Positions 1-64,000 of a stretch of 64,000 nt of DNA are shown one piece after another. The notes beneath the pieces are model-generated. The model made no database searches. It saw only the letters and a program-made list of their open reading frames with translations, and had not been told where the DNA came from. Source of the stretch: Lysinibacillus sp. OF-1 (GTDB lineage: Bacteria > Bacillota > Bacilli > Bacillales_A > Planococcaceae); the NCBI RefSeq assembly GCF_028356935.1, contig NZ_CP102798.1, positions 3,162,001-3,226,000 on the forward strand. The letters run 5' to 3'. A program made the translations under genes and the position numbers. How positions within the stretch are numbered: the first letter of the stretch is position 1; each line of letters opens with the position of its first letter.

Positions 1-82
1 CATCATCGTTTTTACTTTTTCTAACGAAATTATAAAAAAAATCTATTGTGCTGTCAATTAGTACTACTATGACTAATGCTAT

Positions 83-1048
83 CTAAGCAATCATTTTTTT
101 AAAATATACCCACATACCCCAAGTAAAGAGCACTAGAAAAGCACTGATTGCAATCGTTGCAATAGGTGAATCCTGATAAGGTAACGGCACATTCATACCA
201 AAAAAGCTAGTGATCACAGATAATGGTAACATTATTGTAGAAATAACTGTTAGTAAATTCAGCTTTTCAATGGATTTACCACTATTAATTGAAAAATATG
301 TGTCGAGCGTACTGTTAACTAAATCGCGGTATGTCTCTGTAGAGTCAACAATACGTTCTAGATGGTCATTTAAATCTTTATAGAATGGGATATTTTCTTC
401 CTGTATCTCAAATTTCCACTGACCATTGATTGTTGAAAAAATTCTTCTTTGCGGCATGATGGCCTGGCGAATTAAAATAATGGCCCGCTTTAGTGCAAGA
501 AATTCCTCAGTCACTACTTTAGGTTGATACTCATAAATTTCTTCTTCTAGTTCATCTATGCGAGTTCGAATTCGCTCTAATACTGGAAAATATTCATCTG
601 TAATGCCATCTATAATGGTATGCAATAAAAAATCAGTACCCTTTTCCATATATTCGGAACGATTAACACAAACATTTTCCATGTGACCTAGCCATTGCAA
701 TTTCCGTTTGTGTACAGTGACAACATAGTTTGGACCCATAAAAATATTGAGCTCAACGGTTGTAATTTCATTATTACTTTTTTCATTATAAATGGGTGCA
801 TGGAAAACAAAAAATTTATAATCGCCATAATTGTCCATTTTCGGACGGGAGCCTTCATGTAAGCAATCTTCAACTGCTAATGGATGAAAGCCAAATACAT
901 CTGCTATATTATTCAATTCATTATAACTATACGCATATAAATCTACCCATAATAAATCTTCATTATGAATAGGTAGTTGTAAATCCTTCATGTTGAAATC
1001 ATGTTGGACTGTCTTGTTGCTGCTATTAAAATAGTGGATTTTAATCAT
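83..1048 (-). CDS. corA: CorA-family divalent metal (Mg2+/Co2+) transporter
   Basis: Inner-membrane channel protein that admits Mg2+ and related divalent cations. The 321-aa length fits the family. The long N-terminal part is soluble and rich in charged residues; two hydrophobic segments close the protein, and the signature GMN follows the first of them at residues 284-286 (FFGMNVP). The start has a good ribosome site (GAGGTGAAGTGC before ATG). The gene is monocistronic and preceded by an M-box riboswitch and an intrinsic terminator, which supports Mg2+ as the physiological substrate. Family assignment is firm; ion selectivity is inferred. Confidence 0.9.
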   Translation of the reverse strand: MIKIHYFNSSNKTVQHDFNMKDLQLPIHNEDLLWVDLYAYSYNELNNIADVFGFHPLAVEDCLHEGSRPKMDNYGDYKFFVFHAPIYNEKSNNEITTVELNIFMGPNYVVTVHKRKLQWLGHMENVCVNRSEYMEKGTDFLLHTIIDGITDEYFPVLERIRTRIDELEEEIYEYQPKVVTEEFLALKRAIILIRQAIMPQRRIFSTINGQWKFEIQEENIPFYKDLNDHLERIVDSTETYRDLVNSTLDTYFSINSGKSIEKLNLLTVISTIMLPLSVITSFFGMNVPLPYQDSPIATIAISAFLVLFTWGMWVYFKKMIA

Positions 1049-1217
1049 TGCACTTCACCTCATGTTTTGTTATTGAGGGAAACAAAAGGTCATCCTTTAT
1101 CGCCTTTTGTCTGCGTTGGTGATCCGAAATGGATGCCTTTTATTTGTTTCCGTTTGCCTAGAATGATACTTATTCGGTTCAGGACTACTATCCATTTCTC
1201 ATCACCTTCCTTTCATA

Positions 1218-1250
1218 ACAAAAACACGCCTTCTACGAATGAAGGCGTGT
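1218..1250 (-). terminator. Intrinsic terminator of the corA leader
   Basis: Ten-base arms ACACGCCTTC (1224-1233) and GAAGGCGTGT (1241-1250) form a hairpin that on the minus strand is followed by TTTTTG. It lies between the M-box aptamer and corA, so it is the likely expression platform: high Mg2+ should favour termination before the gene. Confidence 0.85.
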
Positions 1251-1304
1251 TGAATACACATATCAAAAAAGAGCAATAAAAAATCGTTGCATGCGTGTTA
1301 CCTT

Positions 1305-1458
1305 CAAACGTTGAGTTTTAGCACTATGCGGCATAGGAATATGTCCAGCTACGTTAAAAAACACCTTATTTCGATGATTTCTGTTGACCCATTGGCGTCT
1401 CTCGACATTTTTGGGTAGTAGCGTATCTCCAGCATAGGAGCCTCACCTAACGAAGGGA
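1305..1458 (-). promoter_or_regulatory. M-box (ykoK-type) magnesium riboswitch
   Basis: Read on the minus strand, the stretch holds the conserved M-box blocks in order: GTTAGGTGAGGCTCCTAT, GGAGATACGCT, ACTACCC, AATGTCGAGAGACGCCAATGG, GTAGCTGGA, and CCGCATAGTGCTAAAACTCA near the 3' end. This Mg2+-sensing aptamer class controls Mg2+ transporters in Bacillales, and here it leads into a terminator and then corA. The motif match is by eye, but several independent conserved blocks agree. Confidence 0.92.
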
Positions 1459-1517
1459 TGTTATTCTTTTATTCCTATAAATCATAGCGGATTGAATTCA
1501 AACTGTCAAACTGTAAA

Positions 1518-2951
1518 TCATTCATTTTTCAAAAAGTCTTCTACTCTTTGCACGAAGTGGTCCCGTTTATACGATTGATAGAGCAGGCTAGATAAACGCA
1601 CTGGATCACCAAAGAAAAAGCGTTCATACAGTGTTTGCCTTGTGCCAAAACTACTCATTGTTAAATCCCAAGCTAAACGAAATTTTTTCACTCGCTCTTC
1701 GCCTTTATCTTGGAATGATTGCAAATAGTGATCAAGATCGCCTTCATCTGCTGCAAATGCTTTGGCACTTGGTATGGACATTAAGCCGCTTGCCCCAAGT
1801 TGTTGGATGATTTCCGTAAAAGTCGGATATACTCTCGGGAAAATTTGAATGGCTACTTGCAAAGTTGAGAGGTCTGGTCGAAGAAAGCCGAACATATCTC
1901 GCTGTGCATCTATTTCTGATTTTACGAGCATTGCCTTCATCGTTTCTAGTGTCACAATTACATCCACTACTTTTTGTTGTACATGTTGGTAATCACCGAT
2001 ATTAATGGTGTCCACAATCGACTGCACAACACCTAATACAAATTCAGTCTTCGCAATTTGCCGAGAAAGTACTTGATGTAAACTGTATGCTTGGAAGCCA
2101 CTAACATTCATAAATTGATTGGCAACATCTACATTTTCGTAATAAAAAACCCGTTCCCAAGGGACAACTACATCATCAAAAACAACAATCGCATCCATTT
2201 CTTCAAAACGAGAGCTTAATGGATAATCAAATGAGGAATCTCCACCTACAAAAGATTGGCGACATAAAAACTTTAAGCCCTTCGTATTACTCGGTATCGA
2301 AAAGCCGAAACCTTTTCCTTCATCATAACCATTTGTTGATAAAACGAGCAGTTCATCCGTTATGCCGCCCTGTGTTGCTAGTAATCTCGCCCCTTTAATG
2401 ATTAAACCTTCACTCGTCTTGTCAATAATTTTGGCAGCAATCGTCACTTCTTCATCCTCATAATAATAGCGCTTACGGTTTACCTGTGGTTCGATAAAGG
2501 TATGGGTCATAGTAATATCATTCTCACGAGCATACTCATAAAACTTCAGTAAATGCTCTGGAAAACAATTTGGCTTATCTTTTAAAAAGTCTGACGCTGA
2601 AGCTAAGGCCATTAAGGTCGTATTCATATAATCTGGGCTTCTCCCCATAAAACCATGGGAAGATAATGCCCATTCCCTTGCCGCATGGCGCCTTTTCACA
2701 AGATCTTCTGGCGTCATTACTTGAAGAAAAGACATGCCAACTCTCTGCTTGCTAGTTGGCGATTCATAGGTCATTTTTTCAAGAAGAGCCCCTTGATGTT
2801 GTAAGTCAAAAAGTTTTGCTTGACTCTGCATAATCCCCTTAAATGCAGGATGTTCTGACACCTTTCCTGTCACGACTTCCCCATCAATCGAAATATACGT
2901 TTTTAAAGCATCTATACGTTCAATATACTGTTGCCCTGTCATTATTGGCAT
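1518..2951 (-). CDS. hpaB: HpaB-family 4-hydroxyphenylacetate 3-monooxygenase, oxygenase component
   Basis: Large component of a two-component flavin-dependent aromatic hydroxylase (or a near relative acting on another phenol), using FADH2 from a separate reductase. The 477-aa length and typical stretches of the family (MTGQQYIERI at the N-terminus, the GFMGRSPDYMN region, the central THTFIEPQVNR strand, DYPLSSRFEEMDAIVVFDDV) support it. I chose the ATG at 2951, behind GGGGTGAC, instead of the longer frame. No HpaC-like reductase gene is next to it, so the reductant must be encoded elsewhere. The exact substrate is not visible from sequence. Confidence 0.85.
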   Translation of the reverse strand: MPIMTGQQYIERIDALKTYISIDGEVVTGKVSEHPAFKGIMQSQAKLFDLQHQGALLEKMTYESPTSKQRVGMSFLQVMTPEDLVKRRHAAREWALSSHGFMGRSPDYMNTTLMALASASDFLKDKPNCFPEHLLKFYEYARENDITMTHTFIEPQVNRKRYYYEDEEVTIAAKIIDKTSEGLIIKGARLLATQGGITDELLVLSTNGYDEGKGFGFSIPSNTKGLKFLCRQSFVGGDSSFDYPLSSRFEEMDAIVVFDDVVVPWERVFYYENVDVANQFMNVSGFQAYSLHQVLSRQIAKTEFVLGVVQSIVDTINIGDYQHVQQKVVDVIVTLETMKAMLVKSEIDAQRDMFGFLRPDLSTLQVAIQIFPRVYPTFTEIIQQLGASGLMSIPSAKAFAADEGDLDHYLQSFQDKGEERVKKFRLAWDLTMSSFGTRQTLYERFFFGDPVRLSSLLYQSYKRDHFVQRVEDFLKNE

Positions 2952-3033
2952 GCTGTCACCCCTATACATTCCCTATGTTTTTGTACTCACCTAGTATATG
3001 AAATGTCCAAATATTAGGTGACGATGGGCTAAA

Positions 3034-3066
3034 TAGAAAAGCCCGACTAGACAGTCTAATCGGGCA
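3034..3066 (-). terminator. Terminator after recD2
   Basis: Near-perfect arms GCCCGACTAGAC and GTCTAATCGGGC (3041-3065) followed on the minus strand by TTTTC. It lies just beyond the recD2 stop. Confidence 0.75.
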
Positions 3067-3088
3067 TATACAGCAAATAGTAATTATT

Positions 3089-5521
3089 TTAGTCATTTAA
3101 AAAATCATAAGGGGAGATATCATTCATCCCAATCATTGGATGAATATATGGTGCTGTTTCTACTGTTAGCTTTTGTGCTATGGAGACGGGATTGTTCAAC
3201 TCCTGCTCCTCTATTGACATAGCCTCTACTTCCACAATTTCTTCATTGATATCCATCGGATTAAGTCTTGCACGTAAAGAAGTGAAACGCTGTAGGTCAT
3301 CTGTACGCTGTAAGCCATCTGCAAGTACATCGGGTTCACCACATAAAATCAAAAAGTTTTTAGCACGAGTAATCCCTGTGTATAAGAGATTACGCCGCAG
3401 CATTTTTGAATATCCTCTGACAACTGGCATAATAACTGTTTGAAACTCAGAGCCTTGAGATTTATGAATAGAGCAGCAATAGGCTAGTGTCAATTGGTTC
3501 AAATCACTGCGTTGATAAGTTACCTCGATACCATCAAAGGATACGATCAGTAAGTCCTGTTTTTCGATCGTTTCTTTTGCTTTAATAATACTGATGACCT
3601 CGCCCATATCCCCGTTAAAAACATTGCTCTCAGGTTGATTGACCAGCTGAAGTACTTTATCTTTTATGCGATAAGTCACATCACCAAAGACCAGCTCTTT
3701 TCTTGTTCCCGTATCATTTGGATTAATGAGCTCTTGAATCATTTTATTTAAATTATCAATACCAGCCGTACCTTTATACATGGGTGCTAGCACCTGAATA
3801 TTGCGAATTTCCTGTCCTTTGGCTACTGCACTTTTGACAACCTGCGTGACAACATTGGCAACTTGATCGGCTGAAGCCTTTATAAACGAACGATCAGATG
3901 TTTTAGCTGTTAAATCATTTGGAATCGTTCCCTTTTTAATTTGATGGGCAAGCTCAATAATTGTAGAGCCCTCTGCTTGTCGATAAACATCTGTTAGTTC
4001 AACAGTTGGCAGTTGCTTTGATGCTAATAAATCCTTTAACACCTGTCCTGGCCCTACTGGTGGAAGCTGGTCCTGGTCCCCTACAAAAACAACCTGGACA
4101 TCTTCATGTAAAGCTTTTAATAACTGATGGGCAAGCCATGTATCCACCATAGACATTTCATCCACAATGATGAGCTTTCCTGTTACCTCACGCTCTGTTT
4201 CTTCCTCTTTTTCTTGCCCTGTAAAGCCAAGTAGACGATGAATGGTCATTGCAGGAAGCTCAGTTGATTCAGCTAACCGCTTGGCAGCACGTCCAGTTGG
4301 TGCACAAAGGATGATAGGAAATGGTTCTTCTTTTTGAGCATATTCTTTTGGATTTAATGATAAACCATGTAGCTTTGCATAAACTTCAACCACTCCACGT
4401 ACAACCGTTGTTTTTCCAGTACCCGGTCCACCTGTCAAAATCATGACGGCTGAATTTAAAGCCTGTTCAATAGCATTTGCTTGTGTCTCAGCGTAGGTGA
4501 CATTGAGTAGCTCCTCTGTTTCTCCAATGGCTTTTCTAATTTCGTCCTTACTAAAATGCTCAGCCTTATTATTTCGCTCAATGAGCGATACGATTTTAGA
4601 GGCAATCCCTACTTCAGAAAAATAAAGGGATGGTAAATATAATCTAGTTTCTTCACCACAAATTTTACCTTCTTCACGTAGCTCAATACAGGCTTTAGAA
4701 ATGTCCTCAAACGGGATCTCCTGCCGCTGACTTTGTTGAAGCATATCCTTTACAAGCGGTAGGACATGCTCCGCATCTAAATAGACGTGTCCATCTGATA
4801 AAGCAGCTGTATTTAACACATGAAATATCGCTGCTTTGACACGATCAGGATGTTTACCAGTAATTCCTAGTTTAGCCCCTAATTCGTCAGCCCGAAAGAA
4901 ACCAACGCCTTCAACATCTTCGATCAAGCGATATGGATTTTCAGTTAGTAATTCTATGGCTTCAGTTCGATAGGTTTGATAGATTTTCATACCGAGCTGT
5001 GGACCAAAGCCCCACTCATTCAGTTGAATCATCACACGTTCTAGGCCTAGATTTTGTTCGATGGTGCGATGAATAACTTCTTTTTTTTCAGTGGATAAGC
5101 GTGGAACGGCGTCAAGTGCACTAGGATCTTCTAAAATAACACGAAGAGCATTAGCCCCTAGTTTTTCTACAATCGTTTCAGCCGTTTTTTTCCCAATTCC
5201 TACAAATAAGTCACTAGATAAATAATGAATAATCCCTTGCTCAGTTGCAGGAACCTCTTTCGTAAATGTCTCGATTTGAAATTGAGCACCATATTTAGGA
5301 TGCTGTTTTAAGATACCCGTAAAACGATATTGTTCATCCATTTGTAATGGTGGAAAATAACCAACAACGATAATTTCTTTATCTTCATATTGTAAGTTCG
5401 TCTCTTGTATTTTCACACGTACAATCGAATACATATTTTGTGCATTATGAAAGATAGAGACGATTGGACGTCCGAGTATAAAGAATTTATTGAGTTCAAA
5501 TAAATCTAGATGATCGGTCAT
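3089..5521 (-). CDS. recD2: RecD2-type ATP-dependent DNA helicase
   Basis: Superfamily 1B 5'-3' helicase of the RecD2/YrrC type that works without RecBC in DNA repair and replication-fork maintenance. At 810 aa it has the long N-terminal extension with helix-hairpin-helix-like repeats (about residues 90-250), then Walker A GGPGTGKTT near residue 365, the Walker B/DE box (IVDEMSMVD), a QLPPVGPG motif III and the C-terminal SIHKSQGSE and YTGITRAK motifs. The ATG at 5521 was preferred over the upstream in-frame start because AAAGGA precedes it. In B. subtilis this gene directly follows the TPR gene yrrB; here 4.7 kb of other genes separate them. Confidence 0.93.
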   Translation of the reverse strand: MTDHLDLFELNKFFILGRPIVSIFHNAQNMYSIVRVKIQETNLQYEDKEIIVVGYFPPLQMDEQYRFTGILKQHPKYGAQFQIETFTKEVPATEQGIIHYLSSDLFVGIGKKTAETIVEKLGANALRVILEDPSALDAVPRLSTEKKEVIHRTIEQNLGLERVMIQLNEWGFGPQLGMKIYQTYRTEAIELLTENPYRLIEDVEGVGFFRADELGAKLGITGKHPDRVKAAIFHVLNTAALSDGHVYLDAEHVLPLVKDMLQQSQRQEIPFEDISKACIELREEGKICGEETRLYLPSLYFSEVGIASKIVSLIERNNKAEHFSKDEIRKAIGETEELLNVTYAETQANAIEQALNSAVMILTGGPGTGKTTVVRGVVEVYAKLHGLSLNPKEYAQKEEPFPIILCAPTGRAAKRLAESTELPAMTIHRLLGFTGQEKEEETEREVTGKLIIVDEMSMVDTWLAHQLLKALHEDVQVVFVGDQDQLPPVGPGQVLKDLLASKQLPTVELTDVYRQAEGSTIIELAHQIKKGTIPNDLTAKTSDRSFIKASADQVANVVTQVVKSAVAKGQEIRNIQVLAPMYKGTAGIDNLNKMIQELINPNDTGTRKELVFGDVTYRIKDKVLQLVNQPESNVFNGDMGEVISIIKAKETIEKQDLLIVSFDGIEVTYQRSDLNQLTLAYCCSIHKSQGSEFQTVIMPVVRGYSKMLRRNLLYTGITRAKNFLILCGEPDVLADGLQRTDDLQRFTSLRARLNPMDINEEIVEVEAMSIEEQELNNPVSIAQKLTVETAPYIHPMIGMNDISPYDFLND

Positions 5522-5700
5522 GTTCGGTCCGTCCTTTCTTATTGTCTTCAATCTTTTTATTTTACCATAGCCTCATCAAAATATCGTAGATAAAAATGTA
5601 TTCTCTACTTTATTTTTACATTATTGCGACAAATGACAATTCTCTGCCTTTATCTCTTATTCCATGCTATGATAAATAAGAATTAGCGCACGGAAGGATT

Positions 5701-6477
5701 GTGAAGTTAGTGGAATTTAGACCTTGCATCGATTTACATGATGGCAAAGTAAAACAAATTGTAGGAAGTACTTTGGGTTATGCAAATCAAGCTGTCGTAG
5801 AAAATTTTATTTCTACACATGACGCTAGCTACTATGCACAAATGTTTGCAAAAGATCGCTTAACAGGTGGACATGTTATCATGCTTGGTTCTGGGAATGA
5901 AGAAGCCGCCTTAGCCGCTTTAGCAGCCTATCCTCAGGGCTTACAAATTGGTGGCGGCATCACGGCTGATAATGCACAAAAATATATTGAAGCAGGCGCT
6001 TCGCATATTATCGTGACATCCTATATTTTTCATGATGGACAGCTAGACCTAGCACGTTTAAAGTGTTTAAACCAACTGATAGGTAAAGAACGTCTAGTCA
6101 TTGATCTTAGCTGCAAGATGCGTGATGGAAAGTGGTTTGTCATGACAGATAAATGGACTACATATAGTCACTTCGAAGTCAATGCAGCATCTATTGCCTA
6201 TCTAGAAGATTTTTGTGATGAACTTTTAATTCATGCCGTCGATGTTGAAGGAAAAAAGGGGGGAATGCAGGAAAGCCTAGTAAGGGATTTAGCTGCCTGG
6301 ACTTCTATTCCTACTACCTATGCAGGTGGTGTTCGTTCGCTGGAGGATTTAGAAAAATTTAATCAATTAGCCAACGGAAAATTGCATGTAACCATTGGCA
6401 GTGCCCTCTCTATTTTTGGTGGGGAGTTACCTTATACAGATGTAGTAAACTATTGTGAAAGAGGTGGGATCTTGTGA
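5701..6477 (+). CDS. hisA: Eukaryotic-type HisA: ProFAR isomerase, stand-alone
   Basis: Predicted phosphoribosylformimino-AICAR ribotide isomerase, the fourth step of histidine synthesis, with a (beta/alpha)8 barrel fold. The 258-aa protein resembles the eukaryotic HIS6 subtype more than the usual bacterial HisA: CIDLHDGKVKQIVG at the start, the YYAQMF block, QIGGGI, IVTSYIF, RLVIDLSC, HAVDVEGKKGG and the final TIGSALSIFGG. The two acidic catalytic candidates are in place (CID near residue 10 and the Asp of VDVEG). The start is GTG behind GGAAGGATT. It is not in a his operon; its only close partner is the next small gene, which overlaps its stop by 4 bases. Confidence 0.85.
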   Translation: MKLVEFRPCIDLHDGKVKQIVGSTLGYANQAVVENFISTHDASYYAQMFAKDRLTGGHVIMLGSGNEEAALAALAAYPQGLQIGGGITADNAQKYIEAGASHIIVTSYIFHDGQLDLARLKCLNQLIGKERLVIDLSCKMRDGKWFVMTDKWTTYSHFEVNAASIAYLEDFCDELLIHAVDVEGKKGGMQESLVRDLAAWTSIPTTYAGGVRSLEDLEKFNQLANGKLHVTIGSALSIFGGELPYTDVVNYCERGGIL

Positions 6478-6761
6478 AGCTAATTTATAAAGATTATGTT
6501 TTTCCATTTCAAGAAACAAATTTAGAGAGAATCATAGATGGTAAATATTTTAAAGTAAATAAAAAAGATCATTCTCTTGCGATTCACGTGCAACTGGACA
6601 ACGAACAAATGTTACTAGAGTTTTCAAAATCATTAAAGGCAACTTGTGGCTTGTTACGCGATCAAGAAACAGAACCGTATATCGGAACATATATTGATTT
6701 ACAGGTTTTTGTCGATGAGTTTAATAAGCGCTATAACTTAAATGCTGAAATTATTACTTAA
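6474..6761 (+). CDS. Unrecognised 95-aa protein coupled to hisA
   Basis: I do not recognise this protein. It is short, soluble, without cysteine pairs except one Cys, and has no signal peptide or membrane segment. It starts with GTG inside the overlap GTGA with the hisA stop, so the two are probably translationally coupled and co-transcribed. Possible beta-rich N-terminus (KLIYKDYVFPF) and a mixed C-terminal helix (LQVFVDEFNKRYNL). A weak terminator follows. Its pairing with a solitary eukaryotic-type HisA suggests a linked role, but nothing in the sequence says which. Confidence 0.7.
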   Translation: MKLIYKDYVFPFQETNLERIIDGKYFKVNKKDHSLAIHVQLDNEQMLLEFSKSLKATCGLLRDQETEPYIGTYIDLQVFVDEFNKRYNLNAEIIT

Positions 6762-6765
6762 ACCG

Positions 6766-6791
6766 AAGGGGCACTAGCTCCTTTTTTTCAT
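6766..6791 (+). terminator. Terminator after hisA and the 95-aa gene
   Basis: AAGGGGC-ACTA-GCTCCTT forms a short imperfect hairpin followed by seven T. It sits right after the stop codon of the 95-aa gene. Confidence 0.6.
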
Positions 6792-6891
6792 TTTCTCACC
6801 TCCGTCTCCTCTATTCCTTTCAACAATTTCTGAAACCTTTTGTTTGTCATATGAGTTATATATTGTATAGCATTACGTATAAGGGGGTCAC

Positions 6892-7731
6892 ATGACTAAA
6901 CTCCATATTAAACATATACTACCTTATTTTTTTATGCTTCCCGCACTTCTTATAGGAACGATCGCTATGATCTTCTACGGTGTAGACATAAGTATTTAGA
7001 TACAAAATATATTCATCTGGATGTTAGGCGTTTGTTTTTGCTATGTCATTTTAAATAAAACACCCCTAATAGAACTACATAAGAACCCTCTTTTGGTCAC
7101 ATCTATTTTAACTATTTTACTTATTCTGCCCTTTTGGTTTAATGGCTTAGAGGGTGTCCACCGATGGGTAACTTTGGGTCCATTCAATTTTTATATGGCC
7201 AGTATTATTTTACCTATGCTCATTGTTTATTTGTGGAGGCTATCAAAAAGTAATTATGTACCATATGTTATAGGATTCATGATTCTCATAGGTGGTATTT
7301 TACTATTGCAACCAGATGCAGGGCAAATTACTGCTTTTGCTTGTGCCTCCACCATTATTTTATGGCGAGCTATAGAAAACCCTAAATGGCAGTATATTAC
7401 GCTAATCATACTAACCCTATATGTCTTTACACCCTGGATTTACATCGATCATTTAGCTCCTGTACCATATGTAGAGCAAATAATATTTTTAGTAGCAGAT
7501 ATGGGAAGTATGTTACTTATTTTAGGAGTTGGAGCCCTTCTATTGTTAGTCTATCCATTCTTTATCACATGGAAAAAAGATATATTAGGACTCTATTTCT
7601 TGATGACAATTCTTGTCACTTTCTTTGGCCATTTTCCAATGCCTATTATGGGCTATGGAATTTCACCCATTATTGGCTATCTCATTGGGATGACAGCCAC
7701 ACAGAAAATAAAAATGGCACAAACCAACTAG
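6892..7731 (+). pseudogene. Short FtsW/RodA/SpoVE-like membrane protein interrupted by an amber codon
   Basis: The frame that opens at ATG 6892, behind AAGGGGG, meets TAG at 6997-6999 (codon 36) and then stays open to 7731. Read through, it would be a 279-aa polytopic membrane protein. The stretch GVHRWVTLGPF and the following LLLQPDAGQ resemble the SEDS glycosyltransferase hallmarks (GxxRWxxLGPF, QPDxG), but the protein is much shorter than FtsW or RodA (about 380-400 aa). The distal open frame has an ATG at 7021 with no visible ribosome site. It ends 16 bases before relP, so both are probably one transcript. It may be a pseudogene, a sequencing error, or a re-initiating gene. Confidence 0.7.
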
Positions 7732-7747
7732 AAAGGATTTACAAACT

Positions 7748-8470
7748 ATGAAAACTGGACTAGAGGTAAACTCTTTAAAAACATTCCAAACTGAATTAAC
7801 ACGTTTCTTTTTAGCCTACAAATTTGCTCTACAGGAAGTAGAAACGAAAATAAATATATTGCAAGAAGAATTTAAGTTGATTCATGAATACAATCCAATT
7901 GAGCATATTTCCACTCGTGTAAAATCACCGAAAAGTATTTTAGCGAAGATGATGAAAAAAGAGCTTCCCCCATCCATGGAGGCTGTTCGTGAAAATATTC
8001 GTGATATAGCAGGCGCTCGCATCACCTGCTCTTTCGTGGAAGATATTTACAAGGTTAGTGCCATGTTACAGGCACAGCATGACATTGAGGTTGTTGAAGT
8101 GAAGGATTATATTGCTTATCCAAAAGAAAATGGCTACCAAAGCTTACATCTCATTATTAAAATTCCTATCTTTATGTCAGACCATATGGAAAAGGTTTAC
8201 ACAGAGATCCAAATTCGTACAATAGCAATGGATTTTTGGGCAAGCTTGGAGCACAAAATTTATTATAAGTATAACAAAGATGTACCCGAGCATATTCGTA
8301 TTGAATTAAAAGAAGCCGCACTACAAGCAGCCGAATTAGATCGAAAAATGGAGCGTTTGAATAAAGAGATCAATATTTTAAAAGAAAATGAAGCAGAGCC
8401 ATCATTACTAGACAGTACCCCTATTTCACATTTAGCGAAATACTTAACAGAACTACCTAACAATCAATGA
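7748..8470 (+). CDS. relP: Small alarmone synthetase, RelP/YwaC (SasA) type
   Basis: Single-domain (p)ppGpp synthetase that transfers pyrophosphate from ATP to GDP/GTP; it has no HD hydrolase domain. The 240-aa protein matches the YwaC/RelP branch better than RelQ: AYKFALQEVETK, LIHEYNPIEHISTRVKSP, the DIAGARITCSF strand, GYQSLHLII and the EIQIRTIAMDFWASLEHKIYYK block. The C-terminus is a longer charged helix than in YwaC. It follows an FtsW/RodA-like frame, in line with the known link of YwaC to cell-envelope stress, although that link here is inference. The full-length Rel lies at 39 kb. Confidence 0.9.
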   Translation: MKTGLEVNSLKTFQTELTRFFLAYKFALQEVETKINILQEEFKLIHEYNPIEHISTRVKSPKSILAKMMKKELPPSMEAVRENIRDIAGARITCSFVEDIYKVSAMLQAQHDIEVVEVKDYIAYPKENGYQSLHLIIKIPIFMSDHMEKVYTEIQIRTIAMDFWASLEHKIYYKYNKDVPEHIRIELKEAALQAAELDRKMERLNKEINILKENEAEPSLLDSTPISHLAKYLTELPNNQ

Positions 8471-8506
8471 CACTCCGTTGTCATTATGACCAAAACTAAA
8501 TGAACA

Positions 8507-8591
8507 TAAAAATCCACCTAGCTTTCGGTGAGAAAAGCAAAAGACCCAATTGTCCAATGTTCTTTTTCACAGAGAGTGAGGTGGATTTTTA
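8507..8591. terminator. Long inverted repeat between convergent relP and MFS gene
   Basis: Perfect 13-base arms TAAAAATCCACCT (8507-8519) and AGGTGGATTTTTA (8579-8591) enclose 59 bases with a smaller internal hairpin. T-runs on both strands make a bidirectional terminator plausible, although the loop is unusually long. Confidence 0.55.
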
Positions 8592-8613
8592 CAGTTTTAA
8601 AGCTTTGTAACGA

Positions 8614-10056
8614 TTATGCCTGCTCCTTGGATTTCGTCGCTACAAAGAAGGAGAAAATAAGGGCACAAATGGCAAAAACAAAGGTAGCGACATAAACATA
8701 GCTTACGCCATTCGCAATAGTTTCTTTTAAAAAGCTTACTTCTTCTAGACTAAAGCCACCTCTTGCAAATTCACCATTTAATTGAATTTCACCTTTTCCT
8801 AATGAAGCCATTTTTTCACTCGTTGCTAAGTTAAAAATCATCCCAAATAGTGCTGCCCCAATCGCTTGACTAAATGTATTTGTAAAGGAGTTTAAACCAA
8901 TTGAGATGCCAAGCTGCTTAGGATTTGCCACCTTTTGAATGGAAATCATCAACATTGGCATGATAAAGCCCATTCCTAGCCCAACTAATGATGAAGCGAA
9001 ATAAGCGCTGAAATCGCTAGAACCTGAAGATAGTCTTGCCAGTAATAGAGTACCCGTAACCAGTAAAATTGTCCCCATTTGAATAATTCTTTTATTCGTT
9101 AAACGCCCGATTAAATAACCTGCCATAATGGAGTTTACCGTCCAGAAAATAGACATCGGTGTTAATAATAAACCTGCTTGTGTTGCATTTTTACCAAGAA
9201 CACTTTGGGCAAATATCGGAATATAAACCGTTACACCAATCACAATAGACATCCCGCTTAATGTTAAGGCATTTATGACCATTAGTCGCCCATTTTTAAA
9301 CAGTGCTAACGGAATAATTGGCTCTTCAGCTCGTAATTCCACCCAAATAAAAATACTAAGGAAGACAACCGCAATTAGATACATTAGCAATGATTGACCT
9401 GATAACCAAGCCTGCGTTTTACTGTTTTCGATAATCACAAATAACAACGCCACCATGCCAATTGTAAATAGTACAGCACCTAGGTAGTCAATTTTACGCT
9501 TCACCGCTTCTATTTGCTCTTTATAATGTTTCGCAATTAAATAAATAGATGCTAAACCAAATGGTACATTAATGAAAAAAATAAAATGCCATGACACTTG
9601 GTCTACAATAAAACCTCCAAATAATGGACCAACTACGCCAGACACGCCCCATACCATACTTAAATAGCTTTGTCCTTTGGCACGCGCTTTTTCAGTCTTA
9701 TACAGCTCCCCAACCATTGTTAATGTGATGGGTAAAATTGAACCTGCACCAATACCTTGGATTGCACGAAAGACAATTAATTGCTCCATCGATTGGGCTA
9801 AACCACATAACATCGAGCCTACTAAAAAAATAATAATCCCTGTAATAATCATCCGCTTGCGTCCAAATAAATCAGCTAGCTTGCCAAAAATAATCGCAGC
9901 AATAGCAGAAGCTAGTAAATAAGCGGAATAAATCCAGCTAATTAAGTCTACGCCTAATAAATCAGCTGTAATACTTGGAATAGCCGTACTTACAATTGTT
10001 CCTTCAATTGCGGCAAGTGCTGTTACAAGTAATAGTGCAATAAATACTTTATTCAT
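8614..10056 (-). CDS. MFS multidrug efflux transporter, DHA2 (14-TM) type
   Basis: Proton-driven exporter of the major facilitator superfamily, EmrB/QacA-like. The 480-aa length and about 14 hydrophobic segments fit the DHA2 family. Visible signatures are the motif-A type loop GKLADLFGRKRM after TM2, an antiporter motif C region (GVSGVVGPLFGGFI) in TM5, and GAGSILPITLTM. I placed the start at the ATG at 10056 with AGGTGA seven bases upstream; the longer frame adds ten charged residues. It stands alone, convergent to relP. Substrate is unknown; drug efflux is inferred from the family. Confidence 0.85.
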   Translation of the reverse strand: MNKVFIALLLVTALAAIEGTIVSTAIPSITADLLGVDLISWIYSAYLLASAIAAIIFGKLADLFGRKRMIITGIIIFLVGSMLCGLAQSMEQLIVFRAIQGIGAGSILPITLTMVGELYKTEKARAKGQSYLSMVWGVSGVVGPLFGGFIVDQVSWHFIFFINVPFGLASIYLIAKHYKEQIEAVKRKIDYLGAVLFTIGMVALLFVIIENSKTQAWLSGQSLLMYLIAVVFLSIFIWVELRAEEPIIPLALFKNGRLMVINALTLSGMSIVIGVTVYIPIFAQSVLGKNATQAGLLLTPMSIFWTVNSIMAGYLIGRLTNKRIIQMGTILLVTGTLLLARLSSGSSDFSAYFASSLVGLGMGFIMPMLMISIQKVANPKQLGISIGLNSFTNTFSQAIGAALFGMIFNLATSEKMASLGKGEIQLNGEFARGGFSLEEVSFLKETIANGVSYVYVATFVFAICALIFSFFVATKSKEQA

Positions 10057-10180
10057 CCTGTCACCTTTTCCTTTCCTGCATAACAAACATTACCAAGTTT
10101 GAACGAAAAATAAAAGAAGAAGGAATTCATTTGCTGAAAAATAATAAATGAGATTTATAGATTGCCTTGCATTTTGATAG

Positions 10181-10217
10181 AAAAAAGCAGCAAGTTCATC
10201 AATTGACACTCGCTGCT
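10181..10217 (-). terminator. Terminator after the TPR gene
   Basis: Arms AGCAGCAAGT and ACTCGCTGCT (one G-U pair) close a 12-base loop; the minus strand continues into TTTTTT. It lies just after the TPR stop codon. Confidence 0.75.
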
Positions 10218-10226
10218 AATCATCTA

Positions 10227-10886
10227 TCAGTTAAATCGTTGGGCAATCATATCATATATATATCGTGCTTGGTCATATTCAGGTTGTAATGTAAAGGCTT
10301 GTTTCAAATGATACATCGCATCTTCCGTTTGTTCTGTGGAAACGGCATAGAGCACGCCTAAATTATAATGTGCATCTGCATTATTCCAATCCTGCTCGAT
10401 TAAGAGATCCAGTTCCCTCTTCCCTTCTTCAAACATTTCTAGCGCACATAGCACAATCGCATAGGTTAAACGAATTTGTGTATCTTCTGGCGCAATTTCT
10501 ACGGCACGTTGTAAATAGGGCAATGCTAGTTTTGAGTTCTCCATACGCTCAAAGCATTTCCCCATCATATAATAAACATCTGCCCCTTCAATCTGATGTT
10601 TAAGTGCTTGTTCATACAGTTTTGCAGCTTCCGCATAGCGTTCCGCATTATAATATAAATTGGCTAAACCGTAATAAGCTGTCGCTGCAGTTTCATCTAC
10701 AGTAATCGCCTTTTGGAAGAAACGTTCTGCACGTTCTGTATCCTCTAACACAGCTAACAAATTGCCGAAATTCACATAACCAATGGCATTTTCGGGCTCT
10801 GCTTCAATTGCTTTTGTAAATAGTTGGGCAGCATCCTCATAACGTTTTTCTTGAAATGCTTGAATGCCCTGTTCATTATAATTCAT
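10227..10886 (-). CDS. TPR-repeat protein (YrrB-like)
   Basis: Soluble 219-aa protein built from about six tetratricopeptide repeats, seen as repeated A-x-x-x-Y/F and N-x-G-x-L spacing (NEQGIQAFQEKRYEDAAQLF, YVNFGNLLAVLEDTERAERFF, YYGLANLYYNAERYAEAAKLY and so on). Such repeats hold protein partners. It follows mnmA in the same direction, the position of yrrB in B. subtilis. No catalytic motif is present. A role beside mnmA and the desulfurase in tRNA thiolation or sulfur traffic is a guess from position only. Confidence 0.88.
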   Translation of the reverse strand: MNYNEQGIQAFQEKRYEDAAQLFTKAIEAEPENAIGYVNFGNLLAVLEDTERAERFFQKAITVDETAATAYYGLANLYYNAERYAEAAKLYEQALKHQIEGADVYYMMGKCFERMENSKLALPYLQRAVEIAPEDTQIRLTYAIVLCALEMFEEGKRELDLLIEQDWNNADAHYNLGVLYAVSTEQTEDAMYHLKQAFTLQPEYDQARYIYDMIAQRFN

Positions 10887-10960
10887 TCGTTCTTCACCTC
10901 TATGTAGCGAAAGACTGCTTCTAGAAAGCCAAGAGGCAGTAAGAGCAGTCTTAACACAAG

Positions 10961-12106
<1,146 letters not shown>

Positions 12107-12161
12107 CTAATTACAGTTGATGCTTCAAAAGTTATAGAAACATAACGTCGTATTGCGCAAA

Positions 12162-13310
12162 TTATTTGGTAGCTAGTTTTTTCACAATTTGAGCTGTTTT
12201 TTCCGCTGCATCGCGTATATCGTTTTCCGTTAAATCTTGCCCAAAGCTAAATCGGATGGAGTTTCGTAATTCCTCTGCTCCTTGCCCGAACATCGCTACT
12301 AACACATGCGATGGATCAATCGAACCAGCGGTACATGCTGAACCACTTGATACACAAATACCTGCCATATCAAGATTCACTAGAAACGATTCTACTTCCA
12401 TCCCTTTAAAGCTAATATTTAGTACATGAGGCAATGAATGCTTTTCTTCACCATTCACATGGAACGCTAGCTTTTCCTGTGTAAAAACTTCGAGCATAAT
12501 TTGCTTAAAGTGATTGTATAGTGAACGCTTTTCTTCACGCAACTTATTTGCAACTTGCACAGCAGTCGCAAAACCAATAATGGCTGGAATATTTTCAGTA
12601 CCTGCGCGACGTTTTTTCTCTTGTGCGCCCCCAAGAGCAAAGCTCGCTAACGGTGTTCCTGTCTTTTGGTAAAGGAATCCAACACCTTTAGGACCATTGA
12701 TTTTATGTGCAGATACACTCAATAAATCCACCTGTAATTGGTTTACATCTATTTTCTCCAAGCCGTAAGCTTGAACTGCATCTGTATGGAATGTGGCATG
12801 ATGCTCACGTAATAGCTCACCAATTTCAGCAATAGGCTGAATTGTACCTACTTCATTATTACCATACATAATCGTCACTAAAATAGTATCTTCGCGAAGG
12901 GCTTCTTGAACATCTTCAACCGCTACACGTCCCAATTGATCTACTGGTAAATAGGTCACCTCAAAGCCATCGCGTTCAAGTTTTTCACAAGTATGTAACA
13001 CCGCATGATGCTCTACTTGTGTTGTAATGATGTGTTTCCCTTCGTTCGCACGGGCATAGACAGTGCCTAAAATGGCTGTATTATCAGCTTCCGTGCCGCC
13101 GCTTGTGAAAATAATTTCCCCTGCTTGGGCACCGATGGATTTCGCTAATAACTCACGTGCATTGTCTAAATATTTTCGTGCTTCTCGACCTGCGCCATGA
13201 ATACTTGATGCGTTGCCAAAAACCTGCTGCATAGCAGTCGTCATCGCTTCTATTACTTGGCCATTCATCGGAGATGTAGCCGCATGATCGAGATAAATAT
13301 ATGAATTCAT
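12162..13310 (-). CDS. yrvO: Cysteine desulfurase (YrvO/IscS-like) feeding MnmA
   Basis: PLP enzyme that takes sulfur from L-cysteine onto a catalytic cysteine. The 382-aa protein has YLDHAATSPMN at the start, the PLP lysine in SVSAHKINGPKG, and the active-site cysteine in the SSGSACTAGS loop, which marks the IscS/NifS group I. The start at 13310 has AGGAG eight bases upstream; the longer frame adds residues without a ribosome site. It lies directly upstream of mnmA and downstream of cymR, the arrangement known from B. subtilis, where YrvO serves tRNA thiolation. Confidence 0.93.
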   Translation of the reverse strand: MNSYIYLDHAATSPMNGQVIEAMTTAMQQVFGNASSIHGAGREARKYLDNARELLAKSIGAQAGEIIFTSGGTEADNTAILGTVYARANEGKHIITTQVEHHAVLHTCEKLERDGFEVTYLPVDQLGRVAVEDVQEALREDTILVTIMYGNNEVGTIQPIAEIGELLREHHATFHTDAVQAYGLEKIDVNQLQVDLLSVSAHKINGPKGVGFLYQKTGTPLASFALGGAQEKKRRAGTENIPAIIGFATAVQVANKLREEKRSLYNHFKQIMLEVFTQEKLAFHVNGEEKHSLPHVLNISFKGMEVESFLVNLDMAGICVSSGSACTAGSIDPSHVLVAMFGQGAEELRNSIRFSFGQDLTENDIRDAAEKTAQIVKKLATK

Positions 13311-13712
13311 GTTGAAAACTCCTTTTTGATCAATTACGCCTCGACGTAATTGCCGCTGACACTTCACTTTCGCGCAGATAAACAATACGTCCATTCTTTT
13401 CAAACTAATGAGTAACAGTTAGCCTACTCTCGTCACATTCTGTGACAACGGTAACTGACCTGCATCATGCAGACCTCTCTTCAAAATCTGTGACTTTCGC
13501 CAGAGACTTTATCTTGATTCAGTGATCGTTTGAACACTCACTGAAAAAATCAGCACCGCATTCAGCTCACCCTTCATAAGTGGAGTCCTCTCCTGAATCA
13601 AGATCAGAAGCGCAAAAACCCACATCACTCATCGTAAAAATAGCCATTGCGATAAGACTATTTCACAAAATGAATGAGATTGATGCGGGCGTAGCACTTT
13701 AGCTCGAACATT
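13311..13712. other. Structured 400-bp spacer between cymR and the desulfurase gene
   Basis: No gene is visible. The stretch holds several inverted repeats: GTCACA-TTC-TGTGAC (13432-13446), CTGCAT-C-ATGCAG (13460-13472) and a distant 12-base pair ATCTTGATTCAG (13511-13522) with CTGAATCAAGAT (13593-13604) around a smaller hairpin (CAGTGATCG...CACTCACTG). The spacing is long for genes expected in one operon. It could hold a leader, a promoter region for the desulfurase or a small RNA; it matches no riboswitch class I know. Confidence 0.5.
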
Positions 13713-14132
13713 TTAAATATAGAACATGTAACCTTCCGCTACATTTTCTTCTGTATATTGTGCTAGGTCTTCAATTGTCGTTGTATCTAACACATTTTTT
13801 ACTGCATCGCGAATACGTAGCCATAACTCTCGTTGTGGCGCTTCCTCATTTTCAATACCCTCTACTGGTTGAATAGGCCCTTCTAGCACACTAATAACAT
13901 GGGCTGCTGAAATTTCGCTAGGTGGATTCGCTAGCATATAACCACCATAAGCACCACGTACACTTTTTACTAAGCCTGAATTACGAAGCGGAGACACTAA
14001 TTGCTCTAAATATGCTTCAGAAAGCTCCTTTTCCGCAGCAATTTTACGCAATGGAATCGGCCCTTCACCATAATGCTTTGCTAATTCAATCATAATCGTA
14101 AGCCCGTAACGGCCCTTTGTTGAAATTTTCAT
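13713..14132 (-). CDS. cymR: CymR, Rrf2-family repressor of cysteine metabolism
   Basis: Winged-helix regulator of the Rrf2 family. The 139-aa sequence follows the B. subtilis CymR pattern closely: MKISTKGRYGLTIMIELAK, LSEAYLEQLVSPLRNSGLVKS, RGAYGGYMLA, and the C-terminal ELWLRIRDAVKNVLDTTT and MFYI. It has no cysteine, so it cannot bind an Fe-S cluster as IscR does. In B. subtilis CymR acts with CysK as a cysteine-signalling complex. The ATG at 14132 has GAGGGTG upstream. It is divergent from rarA and heads the desulfurase-mnmA cluster. Confidence 0.94.
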   Translation of the reverse strand: MKISTKGRYGLTIMIELAKHYGEGPIPLRKIAAEKELSEAYLEQLVSPLRNSGLVKSVRGAYGGYMLANPPSEISAAHVISVLEGPIQPVEGIENEEAPQRELWLRIRDAVKNVLDTTTIEDLAQYTEENVAEGYMFYI

Positions 14133-14336
14133 TTTATCACCCTCAATTAGTCTAGTCAAAATACTACAAACAGTATATCATAATCTCCTCTTGATGAACT
14201 CGGAAATACACCTAGAAGGATGTGATATACTAATAAATGCGATTAAAAATCGTTCAAAAATAACAATCAGCGCTTTATTTTAGCGTATAAACATGGTCGA
14301 AGCAAAAAATGACAACGACTGAAAGGGGGAACTAAA

Positions 14337-15617
14337 TTGCATAATGAACCACTCGCTTTTCGAATGCGTCCTTTAACCCTTGATGAAATAGTTGGGCATC
14401 AGGATTTCATTGGTCCCAATACAGCCCTGTATAAAATGATTCAAAATGAACATGTACCTTCCATGTTGCTATACGGAGAACCTGGAATCGGTAAAACTTC
14501 TATTGCCAATGCCATTGCAGGAAGCTCCAAGCTCCCTTTCTTTGCACTCAATGCAACGCGAGCTGGCAAAAAAGATGTGGAGGATATTGTACAAGAAGCC
14601 AGAATCTCCGGAAAAGTACTTCTTTTTTTGGATGAAATTCATCGTTTCAATAAATTACAGCAAGATACTTTGTTACCACATGTTGAAAATGGCTCAATTG
14701 TATTAATTGGGGCCACAACAGAAAATCCTTACCATGACGTCAATCCAGCTATTCGTTCACGCTGTGGAGAAATTTACCAGCTAAAACGACTAACAAAGGA
14801 AAATTTAATTGAGTTGATTGAAAAAGCACTAGCAGATGAAAAACGAGGGTTAGGTAAATATCATTTTGTATTAACACCCACTCAAATTGAGCAAATTGCA
14901 GGAGCCGCAAACGGGGATGCGCGGAAGGCATTAACACTACTAGAATCCATTTATTATGCGAGTGATGAGGTTGATGGGCAGACGCTTGCAGCCGATCATG
15001 TTATTGAGCATCTCATTAACCGAATCGGTGTTTATGGCGATAAAAAAGGTTCACATTTTTATAATTTACTTTCCGCCTTGCAAAAATCTGTACGTGGCAG
15101 TGATACCAATGCTGCTTTATATTATTTAGCGCATTTACTGGAAACAGGCGATTTAGTGGCCGTCAGCAGGCGCCTGCTTGTGATGGCTTATGAAGATATT
15201 GGTCTTGCCAATCCCGATGTTGGTCCTCATATGCTGGCTGCCATCCAAGCAGCCGAACGACTAGGGTTACCTGAGGCACGTATTCCACTCGCAAGCGCCG
15301 TCATAGAAATGTGCCTTGCCTCTAAATCCAATTCTGCCATAGCTGCAATAGACGCTGCCATTACAGCAATTCATGAAGGCAAAACGGGTGATATTCCTCA
15401 TCATTTACGAGATGCTCATTACGAGGGAGCGAAAGATTTAGGACATGTTGGCTATCAATATCCACATAACACACCCATTGGCACTTTTGGTGGTTGGGTA
15501 GACCAGCAATATTTACCGGATGAACTTGTAGGAACAGAATTTTATAAACCTGTTATTGCTGGAGAAGAAAAACGAATGGCAGGCATCTATGAAAAGCTCA
15601 AATCGTTCCATCAATAA
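14337..15617 (+). CDS. rarA: Replication-associated recombination protein RarA (MgsA)
   Basis: AAA+ ATPase that acts at stalled replication forks, related to clamp loaders. The 426-aa protein begins LAFRMRPLTLDEIVGHQ, has Walker A GEPGIGKTS at residues 47-55, Walker B LFLDEIHRFNK and sensor 1 IGATTENPY, then the C-terminal tetramerisation part (AYEDIGLANP, HEGKTGDIPHHLRDAHY, LGHVGYQYPH). The start codon is TTG, with AAGGGGG upstream. It is divergent from cymR, as in B. subtilis yrvN. Confidence 0.96.
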   Translation: MHNEPLAFRMRPLTLDEIVGHQDFIGPNTALYKMIQNEHVPSMLLYGEPGIGKTSIANAIAGSSKLPFFALNATRAGKKDVEDIVQEARISGKVLLFLDEIHRFNKLQQDTLLPHVENGSIVLIGATTENPYHDVNPAIRSRCGEIYQLKRLTKENLIELIEKALADEKRGLGKYHFVLTPTQIEQIAGAANGDARKALTLLESIYYASDEVDGQTLAADHVIEHLINRIGVYGDKKGSHFYNLLSALQKSVRGSDTNAALYYLAHLLETGDLVAVSRRLLVMAYEDIGLANPDVGPHMLAAIQAAERLGLPEARIPLASAVIEMCLASKSNSAIAAIDAAITAIHEGKTGDIPHHLRDAHYEGAKDLGHVGYQYPHNTPIGTFGGWVDQQYLPDELVGTEFYKPVIAGEEKRMAGIYEKLKSFHQ

Positions 15618-15624
15618 CAGCACA

Positions 15625-15671
15625 AAAGCAAAGTCACGATTTCCAGTACTGATAGTGACTTTGCTTTTTTA
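15625..15671 (+). terminator. Terminator after rarA
   Basis: Arms AAAGCAAAGTCAC (15625-15637) and GTGACTTTGCTTT (15655-15667) with a T-run on the plus strand. Because the gene on the other side is convergent it may work in both directions. Confidence 0.85.
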
Positions 15672-15700
15672 CAAAATAACAGGATGGGCTGCTTTGATGA

Positions 15701-16417
15701 TCATCCTGTAAAGCTCTGGTTATTTGCTGTGTATCGCTCTTTATAAAACAAATTTAATGGTTCTGCTACATGTCGAAGTGATGACAGAAGGGATTCTTTC
15801 CCATCCTCTTCATTGACCTTACTATGCAAAAAAACAATCAAATTATACGATTGATACAACACACTCGCGAATTCTTGATTGTTTTCTCTCACTTCAAAGC
15901 GAATTGCTTTTACAGCAATAGCTTGTGCAATTTTTTGTTCTCTTGTTTCATAGGATGGCTCTCTAGTTAATTCATCATCCGTCACTCTGTATAACCGCTT
16001 TAATGCACCATATACCTCTTGGTTTCCACTAAACCGATCCTTTAACCACTGCAAGACAAATTGTATAAGAATAACTGCATATATAAGGGAAAGACATGCA
16101 TCACCACGCGACTTTTTTGCTAAGCGCTGGAAAGATTCTGCTTGTGTCACTAATTCAAAAAGAATTAAACGAATTGGGTACAGCATGGCATGACCACTAT
16201 TAATGTATAACTTTTCTCGATCCCTATACATTGCCAACCAAATATCTTTGACCAATGAAATAGATTTTCTTGTAGAGAGCGCTAATTGACACTGTATAAG
16301 TTCCTTCTCAATCGTTGGTTGGATAAGTCGTTGAAATAAATGCTCATCTTCCTCACTAACTAGTAAAAGCGGTTTTTCCAAATTCGCCAAATCTAATTTT
16401 ATACCGTTTACAATCAT
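15701..16417 (-). CDS. Unrecognised 238-aa protein
   Basis: I do not recognise the family. The protein is soluble and mostly helical in appearance, with one hydrophobic stretch (LSLIYAVILIQFVLQWL, about residues 110-127) that could be a buried helix. It has no signal peptide and no catalytic motif that I can see. AGGGGGC precedes the ATG. It is the last of three same-strand genes of unknown function between rarA and tcdA, separated by about 270 and 210 bases, so each may have its own promoter. Confidence 0.75.
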   Translation of the reverse strand: MIVNGIKLDLANLEKPLLLVSEEDEHLFQRLIQPTIEKELIQCQLALSTRKSISLVKDIWLAMYRDREKLYINSGHAMLYPIRLILFELVTQAESFQRLAKKSRGDACLSLIYAVILIQFVLQWLKDRFSGNQEVYGALKRLYRVTDDELTREPSYETREQKIAQAIAVKAIRFEVRENNQEFASVLYQSYNLIVFLHSKVNEEDGKESLLSSLRHVAEPLNLFYKERYTANNQSFTG

Positions 16418-16688
16418 TGCCTAGCCCCCTTTCAATAAGTTCTTACAGTGTTGAATAAAATGATTATAGGAGAACCCATTTTTTAACTATAATTCGACAA
16501 AAAATCATAATTCCCTTTAAGTAAAATGGTCTTTTTTTACTTTCCAAATAACAAAAAAGAACCCACGAAACAAAACGAAGCAAGTAAATCCACTTTTTTC
16601 TAGTATAGAAAAACGAGAATTACTTACAAAAGTTACGTAGATTCTTGTCGTATAGGCTATTTTCTGAAAATAGCTAGTCTAATAATGT

Positions 16689-17207
16689 CTAGGCTGTCAG
16701 TTCTTCATCAACAAATGCTTTGAACTGTTCCAGACACTGCTTCACATCACCCTTTTGTGCAAGCACTTCATTGCGTATCGTTGTCATTTTCTCTTCATCC
16801 TCTAGCACTTCCGTTAAGAGAGCAAAGATATCTGTTAATAATAATTCATTCTCTTCCTGTTCAATTCCCGGTAAGGAATAAGCTGCTATTGTTAATAAAC
16901 GCTCCACTTTTTCAGGCGTTTTTTGCAAGGCATTCGAAGAATAATAGGTCGATGCAGCTAAAAAATAACATAATTTTGCACAACAATCGATAAACAGATG
17001 CCAATACGTATTTGCGCTTGGTAATTCCCCTGATCGATGATCAACATACTCTTTATAATAAGTTGTTACTTGACTATATAAAGGATTCAACCCTCTCATA
17101 GCTTTCGGATAATTATTAGATGTATCCAAATAGTCAAATACAATGGCATTCATTTTCTCTTGAAGTTTGACAATATCTAAATGATCACGAATTACTTGAA
17201 TTTCCAT
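16689..17207 (-). CDS. Unrecognised 172-aa protein
   Basis: Not recognised. It looks like an all-helical soluble protein: acidic, with tyrosine-rich patches (YSQVTTYYKEYVDH) and a central hydrophobic stretch with two cysteines (FIDCCAKLCYFLAAS). No signal peptide, DNA-binding motif or active site is evident. GTGGGGAA precedes the ATG. Its composition and helical look resemble the 238-aa neighbour loosely, but I see no clear sequence similarity. Confidence 0.7.
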   Translation of the reverse strand: MEIQVIRDHLDIVKLQEKMNAIVFDYLDTSNNYPKAMRGLNPLYSQVTTYYKEYVDHRSGELPSANTYWHLFIDCCAKLCYFLAASTYYSSNALQKTPEKVERLLTIAAYSLPGIEQEENELLLTDIFALLTEVLEDEEKMTTIRNEVLAQKGDVKQCLEQFKAFVDEELTA

Positions 17208-17417
17208 TTCCCCACTCTCCCATATGTCATTTGCTGTTTTAACTTCCTGGCTATTTACTAAGTAGCTCGGAGCATCCCAAACAAACTGATCGATTATCTA
17301 ATGGATGATTTAAATTATATCAATAAACTATATGGAGTAGTGAGGACATGAAAAAAATAAGACAATTTCGTGAATTAATAGCATTTTATGTACATAAGAC
17401 GAACTATTTTGGTAAAA

Positions 17418-17804
17418 TTATACCCTTTGTACATAATCATCAAATAACCAGGGTTCCTTTGCGCGATCAACAATTTCAATAATGCTCCCCTGCATATATT
17501 TTTTAATGCGCTTTTGAGGTATATAAAAATAAGCATTGTTCATAATTAACCATTCACTTAATGTGACATTATTATCTGCTTGATGATTCGTTAAGATTTT
17601 CTTATGCCGCAGAACATCCGCCATTTTATAAAAACCATCGGACAATTCATAGGCAGATACATCAAAATTAAAAATGGGGCTGACTACTTGTCCAACATCA
17701 AAAATATGTATAGTTTGCTTCTCTTCATCAATCGCTAACTCTACAGTGCTAATTTCATCGAAAAGATTTAAACCTCTATATTCCATTTGATAAATTTTTT
17801 CCAT
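17418..17804 (-). CDS. Unrecognised 128-aa protein
   Basis: Not recognised. The sequence suggests a beta-rich soluble protein (VELAIDEEKQTIHIFDVGQVV) with a basic patch (PQKRIKKYMQG) near the C-terminus. AAGGAGG stands well placed before the ATG, so translation is credible. It is first of the three unknown minus-strand genes downstream of tcdA, behind the tcdA terminator. Confidence 0.72.
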   Translation of the reverse strand: MEKIYQMEYRGLNLFDEISTVELAIDEEKQTIHIFDVGQVVSPIFNFDVSAYELSDGFYKMADVLRHKKILTNHQADNNVTLSEWLIMNNAYFYIPQKRIKKYMQGSIIEIVDRAKEPWLFDDYVQRV

Positions 17805-17847
17805 CTGTATGCGCCTCCTTTTTTCAACGGTCTAATTGTAACATAGA

Positions 17848-17887
17848 AAAAGTAGCTACTTCTCAAAACAATGAGGCAGCTACTTCT
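17848..17887 (-). terminator. Terminator after tcdA
   Basis: On the minus strand AAGTAGCTGCCTCA pairs with TGAGAAGTAGCTACTT, followed by TTTTTC. It lies about 50 bases past the tcdA stop. Confidence 0.8.
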
Positions 17888-17933
17888 ACGAAAATAATCC
17901 ATTATGCTGTTTTTTTAAAATAATTCTCTGACA

Positions 17934-18695
17934 TTATCCTTGTACGCGCGTAATTTTTACATCTTTTAAGATGGTATTGACTACCCAGCTCGCCGCAATT
18001 AAACCTGCTACGGACGGTACAAAGGCATTGGATGAAGGCGGCATCTTTGCCTTACGAATTGCCGCATCAGGCTTACCAACATGCTCTACGACATCAGGAC
18101 GTACAACAATTGGACTTTCATCAGAAAAAACAACCGTTACACCCTTATGAATACCCTCTTTACGAAGCTTTGTACGAATTATTTTTGCTAATGGATCTGT
18201 ATGTGTTTTTGATATATCCGCAATTTGGAAACGAGTAGGATCCATTTTATTTGCTGCACCCATACTCGAAATAATAGGAATATTACGTTGCAAGCATTCC
18301 TTCATTAGATGAATTTTGTACATCACTGTATCGCTTGCATCAATGACATAATCAATGCCTTGTGCGAAAAACTTTTCATAGGTTTCTTCCGTGTAAAACA
18401 TGTGCATATCAATGACTTCACATGCTGGGTTAATATCTGTAATGCGCTCTTTCATGACAGCTGATTTAGATTTGCCTACAGTTGATAGATATGCCACTAG
18501 TTGTCTGTTGACATTTGTAATATCGACATTATCCTTATCAACTAAAATAATGCGACCGATTCCACTTCTTGCGCATGCCTCGGCTGCAAATGAACCAACA
18601 CCACCTACACCAAGTATGGCAACCGTTGTATTTTTTAATTTTTCGAGACCCTCTGTTCCTATAGCGAGCTCGTTACGTGAAAATTGATGTAACAT
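17934..18695 (-). CDS. tcdA: tRNA threonylcarbamoyladenosine dehydratase TcdA
   Basis: E1-like (ThiF/MoeB-fold) ATP enzyme that closes the t6A side chain at tRNA position 37 into cyclic t6A. The 253-aa protein has the nucleotide loop GVGGVGSFAAEACARSG, the NVNRQL motif and the DASDTVMYK stretch, followed by PSSNAFVPSVAG near the C-terminus. The ATG at 18695 has GGAGAG seven bases upstream and is preferred over the ATG 15 bases earlier. Known in Bacillus as yrvM, usually near aspS; here the amino-sugar region lies between them. Confidence 0.93.
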   Translation of the reverse strand: MLHQFSRNELAIGTEGLEKLKNTTVAILGVGGVGSFAAEACARSGIGRIILVDKDNVDITNVNRQLVAYLSTVGKSKSAVMKERITDINPACEVIDMHMFYTEETYEKFFAQGIDYVIDASDTVMYKIHLMKECLQRNIPIISSMGAANKMDPTRFQIADISKTHTDPLAKIIRTKLRKEGIHKGVTVVFSDESPIVVRPDVVEHVGKPDAAIRKAKMPPSSNAFVPSVAGLIAASWVVNTILKDVKITRVQG

Positions 18696-19063
18696 CCTGA
18701 CACTCTCCATCTGTATATTTTATTAGTAAACCTAGTTATATACTAAGATAAAATCAAAATCTATCTTACATTTTATCATGTTATTGTTCAAGAGAAAATT
18801 ATAAAGAAAAAAATGAAGATTGCCTACTGAAAACCATCCAAATAACAGTAATTAAACAAGGATTTTAAAATAAAGTTGGAATGCTTCCTTGGCATTATTT
18901 TCTAAAGGGAAACGGTTGATTCCACTCCAAGCTGATACTTTCCACATGCGGTGTCGAGCTGCTTTCCCCGCAGGAGTCACCGTCCTTCGCTATATTCAAC
19001 ATCTATATAAAGCAACTCCATCCATATATGTTGATGAAAAGTAAACTTTTAAAGTGAAAAACG

Positions 19064-19243
19064 ATGCTGACGAAGAATAAAATCAACGAATGTAAACAAT
19101 TAGAAATGTTTACGATTGATCAATTAGTACGACAAGATCATTAAGTGCGAAAATTAGAAACCACTATTAATTTTTCGTTTATTTATCCATTAGTAGCAAA
19201 CCCCTATTCTGATTATGGAATGGTTTATCAAATATTGAACAAA
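19064..19243 (+). pseudogene. IS1182-family transposase, N-terminal fragment
   Basis: Translation from ATG 19064 gives KQLEMFTIDQLVRQDH, a stop (TAA 19142), then VRKLETTINFSFIYPLV and YSDYG. This is the start of IS1182-type transposases (QLEMxxxDxLVPxDHLxRKID...FSFIYxLV). After about 60 codons the similarity ends. The stop falls where family members have Leu. Confidence 0.7.
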
Positions 19244-19246
19244 GAA

Positions 19247-19289
19247 AGAAAAATGACAAAAGCCATCGAGAGTGAAGTTCTCGATGGCT
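19247..19289 (-). terminator. Terminator after mupG, module shared with two other sites
   Basis: AGCCATCGAGA (19261-19271) pairs with TCTCGATGGCT (19279-19289); the minus strand continues TTTTGTCATTTTTC. It follows mupG. Near-identical hairpins with the same tail stand at 36692 and 45517. Confidence 0.82.
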
Positions 19290-19332
19290 ACAGTCTGTGA
19301 GATTGATGACTCAATCCCTTTCTCACCTTTTT

Positions 19333-20415
19333 TCATTTTGTAAAGCCGAATGATGCCCATGGTTGAATATGTGCTAATAAAAATTGTTCTTCCTCAACAA
19401 CGCTAGCGATAACATTGCTCGACCCGGCATTTGGGATTTCTTTTAGAACAATTTGTAGCTCTCCCTTATAACGAACATCCAAATTATTATCAATCGTGAT
19501 ATCGCCTCTTTTTAATGGTCGTGTATCATGCACAGGAAAATCTCCGTTTTTATATTTAACCCGAGATTGTGTGCTACGAATGACATACTCAGAGACATCC
19601 CCTCTATTAAAATGGGGCTCTTTAAAAAGAATCGTTTCCTCTAAAATACTCGTGTCTGCTGACGGGACAACCTTTATTTCAAGCTTATTGCGATTTAATT
19701 GACCTAACGCACGTATTTCCTCCTCTGAGGCATACATATTGCCAATAATACAATCATCAATGAGCCCTGTATGCCATAAATCTTTCGCTTGTACAGTGAT
19801 AGGAAGATGACGATGCTCCTCTAATGTAGGTAACCCGTACTCCGTTTGCTCCCAAGGCCCAAATTGACCATGCTGCGAGGAGATCATCGCGGCAGTTCTC
19901 AAGTTGTGTGCTTTAAAGTGTTGGGATGTTTGTAAAAAGTGCTGACGAGATAGCCCAGTAAAGCGTCTTGGATAAAAATTATGACACCCGATAATGTTCT
20001 CTTTATTGGGCTGGTAAGAAACAATATTGTCTACATATTTCGTCCCGTTACTAATGTTTAATTCTATTTTTAGATTACTTGCGTCAAGTGACATCAACGC
20101 TTCTTCCTGACCAGAAAATCCCATATCTAAACGTAAGGCTGCCAAATAATAATGTTCCTTCAAATAGCCAATATCTTTAAAGGTTAAGCCTAAATCATCA
20201 AAAACAGCTGGTGCGATATCAGCCGATATGTCAAAACCAAGCTGCTGCGCAAAGGCATTAATTTGCTGTAATTTCTGACGCTCCCCCTCCTGTTTTAATG
20301 ACATCAAACAGGTAAAAATCCGATCAAAGCCATTGTCATGAGCAAGTTGAACATAGCGCTTCATTTCGTCTAGTGTACTATGCTGTGGATATAGCGAAAT
20401 TCCTAATCTTCTCAC
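19333..20415 (-). CDS. mupG: MupG-family (DUF871) 6-phospho-N-acetylmuramidase
   Basis: Cytoplasmic glycosidase family that, in Staphylococcus aureus, cleaves MurNAc-6P-GlcNAc taken up from peptidoglycan turnover. The 360-aa protein has the family architecture: an N-terminal TIM-barrel (RLGISLYPQHSTLDEMKRYVQLA, FDRIFTCLMS, ISADIAP, LRLDMGF, IELNISNGTKY, GCHNFYPRRFTGLS) and a C-terminal beta domain (about 250-360; RPLKRGDITIDN). The start is GTG behind GGAGGG. It is the last gene of the PTS operon, 24 bases after EIIC, so its substrate is presumably the phosphodisaccharide imported by that PTS. Confidence 0.85.
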   Translation of the reverse strand: MRRLGISLYPQHSTLDEMKRYVQLAHDNGFDRIFTCLMSLKQEGERQKLQQINAFAQQLGFDISADIAPAVFDDLGLTFKDIGYLKEHYYLAALRLDMGFSGQEEALMSLDASNLKIELNISNGTKYVDNIVSYQPNKENIIGCHNFYPRRFTGLSRQHFLQTSQHFKAHNLRTAAMISSQHGQFGPWEQTEYGLPTLEEHRHLPITVQAKDLWHTGLIDDCIIGNMYASEEEIRALGQLNRNKLEIKVVPSADTSILEETILFKEPHFNRGDVSEYVIRSTQSRVKYKNGDFPVHDTRPLKRGDITIDNNLDVRYKGELQIVLKEIPNAGSSNVIASVVEEEQFLLAHIQPWASFGFTK

Positions 20416-20439
20416 TTCAAACCCTCCGTTAATTGACGC

Positions 20440-21771
20440 TTATACTTCTACTTTTTCCCCTTGGGATTCCACAACAGATTGTTCGCTCTGTGCTGCTAAA
20501 GCAGCCTTTTGTTCATTCTGTCTTGACAAGCGATTAGCCATGGATAAAAATGGTAAATAGATACAAATAGCTACAACAATTAAGACAATACTCAGTACAG
20601 CTCCACGCCAAGATTGCGTGACTAGGAAACCATTAATAATTGGAGGCGTCGTCCATGGAACAGCAATCGTTGCTGCTGGCACCCAACCCCATTTTGTTAC
20701 AAAGAAAGCAATTGTCACATTGACCATTGGTGTCAAAATAAATGGTACAAATAAAATTGGATTTAAGACAATTGGTAAACCAAATAGTAATGGTTCATTA
20801 ATATTAAATAATCCGGGAGCAGCGGATAATTTACCAACCGTATTATATTGTTTGTTTTTACGAGCAATAATGAATATTGCGATAATTAAAGCGATCGTTG
20901 TACCTGAGCCACCCATATTAATAAAAGCGTCAAAGAACGGTTTGTTAATAATGTAAGGTGCGACTTTTCCAGCAGAAATGGCTGCAACGTTAGCATCAAT
21001 TGCTTGTAGATTAATCGATTGCATAAACGGCTCGATAATATTTGCCCCATGAATACCAAATGTCCATAAAAATGTTGGAATGAAGGCTAAAATAAGTCCA
21101 GCTACCCATGTATTTGTTAAGCCCATAAATGGCTCTTGAATCGATGAATAAAACGTTCCAATAATATCAGGTATATCAAACCCAGCAGAAATGATCGTAC
21201 GAACTAATGCTAATAAACCAATTGTTATAATTGCTGGAAGTAATGCTGCAAATGACTTTGACACAGCGGATGGCACACCTGCAGGCATTTTAATTAAAAG
21301 CTTTGGATTGCCAGATAAACGAGAAAATAGTTCTGCGGAAATTAAAGCGGTAATGAGGGCAACAAATATTCCTCCTGTACCTGTCGTTAAACCCGTTAAT
21401 CCCCCTTCACCAAACGTACCAAATGTCATATAACTGGCAAGCCCTATTACCCCACCAGATAATGCATCCTTGTCATAGCTTTTTGTCAGATGATAGGCAA
21501 CACAAAAGGCTAATAATAGAGAGATAATTCCAAATGTCGCTCCCCAAATATTCCCCCCAAACTGTGTCCATGTCTCATGCTTCCAAATGGCATCGAGTGC
21601 ATTTTGATATAATTTAATGGGCAAATTGTTAATAAGTACAGCTAATGATCCAACAATTGTCAACGGCATGATCGTAATAAAGCCGTCACGAATAGCAACT
21701 AAATGACGCTGATTCCCAACCCTAGCAGCAACCGGTACAAATTTTTCTTCTAAAAAACGGAACATCCACAT
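20440..21771 (-). CDS. PTS EIIC, lactose/cellobiose/chitobiose family
   Basis: Membrane permease subunit of a phosphotransferase system. The 443-aa protein begins with the EIIC-Lac type helix FRFLEEKFVPVAARVGNQRHLVAIRDGFITIMPLTIVGS (family hallmark) and has about ten hydrophobic segments, with the NINEPLLFGLP signature near residue 325. The Lac family normally takes diacetylchitobiose, cellobiose or lactose. Beside mupG and the nag genes, an amino-sugar disaccharide such as MurNAc-GlcNAc or chitobiose is the likely substrate. It differs from MurP, the usual MurNAc PTS, which belongs to the glucose family. Confidence 0.9.
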   Translation of the reverse strand: MWMFRFLEEKFVPVAARVGNQRHLVAIRDGFITIMPLTIVGSLAVLINNLPIKLYQNALDAIWKHETWTQFGGNIWGATFGIISLLLAFCVAYHLTKSYDKDALSGGVIGLASYMTFGTFGEGGLTGLTTGTGGIFVALITALISAELFSRLSGNPKLLIKMPAGVPSAVSKSFAALLPAIITIGLLALVRTIISAGFDIPDIIGTFYSSIQEPFMGLTNTWVAGLILAFIPTFLWTFGIHGANIIEPFMQSINLQAIDANVAAISAGKVAPYIINKPFFDAFINMGGSGTTIALIIAIFIIARKNKQYNTVGKLSAAPGLFNINEPLLFGLPIVLNPILFVPFILTPMVNVTIAFFVTKWGWVPAATIAVPWTTPPIINGFLVTQSWRGAVLSIVLIVVAICIYLPFLSMANRLSRQNEQKAALAAQSEQSVVESQGEKVEV

Positions 21772-21811
21772 ACACTCCCTTTGCTTTTTATTGTGACATC
21801 AAAATTTGATG

Positions 21812-22153
21812 TTACTCCCCTTTGATTCGTTCATATAACTCAATCATTTCTTGCGCTAAATCGCGAAAAGTAATAGCATTCATTAAATGATCTTGCGCAT
21901 GAATTAATAACATGGAAACCTCTACTTTTTCTCCCCTTGCTTCTTGAGACAGTAACCCCGTTTGAGCATGATGTGCTTCAATTAAAGACTCATTTGCTAA
22001 TTTAATTTTTTCTTTTGCTTCCTCAACTTGCCCCTTTTTTGCTAGCTGAAGAGCTTCCATACACTCACTTTTCGTATTGCCACTATGCACAATAAGACCC
22101 ATAATGGACTCCATTAATGCTGCTTCTCCCATTCCCTTTAACCCCTTTTTCAT
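21812..22153 (-). CDS. PTS EIIA, lactose/cellobiose family
   Basis: Soluble three-helix protein that passes phosphate from HPr to EIIB. The 113-aa length is typical. The phospho-accepting histidine lies in SMLLIHAQDHLMNAI, the family signature; the metal-binding Asp follows in the same motif. Its ATG overlaps the EIIB stop by 4 bases (ATGA), showing translational coupling. Confidence 0.94.
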   Translation of the reverse strand: MKKGLKGMGEAALMESIMGLIVHSGNTKSECMEALQLAKKGQVEEAKEKIKLANESLIEAHHAQTGLLSQEARGEKVEVSMLLIHAQDHLMNAITFRDLAQEMIELYERIKGE

Positions 22154-22461
22154 CCAATTAAGTGTAGTGCTTGCTTCAGGACATTTTCACCATTCATCAT
22201 GCCATAATCTGCCATATTGATGACATCGATTGGAAAGCCCCTATCCTTGAATTTTGTTTCAAATGACCCCTTTAAATAGCGAACCTGAGGACCTAATAAC
22301 AGCACATCCGCTTTTTTCGTCGCTAATACTTTTTCCACCTCACCTTCAGCAATGGCATAAATATCAGCTTCAATATTTTGCTCTTGAGCAGCTTTTTGCA
22401 TCTTAGATACTAATAAACTAGTACTCATGCCCGCTACACACACTAACATAATATTTTTCAT
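22150..22461 (-). CDS. PTS EIIB, lactose/cellobiose family
   Basis: Soluble subunit that phosphorylates the incoming sugar. The N-terminus NIMLVCVAGMSTSLLVSKM carries the phospho-cysteine (Cys9 of the short form) in the typical P-loop-like CxxGMSTSLL. I use the ATG at 22461, eight bases after GGAG, rather than the GTG nine bases upstream. It is first gene of the operon EIIB-EIIA-EIIC-mupG; two palindromic operator-like sites and a cre-like site stand upstream. Confidence 0.93.
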   Translation of the reverse strand: MKNIMLVCVAGMSTSLLVSKMQKAAQEQNIEADIYAIAEGEVEKVLATKKADVLLLGPQVRYLKGSFETKFKDRGFPIDVINMADYGMMNGENVLKQALHLIG

Positions 22462-22493
22462 TCGAAACACTCCTTTTTATGTTTTTTTGATTG

Positions 22494-22507
22494 TGTAATC
22501 GCTTACT
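22494..22507. promoter_or_regulatory. Possible catabolite-responsive element (CcpA) before the PTS operon
   Basis: TGTAATCGCTTACT matches the cre consensus TGWAANCGNTNWCA at all but the last base. It lies 33 bases before the EIIB start codon, where CcpA binding would block transcription. Match by eye only. Confidence 0.45.
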
Positions 22508-22526
22508 TATTTTGAGAATAGCACCT

Positions 22527-22544
22527 ATTGGTATATACCACAAT
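22527..22544. promoter_or_regulatory. NagR-type operator before the PTS operon
   Basis: ATTGGTATATACCACAAT contains the perfect 12-base palindrome TGGTATATACCA (22529-22540). The GGTATA half-site is the same as in the operator before nagA at 26923, which suggests the GntR protein of the nag operon also controls this PTS. Confidence 0.65.
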
Positions 22545-22632
22545 ACACTTTTTACATTAATTTTATATCCGTGTAATTATTTACAAAATTGGGCTATTGT
22601 TTTTTATAGCAACATAAACGATTCTACTCAAC

Positions 22633-22646
22633 TGGTATAGTCCAGA
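22633..22646. promoter_or_regulatory. Possible second NagR-type site before the PTS operon
   Basis: CTGGTATAGTCCAG: CTGG/CCAG arms with GGTATAG, the same half-site as at nagA. It lies about 170 bases upstream of EIIB and downstream of the acetyltransferase gene. A distal auxiliary site is possible. Confidence 0.45.
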
Positions 22647-22688
22647 AAAAAATCCAAAAAAATTTAAAATTTTCAAACCATTTAGTGC

Positions 22689-23864
22689 TTAAAAATACTC
22701 ATAAAATGCTGGCTTTTCAGTAGGCAATGCCCTTTGCCATCGTTGTAGAGTCTTTTCCACTGTCGATTGATTAGCATAGACAACAGCCTCTTTGACGGAA
22801 AGATAACCAACCATCATTGCAGAAAAAAGATTAATTGGTAGTGTTAACATATGCTTGTCAGAGACCGAATTTGTCTCAATTATGGACACTTGACCATTTT
22901 TATTTATTTGATAGACATGCTCATTCCAATGACAAAATGGATCGTCAATACGTATCGTCAATGTTTCTGTGATATCTCTCCATGGATACCGCTGCATAAA
23001 AGCTGCAACGTCTACGACTCTAACCATCACATCCTGTATGACTTCCCTTTTGAATTGCGGCTCTTTGAAATAAAAACCAAAGGGATAATGATTGCTAGTA
23101 ACACCTGTAATTTGATCGACACTTGCTGCATGTGACGTAATATAACGCCATATGGCTTGCTCCGCTAAATAATTAGCTACAATAAAGTCTTGAATGACAA
23201 ACGTCCCCTGCAGAATGGTATAACGAATATAGCCCTCTATTTTATCTGCTTGAAAATAGGCTGCAAAATGGCTGTCAGGGCTCCTTCTCTCAATTCTTTT
23301 CCACCAGGCATCATCTCTTACCATGCCTCCATTTTGCAATATTGCCATTATATTATGAAAATCCTTTATTTCCTTGAACAGCTCAGGCTCAACCCATTCA
23401 AAGCTCATCCGTTTGACGATATCCAGTTGTTTCCCAAACGACGGAAATTGTGCTTGTGGGATCGTGTAATGAAGCTTCTCAAAAAATAATTCCCAACCAA
23501 AATGTCGATAGAAGGACACAGAAAAAGGCGCTAAAACTGAAATGGTTTGCCCATTATCACGCATTTTTTGTAGGGCTTCTATCATGAGCCTTTTAATAAT
23601 CCCTTGTTGTCGGTACTCAGGATATGTTGCAACAAAGCCGATTCCGCCCATTTTATAAGGAACACCATGAACCGTCATGTTGAGTGGCAATATTAAAAGT
23701 TGACCGACAATCTTTTTATGATCATAAGCTCCTAATGTCGTACTCTGCTCTATCCAATAATGAAAGTCCTCTCGTCGAGCCCCTGTGTATTTATTCGGAA
23801 AACAATAATCTCTTAATTGATGAATCTGCCTATAATCATTAGGCGAGACGATGTGGATATCCAT
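22689..23864 (-). CDS. Eis-like GNAT N-acetyltransferase with SCP2-type C-terminus
   Basis: Acetyl-CoA-dependent acetyltransferase of the Eis type. The 391-aa protein has an N-terminal GNAT fold (LPLNMTVHGVPYKMGGIGFVATYPEYRQQGIIKRLM, with the acetyl-CoA loop RQQGI), a second degenerate GNAT domain (about 150-280) and a C-terminal sterol-carrier-like part (LTIRIDDPFCHWNEHVYQIN onward). Eis proteins acetylate amines such as aminoglycosides. AGGGGTGA precedes the ATG. Sitting between the PTS and nag operons it could act on amino-sugar compounds, but that is only positional inference. Confidence 0.82.
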   Translation of the reverse strand: MDIHIVSPNDYRQIHQLRDYCFPNKYTGARREDFHYWIEQSTTLGAYDHKKIVGQLLILPLNMTVHGVPYKMGGIGFVATYPEYRQQGIIKRLMIEALQKMRDNGQTISVLAPFSVSFYRHFGWELFFEKLHYTIPQAQFPSFGKQLDIVKRMSFEWVEPELFKEIKDFHNIMAILQNGGMVRDDAWWKRIERRSPDSHFAAYFQADKIEGYIRYTILQGTFVIQDFIVANYLAEQAIWRYITSHAASVDQITGVTSNHYPFGFYFKEPQFKREVIQDVMVRVVDVAAFMQRYPWRDITETLTIRIDDPFCHWNEHVYQINKNGQVSIIETNSVSDKHMLTLPINLFSAMMVGYLSVKEAVVYANQSTVEKTLQRWQRALPTEKPAFYEYF

Positions 23865-23903
23865 ATAATCACCCCTATTGCAATTCTAAAAATTCAGTTA
23901 TTT

Positions 23904-23956
23904 ACAAAAGATTCTTCTGCAGTGAGATGAAAACAATCACTGCAAGAATCTTTTGT
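23904..23956. terminator. Strong terminator after the HPr gene
   Basis: Arms of about 21 bases: ACAAAAGATTCTT + TGCAGTGA pair with TCACTGCA + AGAATCTTTTGT, with one bulged C. It closes the nagA-gntR-SIS-HPr operon on the minus strand. Confidence 0.85.
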
Positions 23957-23960
23957 CCTC

Positions 23961-24230
23961 TTAACATTCTTCTCCTATTTCTTTTGACACCATGATTTCT
24001 GTTACGGTTTGAAATAATTTTTCAATATCTGGACCAGCCGCTGAAATTTCTACTATACTACCAGGTGTTACACCCAATGACATAACGCCCATAATGGACT
24101 TTAGATTAACAGATTTTCCCTTGTACGTTAATTGAATATCACTTTCGAATGGAGTTACTGCAGTTACTAGTAGTGCAGCAGGTCTGGCATGAATGCCCTC
24201 AGGTGAAGTAATTTTATACATTTTTTTCAT
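23961..24230 (-). CDS. ptsH: HPr phosphocarrier protein
   Basis: Small PTS protein that takes phosphate from Enzyme I at a histidine and can be phosphorylated on a serine by HPr kinase for carbon control. In this 89-aa protein the active-site His is His14 (GIHARPA) and the regulatory serine is Ser45 (NLKSIMGVMSLG), so both functions look intact. It ends the nag operon, without ptsI beside it. Either it is the general ptsH of this strain moved into a sugar operon, or a dedicated paralogue. Confidence 0.92.
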   Translation of the reverse strand: MKKMYKITSPEGIHARPAALLVTAVTPFESDIQLTYKGKSVNLKSIMGVMSLGVTPGSIVEISAAGPDIEKLFQTVTEIMVSKEIGEEC

Positions 24231-24249
24231 TTACGATGTCTCCCCTTTT

Positions 24250-24969
24250 TCATGTAAAATCTATACGATGTTGATAGTTGGCCATCATTGTTTCATTATG
24301 CGACCAATCCGAGTCAACATTATTGCTGACAAAAATAGGTAACTCCTTTGTCGTCTTTGCTATTATTTCGATGACTTCGCTGAACAAGGCGTTTAATAAT
24401 AAGGAACCAATGACAGTAGAAGCTGGCGCATACTGCATTTCATGTAGATGCAAAACACCATCTCCAATAGGGATATGTGTATTGATCACAAAATCTACCA
24501 CGTCTTCAAGCCTGTGCCCACTGTGATGACGTGCAACCTGCTCTCTATAGAGGAGCGACTGTAGAGAAAACACGTATACCCCTGACTCCTTTGCCAACAA
24601 AGCAGCATCTATAGGGGCCGCATTTCTCCCTGAAGTTGAAATGACAATGCAAACGTCATTTTCACGAAAATCAAACTGTTCCTTATGTTGTTCAATAATA
24701 GTGGGATCCTTCTCATTGATTGAGGAAGCTAGTGCTCCAGCATGTAATGCCAAAGGTTCTAGAAAAATCGGACGAACAGGTACTAAACCACCAGCTCGAT
24801 AAAAAGCCTCCTGCGCTAATAGCTGAGAATGGCCGCAGCCAAATAATTGGATGATTCCACCTCTTTGAAGACGTTGAACAATGATTTGTGCTGCTTCCTT
24901 TAAATGAACAGTCTCCTGCTCCTTCACAATCTGGATGAGCTTTTCGATTTCAGAAAAATATGCATGCAT
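24250..24969 (-). CDS. SIS-domain sugar-phosphate protein (UPF0309 type)
   Basis: Sugar isomerase-fold protein of about 239 aa with the phosphosugar-binding features IQLFGCGHSQLLAQEAFYRAGGLVPV near residue 40 and VCIVISTSGRNAAPIDAALLAKE near 115. It belongs to the uncharacterised SIS group often next to nag genes; it is shorter than MurQ and lacks its signature. I use the ATG at 24969 with AGGTGA just upstream, five bases after the GntR stop. In an operon with nagA it could act on GlcN-6P or MurNAc-6P, taking the place of NagB or MurQ, but this is unproven. Confidence 0.82.
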   Translation of the reverse strand: MHAYFSEIEKLIQIVKEQETVHLKEAAQIIVQRLQRGGIIQLFGCGHSQLLAQEAFYRAGGLVPVRPIFLEPLALHAGALASSINEKDPTIIEQHKEQFDFRENDVCIVISTSGRNAAPIDAALLAKESGVYVFSLQSLLYREQVARHHSGHRLEDVVDFVINTHIPIGDGVLHLHEMQYAPASTVIGSLLLNALFSEVIEIIAKTTKELPIFVSNNVDSDWSHNETMMANYQHRIDFT

Positions 24970-24973
24970 ATAA

Positions 24974-25705
24974 TCACCTTTTAATTTCACTTATAAATTT
25001 ATAGCGATCAGCTCGATACGTACTGCGTACAAGCTCAAATGGTTTACCGTCCGATAAATAACTCGTACGTTTGATAATTAAAACAGGTGCTGTTTGATTT
25101 ATCTGTAGAAATTTACTATCTTCTTTTGAGACAATGGCTGCCTCCATTTGCTGTACGGCATTCCCAATCTTTTGATGGAACTTTGCTTCGATTAAAGCAT
25201 AAAGCGAGCCCATTATTTGCTTTTCATCCAACTCTGGATAGATTTTGACTGGAATATACGTTCTTTCAATCGCCATTGGCTGAGAATCGGCATTTCTAAT
25301 TCGCACCACAAAGAATACTTCTTCTCCAGGCTCAATCATTAAATCTCTTGCAATATCCACTGGTGGTATGATTTTTTCAAATCGTAACACCTTACTGCTT
25401 GGTTCCATTCCTCTAGCGCGCATATCTTCCGTAAAACTTGTTAAGCCCTTTAATGGCTGCTCCAATTTGGGATTAGCAACATAGGTACCTCTCCCTTTTT
25501 CTCGATATAACAGACCGCTGTTTACGAGATTGGTAATGGATTGACGCACAGTCATTCTACTAACATCAAATTGTGCAGAAAGTTCACGTTCTGAAGGTAT
25601 CGTCTCACCAATTCTGTATTCTTCTAAATAAATTCTTTGTTTAATAATCTCTTCTATTTGTATATAAATAGGTATATGAGAATTTTTCTCTAACAAATCT
25701 TGCAC
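24974..25705 (-). CDS. nagR: GntR/HutC-family regulator, NagR (YvoA)-like
   Basis: Repressor of amino-sugar use. The N-terminal winged helix (IPIYIQIEEIIKQRI, SERELSAQFDVSRMTVRQSITNLV, GRGTYVA) is followed by a UTRA effector domain from about residue 85 to the end (RTSYLSDGKPFELVRSTYRADRYKF). 243 aa matches YvoA. Known YvoA binds GlcN-6P or GlcNAc-6P. The start is either GTG 25705 or TTG 25696; the latter has the better-spaced ribosome site. It lies 17 bases after nagA in the operon it presumably regulates via the GGTATAG palindromes. Confidence 0.9.
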   Translation of the reverse strand: MQDLLEKNSHIPIYIQIEEIIKQRIYLEEYRIGETIPSERELSAQFDVSRMTVRQSITNLVNSGLLYREKGRGTYVANPKLEQPLKGLTSFTEDMRARGMEPSSKVLRFEKIIPPVDIARDLMIEPGEEVFFVVRIRNADSQPMAIERTYIPVKIYPELDEKQIMGSLYALIEAKFHQKIGNAVQQMEAAIVSKEDSKFLQINQTAPVLIIKRTSYLSDGKPFELVRSTYRADRYKFISEIKR

Positions 25706-25722
25706 CTTCCTTATCGCCTCTT

Positions 25723-26883
25723 TTATGATTTCTCAAATACAACTTTACCTCGACAAATCGTTTTTTGCACATTTAATTGTTGATCTAGCAAGACAAAATC
25801 TGCATCAAAGCCTTCTTCAATTCGACCTTTCATGGGAAGCTGCAATTGTTCAGCGGCATTCGTAGAAGACATGGCGACTATTTCTTGTAAGGAACAATTC
25901 GTAATGGCCTTCATATTTTTAACCGCCTGTTCCATTGTTAACACACTGCCAGCTAATGCTCCGTTCGCTAAATGGGCTCCTTTTTCACTTACATACACCG
26001 TTTGCCCACCTAAATCATATTCACCATACTGCAAGCCTTTCGCTCGCATGGCGTCCGTAATAAGAATGATCCCCTTGGCACCTTTTGTCCGATAGGCTAG
26101 CTTGACTGCTTGAGGATGACTATGCACACAATCAACAATTAATTCCACTTTGATGTTATCTTCTAATAATACCCCACCAACGACACCTGGATCACGATGA
26201 TGAAATGGTCGCATTTGATTATATAAATGAGTGGCTTGACTTATACCTAATGATACTGCTTGATGGACTTCCTCTATTGTAGCATCTGAGTGACCAATAG
26301 ACGGAATCACATTAAAGTTCTTTAATGCTTCAAGAAATGTGAATCCACCTTCTATTTCTGGTGCGACGGTAATTTGTTTGATACGATAACAGCTCATTTT
26401 TTGCCAATTAGCAAATTGTTCAATCGTAGGACTAATCATGTATTCTTCTGGCTGTGCACCTGCACGTATTTTCGAAACAAATGGACCTTCAACATGAATG
26501 CCCAGTAAAACGGCTTCTCCTTCTTGCTGTTCAAATTGCGCCACATTGACTAAAGCGCTTTCAATTTTGGCTATAGTTTGTGTCATAGTTGTAGCAAGGA
26601 AACCTGTAACGCCTTCTTGCACTAAGGACTGTGCTATTTCATGCAAAGCTAATGGACTAGCATCCATCGTATCATGCCCAGCTGATCCATGAATGTGCAT
26701 ATCAATATAGCCAGGGAGCAGTAGCCAATCATGATTTTGCCCATCAATACGTTGCACTGCCTTTCTTGACAAACACTGCCCTATTTGAATGATCTTACCA
26801 TCTTCTATATAGACGTCACCCTTAAACGGCTGATCATCAGGATTAATAATCCTAACATTTGAGATTAATAATGTGTCCTTCAA
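25723..26883 (-). CDS. nagA: N-acetylglucosamine-6-phosphate deacetylase NagA
   Basis: Converts GlcNAc-6P to GlcN-6P and acetate in the cytoplasm. The 386-aa amidohydrolase has the metal/substrate motifs PGYIDMHIHGSAGHDTMDA, HVEGPFV, GHSDAT, THLYNQM and ITDAM. The true start is TTG 26883 directly behind the perfect ribosome site GGAGGTGATAAGT; the upstream in-frame ATG has none. It is first in the operon nagA-nagR-SIS-HPr. nagB, which usually follows, is absent here. Confidence 0.95.
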   Translation of the reverse strand: MKDTLLISNVRIINPDDQPFKGDVYIEDGKIIQIGQCLSRKAVQRIDGQNHDWLLLPGYIDMHIHGSAGHDTMDASPLALHEIAQSLVQEGVTGFLATTMTQTIAKIESALVNVAQFEQQEGEAVLLGIHVEGPFVSKIRAGAQPEEYMISPTIEQFANWQKMSCYRIKQITVAPEIEGGFTFLEALKNFNVIPSIGHSDATIEEVHQAVSLGISQATHLYNQMRPFHHRDPGVVGGVLLEDNIKVELIVDCVHSHPQAVKLAYRTKGAKGIILITDAMRAKGLQYGEYDLGGQTVYVSEKGAHLANGALAGSVLTMEQAVKNMKAITNCSLQEIVAMSSTNAAEQLQLPMKGRIEEGFDADFVLLDQQLNVQKTICRGKVVFEKS

Positions 26884-26922
26884 ACTTATCACCTCCAACC
26901 TTTTTATGAACGCTCTCCAAAA

Positions 26923-26940
26923 GGTATAGTTGTCTATACC
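26923..26940. promoter_or_regulatory. NagR-type operator before nagA
   Basis: GGTATAGTTGTCTATACC: perfect 7-base arms around TTGT, 40 bases before the nagA start. It fits operators of GntR/HutC-type NagR proteins and shares the GGTATA half-site with the PTS operators. Confidence 0.72.
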
Positions 26941-27028
26941 AATTATATGCTCGTTCATCTAAAATAAAAAGTTATTTTTTCATATTTTCAAAATTTTTCT
27001 ATAAATCTTTCTTTTAAAAATTGGCAAC

Positions 27029-27058
27029 AAAAAAGGAGCTACTCTCAAGCTCCTTTTT
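27029..27058. terminator. Terminator after the 6S RNA candidate
   Basis: AAAAAGGAGCT - ACTCTCA - AGCTCCTTTTT. On the minus strand it directly follows the 6S-like RNA; its symmetric A/T runs could serve both directions. Confidence 0.75.
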
Positions 27059-27059
27059 A

Positions 27060-27216
27060 ATCCTATGTATAGGACGAATCCCAATTGTGCCGTAATGCCA
27101 AGAAACATTCGTTTTGAACCCGCAATTTGCAGGGGGGTGCCCGCTTTGCAGCTTTAAACGTCCCGCTCCGCTAGGGGCATGTTTGCGACTACAAAATGAA
27201 GGCTCCCGATTCGATA
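27060..27216 (-). ncRNA. ssrS: Probable 6S RNA
   Basis: Non-coding, GC-richer than its surroundings and self-complementary overall. Near the ends CGAATC and GATTCG can close a long stem; inner parts include GGTTCAAAACGAATGTTTC and TTGGCATTACGG, which resemble the 3' half of Gram-positive 6S RNAs. It lies just downstream of aspS on the same strand and ends in a terminator; in B. subtilis the 6S-1 gene (bsrA) occupies the matching place beside aspS. 6S RNA mimics an open promoter and binds RNA polymerase. Exact ends are estimates. Confidence 0.65.
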
Positions 27217-27352
27217 GTGTTCGGTCAAAACTGTGAAGTAGATTTAGCAGTTAGACAAACACATCAGGATTCGTATTACAGTTATCATAACACCACTTTT
27301 CTGATAATTCAAACGATTTTCTCTCATAATCTATATTTTCCTGAAAAAACAC

Positions 27353-27403
27353 AAAAAAATACCTAGATTCTCAACAATATTTGCTAGGAAATCCAGGTAT
27401 TTT
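27353..27403 (-). terminator. Terminator after aspS
   Basis: AATACCTAGATT (27358-27369) pairs with AATCCAGGTATT (27390-27401), then TTTTTTTG on the minus strand, just past the aspS stop. Confidence 0.8.
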
Positions 27404-27413
27404 GTTTTATTCA

Positions 27414-29183
27414 TTATTTTTTAAATGGTTTGATGGCTAAGCTTAATTCACTTAGTTGCTCTGGTGATACTTCGCTCGGTGCTTCTGTCATTAAGCAGCT
27501 AGCACTTGCTGTTTTCGGGAATGCGATAGTATCACGTAAATTCGTACGTCCTGCTAGTAGCATCACAAAGCGATCAAGACCAAAGGCAAGACCTGCATGT
27601 GGTGGCACGCCATACTCAAATGCTTCTAATAAGAAGCCAAATTGCGCTTGTGCTTCTTCTTCTGTAAAGCCAAGTAATTCAAACATTTTTTCCTGTAGGT
27701 CACGTTCATAGATACGTAATGATCCACCACCAAGCTCGTAACCGTTTAATACGATATCATAGGCTTGTGCACGAACTGCTGAAGGATCTGTATCCATTAA
27801 CGCTATATCTTCATCGAACGGACGTGTGAATGGATGATGTGCTGCATAGTAACGTCCATCTTCCTCAGAGAATTCAAATAATGGCCAGTCAGTAATCCAA
27901 AGGAAAGCAAATTGTGATTCGTCAATCAAGTTTAAATCTTGTCCTAATTTCGAACGTAATGCCCCTAAAGAAGCTGCAACAACAGGTGCCTTATCCGCCA
28001 CGAATACAAGAATATCGCCAACTTCTGCTCCCATACGTTCGATTAAAGCTGCTGCTAACGCTTCGTCAAAGAATTTCGCGATTGGGCCATTTAAGCCTTC
28101 TTCTGTAACCTTTAACCAAGCAAGACCTTTTGCTCCGTAAATACTAACGAATTTTGTTAATTCATCCATGTCTTTACGAGAATATTTGTCCGCTGCTCCT
28201 TTAATATTGATACTTTTCACTTGTTTTCCTTGTGCAACAGTATCTGCAAATACTTTGAAATTACAGCCTTCAAAAATATCATTTAATGCTACTAGCTCTA
28301 ATCCAAAACGTACGTCTGGTTTATCTGAACCATAACGATCCATTGCTTCTTGATACTTCATACGCTGGAAAGGTGCAGGGATATCGATTCCTTTTACTTC
28401 TTTCATAACAGCTTGAATTAAGCGTTCATTCATTTCTAATACTTCTTCTTGTGTTAAGAAGCTAGTTTCAATGTCCACCTGTGTAAACTCTGGTTGACGG
28501 TCAGCACGTAAGTCTTCATCACGGAAGCAACGGGCAATTTGGAAATACTTTTCAAAGCCTGCAACCATTAATAATTGTTTAAACAATTGTGGTGATTGTG
28601 GTAATGCATAAAATTCACCCTCATGGACACGGGATGGTACTAAATAATCACGGGCACCCTCTGGCGTTGATTTTGTTAAAATCGGTGTTTCTACTTCTAA
28701 GAAGCCTTCATTTTGTAAGAAGTTACGGATTGTACGTGTAACATCAGAACGCATTTTGAATGTATCGAACATGACTGGACGACGTAAGTCCAAATAGCGA
28801 TATTTTAAACGTAGGTCTTCTGATACATCTGTGCGATCTTCAATTTGGAATGGTGTTGTTTTGGCCGTATTAATTACGATTAAACTTGTTGCTTCTACTT
28901 CAATTTTACCGTTTGGTACATTCGGATTAATTTGATCCTCTGTACGAAGGATAACTGTTCCTTCCACTTCAATCACATATTCACTACGTACTTTATCCGC
29001 TAGTGCATGTGCTTCAGCCACGTCTGGACTAAATACGACCTGTGTAATTCCCGTACGGTCACGTAAATCAATGAAAATCAAACCACCAAGGTCACGACGA
29101 CGCTGCACCCAACCTTTTAATACGACTTTTTCGCCTTGTAACGCCTCTGATAGCTCGTTACTAGCATGTGTTCTTGTAGCCAT
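27414..29183 (-). CDS. aspS: Aspartyl-tRNA synthetase
   Basis: Class II synthetase of the bacterial AspRS type, 589 aa. It has the N-terminal OB-fold anticodon domain ([32 protein letters not shown]), motif 2 ([18 protein letters not shown]), the GAD insertion domain in the middle (about 300-410), and motif 3 ([15 protein letters not shown]). ATG 29183 lies behind GGAGG; the longer frame is not supported. It follows hisS by 64 bases and shares its T-box leader. Confidence 0.97.
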
Positions 29184-29247
29184 TGTTAAATTCCTCCAAA
29201 ATATCTTCAATTTATGTAGCATCTACTAGCAATGCCCTGTATCTACT

Positions 29248-30516
29248 TTAAGATTGTTGTGATAAATAATTCACTAGCTCTGAGAATGCCACTTTGTGCT
29301 GTTCACCAGATTCCATATGTTTCACGGCAGCTGCTTGCTCTTCAAGCTCTGTTTCGCCAAGAACGATTGTGTATTTTGCACCTAGACGATCCGCTGATTT
29401 CATTTGGGCTTTCATTTTACGATCTAAATAATCCATTTCTGTCGCAAGACCCTTTGCACGGAAAGTACTAGTTAGCTCTACAGCCTTTTGCTTGGCTTCA
29501 GCGTCCATTGCGATAATATAAACATCTAGTACTGAAGCGGTATCTAATTCAACGCCCTCTGCTTCAAGTGCTAATAATAAACGCTCAATACTTAATGCAA
29601 AACCAATACCCGGTACATCTGGACCTCCAATTTCTTGCACTAGCCCATTGTAGCGTCCGCCTCCACATAGTGTTGTAATCGCACCAAAGCCAGCTGCTGT
29701 AGACATAATTTCAAATGTTGTGTGATTGTAATAATCAAGCCCACGTACAAGATTTGGATCCACCTCATAAGAAATGCCCAATGTATCTAAATACGATTTC
29801 ACCTGACTGAAATAAGCAGCTGACTCCTCTGTTAAGAAATCAGTTAACGCTGGAGCCGTTTGCATTAATGGGTGTTCACGATCCACCTTACAATCTAAAA
29901 TTCGTAATGGATTTTTTTGCAAACGATTTTGACAGTCAGAGCAAAACTCTTGAATATGTGGCTCAAAATGCTGTAATAAGGCTGTACGGTGAGTATTACG
30001 CGTTTCTTTATCACCCAGTGAATTAATCACTAGTTTTAAATCCTTTAAGCCCGCTGATTCATAAACATCCATCGCAAGAGCAATGACTTCCGCATCAATT
30101 GCAGGATCTGCTGAACCAATGGCCTCTACTCCAAACTGTACAAATTGACGATAACGCCCAGCCTGTTGACGCTCATAGCGGAACATTGGTCCTAAGTAAG
30201 AAAGCTTAACGGGCTGATCTGGAGCACCAAACATTTTATGTTCTACGTAGGCACGTACGACACCAGCCGTATTTTCAGGACGTAATGTTAGTGAACGTCC
30301 CCCGCGATCCTCAAATGTATACATTTCCTTTTGCACAACATCCGTTGTTTCACCAACACCACGCGCAAACAAATCCGTTTGCTCGAAAATCGGTGTACGA
30401 ATTTCGTTATAACGATAAACACGACAAATATCACGAATAATCGCTTCAACCTTTTGCCATTTTTCAGATTGACCTGGCAAAATATCTTGTGTCCCTCGTG
30501 GCACTTTAAAACTCAT
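29248..30516 (-). CDS. hisS: Histidyl-tRNA synthetase
   Basis: Class II synthetase, 422 aa. Seen are the N-terminal [10 protein letters not shown], motif 2 ([24 protein letters not shown]), the histidine A region [14 protein letters not shown], the motif 3 part [31 protein letters not shown], and a C-terminal anticodon domain. GGAGGGATTTAC precedes ATG. First gene of the hisS-aspS operon, with a T-box leader upstream. Confidence 0.97.
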
Positions 30517-30743
30517 GTAAATCCCTCCTATATCGATTGCTTATGATAGAGCAGCTGTCATTCTACTTGGGGCGGAGGCATGCTTCGATTGAGCAGTTTT
30601 CATTCAGGTTGGAGTTTGGTTACACCTTCAAAGAGCGGTCTTCACTTTGATTAGAGCGGGTTCGCAATTTTGATGAGCAGACTCACCACCTAAAACCGAA
30701 CCCATCCCTTTTCTCAAAAGAATCTCGCAGTTTTTTCGAACAA

Positions 30744-31005
30744 CAAAAAAGCCCCCGTCACCTTGCCATAGCAAGGGACGAGAGCTGTATAAGCTTCCGC
30801 GGTTCCACCCTAGTTGACACAATTAATTACATGTGTCCTCCTCGTAATCGGATAACGGCCGATTCCGTTTTTTCCTACTAAGCACTGCTTTTCAGAAAAA
30901 AGCCTCTCAAGTGTTATTCGCGTGATACATTTTTGTAGGAAAGATTGCAGCCTAAGTCTTTCCCTCTCTGTTCCAATAGAGGTATACGCTACTTGCTTGG
31001 TCATA
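30744..31005 (-). promoter_or_regulatory. T-box riboswitch of the hisS-aspS operon
   Basis: On the minus strand the T-box core AGGGTGGAACCGCGG lies at 30797-30811, and a terminator with arms AGCTCTCGTC.../...GACGGGGGCT and six T ends at 30744. Stem I holds AAGTAG opposite a specifier loop that reads GAATAACAC (30911-30919). By analogy to the trp leader (GAA-UGG-A) the codon could be AAC (Asn) or the overlapping CAC (His). The leader senses uncharged tRNA and allows read-through into hisS. About 230 bases separate its terminator from hisS. Confidence 0.93.
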
Positions 31006-31177
31006 AGCGATTAATCATTTTTCGATTACCCTTTATGTTAGTCACTAGCCATGCCAATGTCAACTGTTTTTGTATTTTTCATAGGGCTATAATGAAAATA
31101 ACAAATTCCGTTACCATTTTACCACGAATTTTATGACAAAAGCATGGTAAAATAGCACAAGGAATAGGAGGAATCTG

Positions 31178-32761
31178 ATGAGGACAAAAATTTTACATAG
31201 TATAATCATATTCGTACTAATGGTAACGATTGCGATGCCAAATAAGAACTTTGTTCAAAGAGCTTCCGCTGACACCAGTGATCTAAAAGTCGCTGGAACG
31301 ATTCTTCATTTGCGTGAGGGTCCTGGATTATCATATCCCATTATTACGACATTAGAAGAAGGTGATCCTTTAACCTCTATCGGTCGTGAAGGTGATTGGA
31401 TTCAAGTAAAAGCAGGTAACTATGAGGGCTGGGTTGCTTCATGGCTGACGGCTCCTACAAGTGCTAAACAGGCCATCGATAAATCCGTCATCTCACAAGT
31501 TGACCGTTTAAATATACGAACAGATCCAGATATTTCTTCAGCTGTTCTTGGTCAACTTTCTACAGGCAACCAAGCCAACCTCATTGAAGAAAATGCTGAA
31601 TGGGCAAAAATTGATTGGAATGGACTTACGGGATGGGTTTCAAAGGATTATGTCACGATTAATGATAATCCTAAAAAAGAAAAGGAACCTAAAGATGATG
31701 CCGTAGAAGTAACGACAACTACAACACCTGTTAACAAGGACACAACCTTTACTATTTTAGTAGACGTCCTCAATGTTCGTAAAAAACCAGACTTGAATGC
31801 TAAAAAAATCGGCACTGCGAAAAAAGGTCAAGCCTTTAAAGTAATTGCACATGAACATAATTGGGTACAAATTCAGTACAATGATAAAAAAACAGGCTGG
31901 GTTTATAGCTTTTATGGTACTTTCTCCAATAAAGTTAAAAGTACATCCAAAACTTCCTCTTCCAAAGAGTTGGAATCCGTTACCATAATCTATAATGGGA
32001 CAAACTTACGAACAGATGCCTCAACAGCAGCTGAAGTGGTTGAACGGGTAGATGCTGGCTTAAATTATCCAATTGTCGGCGTAAAAAATGATTTTTATGA
32101 AATTCAATTAGATGAAGATCAAACAGCATTTGTTGCAAACTGGGTTGTAACAACAAGTTCTAATAAAACGATGATTCCTCAAAAGGAAAAAGAAGAGCCT
32201 CGTAAAAAAGGGACGTTAAGTGGGTTAACAATAGTTGTTGATGCTGGCCATGGTGGAAATGATCATGGCACAACGGGTCAACGTGGTACAGAGGAAAAAG
32301 GCATTACGCTGAAAACAGCTACTATGCTTGCATCCAAGCTAAGTGCGGCTGGCGCCAATGTAGTCATGACGAGGGAATCAGATGAATATGTGGCATTGCG
32401 TAAGCGTGTATCGATTGCGCATCAATATGAAGCAGATGCCTTTATTAGTCTCCATTATGATGCAACAGACGATAGCTCTATTAACGGCTTCACCTCCTAT
32501 TATATGAATAGTAATCAAAAAGGGCTTGCTGAAGCGATTCATGATGGACTATCAAGTAAATTAGAGTTAAGAGATCGTGGCACACAACAAGGTAACTATT
32601 TAGTACTACGAGAAAATCGTCAAAAAGCAGTCCTTATTGAGTTAGGCTTCTTAAGTAATTCAAGTGAAGAGCGTGTCATCACCACAGCGAAGTTCCGTGA
32701 ACAGGCGACTCTCGGTATTTATCAAGGAATTCTCAACTACTTTAATGAGCAAGAGGAATAA
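31178..32761 (+). CDS. Secreted N-acetylmuramoyl-L-alanine amidase with SH3 repeats (YrvJ-like)
   Basis: Cell-wall hydrolase that cuts the MurNAc-L-Ala bond. The 527-aa protein has an N-terminal signal peptide (KILHSIIIFVLMVTIAMP), four bacterial SH3 domains (about residues 35-90, 100-155, 180-240, 262-320) marked by LxxREGPGLSYP / LNIRTDPD / LNVRKKPD / TNLRTDAS patterns, and a C-terminal Amidase_3 zinc domain (about 345-520) with TIVVDAGHGGNDHG, the GITLKTA Glu region, FISLHYD and the terminal ELGFLSN motif. AGGAGGAATCTG precedes ATG. It stands divergent from hisS as yrvJ does in B. subtilis. Confidence 0.93.
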   Translation: MRTKILHSIIIFVLMVTIAMPNKNFVQRASADTSDLKVAGTILHLREGPGLSYPIITTLEEGDPLTSIGREGDWIQVKAGNYEGWVASWLTAPTSAKQAIDKSVISQVDRLNIRTDPDISSAVLGQLSTGNQANLIEENAEWAKIDWNGLTGWVSKDYVTINDNPKKEKEPKDDAVEVTTTTTPVNKDTTFTILVDVLNVRKKPDLNAKKIGTAKKGQAFKVIAHEHNWVQIQYNDKKTGWVYSFYGTFSNKVKSTSKTSSSKELESVTIIYNGTNLRTDASTAAEVVERVDAGLNYPIVGVKNDFYEIQLDEDQTAFVANWVVTTSSNKTMIPQKEKEEPRKKGTLSGLTIVVDAGHGGNDHGTTGQRGTEEKGITLKTATMLASKLSAAGANVVMTRESDEYVALRKRVSIAHQYEADAFISLHYDATDDSSINGFTSYYMNSNQKGLAEAIHDGLSSKLELRDRGTQQGNYLVLRENRQKAVLIELGFLSNSSEERVITTAKFREQATLGIYQGILNYFNEQEE

Positions 32762-32804
32762 TGAAAAAAGATCATGTCAAAGGCAGAAAAAGCAACTTTG
32801 CAAG

Positions 32805-32945
32805 GGGAGGGGGAGATTTCCGTTCCGCCAGCGTCCTTTCCAGGGGGGCGTCCGATGAGCCGCTTCACTCACTTACGCTCGCTCCAGAGTCTCATCTGTG
32901 ACGCTAAATCCCCTAGGAGTGACGCTGGCTCCACTCCAATCAACC
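32805..32945. repeat. GC-rich dispersed repeat with internal inverted arms
   Basis: GCCAGCGTCC (32827-32836) pairs with GACGCTGGC (32921-32929), enclosing GC-rich sequence (GGGGGGCGTCCGATGAGCCG, TCACTTACGCTCGCTCCAGA). This looks like the intergenic palindromic repeats common in Bacillaceae. The rest of 32762-33253 shows no gene; another GC-poorer inverted pair (TTGGAATGGAGTC ... CTTCCAATTGAC) lies near 33140-33190. Confidence 0.55.
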
Positions 32946-33213
32946 ATTCTGCAAAGAGTCTTTACTTTTTTTCATAGTAATATAGCGATTAAATAGCCCA
33001 TTATTTGTATTCTTAGAGGGAATAAGCTCTTATTATTAATGTAGAGAAGTGATGCGTGACAACACCTCTCCATAAAGAGCAGTGAAGACCTTCACTTTAT
33101 TTGAAAACCTTCACTAAAAAGGTAACACTTTTGTAGGTTGGAATGGAGTCAAGTAGCCTGCAACGGAAATCCATTTCTACCTTCCAATTGACTGTTTTGT
33201 TTTTCAACACTAA

Positions 33214-33247
33214 GAAAAAAGCTGCGGATGCTATCCACAGCTTTTTT
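33214..33247 (-). terminator. Terminator after the YfcC gene
   Basis: AAAAAAGCTG and CAGCTTTTTT with inner GGAT/ATCC pairing; the minus strand ends in T-run. It lies directly after the stop codon. Confidence 0.85.
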
Positions 33248-33253
33248 CACGTA

Positions 33254-34660
33254 TTAAGAAACCCCTATTGCTACCGCAGCAATTAACGCCAGGCATGCAA
33301 TCACTGCCCAGCCAAGAATCATCTTCCAAATGAATTTGATCCACTTTTCATAGGGAATGCCTGCAACCGCTAAATAGGCCATTAAGGCAGATGAAGTAGG
33401 AATAATAGAGTTCGTTAAGGAATCACCATATTGGAAGGCTAATACAGCCACTTGTCGTTCTAACCCTAATAAATCGGTAATTGGTATCATAATCGGCATT
33501 GTTGCGGCTGCCTGTCCACTACCAGATGAAATAAATAAATTTAACAGTGCTTGAATAAATAACATACCGATTGCACTGATAGCATGTGGTAAATGCCCAA
33601 TTGTTTCCGATGCCGCATAAACGATAGTATCGATAATTTTCCCTTGCTCTAAAACAACCGTAATCGCACGGGCAAAACCTACAATTAAAGCACCGAATGT
33701 TACAGCCTTCGCTCCTTCAATGAAGGAATCAAAAATAGTTGCAGGTTTCAACCCACCAATTAGCCCTGCAATTAACCCCATAATTAAAAAGGAGGCGGTT
33801 AACTGTGTTAAGAACCAGCCCCAATTAAATACACCATAAATATTAAAGCCAATTCCACAAGCCATCACAATAAATACAAATTTATGCTTTCCTGTTAATG
33901 TAGGAATGTCAATAACGGATACATTAGATTTAGCTTTTTGCTCGATGTCATAAATAACACTTGCCTGTGGATTCTTTTTCACCTTAAAGGCATAGCGAGA
34001 TACATAGAAAATAGCAAAACCTAACACAAAAACATAGACAACTGCACGGAAGCCGATCCCAGAGAATAACGGTACATCTGCTAATGATTGTGCAACACCC
34101 ACCGTAAAGGGATTAAGCATCCCTCCAAAAAATCCACTGGCCGCTCCAAGTGTGATCATGGCAGTCCCTGTCACAGCATCGAAGCCCATCGCACGCGCAA
34201 TTGCTACACCAATCGGTACGAAAATAATTGTTTCTTCGGCCATCCCCATTGTAAAACCACCAACAGAGAATAAAATCATTGATAATGGGATAAGTAATTT
34301 TTCTCTTCCCTCTAAAGCTTTTACCCCTTTATAAACACCAGCTTCAATGGCACCCGTGGAACGAATAATCCCAAAAACACCACTGACTAAGAAAATGTAG
34401 AAAATAATTTGAGCCCCTTTTTCAAGACCCATTGGAATAGCTGTAAACATTTCAAAAAATGAAACTGGATCACTCTCAATATGATGATAGCTTCCATCTA
34501 CAACGAGCATTCGCCCTTCCTTATCCTCTATTCGTTCAAACTCACCTGCTGGAATAATATAGCTTGCAATACCCGCTAAAAAAATAATAGCAAAAATAAT
34601 GGTATATGTATGAGGTACTTTCAGCCAGCTTCTTTTCTTTACACCTTGTTCATTTTCCAT
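33254..34660 (-). CDS. YfcC-family (C4-dicarboxylate/arginine-type) membrane transporter
   Basis: Polytopic membrane protein, 468 aa, about 12 hydrophobic segments, of the YfcC/DcuC (PF03606-type) group. Telling stretches: VPHTYTIIFAIIFLAGIASYIIPAGEF at the N-terminus, GGFTMGMAEETIIFVPI and LFISSGSGQAAATMPIMIPITDLLGLERQ near the end. Family members are annotated as basic amino-acid or dicarboxylate carriers; few have been tested. Monocistronic, with a terminator downstream. Substrate unknown. Confidence 0.85.
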   Translation of the reverse strand: MENEQGVKKRSWLKVPHTYTIIFAIIFLAGIASYIIPAGEFERIEDKEGRMLVVDGSYHHIESDPVSFFEMFTAIPMGLEKGAQIIFYIFLVSGVFGIIRSTGAIEAGVYKGVKALEGREKLLIPLSMILFSVGGFTMGMAEETIIFVPIGVAIARAMGFDAVTGTAMITLGAASGFFGGMLNPFTVGVAQSLADVPLFSGIGFRAVVYVFVLGFAIFYVSRYAFKVKKNPQASVIYDIEQKAKSNVSVIDIPTLTGKHKFVFIVMACGIGFNIYGVFNWGWFLTQLTASFLIMGLIAGLIGGLKPATIFDSFIEGAKAVTFGALIVGFARAITVVLEQGKIIDTIVYAASETIGHLPHAISAIGMLFIQALLNLFISSGSGQAAATMPIMIPITDLLGLERQVAVLAFQYGDSLTNSIIPTSSALMAYLAVAGIPYEKWIKFIWKMILGWAVIACLALIAAVAIGVS

Positions 34661-35221
34661 GACATCACCCTCCTTTTAATCAATTTAGACATTTGCATTA
34701 TATTGTCGCTATATGTCGTTAATTGAAAATAAATATACATGAGTTCAAATTTATTGTAAAGTATTAATTTTCTATTATTTCAGAAATTCTATTTATTTGT
34801 TGCCACAGCAAGCTTTCTCAGACGCCCCTGCTGATAAGGATGCTTATCCTCTGCTACATAAAATATTCATACTCGATTAATTGGATAATTATGCGTTCAG
34901 CAGAGCGCCGTAATTTGAGTATTGTGACCAAGGTTAACAACTTCTATAGCTACATTTCATGAATGAGAAGAGTAACTGTACGTAAATTGACAAATTTTAA
35001 TAGATTTGAAGATTTTATTATAATAGCTAATTATTTTTAATAGAAAACAATCCTCTAAAGTAAGATATTTACCCAATTAAGGTCTATATACTCATTAATT
35101 TTGCAACAAAAGTTATTTGCACAACAAAACTATTATCCTATAAAAACAGACTTTGAATAATTTTTAATATATTGCTATCATACTAGTTGCTATCCAATTC
35201 CAACAAAAGGAGACTAGTTAT
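34661..35221. other. 560-bp AT-rich intergenic region before the LPMO gene
   Basis: No gene found on either strand. A small hairpin AGGAT-GCTT-ATCCT stands near 34850; the last 200 bases are very AT-rich and probably hold the promoter of the LPMO gene, whose ribosome site is AAAGGAGAC. No recognised RNA element. Confidence 0.5.
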
Positions 35222-36577
35222 ATGAATACTAAATTCGCAAAAAAGTTAAGTAAAAAGGGAATAAGTGCTGCCATATTAGCAGCAGGAATCATGGGTATTT
35301 CAATGGCACCTAATGCATATGCCCATGGATTTGTTGAAAAACCAGCTAGCCGAGCTGCTTTATGTAGTCAAAATTATGGAGCACTTAATTTAATGTGCGG
35401 AAACATAATGTATGAGCCACAGAGTTTAGAGGCACCTAAGGGATTTCCACAAAGTGGGCCGGCTGATGGAAAAATCGCATCTGCTGGAGGTCTATTTGGT
35501 GGCATACTCGATCAACAAACCGCTGATCGTTGGTTTAAAAACACGATTACAGGAGGTTCAAATACCTTTACATGGAAGTATACAGCTCCACATTTAACAA
35601 GCAAATGGCACTATTATATTACTAAAAAGGGATGGAATCCAAATAAACCATTAAACCGTGCTGACCTTGAGCTAATTGAAACTGTAGAACATAATGGTTC
35701 TGCTGCATCGAATAATTTAACTCATACAATTAACGTGCCAACTGATCGTAGTGGTTACCACATTATTCTAGCTGTTTGGGATGTAGCTGATACTTCAAAT
35801 GCATTCTATAATGTAATCGACGTTAATTTAGTGAATAATGGAAATGTAGATATAGAAGCTCCAACTCAGCCAAATGGATTACATACTACGAAAGTTACTT
35901 CAAACAGTGCCGAGCTAAAATGGAGTCCTTCTACAGACAATGTGAGTGTAAAAGAATATCAGATATTACGTGATAATAAAGTAGTTGGAGTGGTACCAGG
36001 AACAACATTCACAGATAAAAATTTAAAACCGACTACCAAGTATACATATACGGTAAAGGCAGTGGATGCAGCTGGGAATGTTTCTAATGAAAGTGAATCG
36101 ATAGTTGTAGAGACAATGCATACAGCTCCAGATACAGAAGCACCAACGCAACCGACTGCACTTCACACAATGGGCGTAACATCTTCAAGTGCAGACTTAA
36201 TGTGGAGTGCATCAGAGGATAATGTAGCAGTTGACCATTATGTTATATATCAAGGAACACAAGCAGATCAAATGTCTGTTGTTGGAACATCAAAAACTAC
36301 ATCATTTATGAACATGAATCTCCAATCCAATACAACATATATGTATGCAGTAACTGCAGTGGATGCGGCTGGAAATGAATCAATTAAAAGTTCCATTTTA
36401 ACTGTGACTACAAAAGATCTAGGGGCTTCTTATGAGCAATGGAGTCCATTTAAGGCGTACACAAAAGGAGATAAGGTTGAGTACCAAGGAAAGATTTATG
36501 TAGCCGTTCAAAGCTATCAAGGATACGGAGATCCAAATTGGATAAACGCATTGTCTTTATGGAAAGAAAATGAGTAA
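35222..36577 (+). CDS. Secreted AA10 lytic polysaccharide monooxygenase with FnIII and CBM5/12 modules
   Basis: Copper enzyme that oxidatively cuts crystalline chitin (or binds it). The signal peptide ends AYA-H, so mature residue 1 is His35, first half of the copper histidine brace; His124 in TAPHLTSKWHYYITK is the second. The catalytic domain runs to about residue 210 (HGFVEKPASRA, GPADGKIASAGG, LAVWDVADTSNAFYNVIDVNL). Two fibronectin III domains follow (about 215-300 and 310-395, each PTQPxxLHTxxVTS), then a C-terminal CBM5/12 chitin-binding module (YEQWSPFKAYTKGDKVEYQGKIY region). Same layout as chitin-active Bacillus enzymes. It may feed chito-oligosaccharides to the PTS/nag system at 20-27 kb. 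Confidence 0.94.
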   Translation: MNTKFAKKLSKKGISAAILAAGIMGISMAPNAYAHGFVEKPASRAALCSQNYGALNLMCGNIMYEPQSLEAPKGFPQSGPADGKIASAGGLFGGILDQQTADRWFKNTITGGSNTFTWKYTAPHLTSKWHYYITKKGWNPNKPLNRADLELIETVEHNGSAASNNLTHTINVPTDRSGYHIILAVWDVADTSNAFYNVIDVNLVNNGNVDIEAPTQPNGLHTTKVTSNSAELKWSPSTDNVSVKEYQILRDNKVVGVVPGTTFTDKNLKPTTKYTYTVKAVDAAGNVSNESESIVVETMHTAPDTEAPTQPTALHTMGVTSSSADLMWSASEDNVAVDHYVIYQGTQADQMSVVGTSKTTSFMNMNLQSNTTYMYAVTAVDAAGNESIKSSILTVTTKDLGASYEQWSPFKAYTKGDKVEYQGKIYVAVQSYQGYGDPNWINALSLWKENE

Positions 36578-36691
36578 AGTCCTAGTATGAGATTGCAGTG
36601 ATTGAAAAGATCCTTTTAAATCAACAATAGTTTTATTTCTATAGATAATAGCTATAAATTCATTTTAGAAGTTAAATAAATTCATACAAAG

Positions 36692-36731
36692 GCCATCGAG
36701 AAGTTGATCTCGATGGCTTTTGTCATTTTTC
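36692..36731 (+). terminator. Terminator after the LPMO gene, shared module
   Basis: GCCATCGAGA (36692-36701) and TCTCGATGGC (36708-36717), followed by TTTTGTCATTTTTC. It matches the mupG and marR terminators in stem and tail. The following 36732-36915 has no gene; a GC-richer patch (36780-36830) resembles the other dispersed repeats. Confidence 0.82.
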
Positions 36732-36915
36732 TTCCTCTTTAATTTCCAACATTTAGTAAAACATTAACGTATCCAACCCCTGCACGGAGTGGAAGCGGTT
36801 AGGCGCTCGCCCACAGGAAAGCAAGTAGCCCATGCATGTGTATATACTAATTATATCGCTTGCATTATTGATTCTGCTTCCACAAGTTACAATTAACAAA
36901 AGTAAAAAAGACACA

Positions 36916-38016
36916 TTATAAGGAATTGAAAACCTTTTTTACCCATTCAAGAAACTCTCTCATATAGTGTTCCTGCTTAAAGCCATGATTCTGACCTTCT
37001 ACTACAATTTCAGTAATATCCGCATCTGCTACTCGTGCAGATTGAATATATTCTTGTGGCCCTTTTACCCCAACAGCTAAATCATTCGTCCCATAAGCAA
37101 TAAACTGAGGTATATTTGCTGTGCTAAAATGTTTAGATAAATCTGTCTGATTCAAAAGCTCTTCACGCACTTCTGGACTTCTTACATCTTCATCTTTAAA
37201 AGAAGCAAAGAGCATAGGCACATTATAGCGATAGGTCAATGCTGGATAAATCATAGCTGCAGAGACTACTTTATCATCGACTGCATCGATGTCATCAAGC
37301 TGATAACTATTAGGAAACAGATTTTTCCCCTGAATGAGATTAATAAAGCTACCGGTTTGAAAACCACCCGCGCTAAAACCGATTAATCCAATTTTATCTG
37401 GATGAATACCATAATCATTTGCATGATAACGTAGATAACGGACAGCCCGCTGAACATCCAATTGGGGAATAGGCCATTCATATGGGTTAGAACGATAGTG
37501 TAGAACGAATGCATTGATACCTGCCTTATTTAATGATTCAGCTACTTCTTTTCCTTCAGCAGTTCCACCATCCATTTCCTTAAAGCCATAGCCACCTCCT
37601 GGAATAATAATGATGGCACTGTCACTGTTTGACCTCGTATAAGGAATCAGATATGGTTCATCTTCATAGGTAGATTTTTCATAGCCTCCTACAATTTCAT
37701 GGACATATGTAAAGGTATCAATTGCAGCTTCATTGTCTTTATATTCTTCTCCCACAATACTAGTAGAAAATTTGAATGTCGCTAAGAGTCTGTTAGGATT
37801 ACCCTTAATATTCATATCGTCTAGCTTACTTCCAGAATGATTTCCTGCAACTTCTTCTCCCCAAATTTCAACCTTGTGCTCAATATCCGCAACTGGCTTG
37901 CCTAGTTTATTCCCAAATGGATTAATCTCAAGAATAGCGTATCCACCCCCTATAAACAAAGCGAAAATAGCTAGAATTATTCCCACTATCTTGGCTATTT
38001 TCTTCATTATGTTCAT
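36916..38016 (-). CDS. Membrane-anchored alpha/beta hydrolase, esterase-like
   Basis: Alpha/beta-hydrolase fold enzyme of 366 aa with one N-terminal membrane segment or uncleaved signal (IAKIVGIILAIFALFIGGGYAI), so probably active outside the membrane. It has the oxyanion loop IIPGGGYGFKE, the nucleophile elbow IGFSAGG (Ser), FIAYGTNDLAV with the Asp candidate and GQNHGFKQE with the His. The DVQRAVRYLRYHANDYGIHPDKIGLIG stretch is typical of acetyl-xylan/feruloyl esterase-like relatives. AGGAGG precedes the first ATG. Substrate unknown. Confidence 0.85.
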   Translation of the reverse strand: MNIMKKIAKIVGIILAIFALFIGGGYAILEINPFGNKLGKPVADIEHKVEIWGEEVAGNHSGSKLDDMNIKGNPNRLLATFKFSTSIVGEEYKDNEAAIDTFTYVHEIVGGYEKSTYEDEPYLIPYTRSNSDSAIIIIPGGGYGFKEMDGGTAEGKEVAESLNKAGINAFVLHYRSNPYEWPIPQLDVQRAVRYLRYHANDYGIHPDKIGLIGFSAGGFQTGSFINLIQGKNLFPNSYQLDDIDAVDDKVVSAAMIYPALTYRYNVPMLFASFKDEDVRSPEVREELLNQTDLSKHFSTANIPQFIAYGTNDLAVGVKGPQEYIQSARVADADITEIVVEGQNHGFKQEHYMREFLEWVKKVFNSL

Positions 38017-38240
38017 AATATATAACCTCCTTTAAACCTATTCATGACAGTATTAAATAGTATATTAGCAGCCATTCCTACTTGTTTCTTAGTTGAGTAT
38101 AATTCTAGTCGCTTTATGACCGATTTCACAAGAGACATACCAAAAGTGTCTTTCTCCATGAACGATCCCTGCTTCTGCCCTCAAACCAATATAAACTCCA
38201 TATTCTAATAATTAAATTTGCTCATTATACCTTAAAATAT

Positions 38241-38282
38241 AAAAAAGAACCTTCTATCATCTTTTATGATTCGAAGGTTCGT
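38241..38282 (-). terminator. Terminator after the 71-aa gene
   Basis: AGAACCTTC (38246-38254) pairs with GAAGGTTC (38273-38280), inner ATCAT/ATGAT pairing, T-run on the minus strand. Confidence 0.78.
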
Positions 38283-38288
38283 ACTTCA

Positions 38289-38504
38289 TCAATTTTTTGT
38301 AGTTTCCAATGTAACCCATACAATTTCCTCCATTCGAATGAAGAAAGGGGTACGATTCATCTCAAGGATCATATGGTCAGGTAGTATGGATAATAAAATA
38401 CCTTTTTGCATCGTTTTTTCTGTTTGCACCACTACTGCCTGGCCAATCATCATGTTAAGTGTTTCGTATAAATATGGATTAGATCTACTCCCTATCTGCG
38501 TCAA
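38289..38504 (-). CDS. Small DUF2642-like protein
   Basis: Short 71-aa protein if started at TTG 38504, which follows AAGGAG by ten bases; the longer ATG frame (38543) lacks a ribosome site. It reads TQIGSRSNPYLYETL, then IGQAVVVQTEKTMQKGILLSILPDHMILEM and ends with an FIRMEEIVWV strand. The beta-strand pattern resembles the small Sm-like DUF2642 proteins of bacilli, some tied to the spore coat. The link is tentative. Confidence 0.6.
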   Translation of the reverse strand: MTQIGSRSNPYLYETLNMMIGQAVVVQTEKTMQKGILLSILPDHMILEMNRTPFFIRMEEIVWVTLETTKN

Positions 38505-38575
38505 GTTTAAGACACTCCTTCCTATAAAACTAACCATACTCATTAGTATATGAAGGATTTATAGGAAATGTTCCA

Positions 38576-39016
38576 TTATTTTGATTCTAGAAGTATTGTT
38601 ACTGGACCATCGTTGATTAGTGCAACATCCATCATTGCACCAAAAATACCTGTTTCCACATGTAAGCCGAGCTCACGCAATGCTTGATTAAAAGCTTCCC
38701 ACAGCGGTTCGGCTACTTCTGGTCTAGCTGCACTGATGAAACTAGGACGATTTCCCTTTTTTGCATCCCCATACAATGTAAATTGTGAGACGGATAAAAT
38801 TGCGCCTCCATGCTCTAGGATCGAATGATTCATTTTTCCTTCCGCATCTTCCCAAAGGCGTAAATTAGCTACTTTTTTCGCTAAATAAGCGACATCCTCA
38901 TGTGTATCCTCATGTGTAATACCTACTAGAAGAACATAGCCATTATCAATCGCTCCTGTGACAGTTCCGTCAACCGTTACAGAAGCAGCTTTACTGCGCT
39001 GTAATACTACTTTCAT
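38576..39016 (-). CDS. dtd: D-aminoacyl-tRNA deacylase
   Basis: Removes D-amino acids and glycine mischarged on tRNA. The 146-aa protein shows [17 protein letters not shown] at the N-terminus, the catalytic [20 protein letters not shown] motif and the cross-subunit Gly-cisPro type motif NDGPVTI near the end. It follows rel by 35 bases, as in B. subtilis, so both are probably co-transcribed. Confidence 0.96.
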
Positions 39017-39051
39017 GCATTAAAACCCCAATTCTATGTTGTTGCCAATCA

Positions 39052-41247
39052 TTAATTGATGACACGCTGCACCGAATAAATATCAGGTGTTTGTTTAATC
39101 CGCTCAACAACCTTATGCAAATGTGAAATGTTTGAAATGGAAATCGTTAAATGAATTGTTGCCATTTTATCACGATCAGCACGACCACTGACTGCTAAAA
39201 TATTTGTTTTTGTTTCACTAACAATTTGCATAATTTCATTTAAAATACCAGGTCGATCAAAGGCTGACACTTCGATATCCACTGGATATTCTTTTTTCTC
39301 AGGGATGATTCCATGCTCCCATTCCACTTCAATTAAACGTTCTTGCTCATCCTCAATTTGAATATTTGGACAGTCTGCACGGTGTACAGAAACACCTCTA
39401 CCTTTTGTAATAAAGCCTACAATCTCATCACCAGGTACAGGCGTACAACAACGAGAAAGTCGAATAAGCATATTATCAATGCCCTTGACGATGACACCCG
39501 ATTCCGTTCGTTTTTGCGGAATTGGATTTTTCATTTTTTGTTCGATTTTCTCTAAAGCTTCTTCCTGCTCACGCTCTTTACGACGTTTTTCCGCTAAACG
39601 ATTAACCACTTGCTGTGCAGTAATGCCATTCACCCCTACTGCTGCATACAAGTCCTCCTCATTCGTATAGTTGAATTTATCACATACACGTTTGAGGTTT
39701 TCTGATGACATCGTTTCCTTTAAATCGAAATCCTGAGCACGAATTTCCTTTTCAATCATTTCTTTCCCTTTGATGATATTCTCTTCACGTAAATGTCGTT
39801 TAAAGAATTGCTTAATCTTATTTTTCGCCTGTGAGGATTGTGCTATTTTTAGCCAATCGCGGCTCGGACCAAAGGATTGCTTAGATGTTAAAATTTCAAT
39901 GATATCGCCGGTTTTCAGTGGTGTATCAAGCGGCACCATTTTCCCATTGACTTTTGCCCCAATCGTACGATTTCCGACCTCTGAATGGACACGATAGGCA
40001 AAATCGATGGGCACAGAACCCGCCGGCAATTCGATGACATCGCCTTCAGGTGTAAATACGTAGACCATATCAGAAAATAAATCGAATTTTAAGGATTCCA
40101 TAAATTCTTCTGCATTAGAAGATTCATTTTGAAATTCTAAAATCTCACGGAACCATGTTAATTTTTGATCGACATTTTGCTTTTGATGATCAACATTTTT
40201 GCCCTCTTTATACGCCCAGTGTGCCGCAATCCCGTACTCTGCAATTTTGTGCATTTCCTTCGTACGAATCTGAACCTCTAATGGATCACCATAGGGTCCA
40301 ATAACGGTCGTGTGTAAGGACTGATACAGGTTTTGTTTTGGCATGGCAATATAGTCTTTAAAGCGCCCTGGCATCGGTTTCCAGAGTGTATGCACAATCC
40401 CTAAAACCGCATAGCAATCTTTAATACTATCGACAAGTACACGTATGGCTAATAAATCATAAATTTCATTAAATTGTTTCTTTTGGAGCACCATTTTTCG
40501 ATAAATACTGTAAATATGCTTTGGACGACCATAGATATCTGCTTCAATTTCAACCTCATTAAGCTGTGACTTCATCTCAGCCATGACATTCTCTAAATAA
40601 GCCTCACGCTCATCACGCTTTTTCTTCATCAAACTGACAATACGATAATATTGTTGTGGGTTTAAATAGCGAAGTGCTGTATCTTCAAGCTCCCATTTTA
40701 CAGTCGAGATTCCCAGACGATGTGCAAGTGGTGCAAAAATTTCTAGCGTCTCTTTCGATATACGTCGCTGCTTTTCAGCAGGTAAATGCTTTAACGTACG
40801 CATATTATGGAGACGGTCTGCTAGCTTAATTAAGATGACACGAATATCCTGTGCCATAGCTACAAACATTTTTCGATGATTCTCTGCTTGCTGCGCCTCT
40901 TTTGATAAATATTTAATTTTCCCTAGCTTTGTCACACCATCAACAAGCACGGCTACTTCTTCGCCAAATTCCCGTACCAAATCATCCCGCGTAAAATCCG
41001 TATCTTCGACAACATCATGTAAAAAACCTGCCGCTACTGTTTCCGGGTCCATTTGTAATTCAGCTAGAATACCTGCCACTTGTACTGGGTGAATGATATA
41101 AGGTTCACCAGAGCTACGGAATTGCTCAATATGGGCATCCCTTGCTAATTCATATGCTTTTTTCACGAATGTGACATTTTCATCATTCATGTAGGATTTG
41201 ACTAACTCAAAAACGTCCTCAGGAGTCAAAATTTGCTCTTTCGCCAT
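39052..41247 (-). CDS. relA: Bifunctional (p)ppGpp synthetase/hydrolase Rel
   Basis: Long alarmone enzyme of 731 aa. Domains: HD hydrolase (about 30-180; [43 protein letters not shown]), synthetase (about 220-350; [47 protein letters not shown]), TGS (about 390-450; [33 protein letters not shown]), then helical/zinc-finger ([13 protein letters not shown]) and ACT domains. HD residues are intact, so it should both make and remove ppGpp. Gene order rel-dtd is the usual one. Confidence 0.97.
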
Positions 41248-41398
41248 AACATGTCCACCTTGCTCGTCAAATTTTTCAGATTAGATATAAACTTAATTGT
41301 ATAAAATTTTGTAGCCTATTGTAAAGAGACTGTGTCATTTAGTTTAGTTAATCTCGTGAACAGTTCGAAAAATGGAAAAAATATTCTTCTTTTTAATG

Positions 41399-41440
41399 AA
41401 AAAGACCCTTTGCGACAGGATGTCACAAAGGGTTCTTGTT
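41399..41440 (-). terminator. Terminator after psuG
   Basis: AGACCCTTTG ... CAAAGGGTTCT with inner GACA/TGTC pairs, followed on the minus strand by TCTTTTTC. Confidence 0.8.
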
Positions 41441-41451
41441 TCGACAAATGA

Positions 41452-42366
41452 TTAGTGTAATTGATTGTAGGCAACAGCAATTTTTGCGCCAACGACTGCA
41501 TTGTTTTTCACTAATGCAATGTTCGCATCAAGACTTTTACCTTCTGTTAATTCTTTTACTTTACCAAGTAAGAATGGTGTAACGTTTTTACCTTGAATAC
41601 CATTCTCTTCAGCTTCAGCTAAAGCTTTTTCAATAATGTTTGTAATAAATGCATGATCTAATGCTTCAGCTTCTGGAATTGGGTTGGCAATGACAGCGCC
41701 ACCTTTTAACCCTAATTGCCATTTCGCAGATAGCATTGCTGCAATCTCCTCTGGTGTATCAAGCTGGAAGTTGACATCGAAACCACTTTGACGTGTGTAG
41801 AATGCTGGTAATTCATCTGTACCATAACCAACTACTGGTACCCCTTTTGTTTCAAGGTATTCTAATGTAAGACCAATATCTAGAATAGATTTTGCACCCG
41901 CGCAAATAACAGCCACATTAGTTTGTGCTAATTCTTCTAAGTCAGCAGAGACATCCATTGTTGTTTCAGCACCACGGTGTACACCACCAATACCACCTGT
42001 TACAAAGATTTCAATGTCTGCAAGTTCAGCACAGATCATTGTAGCTGCAACTGTTGTCGCACCTAATTTTTTTGTTGCAAGTAAGTAGCCTAAGTCACGA
42101 CGTGAAGCTTTTGCAACGCCTTGTGAATTTCCAAACATCTCTAGCTCTTCATCTGATAAACCGATTTTGATTTTGCCATCTATTAAGGCAATGGTTGCAG
42201 GTACTGCACCATTATCGCGAATAATTTGCTCAACTTCACGCGCAGTTTTCACATTTTGTGGATATGGCATACCGTGTGAAATGATTGTAGATTCTAATGC
42301 CACGATTGGTAGACCTTCTGCTTGTCCTGCTTTTACTTCTTCTGATAATACGATGAATTCTTTCAT
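41452..42366 (-). CDS. psuG: Pseudouridine-5'-phosphate glycosidase
   Basis: Splits the C-C bond of pseudouridine-5'-phosphate into uracil and ribose-5-phosphate. The 304-aa protein has the family marks [68 protein letters not shown] and [11 protein letters not shown]. The ATG at 42366 has GGAGG upstream. Its start overlaps nearly with the psuK stop, so kinase and glycosidase are translated from one message and act one after the other. Confidence 0.95.
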
Positions 42367-42370
42367 GTTG

Positions 42371-43462
42371 TTATTCCTCCATTTCATTTTTTAACAAATC
42401 TACTGATAATTCAGGTCTTACTGTATAAGGAGATGCCAATGTATTTTTAGCATTTGTTAACCCTGCATCAATACATGTCTCAAAAGATTGACCTGTCAAC
42501 CAACTGTGTATCACAGCGCTGACAAACGCATCTCCTGCTCCTGTAACATCTTCAATTTTGTTGATCACTTTCGCAGCGAAATGACGAGGTGTGATCGTCG
42601 TAGATGCTGCATAAACACCCTTGCTACCAGCTGTGATAATGACATGTTCAGCACCTAGTTGTAAGAGCTGTTGTAATGCTTTTTCATAATGGGTAGCGCT
42701 TTCAATTTTATGTCCAACAATTGTTTCTGCTTCATCCGTGTTACAAATAAACCAAGTTACACCTTGTAATGTTTCAGGTAGTCGATTCATTTTTGGCGAA
42801 GATACTGGCACAATGACTAATGGAATGGCACGAGCAATGGCTACTTGCTGGATATACGCCACTGTTTCTTTCGGGCAATTTAAATCCAAAATAAAGCAAC
42901 CAGCATTCACTAGCATTGTTTCATGCTTTTTCAACAAACTCGGTAACAGCAGGTCATAAACCTCCATATTGGCTACAGCTAATGCTAGCTCACCTTGTTC
43001 ATCCATAATAGCTGTATAGGAACCCGTAGAAGCCTCAGCTAGCTGCTCCACATAACGTAGATTCATAAAGGATTCCGAAGCTTCTTGGATCACTTGCCAA
43101 TCAGCATCTTTACCAGCCGTTGTTAATAACGTCACTTGATGGTTTAATCTGCCTAAGTTTTCAGCAATATTTCGACCAACTCCACCTACACTAAAAGAAG
43201 AGCTGGCAGGGTTAGATGTTCCAAATTGAACATTGCCCTTCACATGGAATTTTCGGTCTAAATTAGCTCCCCCGATGCAAATAATTTCATTTTCCTCGGG
43301 TAAAATATAAGCACGACCTACAATTTTTCCTTGCTTTGTTAAACTAGACACTAAATTAGCAAGCACGGGACGGGACAGATTCATTGTATCTGCCATCTCT
43401 TGCTGAGACATAAACGGGTTTTGGCGAATTAAAGCAAGCACCGCCTGTTCTCTTTCATTCAT
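42371..43462 (-). CDS. psuK: Pseudouridine kinase (PfkB family) with N-terminal HTH
   Basis: Phosphorylates pseudouridine for PsuG. The 363-aa protein begins with a winged-helix segment (about 1-55; [30 protein letters not shown]) and continues as a PfkB sugar kinase ([30 protein letters not shown], and the C-terminal signature [18 protein letters not shown]). Kinases with such an HTH are common in Firmicutes; the HTH may allow self-regulation. First gene of the psuK-psuG operon. Confidence 0.9.
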
Positions 43463-43531
43463 AGCATCACCTTTTATTATATTTGTTTATATTGTAAACT
43501 TTTGTTTGTTAAATGTCAAACTAATATTGAT

Positions 43532-43572
43532 AAAAAAAGTTGAACCTCTTTCTGTCGAGGTTCAACTTTTTT
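43532..43572. terminator. Symmetric terminator between psuK promoter side and MFS gene
   Basis: AAAGTTGAACCTC and GAGGTTCAACTTT around an eight-base loop with A/T runs on both sides. It ends the MFS transcript on the minus strand. Confidence 0.83.
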
Positions 43573-43582
43573 AGTCGACTGT

Positions 43583-44833
43583 TTATCCTTGCTGAGGCGT
43601 TTGTTTTTTTACAATGATAACGAATAAGCTTGCCAATGCACAGAATAGGCCAGCAAGGAAAAAAGCCCATGTGTAGGAATTGAAAAATTTATAAATTAAC
43701 CCACCCCCATACGCAGCAACTGCCGCTCCTGCCTGATGTGAGGCGAATATCCATCCGTAAATAATGCTGCTTTTTTGCATCCCAAAAATTTGTCGTGTAA
43801 TGCTGATAGTTGGTGGTACTGTGGCAATCCAATCGAGTCCATAAAAGATGCTGAAAATCGTCAATAAAACAAAGGAGCCTTGAGCGAGTGCATAAGGGAG
43901 TAGCAAGAGAGAAGCTCCCCTTAACAAGTAATACCAAAATAATAGCCAACGATTATCAAAGCGATCCGATAGCCAGCCAGAGACAGTCGTGCCTAATAAG
44001 TTAAACACCCCCATAAAAGAAAGAAGAGATGCAGCGGTTACTAGCGGAACGCCAAAGCTAATACAATATGACACAAAGTGAGTTCCGATTAATCCACTTG
44101 TCGAAAGACCACAAATGAAAAAGCTGCCTGCTAAGAGCCAAAATGCTTTGACTTTAACTGCCTCTGCTAAACCAAGAAATGCCATACTAATTGGATTCTT
44201 CTTGGGCTGTACTTGCGGCTCTTCTATAATCTCATCATGACCGTAAGGGGTTAGACCAATATCTTGCGGCTTGTTTTTAATAAACATAGCAATCATGACG
44301 AACATCATGGTACTCAGGAGTAGGATTAATCCCATTGCCCATCGCCAAGAATAATGTTCAATAATAATGGCTAGCACTGGCAGTAAAATTAATTGACCTG
44401 TGGCTGTACTAGCCGTTAAAATCCCAACTGCCAGCCCTCTGCGTTTAACAAACCAATGATTCGCTACATAGGGACTGAGCACCGTTAAAAAAAGGCTCGC
44501 ACCAAGCCCAATGATACCTCCCCAAATAATGATTAACTGCCAGGATTGGCTCATCCAAAAGGTTAAGGTCATTCCTACTATTAAAGTAGACATGGCACTA
44601 AGCATCATTTTCTTTAAGCCAATGACTTCAAGCAGCGCCGCCATAAATGGTCCAGATATGCCATATAAAAATAAACTTACAGCAAATGCTAAAGCAATCG
44701 TTGAGCGATCCCATTGAAATTCTTTTTCGAGGGGATCCAGGAAAACACCAGACGATGACATTGTAATCCCTGCTACAATAATCGAGAAAAATGTGACAAT
44801 CAAAATCAACCAGCTATAATGAACTCGCTTCAT
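43583..44833 (-). CDS. MFS transporter (OFA/monocarboxylate-type)
   Basis: Twelve-helix major facilitator protein of 416 aa. The first helices (YSWLILIVTFFSIIVAGITMSSSGVF, DRSTIALAFAVSLFLYGISGPFMAALLE) and the middle loop (NKPQDIGLTPYG) resemble the oxalate/formate- or monocarboxylate-like MFS group. The frame stays open upstream, but translation probably starts at ATG 44833 behind AAGGTG, because the extra 91 residues are unlike a transporter and cross the operator. It is divergent from a MarR gene and likely its target. Substrate unknown. Confidence 0.82.
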   Translation of the reverse strand: MKRVHYSWLILIVTFFSIIVAGITMSSSGVFLDPLEKEFQWDRSTIALAFAVSLFLYGISGPFMAALLEVIGLKKMMLSAMSTLIVGMTLTFWMSQSWQLIIIWGGIIGLGASLFLTVLSPYVANHWFVKRRGLAVGILTASTATGQLILLPVLAIIIEHYSWRWAMGLILLLSTMMFVMIAMFIKNKPQDIGLTPYGHDEIIEEPQVQPKKNPISMAFLGLAEAVKVKAFWLLAGSFFICGLSTSGLIGTHFVSYCISFGVPLVTAASLLSFMGVFNLLGTTVSGWLSDRFDNRWLLFWYYLLRGASLLLLPYALAQGSFVLLTIFSIFYGLDWIATVPPTISITRQIFGMQKSSIIYGWIFASHQAGAAVAAYGGGLIYKFFNSYTWAFFLAGLFCALASLFVIIVKKQTPQQG

Positions 44834-44866
44834 CCTAACACCTTCTTTTCTTGTGAGATGCATAAC

Positions 44867-44888
44867 AAAACATGTATATACATGTTTT
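44867..44888. promoter_or_regulatory. MarR operator 1: 22-bp perfect palindrome
   Basis: Two 11-base arms, AAAACATGTAT and ATACATGTTTT, abut without spacer. It lies 34 bases before the MFS start in the divergent MFS/marR region. The size and symmetry fit a MarR dimer site. Confidence 0.72.
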
Positions 44889-44910
44889 GCGATCTCTTCA
44901 TTCCATTTAT

Positions 44911-44927
44911 ATGTATATACATGTATA
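44911..44927. promoter_or_regulatory. MarR operator 2
   Basis: Overlapping palindromes ATGTATATACAT (44911-44922) and TATACATGTATA (44916-44927), sharing the ATGTATATACAT core with operator 1. Centre-to-centre distance is about four helical turns, so two dimers could bind the same face. Confidence 0.65.
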
Positions 44928-45022
44928 ATGATAATAATCGTTCCTATAGCTGTCAAGCAGTCTTTTCTAGCTCTTAGGTGTATACTTACAATTAGTAGAA
45001 TCCCCTCAAAGGAGTACTGACG

Positions 45023-45481
45023 ATGAAGAATCAACTTAAAACAATCGATTATACACAAATCTGTGTTTGTGCAAACCTTAGAAAAAAAACAAGGGTTGTC
45101 ACACAATTATATGATAAGCTGCTACAGCCCACTGGTTTAAAGGTTACACAATATTCCATGCTGGCCCATATCGATCTTCAGCAAACTGTCTCAATTAGCC
45201 GTTTAGGTGAAATTTTACAACTTGATCAAACGACTGTGACCCGTAATATTAATCTATTAAAGCAACATGGCTATGTTGAATTAAAGCGAGACACAAGCGA
45301 TGCGCGCACTAAAAAGATTACGCTCACTGAAAAAGGATTAGAAAAGCTGCATGAAGCCGCACCCATTTGGCAAACGATTCAAGATAGAATCATCGAAGAT
45401 ATAGGGGTTGAAAAATATGCAGATTTCTATGATACCTTGCGCACAATACAAAAGATCATCCAAGCATATGATGAAGATTAA
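45023..45481 (+). CDS. MarR-family transcriptional regulator
   Basis: 152-aa winged-helix regulator. The central DNA-binding part reads LKVTQYSMLAHIDLQQTVSISRLGEILQLDQTTVTRNINLLKQHGYVELKRDTSDARTKKITLTEKG, with the RDxxDxR-type wing typical of MarR. Three residues near the N-terminus, Cys-Val-Cys, are a possible redox or metal sensor (ICVCANLRKKTR). AAAGGAG precedes ATG. Divergent from the MFS gene with two palindromes between, so it probably represses it and itself. Confidence 0.92.
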   Translation: MKNQLKTIDYTQICVCANLRKKTRVVTQLYDKLLQPTGLKVTQYSMLAHIDLQQTVSISRLGEILQLDQTTVTRNINLLKQHGYVELKRDTSDARTKKITLTEKGLEKLHEAAPIWQTIQDRIIEDIGVEKYADFYDTLRTIQKIIQAYDED

Positions 45482-45516
45482 AAAGTACCTACTTTATTGG
45501 GCGCTTCAAACTGCAA

Positions 45517-45560
45517 ACAACAGCCATCGAAAAGTTCACCTCGATGGCTGTTGTCATTTT
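45517..45560 (+). terminator. Terminator after marR, shared module
   Basis: 14-base arms ACAACAGCCATCGA (45517-45530) and TCGATGGCTGTTGT (45541-45554), then CATTTTTTC. Stem core and tail match the hairpins after mupG and the LPMO gene. Confidence 0.85.
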
Positions 45561-45570
45561 TTCTTCTAAT

Positions 45571-45770
45571 TACTTACCAAATATAGAGTGGCATGATCAA
45601 TATTTGGGCATCCATAAGCTTAGTAAGTCGTTTCTACTAAAGGGTAAATAGCAGCCTCTAATTTTCGCTCAAATGATATAAATTGATTAACCGTTACCAT
45701 TTCTAATTGTTCATGTTTATTGATTTAATTTTCCGTCTTCAGCTTTCATCAGCTTAAAAGTTTACGGTTA
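45571..45770 (-). pseudogene. IS1182-like transposase fragment (copy 2)
   Basis: On the minus strand: NKHEQLEMVTVNQF, FERKLEAAIYPLVETTY, a stop, then AYGCPNID. It is the N-terminus of an IS1182-type transposase with small deletions (the LVPxDHL and FSFI blocks are missing). Upstream it shares GTAAACTTTTAA and TTGCTTTCCCCGC with copy 1 at 19 kb, and downstream the same terminal hairpin. The remainder of 45482-45932 holds no gene. Confidence 0.65.
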
Positions 45771-45850
45771 ATCAACACAGTAATAGGGAAGAAGTTCGAT
45801 GGAGCGGGGAAAGCAACTCGGCCCGTATCGGCTTTACTTTATTTCATTGT

Positions 45851-45902
45851 AAAAGAAAAAGACTGTAGGCAAACTCGTAATTTCTTGAGTTTGTCTACAA
45901 TC
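45851..45902 (-). terminator. Terminator after apt
   Basis: GACTGTAGGCAAACTC (45861-45876) pairs with GAGTTTGTCTACAATC (45887-45902), followed on the minus strand by TTTTTCTTTT. Confidence 0.83.
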
Positions 45903-45932
45903 TGAAGTGCCCACTATGGTAGACGCTTTCTC

Positions 45933-46445
45933 TTAATATTGAATAAGTGTTTTAATATTTAAATCTCCAAGCTTTGCACGACCATTTAATTCTAAAAGTT
46001 CGATTAGGAAGGCACAGCCTACTACCTGACCACCTAATTCTTCTACTAAACGAACAGTTGCTTCAACTGTCCCACCCGTTGCTAGTAAATCATCACAGAT
46101 TAAAACCTTTTGGCCAGGCTTAATCGCATCATGATGCATTGTTAACGTATCTTGACCATATTCAAGACCATAGTCTGCACTAATAACCTCACGTGGTAAT
46201 TTACCTGGTTTACGAACAGGTGCAAAGCCAATTTCAAGTGCATAGGCAACTGGGCAACCGATGATAAAACCACGAGCCTCAGGGCCAACTACAATTTCAG
46301 CTCCCACTTCTTTTGCATATTCTACAATTTGGTCTGTTGCATATTTGTATGCTGGTCCATTATCCATAATTGTTGTAATATCTCTGAAGCTAATGCCCTC
46401 TTTCGGCCAGTTTTCAACTGTTGTAACATATTGCTTTAAATCCAT
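45933..46445 (-). CDS. apt: Adenine phosphoribosyltransferase
   Basis: Purine salvage: adenine + PRPP to AMP. The 170-aa protein carries the PRPP-binding motif [16 protein letters not shown], the N-terminal [15 protein letters not shown] and [12 protein letters not shown]. Placed after recJ as in B. subtilis, where the order is recJ-apt-rel. Here psu, MFS/marR and IS relic lie between apt and rel. Confidence 0.97.
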
Positions 46446-46480
46446 GTTATTGCTCCTCCTACGAAACGCTGTACGTCCGT

Positions 46481-48525
46481 TTATGTTAATCGTTCATCAA
46501 ACCATTGTTTTAATTCTATATAAGGAGCATAGACAAGCTTTTGCTCCATTTCAATCTGTTCTGAACGTTGTTTGTAAGACGGTGCCTCTGTTAGTGCTTG
46601 TTTTGGGGCATTCACGTTGACAGTCGTCAGTCCACTCTCCATTTTAACAAAACCAAGCTCAAAAAACACCTGTGTCATAAATTTTAATACATCCAATGGC
46701 CAACCTGTATGCTTTGCTAAATCTGCTATATGCATATCAAGCGGAAAGGCTGGTCGATTTTTCAAAAATTTATAATACCAAGAAAATTGCTCACGAGTAG
46801 GTAAACCACTAAAGTATTGCGAATCAGGCATATAAAAATGCGCATAAATACGTGAAGGTGTCGTCTTCTGTAACACCTCTTCTAGTCTTTGAACTTGTTG
46901 TGGCAAATCTAAGAGCACAATATAATCACTTTGTTCCACATTGGATAGTGCTGGGTCAACTACTGTAATAGGAGCACCAATCAATGATTGATAATACGCC
47001 ATCGTTGCTGGATGAAAGGCAATAAACTGTGCCTCATCCTTCGGTACCGTATTAAGCCAACGCGCAGTTTGACGGATACCACGAATATCAAATAGCTGCC
47101 ATTCCGTTGTTTGGACATCCTCGATCATAAATTGGGCTTTTTTACGTCCCTGCCATTCATTAATTTGTAAATCGCCTATAAAGGATACTTTAATGCCATA
47201 CGTTAATTCATCATGTAAATGCCCTTTATTAAAGCCGACACTATCTAATTTATCATAGCCATTTGTTAATTCCATTTTAATATGATTCTCAGCTGCTCCA
47301 ATTTTACGCATAGATGAGATTTCAACATCCTCAAGTACGTAAACAGGCTTTGGAAAATCTGTTCCAAATGGTCCTAGTGCTGAAATTTCTTCAATAGCAT
47401 CTGCTGAAATTTCATCGATACTTAACGGAATATCAATATGGACGATCGGTGTTAATTGCTCCTCTGTTAAACATTCTCTTGCCTGTGCATCCAAGCGTGT
47501 ACGTAGTTCATCCACATGCTCTAACGATAAGGTCATGCCTGCGGCCATAGGATGTCCACCAAAATGCGGTAAAATATCTCGGTTTTTAGCTAGTTCATTA
47601 TATAGATGGAAGCCTTCAATGCTTCGAGCGGAACCCTTTGCTGTGCCCTTTTCAGGATCAAGTGAAAGGACAATGGTTGGACGATAGTACTGCTCAACAA
47701 GTCGTGAGGCAACTATTCCAACAACGCCTGCATTCCAGCCTTCCCCCGCCACAACAAGAACTAAGGAATTGCCGATTTTTTCATCCGATTCAATAAGTGC
47801 AATGGCCTCATCTGTAATGCTTTTCACAATATCTTTGCGCTCTGTATTGCAGGCATTAAGCTGCTTTGCCAATGCGCTTGCTTTAGCACTATCATCTGCC
47901 ATTAATAACTCGACTCCTGGAGCTGCTTCTCCGAGTCGACCAACAGCATTTAATCGAGGACCAAAATAAAAGCCAATTGTCTCTTCCGTAATTTTTGCCT
48001 GCTCTGTACTGGCTATATCACACATTGCTTGTACCCATGGACTAAGGGAACGACGCATTTCCTGTATACCTCGCTTCACGAGATAGCGATTTTCATCCAC
48101 TAAAGGAACTAAATCAGCTACAGTTCCAATCGCCACCAATTCCATTAAATGAATTGGTAGTTCACCATATAAAGCATGTGCTAACTTAAAGGCTACACCT
48201 ACTCCAGCTAGCTCTCCAAACGGATAATGACCTTCTGGTAATCGAGGATGAAGAATAATATCTGCTGGCGGTAGTTCCTCACCTGGCTCATGGTGATCTG
48301 TCACAATGACATCCATGCCAAGCTCTTTAGCCACTCGAACAGGTTCGATACCAGATATCCCGTTATCTACTGTTATGATTAACTGTACACCCTCTTCATA
48401 TGCTTCACGAAATAATGCCTCATGTGGACCATAACCATGGATAAAACGATTGGGGATTTTAAAGGATACATCCGCTCCAAGATCTAGTAAAACATTTAGC
48501 ATAACAGTCGTGCTTGTGACACCAT
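46481..48525 (-). CDS. recJ: RecJ single-strand exonuclease, 3' exon
   Basis: Main part of RecJ, the 5'-3' single-strand DNA exonuclease for repair. It begins within the DHH motif I: the exon boundary supplies ATGGTGTCAC, i.e. the end of DYDA|DGVTST. Then follow DHH-family motifs [35 protein letters not shown], the DHHA1 part [27 protein letters not shown], and the OB and C-terminal domains. An open frame starts 46 bases earlier inside the intron, but those residues are intron sequence. Together with the 5' exon it makes a 772-aa protein, near the usual length. Confidence 0.93.
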
Positions 48526-51313
48526 ATAGTGATAGGTAAGCCTTTGAGGTTATCTCTAGCTTTTCCCCCACTTCACACCGTGCGTGAGACTTTCACCTCA
48601 CACGGCGTTCCATCGAATAATTTCAAAACTTTGTTAATCTACATAACTTAACAGTATTCACTAAGCGTATGTTTATTTGTCCAATTAAATTGCTAGTTCT
48701 TCTAAATTTAGTATTTTGCGTAACGTATTAAGTTTGTTGAGGCTTCCAACATTCGTTATAAGATATTTATATTTCGAGATAATTTCTTCATCTTTCGCAT
48801 GAATTAAAATATGAATGTCTTTATCAACGAGACAGAGGTTTTTGTATTCGTCAGTACCACCTTGCAATCGTGGTACTTTGTGATGACAGTGAATCGTCAT
48901 TGGGTTTAGTCCTTGCCCTGTTACATGGCATATACCTCTTTGTGCACAGTATAATGCAATTCGATTGTCGTTATATTCGACACTTCGTTGTGAAATTGGA
49001 TGTTCCATTAAGAAACGAAGTACGCCAACATCAATAGTAGAGAGGTTTTTATGAATTTCTTCTCTACCTTCTTTTGTATATGCATTTACTACATTTCGTT
49101 TCATCATTGGACTTTTGTGTTTAATGTAACCAATAGGTAGAAACGGTTCTCGTGATATAAATCTAAGTTGCTTGCTTTTTCCGTATTCTTTCTTGATGAA
49201 ATCAGAAGTGATAACACCCGTTTTCTTGATTCGCCGTTTCATTCGATGGTCCTTCAAACATACGTTTATTTCATATGCGATGTTTCCCATATCTTCGGCT
49301 ATCATAGTTGCTATGCGAAAATACTGATGAAGTCCTATTACAGTTGAGTTATATAATGCTATTTTTCTTGCTTGGTCATTTGAGCCACTATCATATCGAA
49401 TACCATTAATAATTTCTTTAAGGTTATTCTTCGTACGCTGTACTGCTTTATCACACATATGACTTTTAACTACCCATTTCTGACCTTTTGGAATTAACTT
49501 CATTTTGATTCCTAGAAATTCAGAATAGTCCTTTTTAAGATTCACGATTTTTGATTTGTCTTCACTAATTGCTAGACCTAGTCTATCTTTAAGCCATTTT
49601 TGAACCGCAATAAATAACTTTTTGGTATGGTTAGGATTACTACAAAAGATTTTGAAGTCATCTGCATAGCGAACAATGTAACATTCTTTCAGTTTAGATG
49701 ATTTCTTTAACATCCTATATTTATAACTATTGTGAGGATGTCTATTTTCTCCCTTACCACCATATTGCGTATAGTCTTTTAAAGTGGGGAATGTTTCCCA
49801 TTGGCTTTCAATCCATCGGTCAAGTTCATTAAGCACAATATTAGACAACAATGGAGATAAAATACCTCCTTGTGGTGTACCTTTTTTATTCTCAATAATT
49901 TGACCATCTGGCATTTTGACTTTGGCTTTTAGCATTTTTGAAATAATCGTGAGTAAATTTTTGTCTTGTATACCTAGTGTCCACATTTGTTTTAACAACT
50001 TTGCATGTGAAACATTATCGAAAAATCCCTTTATATCTATATCAATTACATAAGACATTTTGGAATGTTGCATTAACCGATAACTTTGAGCAATCGCATT
50101 TTCTACTGAACGGTTTGGTCTAAATCCGTGACTTCTACCAGAAAATTTTGCTTCTGCTATAGGCTCAAGAACTTGGAAAATACATTGTTGGACTATTCTA
50201 TCCCAAATTGCAGGAATTCCTAAAGGTCTTACTTTACCATTAGGTTTTGGTATTTCAACTCGTCTAACTGCTTTCGGTTTGTAATCTCTTAATTTATTTC
50301 TAACATAACAAACGAATTGTTCTTCGGCTAGCTTCGAAACATGTTCGATTGTCCGACCATCTACGCCAGCCGTTTTACTACCCGTATTTTTCTTAATATT
50401 ACGATACGCTAACTTAATGTTTTCAGACGAACTGATAATTCTCATTAAGTTTTTAAAATTACTACCGTTTTTACTTTGGTCATATAGCATGTCAAAAGTT
50501 GACTGCATACTATAATATTCAGCATTTCTTAACTTGGACTTTTTAACATGTTGTACGATTCGTGAATTTGCCACAGACATCAACCCCTCTCTCAAGTGGT
50601 GATTCTATTAGTCATACTCGAATCTGTGATTTGTTATGCATTTATAAGTCTTTGAAATTTCCGACTAGAGCCTATCCCTCCACCGCTTATTATCACGATT
50701 TCAAAGGTACTGTGGCTCCACTCTCACGAAAGGTTAATCAGTTTTAATAGGTTGCCCCTTTATATACTGAACTGCTTCATAGGCAGGTTAATACCTCCAC
50801 ATCCTTCGCTTTCCACGTTCCGACTTCTCTATCCATCCATATATCCTTAGGTTTCTCCTATAGTCCTGTATGCTTGAACTTGCCTGTAACAAGCTATGGA
50901 TTTTCATAACGCACGATTTTTACTCATCCACACATACGATGGCACTGCCACCCATTGCATTTCTACAACATCTACGTCTAGACCTGTACATTCAGAGATT
51001 CGTCAGTGCTTGTGCAGCACATTCTAACCATAGATACTTTATGGACTCCCGGCATATAGGATACACCATCTACCTCTAGACAGCTTTCGTGACTTACTGT
51101 GAACATTTTTACATTTGTAAGCTGACGGTATCTCTCTGCCGACTTTACCGAGCTTCATACTTCACTAGTTAACCTTAGCTAAAGCATGTCGGAGTATCAG
51201 AGTAGGCGTTTCAAGGCGTTACCCTCTCATTCCACCTATCAAGAAATCAGTTCTCCTAGGGAAATTAAGCGACTCCCTAGTGTCTAAGCTTTTCACTTAG
51301 AAACGTGTCGCAC
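48526..51313 (-). mobile_element. Group II intron inserted in recJ
   Basis: The 2788-base insert begins GTGCGAC (group II 5' consensus GUGYG) and ends ...CACTAT. Near the 3' end is a domain V candidate (about 48573-48611) with GCCGTG / CACGGT stem, loop GTGAAAG and CGC triad, then a domain VI-like hairpin. A maturase ORF lies in domain IV; about 730 bases upstream of it show no gene and should form domains I-III. Removal of exactly this segment joins GATGCCG to ATGGTG and restores YDADGVTST of RecJ. Ends are inferred from the frame and consensus. Confidence 0.94.
48685..50580 (-). CDS. ltrA: Group II intron reverse transcriptase/maturase with HNH endonuclease
   Basis: Multifunctional intron protein of about 631 aa. 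Reverse transcriptase motifs: RPLGIPAIWDRIVQQCI, SHGFRPNRSVENAI, DIDIKGFFDNV, GTPQGGILSPLLSNIVLNELD, and the active site YADD (RYADDFKIFC). Then the maturase X domain, and a C-terminal HNH endonuclease with two CxxxxG-type knuckles (CAQRGICHVTGQ) and HCHHKVPRLQGGTDEYKNL...HILIH. All motifs look intact, so splicing and mobility are possible. Start ATG 50580 behind GAGGGG; a TTG at 50595 would add five residues. Confidence 0.95.
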   Translation of the reverse strand: MSVANSRIVQHVKKSKLRNAEYYSMQSTFDMLYDQSKNGSNFKNLMRIISSSENIKLAYRNIKKNTGSKTAGVDGRTIEHVSKLAEEQFVCYVRNKLRDYKPKAVRRVEIPKPNGKVRPLGIPAIWDRIVQQCIFQVLEPIAEAKFSGRSHGFRPNRSVENAIAQSYRLMQHSKMSYVIDIDIKGFFDNVSHAKLLKQMWTLGIQDKNLLTIISKMLKAKVKMPDGQIIENKKGTPQGGILSPLLSNIVLNELDRWIESQWETFPTLKDYTQYGGKGENRHPHNSYKYRMLKKSSKLKECYIVRYADDFKIFCSNPNHTKKLFIAVQKWLKDRLGLAISEDKSKIVNLKKDYSEFLGIKMKLIPKGQKWVVKSHMCDKAVQRTKNNLKEIINGIRYDSGSNDQARKIALYNSTVIGLHQYFRIATMIAEDMGNIAYEINVCLKDHRMKRRIKKTGVITSDFIKKEYGKSKQLRFISREPFLPIGYIKHKSPMMKRNVVNAYTKEGREEIHKNLSTIDVGVLRFLMEHPISQRSVEYNDNRIALYCAQRGICHVTGQGLNPMTIHCHHKVPRLQGGTDEYKNLCLVDKDIHILIHAKDEEIISKYKYLITNVGSLNKLNTLRKILNLEELAI

Positions 51314-51587
51314 CGGCATCATAATCGCCATAGACTAAAATCTTCTGCCCATTTTCTAATGCTTGCTCAATTCGTGCTACTGCTTCAGCCATACCGTACA
51401 TAAGAAATGGGTCATGGACATTTGCTTCAGTCATATTTAATAAGCTTTCTGCTTCAGCCGTAGTTTCACAGCCTCGTGCTGCTAAAATTTTTGCAGCAAT
51501 CGCGGAAAGTTGTAAGTCATTTTGTAATGCTTGTACAAGTGTGGCATCTGGACGCTCCACCTGCCATCTTTTTTTCGATAGAATCAT
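51314..51587 (-). CDS. recJ: RecJ single-strand exonuclease, 5' exon
   Basis: The first 91 codons of RecJ: MILSKKRWQVERP, LQLSAIAAKILAARG, and QKILVYGDYDA, the start of catalytic motif I. Unspliced, translation would run five codons into the intron and stop at 51297. GAAG and GTGAG upstream provide a ribosome site. Exon joining is needed for an active enzyme because the metal-binding Asp and the following residues are split by the intron. Confidence 0.93.
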
Positions 51588-51737
51588 CTTCTCACTTCCT
51601 TACGAAAGCTATTATACCGAAATTCTATTGGATACGCACTATCCGTTAGATTGATAGTTTTATCCATCAATGTGAAAATTTCTATCCGCCCCTTTTACTG
51701 ATTAATCCATCAGTTTAAACTTACTATCCATCTAGCA

Positions 51738-51766
51738 GCAAAAAAGCCTACTCTATAGAGTAGACT
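51738..51766 (-). terminator. Terminator of the trp operon, overlapping the trpA end
   Basis: GTCTACTC-TATA-GAGTAGGC then TTTTTT on the minus strand. The last codons and the stop of trpA form the stem, so the stop codon TAG is inside the hairpin. Confidence 0.85.
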
Positions 51767-52544
51767 TCTCGAATACACCTTTTGAAGCGGCCACTAATGC
51801 TGCTACGGTGGTCATATCTTCTTCATGCAATGCTGTTACAATAGCACTACCAACAATAACTCCATCTCCCAATGACCCCATCCTTTTCACTTGCTCAGGT
51901 GTTGAAATACCAAAGCCTGCAAGCACAGGGATTGAACTTGCTTGACGTAGACTTGCAAAATGCTGCTCTAAGTTTGCAGCAAAACGGGACCTTGCCCCTG
52001 TAATTCCATTCACAGTCACAGCATAAACGAAGCCCTGACTAGCTGCTGCAATATGAGCAATACGCTCAGGAGGACTTGTTAAAGAGACAAGTTGAACAAC
52101 ATCAATGGTATATGGGTTTAATGCCTCCCGTAATAGAGCACTTTCTTCTAATGGAACATCTGGTACGATTATTCCCTTAACGCCCCCAGCTACACAGGCT
52201 TTTGCAAAAGCCTCTAAGCCATACGCTAACACTGGATTGAAATAAGTCATGACAACTAGAGGTACCGTGATTTCATCTCTAAATGAAGTGAGCGTTTGCA
52301 ATACCTTCGTTAATGTTACGCCAGCTGCGAGTGCACGTTCTCCTGCCCGCTCAATTGTTGGCCCATCTGCAACAGGGTCTGTAAAGGGGATACCTACTTC
52401 AATAGCTGTCACACCTAGCTGCTGTAGTGTTAGGATGGTTGGCTTGATCGTTTCTAGCCCTCCATCACCTGCCATGATATACGGAATAAAGGCTTTGTTT
52501 CCTGCTACCTTTGCTTGTTCAATTGCTTGTTGTAACGTCGTCAT
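51753..52544 (-). CDS. trpA: Tryptophan synthase alpha subunit
   Basis: Splits indole-glycerol phosphate to indole for TrpB. 263 aa, TIM barrel; [28 protein letters not shown] with the catalytic Glu, and YFNPVLAYG. Its start overlaps trpB by 4 bases (ATGA). The last gene of the operon. Confidence 0.97.
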
Positions 52545-53752
52545 TTGCCATCTCCTCCTAGTACCGCCCTAACCGTGTGTACATCCTTATCTCCGCGACC
52601 AGACAAGCACACTACAATGATCTGGTCTTTCGGCATGGTTTTAGCAAGTTTTGCTGTGTAAGCAATAGCATGGGAACTTTCAAGCGCAGGAAGTATCCCC
52701 TCTGTTCGACTTAACAATTGTAAGCCTTCTAGTGCCTCAGCATCTGTGATGGCGTCAAACTGCGCTCGACCGATATCATGTAAATAACAATGTTCTGGCC
52801 CTTTTCCCGGATAATCTAACCCCGCGGAAATCGAATGTGCTTCTTGGACAAAGCCATTTTCATCCTGTAATAAATACATGTAGGCACCATGCAATACACC
52901 TAATTGTCCACCTGCAATTGCCGCAGCGTGTTTCCCTGTTTCAAGACCACTCCCTGCCGCCTCTACACCATATAAAGCGACTGATGCATCATCTACGAAC
53001 GGATGAAACATACCAATTGCATTACTGCCGCCACCAATACAAGCCACAACAGCATCAGGTAAACGACCTTCCTTTTGCAAAATTTGCTTTCTCGTTTCTA
53101 CCCCAATGACACGCTGAAAGTCTCGAACGATTTTAGGAAATGGGTGAGGTCCTAGGGCAGAGCCTAAAATATAATGCGTATCCTCAACATTTGTCACCCA
53201 ATAACGTAGCGCTGCATTCACAGCATCCTTTAAAGTTTTAGAACCACTTTCCACCGATTGAACCTTTGTGCCAAGCAACTCCATGCGAAAAACATTTAAC
53301 TGCTGACGTTTCATATCTTCCGCACCCATAAAAACAACACATTCTAGATTTAATAAGGCACAAGCAGTAGCCGTTGCCACACCATGCTGTCCTGCACCTG
53401 TTTCAGCAACAATTTTCTTTTTGCCCATGCGTTTGGCAAGAAGCGCCTGCCCAATCGCATTGTTAATTTTATGTGCACCTGTATGATTTAAATCTTCACG
53501 CTTTAAATAAATCTTAGCTCCTCCAAGTGCGCTCGTTAAATTTTCTGCGTAATAGAGTGGGGTTTCTCGCCCTACATACTCCTGTAAATAATAGGATAGC
53601 TCCTCTGTAAACATTGAATCCTTCATCGCTTCTTCATAAGCTGTTTCTAATTCTAGTAAAGCTGTCATTAATGTTTCTGGCACATAACGTCCACCAAATT
53701 GTCCGTAACGACCTTCCTTAGTCGGTACATTAAATGCGATTGAATTTCCCAT
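52541..53752 (-). CDS. trpB: Tryptophan synthase beta subunit
   Basis: PLP enzyme joining indole and serine to tryptophan. 403 aa with [16 protein letters not shown] at the start, the PLP lysine in [15 protein letters not shown], the phosphate loop [10 protein letters not shown] and the ESSHAIAY region. TrpB1 type, matching the presence of TrpA. Overlaps trpF by one base. Confidence 0.97.
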
Positions 53753-54366
53753 TATTCGCTCCCCCTCTTTACTGCCTGCAAAAATGCCTGTATTTTTATA
53801 GAATCTTTGACTCCGTCTGTTTCCACGCCACTTGATACATCCACCATTACAGGAGCAACACTTGAAATGGCCGCTTCAATATTGTCCACATTGAGACCAC
53901 CCGCTAATAATAATTTCTCTCTTGGAATACCTACTTCCTCAAGTAACGTCCAATCAAAAGTATGACCGCTACCACCTTTAAAATCTGTTCCAGGGGCATC
54001 GAATAAATAATAATCCACCTGATAATGAACAGCTGCTTGAACATCCTCTCTTCCTCGTATCGACAATGCCTTAATGGCTGGGTAGCCTTGCTCCTGAATA
54101 AATGCTGGCGTTTCCTCTCCATGATATTGCACATAGTCTAAAGGCACGCGCTCTACCGCTTCCTTTAATTCAGCTGGTGTGGGATTGACAAAGACACCTA
54201 TTTTCAAAACACCTCGTGGCACCTCCTTCGCTAACTGTTGGGCTTGCTCAACAGTTACACGACGTTTACTTGGTGCAAAAACAAAACCAATGGCATCTGC
54301 GCCAGCATGAATAGCTGTTTTGACATGTACTTGTTCTTGTAATCCACAAATTTTGACTTTTGTCAT
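53752..54366 (-). CDS. trpF: Phosphoribosylanthranilate isomerase
   Basis: Amadori rearrangement of PRA to CdRP. 204 aa, TIM barrel; VKICGLQ with the catalytic Cys, [22 protein letters not shown], and [11 protein letters not shown] with DVSSGVE. Overlaps trpC by 4 bases. Confidence 0.95.
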
Positions 54367-55154
54367 ATAGAAGCTGCCTCCTTTAGTACCTGTAAACGTT
54401 GTAGTGCTTGCCCCGCGTCTTCACTGCGCATCAATGCCTCCCCTACAAGAACGCCACTAGCTCCCATTGTGGCAACTTGATTGGCATCTTCCTGTGACCA
54501 AATACCACTTTCACTAATTAATACACGTTGCTCACTGAATGGGAAAACTTCGGCAATTTCTTTTGTCCGTTGTAGACTAACCTCAAAGGTACGTAAATCC
54601 CGATTATTGACACCAATCAACTTTGCATCTACTGCAAGAGCACGTTCAAGCTCCTCTGTATCGTGTACTTCCACTAAAACTTCTAGGCCTAAGCCCGTTG
54701 CATAACTATATAAGTCGCGTAAAGCGTCATCCGTTAAGGCCGCCACAATTAATAAAATAATAGAGGCACCTGCTGCCTTCGCAAATCGAATCTGCACCCG
54801 ATCTATCATAAAATCCTTACAAAGAAGAGGCGTGTCAACAACACGAGCAACTGCCGCTAAATCTTCAAAGGAGCCTTTAAAAAACGCCTTATCTGTTAAA
54901 ACAGAAATAGCTGCTGCTCCTGCCTGTGCATAGACCTGTGCTTGAGCAACTGGATCCGCCGCACCAGCGATGACCCCCCTGGAGGGCGAAGCACGTTTCA
55001 TTTCAGCAACGACCTGTAATTTTGTAGCTTGACGTAATGTTTCGACTAATGAGGGTCGTGGCTTTTCTGTAAAATTTGCTAAAGGATCTGGCTGCTCTAA
55101 TAAAGCACCTATCTCAATTTTCTTTTGCTGCAGAATTTTATAGAGTATATTCAT
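54363..55154 (-). CDS. trpC: Indole-3-glycerol phosphate synthase
   Basis: Closes the indole ring from CdRP. 263 aa, TIM barrel; VVAEMKRASPSRGVI (catalytic Lys), AISVLTDKAFFKGS, LLCKDFMIDRVQI, GVNNRDLRTFEV and ISESGI. Overlaps trpD by 4 bases. Confidence 0.96.
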   Translation of the reverse strand: MNILYKILQQKKIEIGALLEQPDPLANFTEKPRPSLVETLRQATKLQVVAEMKRASPSRGVIAGAADPVAQAQVYAQAGAAAISVLTDKAFFKGSFEDLAAVARVVDTPLLCKDFMIDRVQIRFAKAAGASIILLIVAALTDDALRDLYSYATGLGLEVLVEVHDTEELERALAVDAKLIGVNNRDLRTFEVSLQRTKEIAEVFPFSEQRVLISESGIWSQEDANQVATMGASGVLVGEALMRSEDAGQALQRLQVLKEAASI

Positions 55155-56182
55155 TGCCCTACCTCCACTTCTTTCATTTGTTCACTGTAAGTAATAACTG
55201 CTTCCAATTTTTTCAATGCTCTCCCACTAAAAATACTTTCCTTCGCCATCGCGACACCTTCTTTAATGGTTTCTGCTTGACCATAACCGAATAAGCCAAT
55301 ACCCGTATTTAATAACACCGTATCTAAGTACGCACTGTGCTCTCCAGCCAATATTTTTTTCATAATGACCGCATTGTCATCTGCATTGCCACCACGGATA
55401 GCTTCTAAAGGTGCTGCTTGAAGACCAACATCTTCAGCCGACAAGGAGAAGGGAATTAAATCTCCTCTATCTACTAGGACCAATGTATTTTGTCCTGCTA
55501 AGGAAGCCTCATCAAGCCCCTTAGGACCTGAAACAACAATGGCTCGCTCCCGCCCCAGCATCTGTAGGACTGAGGCATATTCCATGACAAAATCAGGACG
55601 ATTAATACCTGTGAATTGCGTAAATAATGGTACTGGATTGGTTAAAGGACCGACTAGATTAAAAATCGTTGGTTTTCCTAATGAACGACGAACTTCGCCA
55701 ATTCGCTTTAATTTTGGATGAACATTCGGTGCATAGATAAAAGCAATTCCTTCTTTCTCTAGCAATTCAATCGTTTGAGGTATGGAAATAGCTGTATGAA
55801 TACCTAATGCCTCCAACACATCTGAGCTACCCGAGGATGAAGATATTTTACGATTCCCATGCTTTGCCATTTTGACACCTGCTCCAGCTAGTACAAAAGC
55901 AGAGGCTGTACTAATGTTGAAGGTATGAAGACCATCTCCACCCGTACCACAATTATCCATATAGTCGTCTTCTTTTACAGCTACATCACGTGCAAAAGAA
56001 CGCATAATAGTTGCTAATGCTGCTACCTCGTGTGCTGTTTCCCCTTTCACAGCTAAAGCCGTTAAAAAACTGGCGATTTCCTCTTTAGGTGTCTCATCCT
56101 GAAATAACCATTGCGCGACCTTCAGCATTTCCTCATACATCAGATGTTCACCTTGCACTACTTTCCGTTGTAATTGTTCCAT
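55151..56182 (-). CDS. trpD: Anthranilate phosphoribosyltransferase
   Basis: Moves phosphoribose from PRPP to anthranilate. 343 aa; DNCGTGGDGLHTFNISTASAFVLAGAG is the PRPP/anthranilate signature, followed by KHGNRKISSSSGSSDVLEALG and the FNLVGPLTNP region. Overlaps trpE by one base. Confidence 0.96.
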   Translation of the reverse strand: MEQLQRKVVQGEHLMYEEMLKVAQWLFQDETPKEEIASFLTALAVKGETAHEVAALATIMRSFARDVAVKEDDYMDNCGTGGDGLHTFNISTASAFVLAGAGVKMAKHGNRKISSSSGSSDVLEALGIHTAISIPQTIELLEKEGIAFIYAPNVHPKLKRIGEVRRSLGKPTIFNLVGPLTNPVPLFTQFTGINRPDFVMEYASVLQMLGRERAIVVSGPKGLDEASLAGQNTLVLVDRGDLIPFSLSAEDVGLQAAPLEAIRGGNADDNAVIMKKILAGEHSAYLDTVLLNTGIGLFGYGQAETIKEGVAMAKESIFSGRALKKLEAVITYSEQMKEVEVGQ

Positions 56183-57549
56183 CAGTTTCGCCCTCCATCG
56201 TTAACCAATAACTGTAAAAAACCTTTCTCTTCCTCTTGCACTTGCTGTAACACGTTAGGGATATTCGTATATTTAGTCATTGTTATTGTGGATTGCATAT
56301 ACATCGTTTCATGTTCAACTACAATGGATTGCGCTGTTAAAGCAAAATCCAAATGGCCATTGAATCCAATAAAGCCAAGAGCATCACCAAAAATACATGC
56401 CATGTGTGACCCATTTTCTAAGTAACGTATCACCTGCTTCTTAGAAATCTCTGTAACTGAAAATGGTGGGATTGTTACTGCCAGTACATCCAAAGCGTGC
56501 AACATAGGTAAAAGCCGACCTTCTACTCTCGACGTCAAGTGCAGTGCCTGTTTTGACCTTTCAATACGCATGGCCTCAATGACCTGAACAGAGTCTCGAA
56601 AACAAACAGACTGTAATTTTTGCTGAATGGCACTAACGAGTATTGCATGTGAATTTCGAATGTCCGTTTGTTCATATAATGTGCGCTCATTTTTTAGGTC
56701 TTCACTTTTAGTCTCCCCACGTGGATAGGTGCCCTCCGTTGGTGTGGCTATCACTCGCTCCCCCTTCACTCGTATAAGGCTGTCAGGAGAAGTGCCTAAT
56801 ATAACGTGATCCTCAAACTCTACATAATACATATAGGGTGCAGGTTTTTTTTTGCGTAGCTGTCTGTATAAGGAAAACGCATCACCTTGAAAATTTGCTA
56901 CATAACGCTTAGGCAGTACTACCCTTGTTATGTCATCATTTAACTTGGTTTGCATCGCCTGTAACTCTGCTGCAAAGGATTCATCCGTTGCCTTTTCTAT
57001 TGCGTGATAATGATAAGTTGCTTCGTCATAAGCATCACCATTTAATAATTGTTGGGCCAGCACTTCCAAATCAGGTTGCTGTTTTTCCGCATCAATATTT
57101 GTATGAATCAGTGTCACTTCATCTGTTAAATGATCGAACACAATGATCGTTTCATACACATGGAAGTGCGCATCAGGAAGCCCTATTTTCTCGTCAGCGA
57201 ACATTGTCGTTCCACCATGACCTATATATCCGACAGCACCTCCTGAAAACGGAAATTGTGTCGTATTAGAGATACGTGGCATAAGTCGTTTAAGGAGGAC
57301 AAAAAGCTCCCCTTTATGCACATATGTTTTTCCCGTTTTATAGGATATCTCCTGAATTTCTTGTCCCACACCTTTATAGGTTTTTCGTGGATTCGCACCA
57401 ATAAATGAAAATCTGCCTGCTCCCTCATGCTGTGCAGAGCTCTCCAGCAAAAATTTATATTTCCCCTGTAAACGTCTGAAAATTAAAATAGGTGTTAAAG
57501 AATCGCCATTGATAGTTTTCATTTTTGTTCTTGAACTCGTTGTTTGCAT
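56182..57549 (-). CDS. trpE: Anthranilate synthase component I
   Basis: Makes anthranilate from chorismate with ammonia or with a glutamine amidotransferase partner. 455 aa; N-terminal allosteric part with LLESSAQHEGAGRFSFIG (Trp-binding LLES), and catalytic part with VSAIQQKL, GERVIATPTEGTYPRG, HLTSRVEGRL. The C-terminus differs from typical TrpE: the usual GAPK and CGGIR/TIRT-type blocks are replaced by IPPFSVTEISKKQVIRYLENGSH and FIGFNGHLDFALTAQ. No trpG follows. GGAGCTTATAAGCT precedes ATG; first gene after the Trp T-box. Confidence 0.9.
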   Translation of the reverse strand: MQTTSSRTKMKTINGDSLTPILIFRRLQGKYKFLLESSAQHEGAGRFSFIGANPRKTYKGVGQEIQEISYKTGKTYVHKGELFVLLKRLMPRISNTTQFPFSGGAVGYIGHGGTTMFADEKIGLPDAHFHVYETIIVFDHLTDEVTLIHTNIDAEKQQPDLEVLAQQLLNGDAYDEATYHYHAIEKATDESFAAELQAMQTKLNDDITRVVLPKRYVANFQGDAFSLYRQLRKKKPAPYMYYVEFEDHVILGTSPDSLIRVKGERVIATPTEGTYPRGETKSEDLKNERTLYEQTDIRNSHAILVSAIQQKLQSVCFRDSVQVIEAMRIERSKQALHLTSRVEGRLLPMLHALDVLAVTIPPFSVTEISKKQVIRYLENGSHMACIFGDALGFIGFNGHLDFALTAQSIVVEHETMYMQSTITMTKYTNIPNVLQQVQEEEKGFLQLLVNDGGRN

Positions 57550-57611
57550 AGCTTATAAGCTCCTTTTCAAAAATTCCTTTTGCTAATGTCTAGACGAATG
57601 CTGAAGCAAAA

Positions 57612-57900
57612 TAAAAAAAGCCCTCTGCAAAAAGGATTATTCCTAATTGCAGAGGACGATCATGACCGCGTTGCCACCTCATATTAGAGCATATGCTCTC
57701 ACTTTTGTGCTTTCTATGATGACCAGCTTCATTTTAGCCATACATTCAAAGCACCCCTATAACGTGGGGAATCACGTTCGCTTTTAAAAGCGACTCTCAT
57801 AAGTCCATTCACATAAGCTGTAAATCAGTTCACACCACCCACTGACTCTCTAAATTACATACCTATGCTACTACTCTTATTCAACAATTTCTCAGCTATT
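57612..57900 (-). promoter_or_regulatory. T-box riboswitch of the trp operon (Trp specifier)
   Basis: Minus strand: Stem I with AGTAGTAG opposite a specifier loop reading GAA-TGG-A (UGG at 57805-57807), T-box core AGGTGGCAACGCGG at 57666-57679, and a terminator (TCCTCTGCAA ... TTGCAGAGGG, then TTTTTTT) at 57612-57658. Uncharged tRNA-Trp should release read-through into trpE. The upstream 58 bases contain a further inverted pair AAGGTAGAAGGCTTCGGGAG / region and the promoter. Confidence 0.94.
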
Positions 57901-58215
57901 CTCATCTAAACTCAGCTCATCTGTTCTTAGGCTGACCTCGCTCCCGAAGCCTTCTACCTTGACCGAACAAAAAGTTAGCCTTAATTCTATGCCAAACCAA
58001 TTTAATTGTCAATTAATTCTGAAGAAAAAGATTGAAATTTATGTTTTCGTAAGAACTTTTTATGTAGGTATATTATCCTTCAAAAAGACCTTAAAAGGGA
58101 AAAGGATTCCTTACTATTGAATATTTTCTGAGTATTGACCATGTAAATATATCAAGTTATAGTAATTTCAGAACAATAATTTTTTCCATATAATATATAG
58201 AAAGTAGGAACGTAT

Positions 58216-59904
58216 ATGTCCGTTCGCAAAAAATTAAATTTAGGCTTCATTTCTTTAACCTGTTTACTACTCATTTCAAGCATCTTATCATTTCTTCAAT
58301 TCAAAACAACACAAAATGATTTAGAGGAAGTATTGAAGCATCGTATTGTTCAAATTCAATTAACGGAGAATATACAGCAACAACTTGCGTCTCAAGGTTT
58401 ATTTTTACGCTCCTATGTTTTAAATAATAAGGATGAAGCAGCTCGGGATAATTTAGAGCGTTATCACAAACTTTTACCTGAAACAGTTCAAGAACTTTCT
58501 GGTCTTGTTCGCTCTGATTATACAAAAGATATTATGCAACAAGTCACTGCATTACAAAACGAGTTACTAGCCTCTTCAGCGAAAGCCTTGCAGACGTTTA
58601 ATAGTGGCAATACGGATTTAGCTCTCACTTACATAAATAACGATGTCACAAAATACAATAAGGAAATCTTCAAGCTAACAACTGATTTATTAGCTTATCA
58701 TGATGAGCAGCTTCAAAAGGTCGATCAAGAAGTAAATCATACCGTTTCACGTGCTCTTATTATTTCCATTAGTCTACTAATTGCTAGTATTATTATTGGT
58801 ATATATTTTATGTATTTTGTTAAAAACTCCATTGTTCAGCCATTACGGAAGGTCACTGAAGCAGCAGACACATTAGCACAAGGAGATTTAACAATCGCTG
58901 AGCTTGACCATCAGACAAAAGATGAAATTGGCATACTTGCGGGTGCAGTCAATACATTAAAACAAAGTCTAGCTGGTCTGATGACGAACATTCAAGACAG
59001 TGCATCCCATTTATCAGCTGTCTCTGAAGAGCTTACTGCGAGCACAGAGGAAGTAACGGTAACATCCGATGATATTGCACAAAGAATTCAAGAAAACGCA
59101 ACATCGCTCACTTCTTCCGCTCGTACCTCGCAGCAAAGTGCTCTGGCAATGGATGAAACAGCAGCAGGTGTTCAACGCATTGCTGAGGCGACACATAGTC
59201 TTCACCACAATGCAGAGAGTATGCGCCAACTAGCCCATACAGGAGGAGCAACGATTTCAACAGCGGAAGAACAAATGAATATCATTTCTGTGGCTACCTC
59301 TGAAATTGCCACATTGACTCAAAAGCTAAGTAAGCAATCGGAAGAAATTGGACAAATTACAACTGTCATTACAGCCATTTCAGAACAAACAAATTTACTT
59401 GCTCTTAATGCGGCCATTGAAGCAGCAAGAGCTGGAGAACATGGTAAAGGCTTTGCCGTTGTAGCTGATGAAGTACGTAAACTAGCAGAGGAATCCAATC
59501 AATCTGCTAATCAAATTGTTGCCATTACGAGGGAAATCCTAACAGATACGCGCAATGTGGCTAATGCAGTGGACCATGGCTTAGCTTCTGTACAGGACGG
59601 CGTGTCTAAAATTCACGAAGCAGGAGATGCTTTCTACTCTATTACCTCAGCGGTCACAGCCTTTACAGAGCAAATTGAAGAAATATCTGCCACATCCGAA
59701 GAAATTTCAGCAAGTGCCGAGCAGGTTGCCGCCTCTGTCACCGAAACAGCCAATGTTTCAAATCAATCAGCTAGCAATTCTCAACTGATTGCAGAGTCTG
59801 TTGACGAACAAGTGGCGACAATGCAGCAAGTGAATGCGGTTGCTGAGGAATTAAGTCAGAATGCGCAACAGCTCCAAGAAGTCCTTCAGCAATTTAAATT
59901 ATAA
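58216..59904 (+). CDS. Methyl-accepting chemotaxis protein
   Basis: Transmembrane chemoreceptor of 562 aa. TM1 about 11-27 ([16 protein letters not shown]), a 4-helix-bundle type ligand domain (about 30-180, helical), TM2 about 183-203 ([22 protein letters not shown]), HAMP (about 205-255), then the cytoplasmic coiled coil with the conserved tip [46 protein letters not shown] precedes ATG. Stands alone; no che genes nearby. Ligand unknown. Confidence 0.93.
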
Positions 59905-59929
59905 ATACACTCGGCAATCTCGCCTACAA

Positions 59930-59971
59930 AAAAGCAGGGAATAGAAAACGAATCGTTTTCTATTCCCTGCT
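59930..59971. terminator. Bidirectional terminator between the MCP gene and secDF
   Basis: Perfect 19-base arms AGCAGGGAATAGAAAACGA and TCGTTTTCTATTCCCTGCT, T-run on the minus strand. It ends secDF and probably also the chemoreceptor gene. Confidence 0.88.
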
Positions 59972-59978
59972 TACTAAA

Positions 59979-62246
59979 TTATACTGTAGGTTCGTCAGTT
60001 CCCCATTGTTTTTTCTCTTTCTTGAGTAGCTTTCCATCTGATTTTTTCATTTCACGAATTTTTAATGAATACCAGATTTGAGCGGCGATACAGATAGAAG
60101 AATACATACCTGTAATTAAACCAATCAATAAAGCGATAGAGAAGTTTTGAATAGATGGTGCACCAAAAATTAATAGGGATACAACAACGATAATAACAGT
60201 TAACACTGTATTAACAGAACGTCCCATCGTTTGGCGTAGCGATTTATTCACAATATTTGCCAATATTTCACGGTCATTAATGGTATCATATCGATCTAAG
60301 TTTTCACGCATACGGTCAAAGGTAACGATTGTATCATTAATAGAATAACCAACAATTGTTAAAACAGCCGCAATAAACGTAATATCTACCTCTAAACGCA
60401 TGAAACTAAACACAGCAACAATTAAGAATACATCATGCAGAAGCGAAACAATTGCCCCGACCCCCATGCGCCATTCAAAGCGAATCGCCACATAAATGAT
60501 AATACCTAGTGCTGCAAGAGATAATGCCTTAATGGCATTTTTCACAAGTTCCTTACCAACAGTAGGAGATACTGTACTTACAGTAGGTTTATGACCATAT
60601 TCCTCAGTTGTTTCTTTTTGGAATTTCAAAATATCTGCTTGAGATAAATCGGTTTTATAACGTACAACCGCTGAGGTACTCTTTTCTCCTGAAAGAACTA
60701 CATCTTCCGAAGGGAAGCCGATACTATCAACATATTTTTCCACTGCTTCTTTTGTTAATGTTTGATCTGCTTCAATTTGAATACGTGTACCACTTGAGAA
60801 ATCAATACCAAGGTTTAGACGGAAAATACCAAGAACAACTAAACCAGCCACTAAAATAGCTAATGAGAATGTATAGAATTTCTTACGATTGTGTACAAAG
60901 TCAAAGCGATCAAATTTCGTTGATAAATCTAATGCACCAATATTTTCATCCAGACTATGTTGTTTTGATTTCGCAATACCATACCAGGCTGGATTATTGA
61001 AATAGCCACTGTTCACAAGTAAACCTAATAGTACACGTGAGCCCCACACTGCTGTTAAGAAGCTCAATAAAATACTAATGATTAATGTTGTAGCGAATCC
61101 TTTAACAGAGCTTGTCCCAAAGTAGAATAGTACACCTGCTGCTAATAATGTAGTTAGCTGTGCATCAACAATGGCTGATAAAGATTGTTTAGAGCCTAGT
61201 AGGAAGGCTTGCTTCGCTGAGTAGCCGACACGTAATTCTTCTCGAATACGTTCTGCTGCTAAAATATTGGCATCTACTGCCATTCCTATACCAAGCACAA
61301 TGGCTGCTATACCAGGAAGCGTTAAGACTGCATTAATCCAATCAAATACAACCAGTACTAGGAATGTAAATACACCAAGTGTGATGATCGAAATAAAGCC
61401 TGGTAAACGATAGTAGAATAGCATAAATAAGAAAATGATCACTACGCCAACAATACCAGCGAAAATAGTGCTTTTCAGTGCTTCATCACCAAATTGAGCA
61501 CCCACAGAAGTTGAATAAATTTCATCAAGTTTAACAGGTAATGCCCCTGCATTTAAAATACCTGATAGATTTTTTGTTTCTTCAACAGAGAAATTACCAC
61601 TTATCATTACATCTGTTGTATTTAATGTTTGAGAAACTGTTGCTGCAGATGCATAGCGAGGCTTCGCTTTCTGTGATTCCGCTTTATAAGAATCAACACC
61701 CTCTTCGAAGTCTAACCATACAACCAATAAATTTTGTCCTGCGGGTTTCGCAGCAATCTTACTTGTTACATCAGCAAATTTTTTCGCATCTTTTAATTTT
61801 AGCGAAACAATTGGGCGATTTTGTTGGTCAAAGGAAGCACTTGCTCCATTTTCTTTTAGATCATCTCCATCTAATAATAAATTATCATCAACATCACGGA
61901 ATGTTAAATTCGCAGAAGTAGACAATAACTTACGTGCAGATTCTTGATCTTCAACACCTGCTAATTGCACACGGATTCGGTTTTCTCCCTCAACTTGAAT
62001 GCTAGGTTCACTTACCCCAATAGCATTTACACGGTTGCCAAGAGCTGTTGCCGTAGCAGTGACAATTTCAGGTGTAATTTTTTGACCATCTTTTAATTCA
62101 TTTACCTCGTAAAGTACTTCAAACCCGCCCTGTAAGTCAAGACCAAGCTTGATGTCCTTTAAGACGCCGTTTACAGTCGTACTAATTCCTGCTGCGAAAA
62201 GCACTAGAATTAATAGGAATGCAACTATACGACTTTTTAGTTTCAT
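59979..62246 (-). CDS. secDF: Fused protein-export membrane protein SecDF
   Basis: Proton-driven helper of the SecYEG translocon. 755 aa, the fused form of bacilli. SecD half: LGLDLQGGFEVLYEV, the large extracytoplasmic P1 domain (about 60-230), VGAQFGDEALKSTIFAG, and GIGMAVDANILAAERIREEL. SecF half from about residue 435: GIDFSSGTRIQIEAD and YSINDTIVTFDRMREN. Twelve membrane segments. ATG 62246 sits eight bases after GGAGG. Confidence 0.96.
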   Translation of the reverse strand: MKLKSRIVAFLLILVLFAAGISTTVNGVLKDIKLGLDLQGGFEVLYEVNELKDGQKITPEIVTATATALGNRVNAIGVSEPSIQVEGENRIRVQLAGVEDQESARKLLSTSANLTFRDVDDNLLLDGDDLKENGASASFDQQNRPIVSLKLKDAKKFADVTSKIAAKPAGQNLLVVWLDFEEGVDSYKAESQKAKPRYASAATVSQTLNTTDVMISGNFSVEETKNLSGILNAGALPVKLDEIYSTSVGAQFGDEALKSTIFAGIVGVVIIFLFMLFYYRLPGFISIITLGVFTFLVLVVFDWINAVLTLPGIAAIVLGIGMAVDANILAAERIREELRVGYSAKQAFLLGSKQSLSAIVDAQLTTLLAAGVLFYFGTSSVKGFATTLIISILLSFLTAVWGSRVLLGLLVNSGYFNNPAWYGIAKSKQHSLDENIGALDLSTKFDRFDFVHNRKKFYTFSLAILVAGLVVLGIFRLNLGIDFSSGTRIQIEADQTLTKEAVEKYVDSIGFPSEDVVLSGEKSTSAVVRYKTDLSQADILKFQKETTEEYGHKPTVSTVSPTVGKELVKNAIKALSLAALGIIIYVAIRFEWRMGVGAIVSLLHDVFLIVAVFSFMRLEVDITFIAAVLTIVGYSINDTIVTFDRMRENLDRYDTINDREILANIVNKSLRQTMGRSVNTVLTVIIVVVSLLIFGAPSIQNFSIALLIGLITGMYSSICIAAQIWYSLKIREMKKSDGKLLKKEKKQWGTDEPTV

Positions 62247-62593
62247 CAATAAATCCTCCTCGAATTGGTGTAAGGGCTGTCCTTACACGCCAAACAAGTA
62301 ACTAGCAATACCTTTTGAAACGTTTAATCCTCCTTTTCCTTTAGAATCGTGTTACCTGTGTCTCAAAAAGGTTGCTCTACTTATTCAATCGTTCATAACG
62401 CGCAAGTTTATCTTTGTATTATTAGGTACTAGCCTTCCAAATGCAAGTAAAAGAGCATTCAAGACTTATGTAAGTAAAAACTTATTCAAAATAAAAAAAG
62501 CGCAACACACTTATTATGAAACAGGTTGCGCTTGGTGTCAATTCAACACATTTAGGATTCTTTGAAATATTGTAAAATTTGACACATCCTTGA
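62247..62593. other. Intergenic region between comN and secDF
   Basis: No gene. A hairpin GTGTAAGG ... CCTTACAC (62268-62288) lies 22 bases before the secDF start, possibly a leader structure. The comN terminator is at 62493-62533. Confidence 0.5.
62493..62533 (-). terminator. Terminator after comN
   Basis: GCGCAAC (62501-62507) and GTTGCGC (62526-62532) then TTTTTTT on the minus strand. Confidence 0.82.
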
Positions 62594-62902
62594 TTACGTT
62601 CTAACTGGACCAAGCAGTAATTGTAATTCTTCCATACCTACTTCTTCAAACCAATTATTACTTTGTAAAAACTCTACTTGATTAAATGAGACAATATCAG
62701 ATGGTGATACCGCAAAAATGGTCGCAATCACCTCATGTAAACGTAGCTGTTCGATTTTCTTTTTACGCCATTTTTTTTCAATACAGTAGCGCCAAAGTTC
62801 TTCCGCCGTAATGGCATCATATTGATAATGTTTGAACTCTGCCATCTTACTATCAATTGCCGGACGGATTTTTTCAAATAGTTGCTCATATTGCATACTC
62901 AT
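62594..62902 (-). CDS. comN: ComN-type post-transcriptional regulator (YrzD)
   Basis: Small helical protein of 102 aa of the Bacillus ComN/YrzD group, which in B. subtilis affects comE mRNA. Typical are LFEKIRPAIDSKMAEFKHYQYDAITAEELWRYCIEKKWRKKKIEQLRLHEV in two blocks and VSPSDIVSFNQVEFLQSNNW. GGAGATGA precedes ATG. Its place between spoVB and secDF is the same as in B. subtilis. Confidence 0.88.
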   Translation of the reverse strand: MSMQYEQLFEKIRPAIDSKMAEFKHYQYDAITAEELWRYCIEKKWRKKKIEQLRLHEVIATIFAVSPSDIVSFNQVEFLQSNNWFEEVGMEELQLLLGPVRT

Positions 62903-62995
62903 TTTGAATCATCTCCAATCAAAGTCGTAACGTAAGACATGTTTGCATACAAATAGTGTAAATGAATTTTTGCGGCTTGAGAAGGGACGGATGGC

Positions 62996-64000
62996 ATGAG
63001 TTCTTTTGTAAGAGGTACATTATTTTTAATGTTCGTGATTTTTTTATCTAAACTTTTTGGCTTCTTTTATAGAATGCAATTTATGCGTATTGCTGGTGAA
63101 GAGGCTGTCGGCATTTATATGACCGTCTATCCAGCATTTATTTTCTTTATCTCACTCATTCAACTTGGACTACCTATCGCTGTAGCTAAAATCGTGGCAG
63201 AATTACTAGCAAAAAATAAGCGCGAAAACATCTTTGGTGTCATGCGTACGGCCATTCTTTGGTCATTCATTGGTATGATCATTTTTATGCCACTCGTTGC
63301 ACTCACAATACCATATATTTCGACGACGCTCTTACATAATGAACAGACAACATTTACGCTATGGATTGCGCTCTTTGCTGTACCTGTGTCCGTTGGATCT
63401 GGGTTATTACGTGCTTATTTACAGGGTGTAGCTAAAATTACCCCAACTGCTTGGGCTCAAATGATTGAGCAAATTGTCCGAATTAGCTTCATTACGTTAA
63501 TGCTGCCTTATGTGGCTAATTACAATAATGCGGCTGTTACTGCGGCTGCTGCAATGGGTATTACACTTCTTGCTGAGGTTGTAGCATTCCTCTATTTATG
63601 GCTACATTATATCGTTTCGAAAAAGAGACTATTGACGCGTAAAACTAAAATCGAAGGCTACCCTGCATCACCCATGCTACGTATTGCCCTTCCCTCTGCG
63701 GGCAGTAAGCTGTTTGGTTCTTTCACTTGGTTTTTAGAACCGATTATCTTTTTAAAAGCTTTGACAGTCGCAGGTTTAACTGCTTCTGCTGCTACTATTT
63801 TATATGGTGTCATCTCTGGTGTTTTAGTACCCTTACTATTATTTCCAGCTTTTGTATCAACAGCCTTATCCATTGTACTAATTCCAGCTGTGAGTGATGC
63901 CGTCGCTCGACAGCACATCCCGCTGTTACAAGAGCGAATTTCGGTCTCCCTAAGATTATCTTCCTTAGTAGGCTGCTTTGCTGCTACGTATTTCTTTGTA
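62996..64000 (+). CDS. spoVB: SpoVB-like polysaccharide/lipid flippase, cut by the window end
   Basis: MATE/MOP-superfamily membrane protein required for spore cortex formation in B. subtilis, probably a lipid-linked precursor flippase. The 335 visible codons stay open to the last base. N-terminus SSFVRGTLFLMFVIFLSKLFGFFYRMQFMRIAGEEAVGIY and LIQLGLPIAVAKIVAELLA fit SpoVB; about nine hydrophobic segments are visible. ATG 62996 is the first usable start after GAAGGGA. Divergent from comN. Confidence 0.9.
   Translation, partial: MSSFVRGTLFLMFVIFLSKLFGFFYRMQFMRIAGEEAVGIYMTVYPAFIFFISLIQLGLPIAVAKIVAELLAKNKRENIFGVMRTAILWSFIGMIIFMPLVALTIPYISTTLLHNEQTTFTLWIALFAVPVSVGSGLLRAYLQGVAKITPTAWAQMIEQIVRISFITLMLPYVANYNNAAVTAAAAMGITLLAEVVAFLYLWLHYIVSKKRLLTRKTKIEGYPASPMLRIALPSAGSKLFGSFTWFLEPIIFLKALTVAGLTASAATILYGVISGVLVPLLLFPAFVSTALSIVLIPAVSDAVARQHIPLLQERISVSLRLSSLVGCFAATYFFV

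Follow-up and report, generated by a model that had tools for sequence, protein, structure and literature searches.

Group II introns are believed to be ancestral to nuclear introns, and those of bacteria are believed to need a maturase in the cell. Group I introns and inteins occupy active-site motifs of conserved genes. For bacterial group II introns, the accessible text of three papers describes housekeeping genes as seldom or virtually never occupied (PMC6003770, PMC4424553, PMC3522654), and the rarity asserted in the original prediction for the DNA described here matches these sources, the last of which also records an exception, the recA intron of Geobacillus kaustophilus (Chee and Takami 2005, as cited in PMC3522654). 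Protein-less group II introns are portrayed in the available portion of PMC4424553 as rare and nearly always accompanied by a related intron in the genome, with C.te.I1 the sole independent protein-less case known in 2015; the same portion states that class B intron proteins are confined to Firmicutes. The accessible part of a 2022 survey that covers ORF-less introns (PMC8919778) makes no mention of recJ, and the open-licence literature searched, mainly titles and the openings of abstracts, held no report of an intron inserted in recJ. RecJ itself has been proposed as a host factor in the retrohoming of Ll.LtrB: extracts of a recJ deletion gave 37% of full-length bottom strand, and a qPCR assay recorded no drop (PMC3636086, available text). 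Some feedback between RecJ and intron mobility is conceivable.

We analysed a window of 64,000 nucleotides from the genome of Lysinibacillus sp. OF-1, in which recJ is interrupted by a group II intron placed after the first base of the third Asp codon of DYDADG (Table 1). Like the recA intron of G. kaustophilus, which is active, this intron lies in a recombination gene on the chromosome of a relative of Bacillus; unlike the recA intron, which the accessible part of PMC3522654 cites as a single case, the recJ site is occupied in at least eight genera and includes protein-less forms. Ll.LtrB, in the relaxase gene of Lactococcus, is also a mobile group II intron within a protein gene, but its host gene is carried by a conjugative plasmid, according to the portion of PMC6003770 available, whereas recJ is a repair gene on the chromosome. 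In Clostridium tetani, C.te.I1 is likewise described as protein-less in a genome without a related intron (PMC3919590, PMC4424553, both in part); however, it occupies a surface-layer gene and has a shifted 5′ splice site, whereas the comparable recJ introns are found in five genomes, at one canonical site and in a repair gene. Our best reading is that the novelty relative to known group II introns lies in a lineage that has specialised in motif I of recJ and has lost its protein repeatedly. In having a conserved catalytic motif as its target, many hosts and a penalty on imprecise loss, the recJ element resembles group I introns and inteins, but it is a group II retroelement. Since it codes for the active site, the target occurs in almost all hosts, and an intron that was lost imprecisely would leave the gene destroyed. 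A retroelement can in this way live on a conserved protein motif rather than on other mobile elements.

Table 1. Positions, within the window, of recJ, the intron parts and structured RNAs
Feature	Position	Strand	Description
recJ, interrupted	46481..51587	-	reads from 51587 to 46481
recJ 5′ exon	51314..51587	-	codons 1-91 and first base of codon 92 (Asp)
recJ 3′ exon	46481..48525	-	rest of Asp codon, GVTST..., DHH, DHHA1, OB and C-terminal domains
Group II intron	48526..51313	-	2788 nt, GTGCGAC...CTAT; empty site in G085
Intron domain 1 core	51038..51255	-	Rfam group-II-D1D4-5
Intron domains 5 and 6	48526..48610	-	Rfam Intron_gpII
Predicted branch-point A	48533..48533	-	bulged in domain 6, eighth base from 3′ end
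Intron-encoded protein	48685..50595	-	636 aa: reverse transcriptase, maturase, HNH-like C-terminus
Putative EBS2	50994..51000	-	intron nt 314-320, pairs with IBS2
Putative EBS1	50934..50939	-	intron nt 375-380, pairs with IBS1
Putative IBS2	51323..51329	-	5′ exon -16 to -10; Gly-Asp-Tyr codons
Putative IBS1	51314..51319	-	5′ exon -6 to -1; Asp-Ala-Asp codons
M-box riboswitch	1296..1461	-	above Rfam gathering score
6S RNA	27074..27273	-	above Rfam gathering score
T-box leader	30771..31013	-	above Rfam gathering score
T-box leader	57649..57893	-	above Rfam gathering score

The interrupted recJ gene and its intron

The 5′ exon ends in GATTATGATGCCG, immediately before the intron start GTGCGAC; the intron ends in CCTATCACTAT and the 3′ exon begins with ATGGTGTCACAAG. 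Joining the exons (GAT TAT GAT GCC G with AT GGT) gives GDYDA-D-GVTST in a single open frame of 776 codons from stop to stop, within which RecJ takes up 772 codons from its ATG. The 3′ exon matches the RecJ model TIGR00644 at 510 bits (cut-off 396.9) and the 5′ exon supplies the missing N-terminal part (53.6 bits), so that the host gene has both a TIGR00644 match above cut-off and the DYDADG motif I by which RecJ is recognised. RecJ of the empty-site relative G085 aligned with the solved RecJ structures 8y30 and 5f54 through GDYDADGV. The original prediction had placed a group II intron within DYDADG, with exons joining in exact frame; the Rfam domains, the TIGR00644 exon matches and the open joined frame bear this out, and its junction, 48525/51314, is exact. 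It had also named a second intact recJ elsewhere as an observation that would speak against it. The whole single-contig genome (4,710,095 bases) contains only two pieces that match TIGR00644, the two exons, and therefore no second recJ was found with this model.

The empty-site comparison that had been proposed could be made within the species. In G085, labelled as the same species, recJ is uninterrupted and 99.8% identical, with 5 differences in 2,316 bases, none of them less than 400 bases from the junction, and the flanks align on either side of the insertion over 2,912 bases at 99.5% and 1,696 bases at 99.7% (4.6 kb). On this evidence the insertion in the window strain appears to be clean and recent.

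Within the intron, the Rfam model group-II-D1D4-5 (RF02004) is matched at 177.6 bits (gathering 34.5) and Intron_gpII, which covers domains 5-6, at 58.6 bits (gathering 40), the latter match ending exactly at 48526; the intact ends and domain V claimed beforehand are thus present. The intron protein passes the group II reverse transcriptase/maturase model TIGR04416 (343.9 bits, cut-off 300), contains the PF00078 domain with its YADD motif, and has group II intron proteins as its best matches among solved structures. An apparently intact RT-HNH protein had been predicted, and the open reverse transcriptase frame agrees with this; the HNH-like end gives a weak match of 18.0 bits, below the Pfam cut-off of 21.4. 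Only one copy of the intron DNA is present in the window genome. Across the related loci described below, GTGCG...AT ends were found in all 22 introns with both ends and also in G483 (taking 5′ GUGYG and 3′ AY as the criterion), and the bulged A and domain 6 are present in 22 of 22 introns aligned. A few compensatory pairs occur in domain 5.

EBS1 and EBS2 of the intron likely pair with the recJ codons for G-D-Y-D-A-D. We word this assignment no more strongly because the places were found by search and the runners-up are close: those chosen came out on top among about 680 offsets along domain 1 in that very search, with 0.877 of cells paired vs 0.859 for the runner-up in one case and 0.907 vs 0.901 in the other. 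Over the 23 loci then known, G483 being left out, the putative pairings contain 32 mismatches, 31 of which fall at third codon positions, and compensatory changes are few; the counts do not draw on alignment A1, which omitted G182 on account of an insertion. Any conserved protein motif would be expected to show mismatches at third positions. G483 has a near-identical EBS2 stretch and different EBS1 letters. We also considered a variable loop near intron nt 400 as EBS1 and rejected it, because it fits the exons inconsistently. Wobble bases at 23 occupied and 47 empty recJ sites did not differ (Fisher p 0.13 to 1.0), and host codon preference at the wobble positions was rejected as a determinant on these grounds. 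Since the wobble bases of empty sites fit equally well, most recJ genes look like potential targets, and we infer that exposure, not sequence, limits the spread of the intron.

Occupancy of the recJ site and loss of the intron protein

When 84,980 genomes were searched with the intron protein alone, a search that reaches close relatives only, 11 loci were confirmed, and in all 11 the intron lies at the recJ codon, after GAYTAYGAY(G/A)CNG; kin of about 50% identity occupy other genes. In Lysinibacillus alkalisoli (L041) motif I of RecJ at the intron site reads DYDTDG instead of DYDADG. The combined pattern of exon and intron start is carried by 21 of the 261 genomes of the family, in 7 of its 19 genus codes, and an order-level search covered the same 261 genomes. 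Beyond these, two loci belong to organisms named Bacillus (Bacillus sp. FJAT-42315 and B. massiliglaciei), and of the five matches in a class-wide sample of 398 genomes, four were known before and the fifth, G483, is in another family. The total therefore stands at 24 known loci in at least eight genera. Of the first 23 loci, 22 have both boundaries on the contig, and every one of these has an open frame across the joined exons, in G069 only as far as the contig end; in G090 the 3′ end was not found; in G483 the joined exons are open over 817 codons. Read without splicing, the frame ends in DAGATRF (DTGATRF in one) in 23 of 23 loci. It is very probable, to judge from these sequences, that the intron belongs to a group II lineage specialised for a single chromosomal target, the catalytic motif I of recJ (YGDYDADG).

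Several other candidates were rejected. The two-piece recJ of G222 was considered as a carrier, but its pieces overlap (model 2-110 and 101-545), the pattern is absent, and the genome is also missing from the list of those with intron DNA; the two overlapping frame pieces (L084/L093) perhaps reflect a frameshift or a sequencing error. Plasmid and phage vectors were rejected as well: intron DNA was matched by 374 of 72,556 plasmid records and by 13 of 50,697 phages, in neither set over >80% of the query, and these matches are partial or distant kin only. Among viral contigs one stretch matched the peptide pattern and none was confirmed.

The protein has been lost repeatedly. An open frame of 637 aa or more is kept by 13 of the 24 introns, and Kurthia massiliensis and Sporosarcina ureae are examples of relatives in which the intron protein is intact; the intron of G005 is of full length with a broken frame, and 10 have lost most or all of the protein, so that it is broken, largely deleted or absent in 11 overall. 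The 10 shortened introns measure 1741 nt (G008), 1657 (G079), 1223 (G115), 1034 (G106), 1033 including an insertion (G182), 993 (G254), 801 (G030), 778 (G483), 771 (G069) and 664 (G082). Domain 1 and domains 5-6 score above the gathering threshold in every one of them, the lowest domain 1 score being 115.7 bits in G082. The insertion in G182 (L103), of about 270 nt, lies in the first stem-loop of domain 1 and has inverted ends, resembling a small transposable element.

Whole-genome searches with the group II maturase model at E 0.001, which detected the intact-protein carriers G000, G218 and G253, gave no match in G069 (90% complete), G082, G106, G254 and G483. Four genus codes of the family are represented among these five introns without a visible maturase, and one of the introns comes from outside the family. 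G115 and G182 gave only reverse transcriptase-like matches far below cut-off, and relatives scoring above cut-off are present in G008, G030 and G079. With the intron protein as query, G106 and G254 contain remnants only, inside the recJ intron, and no match was found in G069, G082 and G182 (G483 was not in this search). G254 has an additional domain-5-like DNA match elsewhere in its genome, so other intron pieces may exist there.

Spread of the intron and probable dependence of RecJ on splicing

The introns of the window and of FJAT-42315 are 90.2% identical whereas their recJ genes are 56.7% identical. The longer intron tree (16 introns) places these two introns as sisters at 100/100 support, while the RecJ tree instead pairs FJAT-42315 with B. 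massiliglaciei, both on long branches. AU tests, for which groups were named after the intron tree had been inspected and from which Kur_G082 was left out on the ribozyme alignment, reject the vertical grouping of two sister g39 species (p=0.0005), four Sporosarcina (p=0.001) and five Lysinibacillus (p=0.0035). The vertical grouping of the two Bacillus is rejected on the longer alignment (p=0.005), whereas the ribozyme alignment fails to separate them (p=0.156), and the two Kurthia introns are ambiguous (p=0.035 on one alignment, 0.105 on the other). The intron trees contain many weak forks, and for the ribozyme tree the bootstrap had yet to converge. To account for presence and absence, a RecJ tree of 68 genes, 21 of them from carriers, requires a minimum of 14 gains or losses. 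This tree omits G069, in which only half the gene is present, and G090, which is without a 3′ exon, and its 47 intron-free genes were sampled: 43 come from the 240 family genomes that lack the pattern and the other four from outside the family; the recJ of G207 was dropped, having been missed by the motif filter, and G483, found late, is absent from the trees and from the dN/dS comparisons. The conflict between the intron tree and the RecJ tree argues that the intron spreads horizontally, and suggests that it homes repeatedly to one site. An old vertical inheritance within the family, with many losses and no repeated homing, would account for the pair G008/G030, whose grouping was not rejected (p=0.41) and is compatible with shared descent, the two introns being 96.1% identical and sharing a gap in the first stem-loop. 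Such a history is nevertheless very unlikely for the intron as a whole, being at odds with the tree conflicts, with the disparity in identity between the window and FJAT-42315, and with the empty site in the same species.

Two further explanations would involve little or no splicing. Among pairs with dS 0.1-1, median dN/dS is 0.044 for intron-free recJ (40 pairs), 0.050 between carriers and intron-free genes (35 pairs), 0.045 among intron-bearing genes (9 pairs) and 0.056 where one of nine protein-loss carriers belongs to the pair (21 pairs). The clearest pair is G008/G030, both without intact protein, at dS 0.58 and dN/dS 0.07. These values are supportive, not conclusive, of purifying selection on recJ in the nine protein-loss carriers examined, because pairwise values include the time before insertion. 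Were recJ simply broken by the intron, through poor or no splicing that the host tolerates, the window strain itself would offer no objection, its insertion being so recent (five differences from G085) that selection says nothing there. We consider this unlikely, since the joined frames are open in the 22 loci with both boundaries and in G483, intron-bearing and intron-free recJ have similar dN/dS, and the ribozyme core is retained after loss of the protein. RecJ could alternatively be made without splicing as two polypeptides that assemble, as the 3′ frame extends without a stop backwards into the last part of the intron and has GTG as a possible start. The N-terminal piece would then end in DAGATRF, however, the C-terminal piece would lack the Asp formed across the junction, and two polypeptides would give no reason for the conserved splice sites, for domain 6 or for its bulged A; we give this explanation almost no weight. 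Because the unspliced reading meets a stop in 23 of 23 loci and dN/dS is as low as in intron-free genes, we infer strongly that RecJ depends on splicing.

Horizontal movement followed by splicing could proceed by a mechanism modelled on known group II introns that have an endonuclease domain. Together, the intron RNA and its RT/HNH protein would recognise the conserved recJ codons by EBS1/EBS2 pairing, and the intron would reverse-splice into the top strand of the target. The HNH domain would nick the bottom strand, after which the protein would copy the intron into DNA. Once the gene is transcribed, the ribozyme would splice out and restore the recJ frame, with help from the protein for as long as it is present. 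The proposed stages of the lineage are gain, protein loss and a splicing-only state. On balance we think it probable that these bacterial group II introns resemble those of organelles, having homed several times to an active-site codon of a repair gene and then lost their protein to become splicing-only elements in genomes without a group II maturase, where they would hence splice unaided or with unknown host factors, and that distant kin use the same tactic at motifs of addA and topB. Related bacteria thereby offer a natural series at one site, in empty, full-protein, broken-protein and protein-free states, and the step from a mobile retroelement to a host-dependent or autonomous intron becomes testable in free-living bacteria.

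Related introns in other genes

In G001 (L189, C1:864000-870500) and G005 (L141) a related intron comes after KEVLVDEYQD; the protein of the G005 intron is 49% identical to the recJ intron protein. NCBIfam names the 5′ exon in G001 AddA (107.5 bits, a fragment below cut-off), and DEYQD in addA is what we take to be the Walker B motif. In G008 (L190, C1:482500-488500) a related intron, with a protein 50% identical, comes after SDHHA in topoisomerase III (topB; 354.5 bits, a fragment below cut-off). Rfam confirms both the addA and the topB introns. The downstream sequence, read by eye, continues these motifs as DEYQD-TN and DHHA-IIPTEG, and in-frame splicing is possible for DEYQDTN. With these three cases, the wider group may habitually target conserved motifs of DNA-repair genes.

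The genome that holds the window encodes a second, unlike group II reverse transcriptase, which lies outside the window at G000:C1:3247515-3248837 and has a match of nearly equal score in G085. On Enterococcus plasmids (H8-H10) distant kin of the intron overlap annotations of Y-family DNA polymerase, and in Bacillus phage AR9 a match to the 3′ end of the intron overlaps an RNA polymerase subunit annotation (phage matches H25 and H28).
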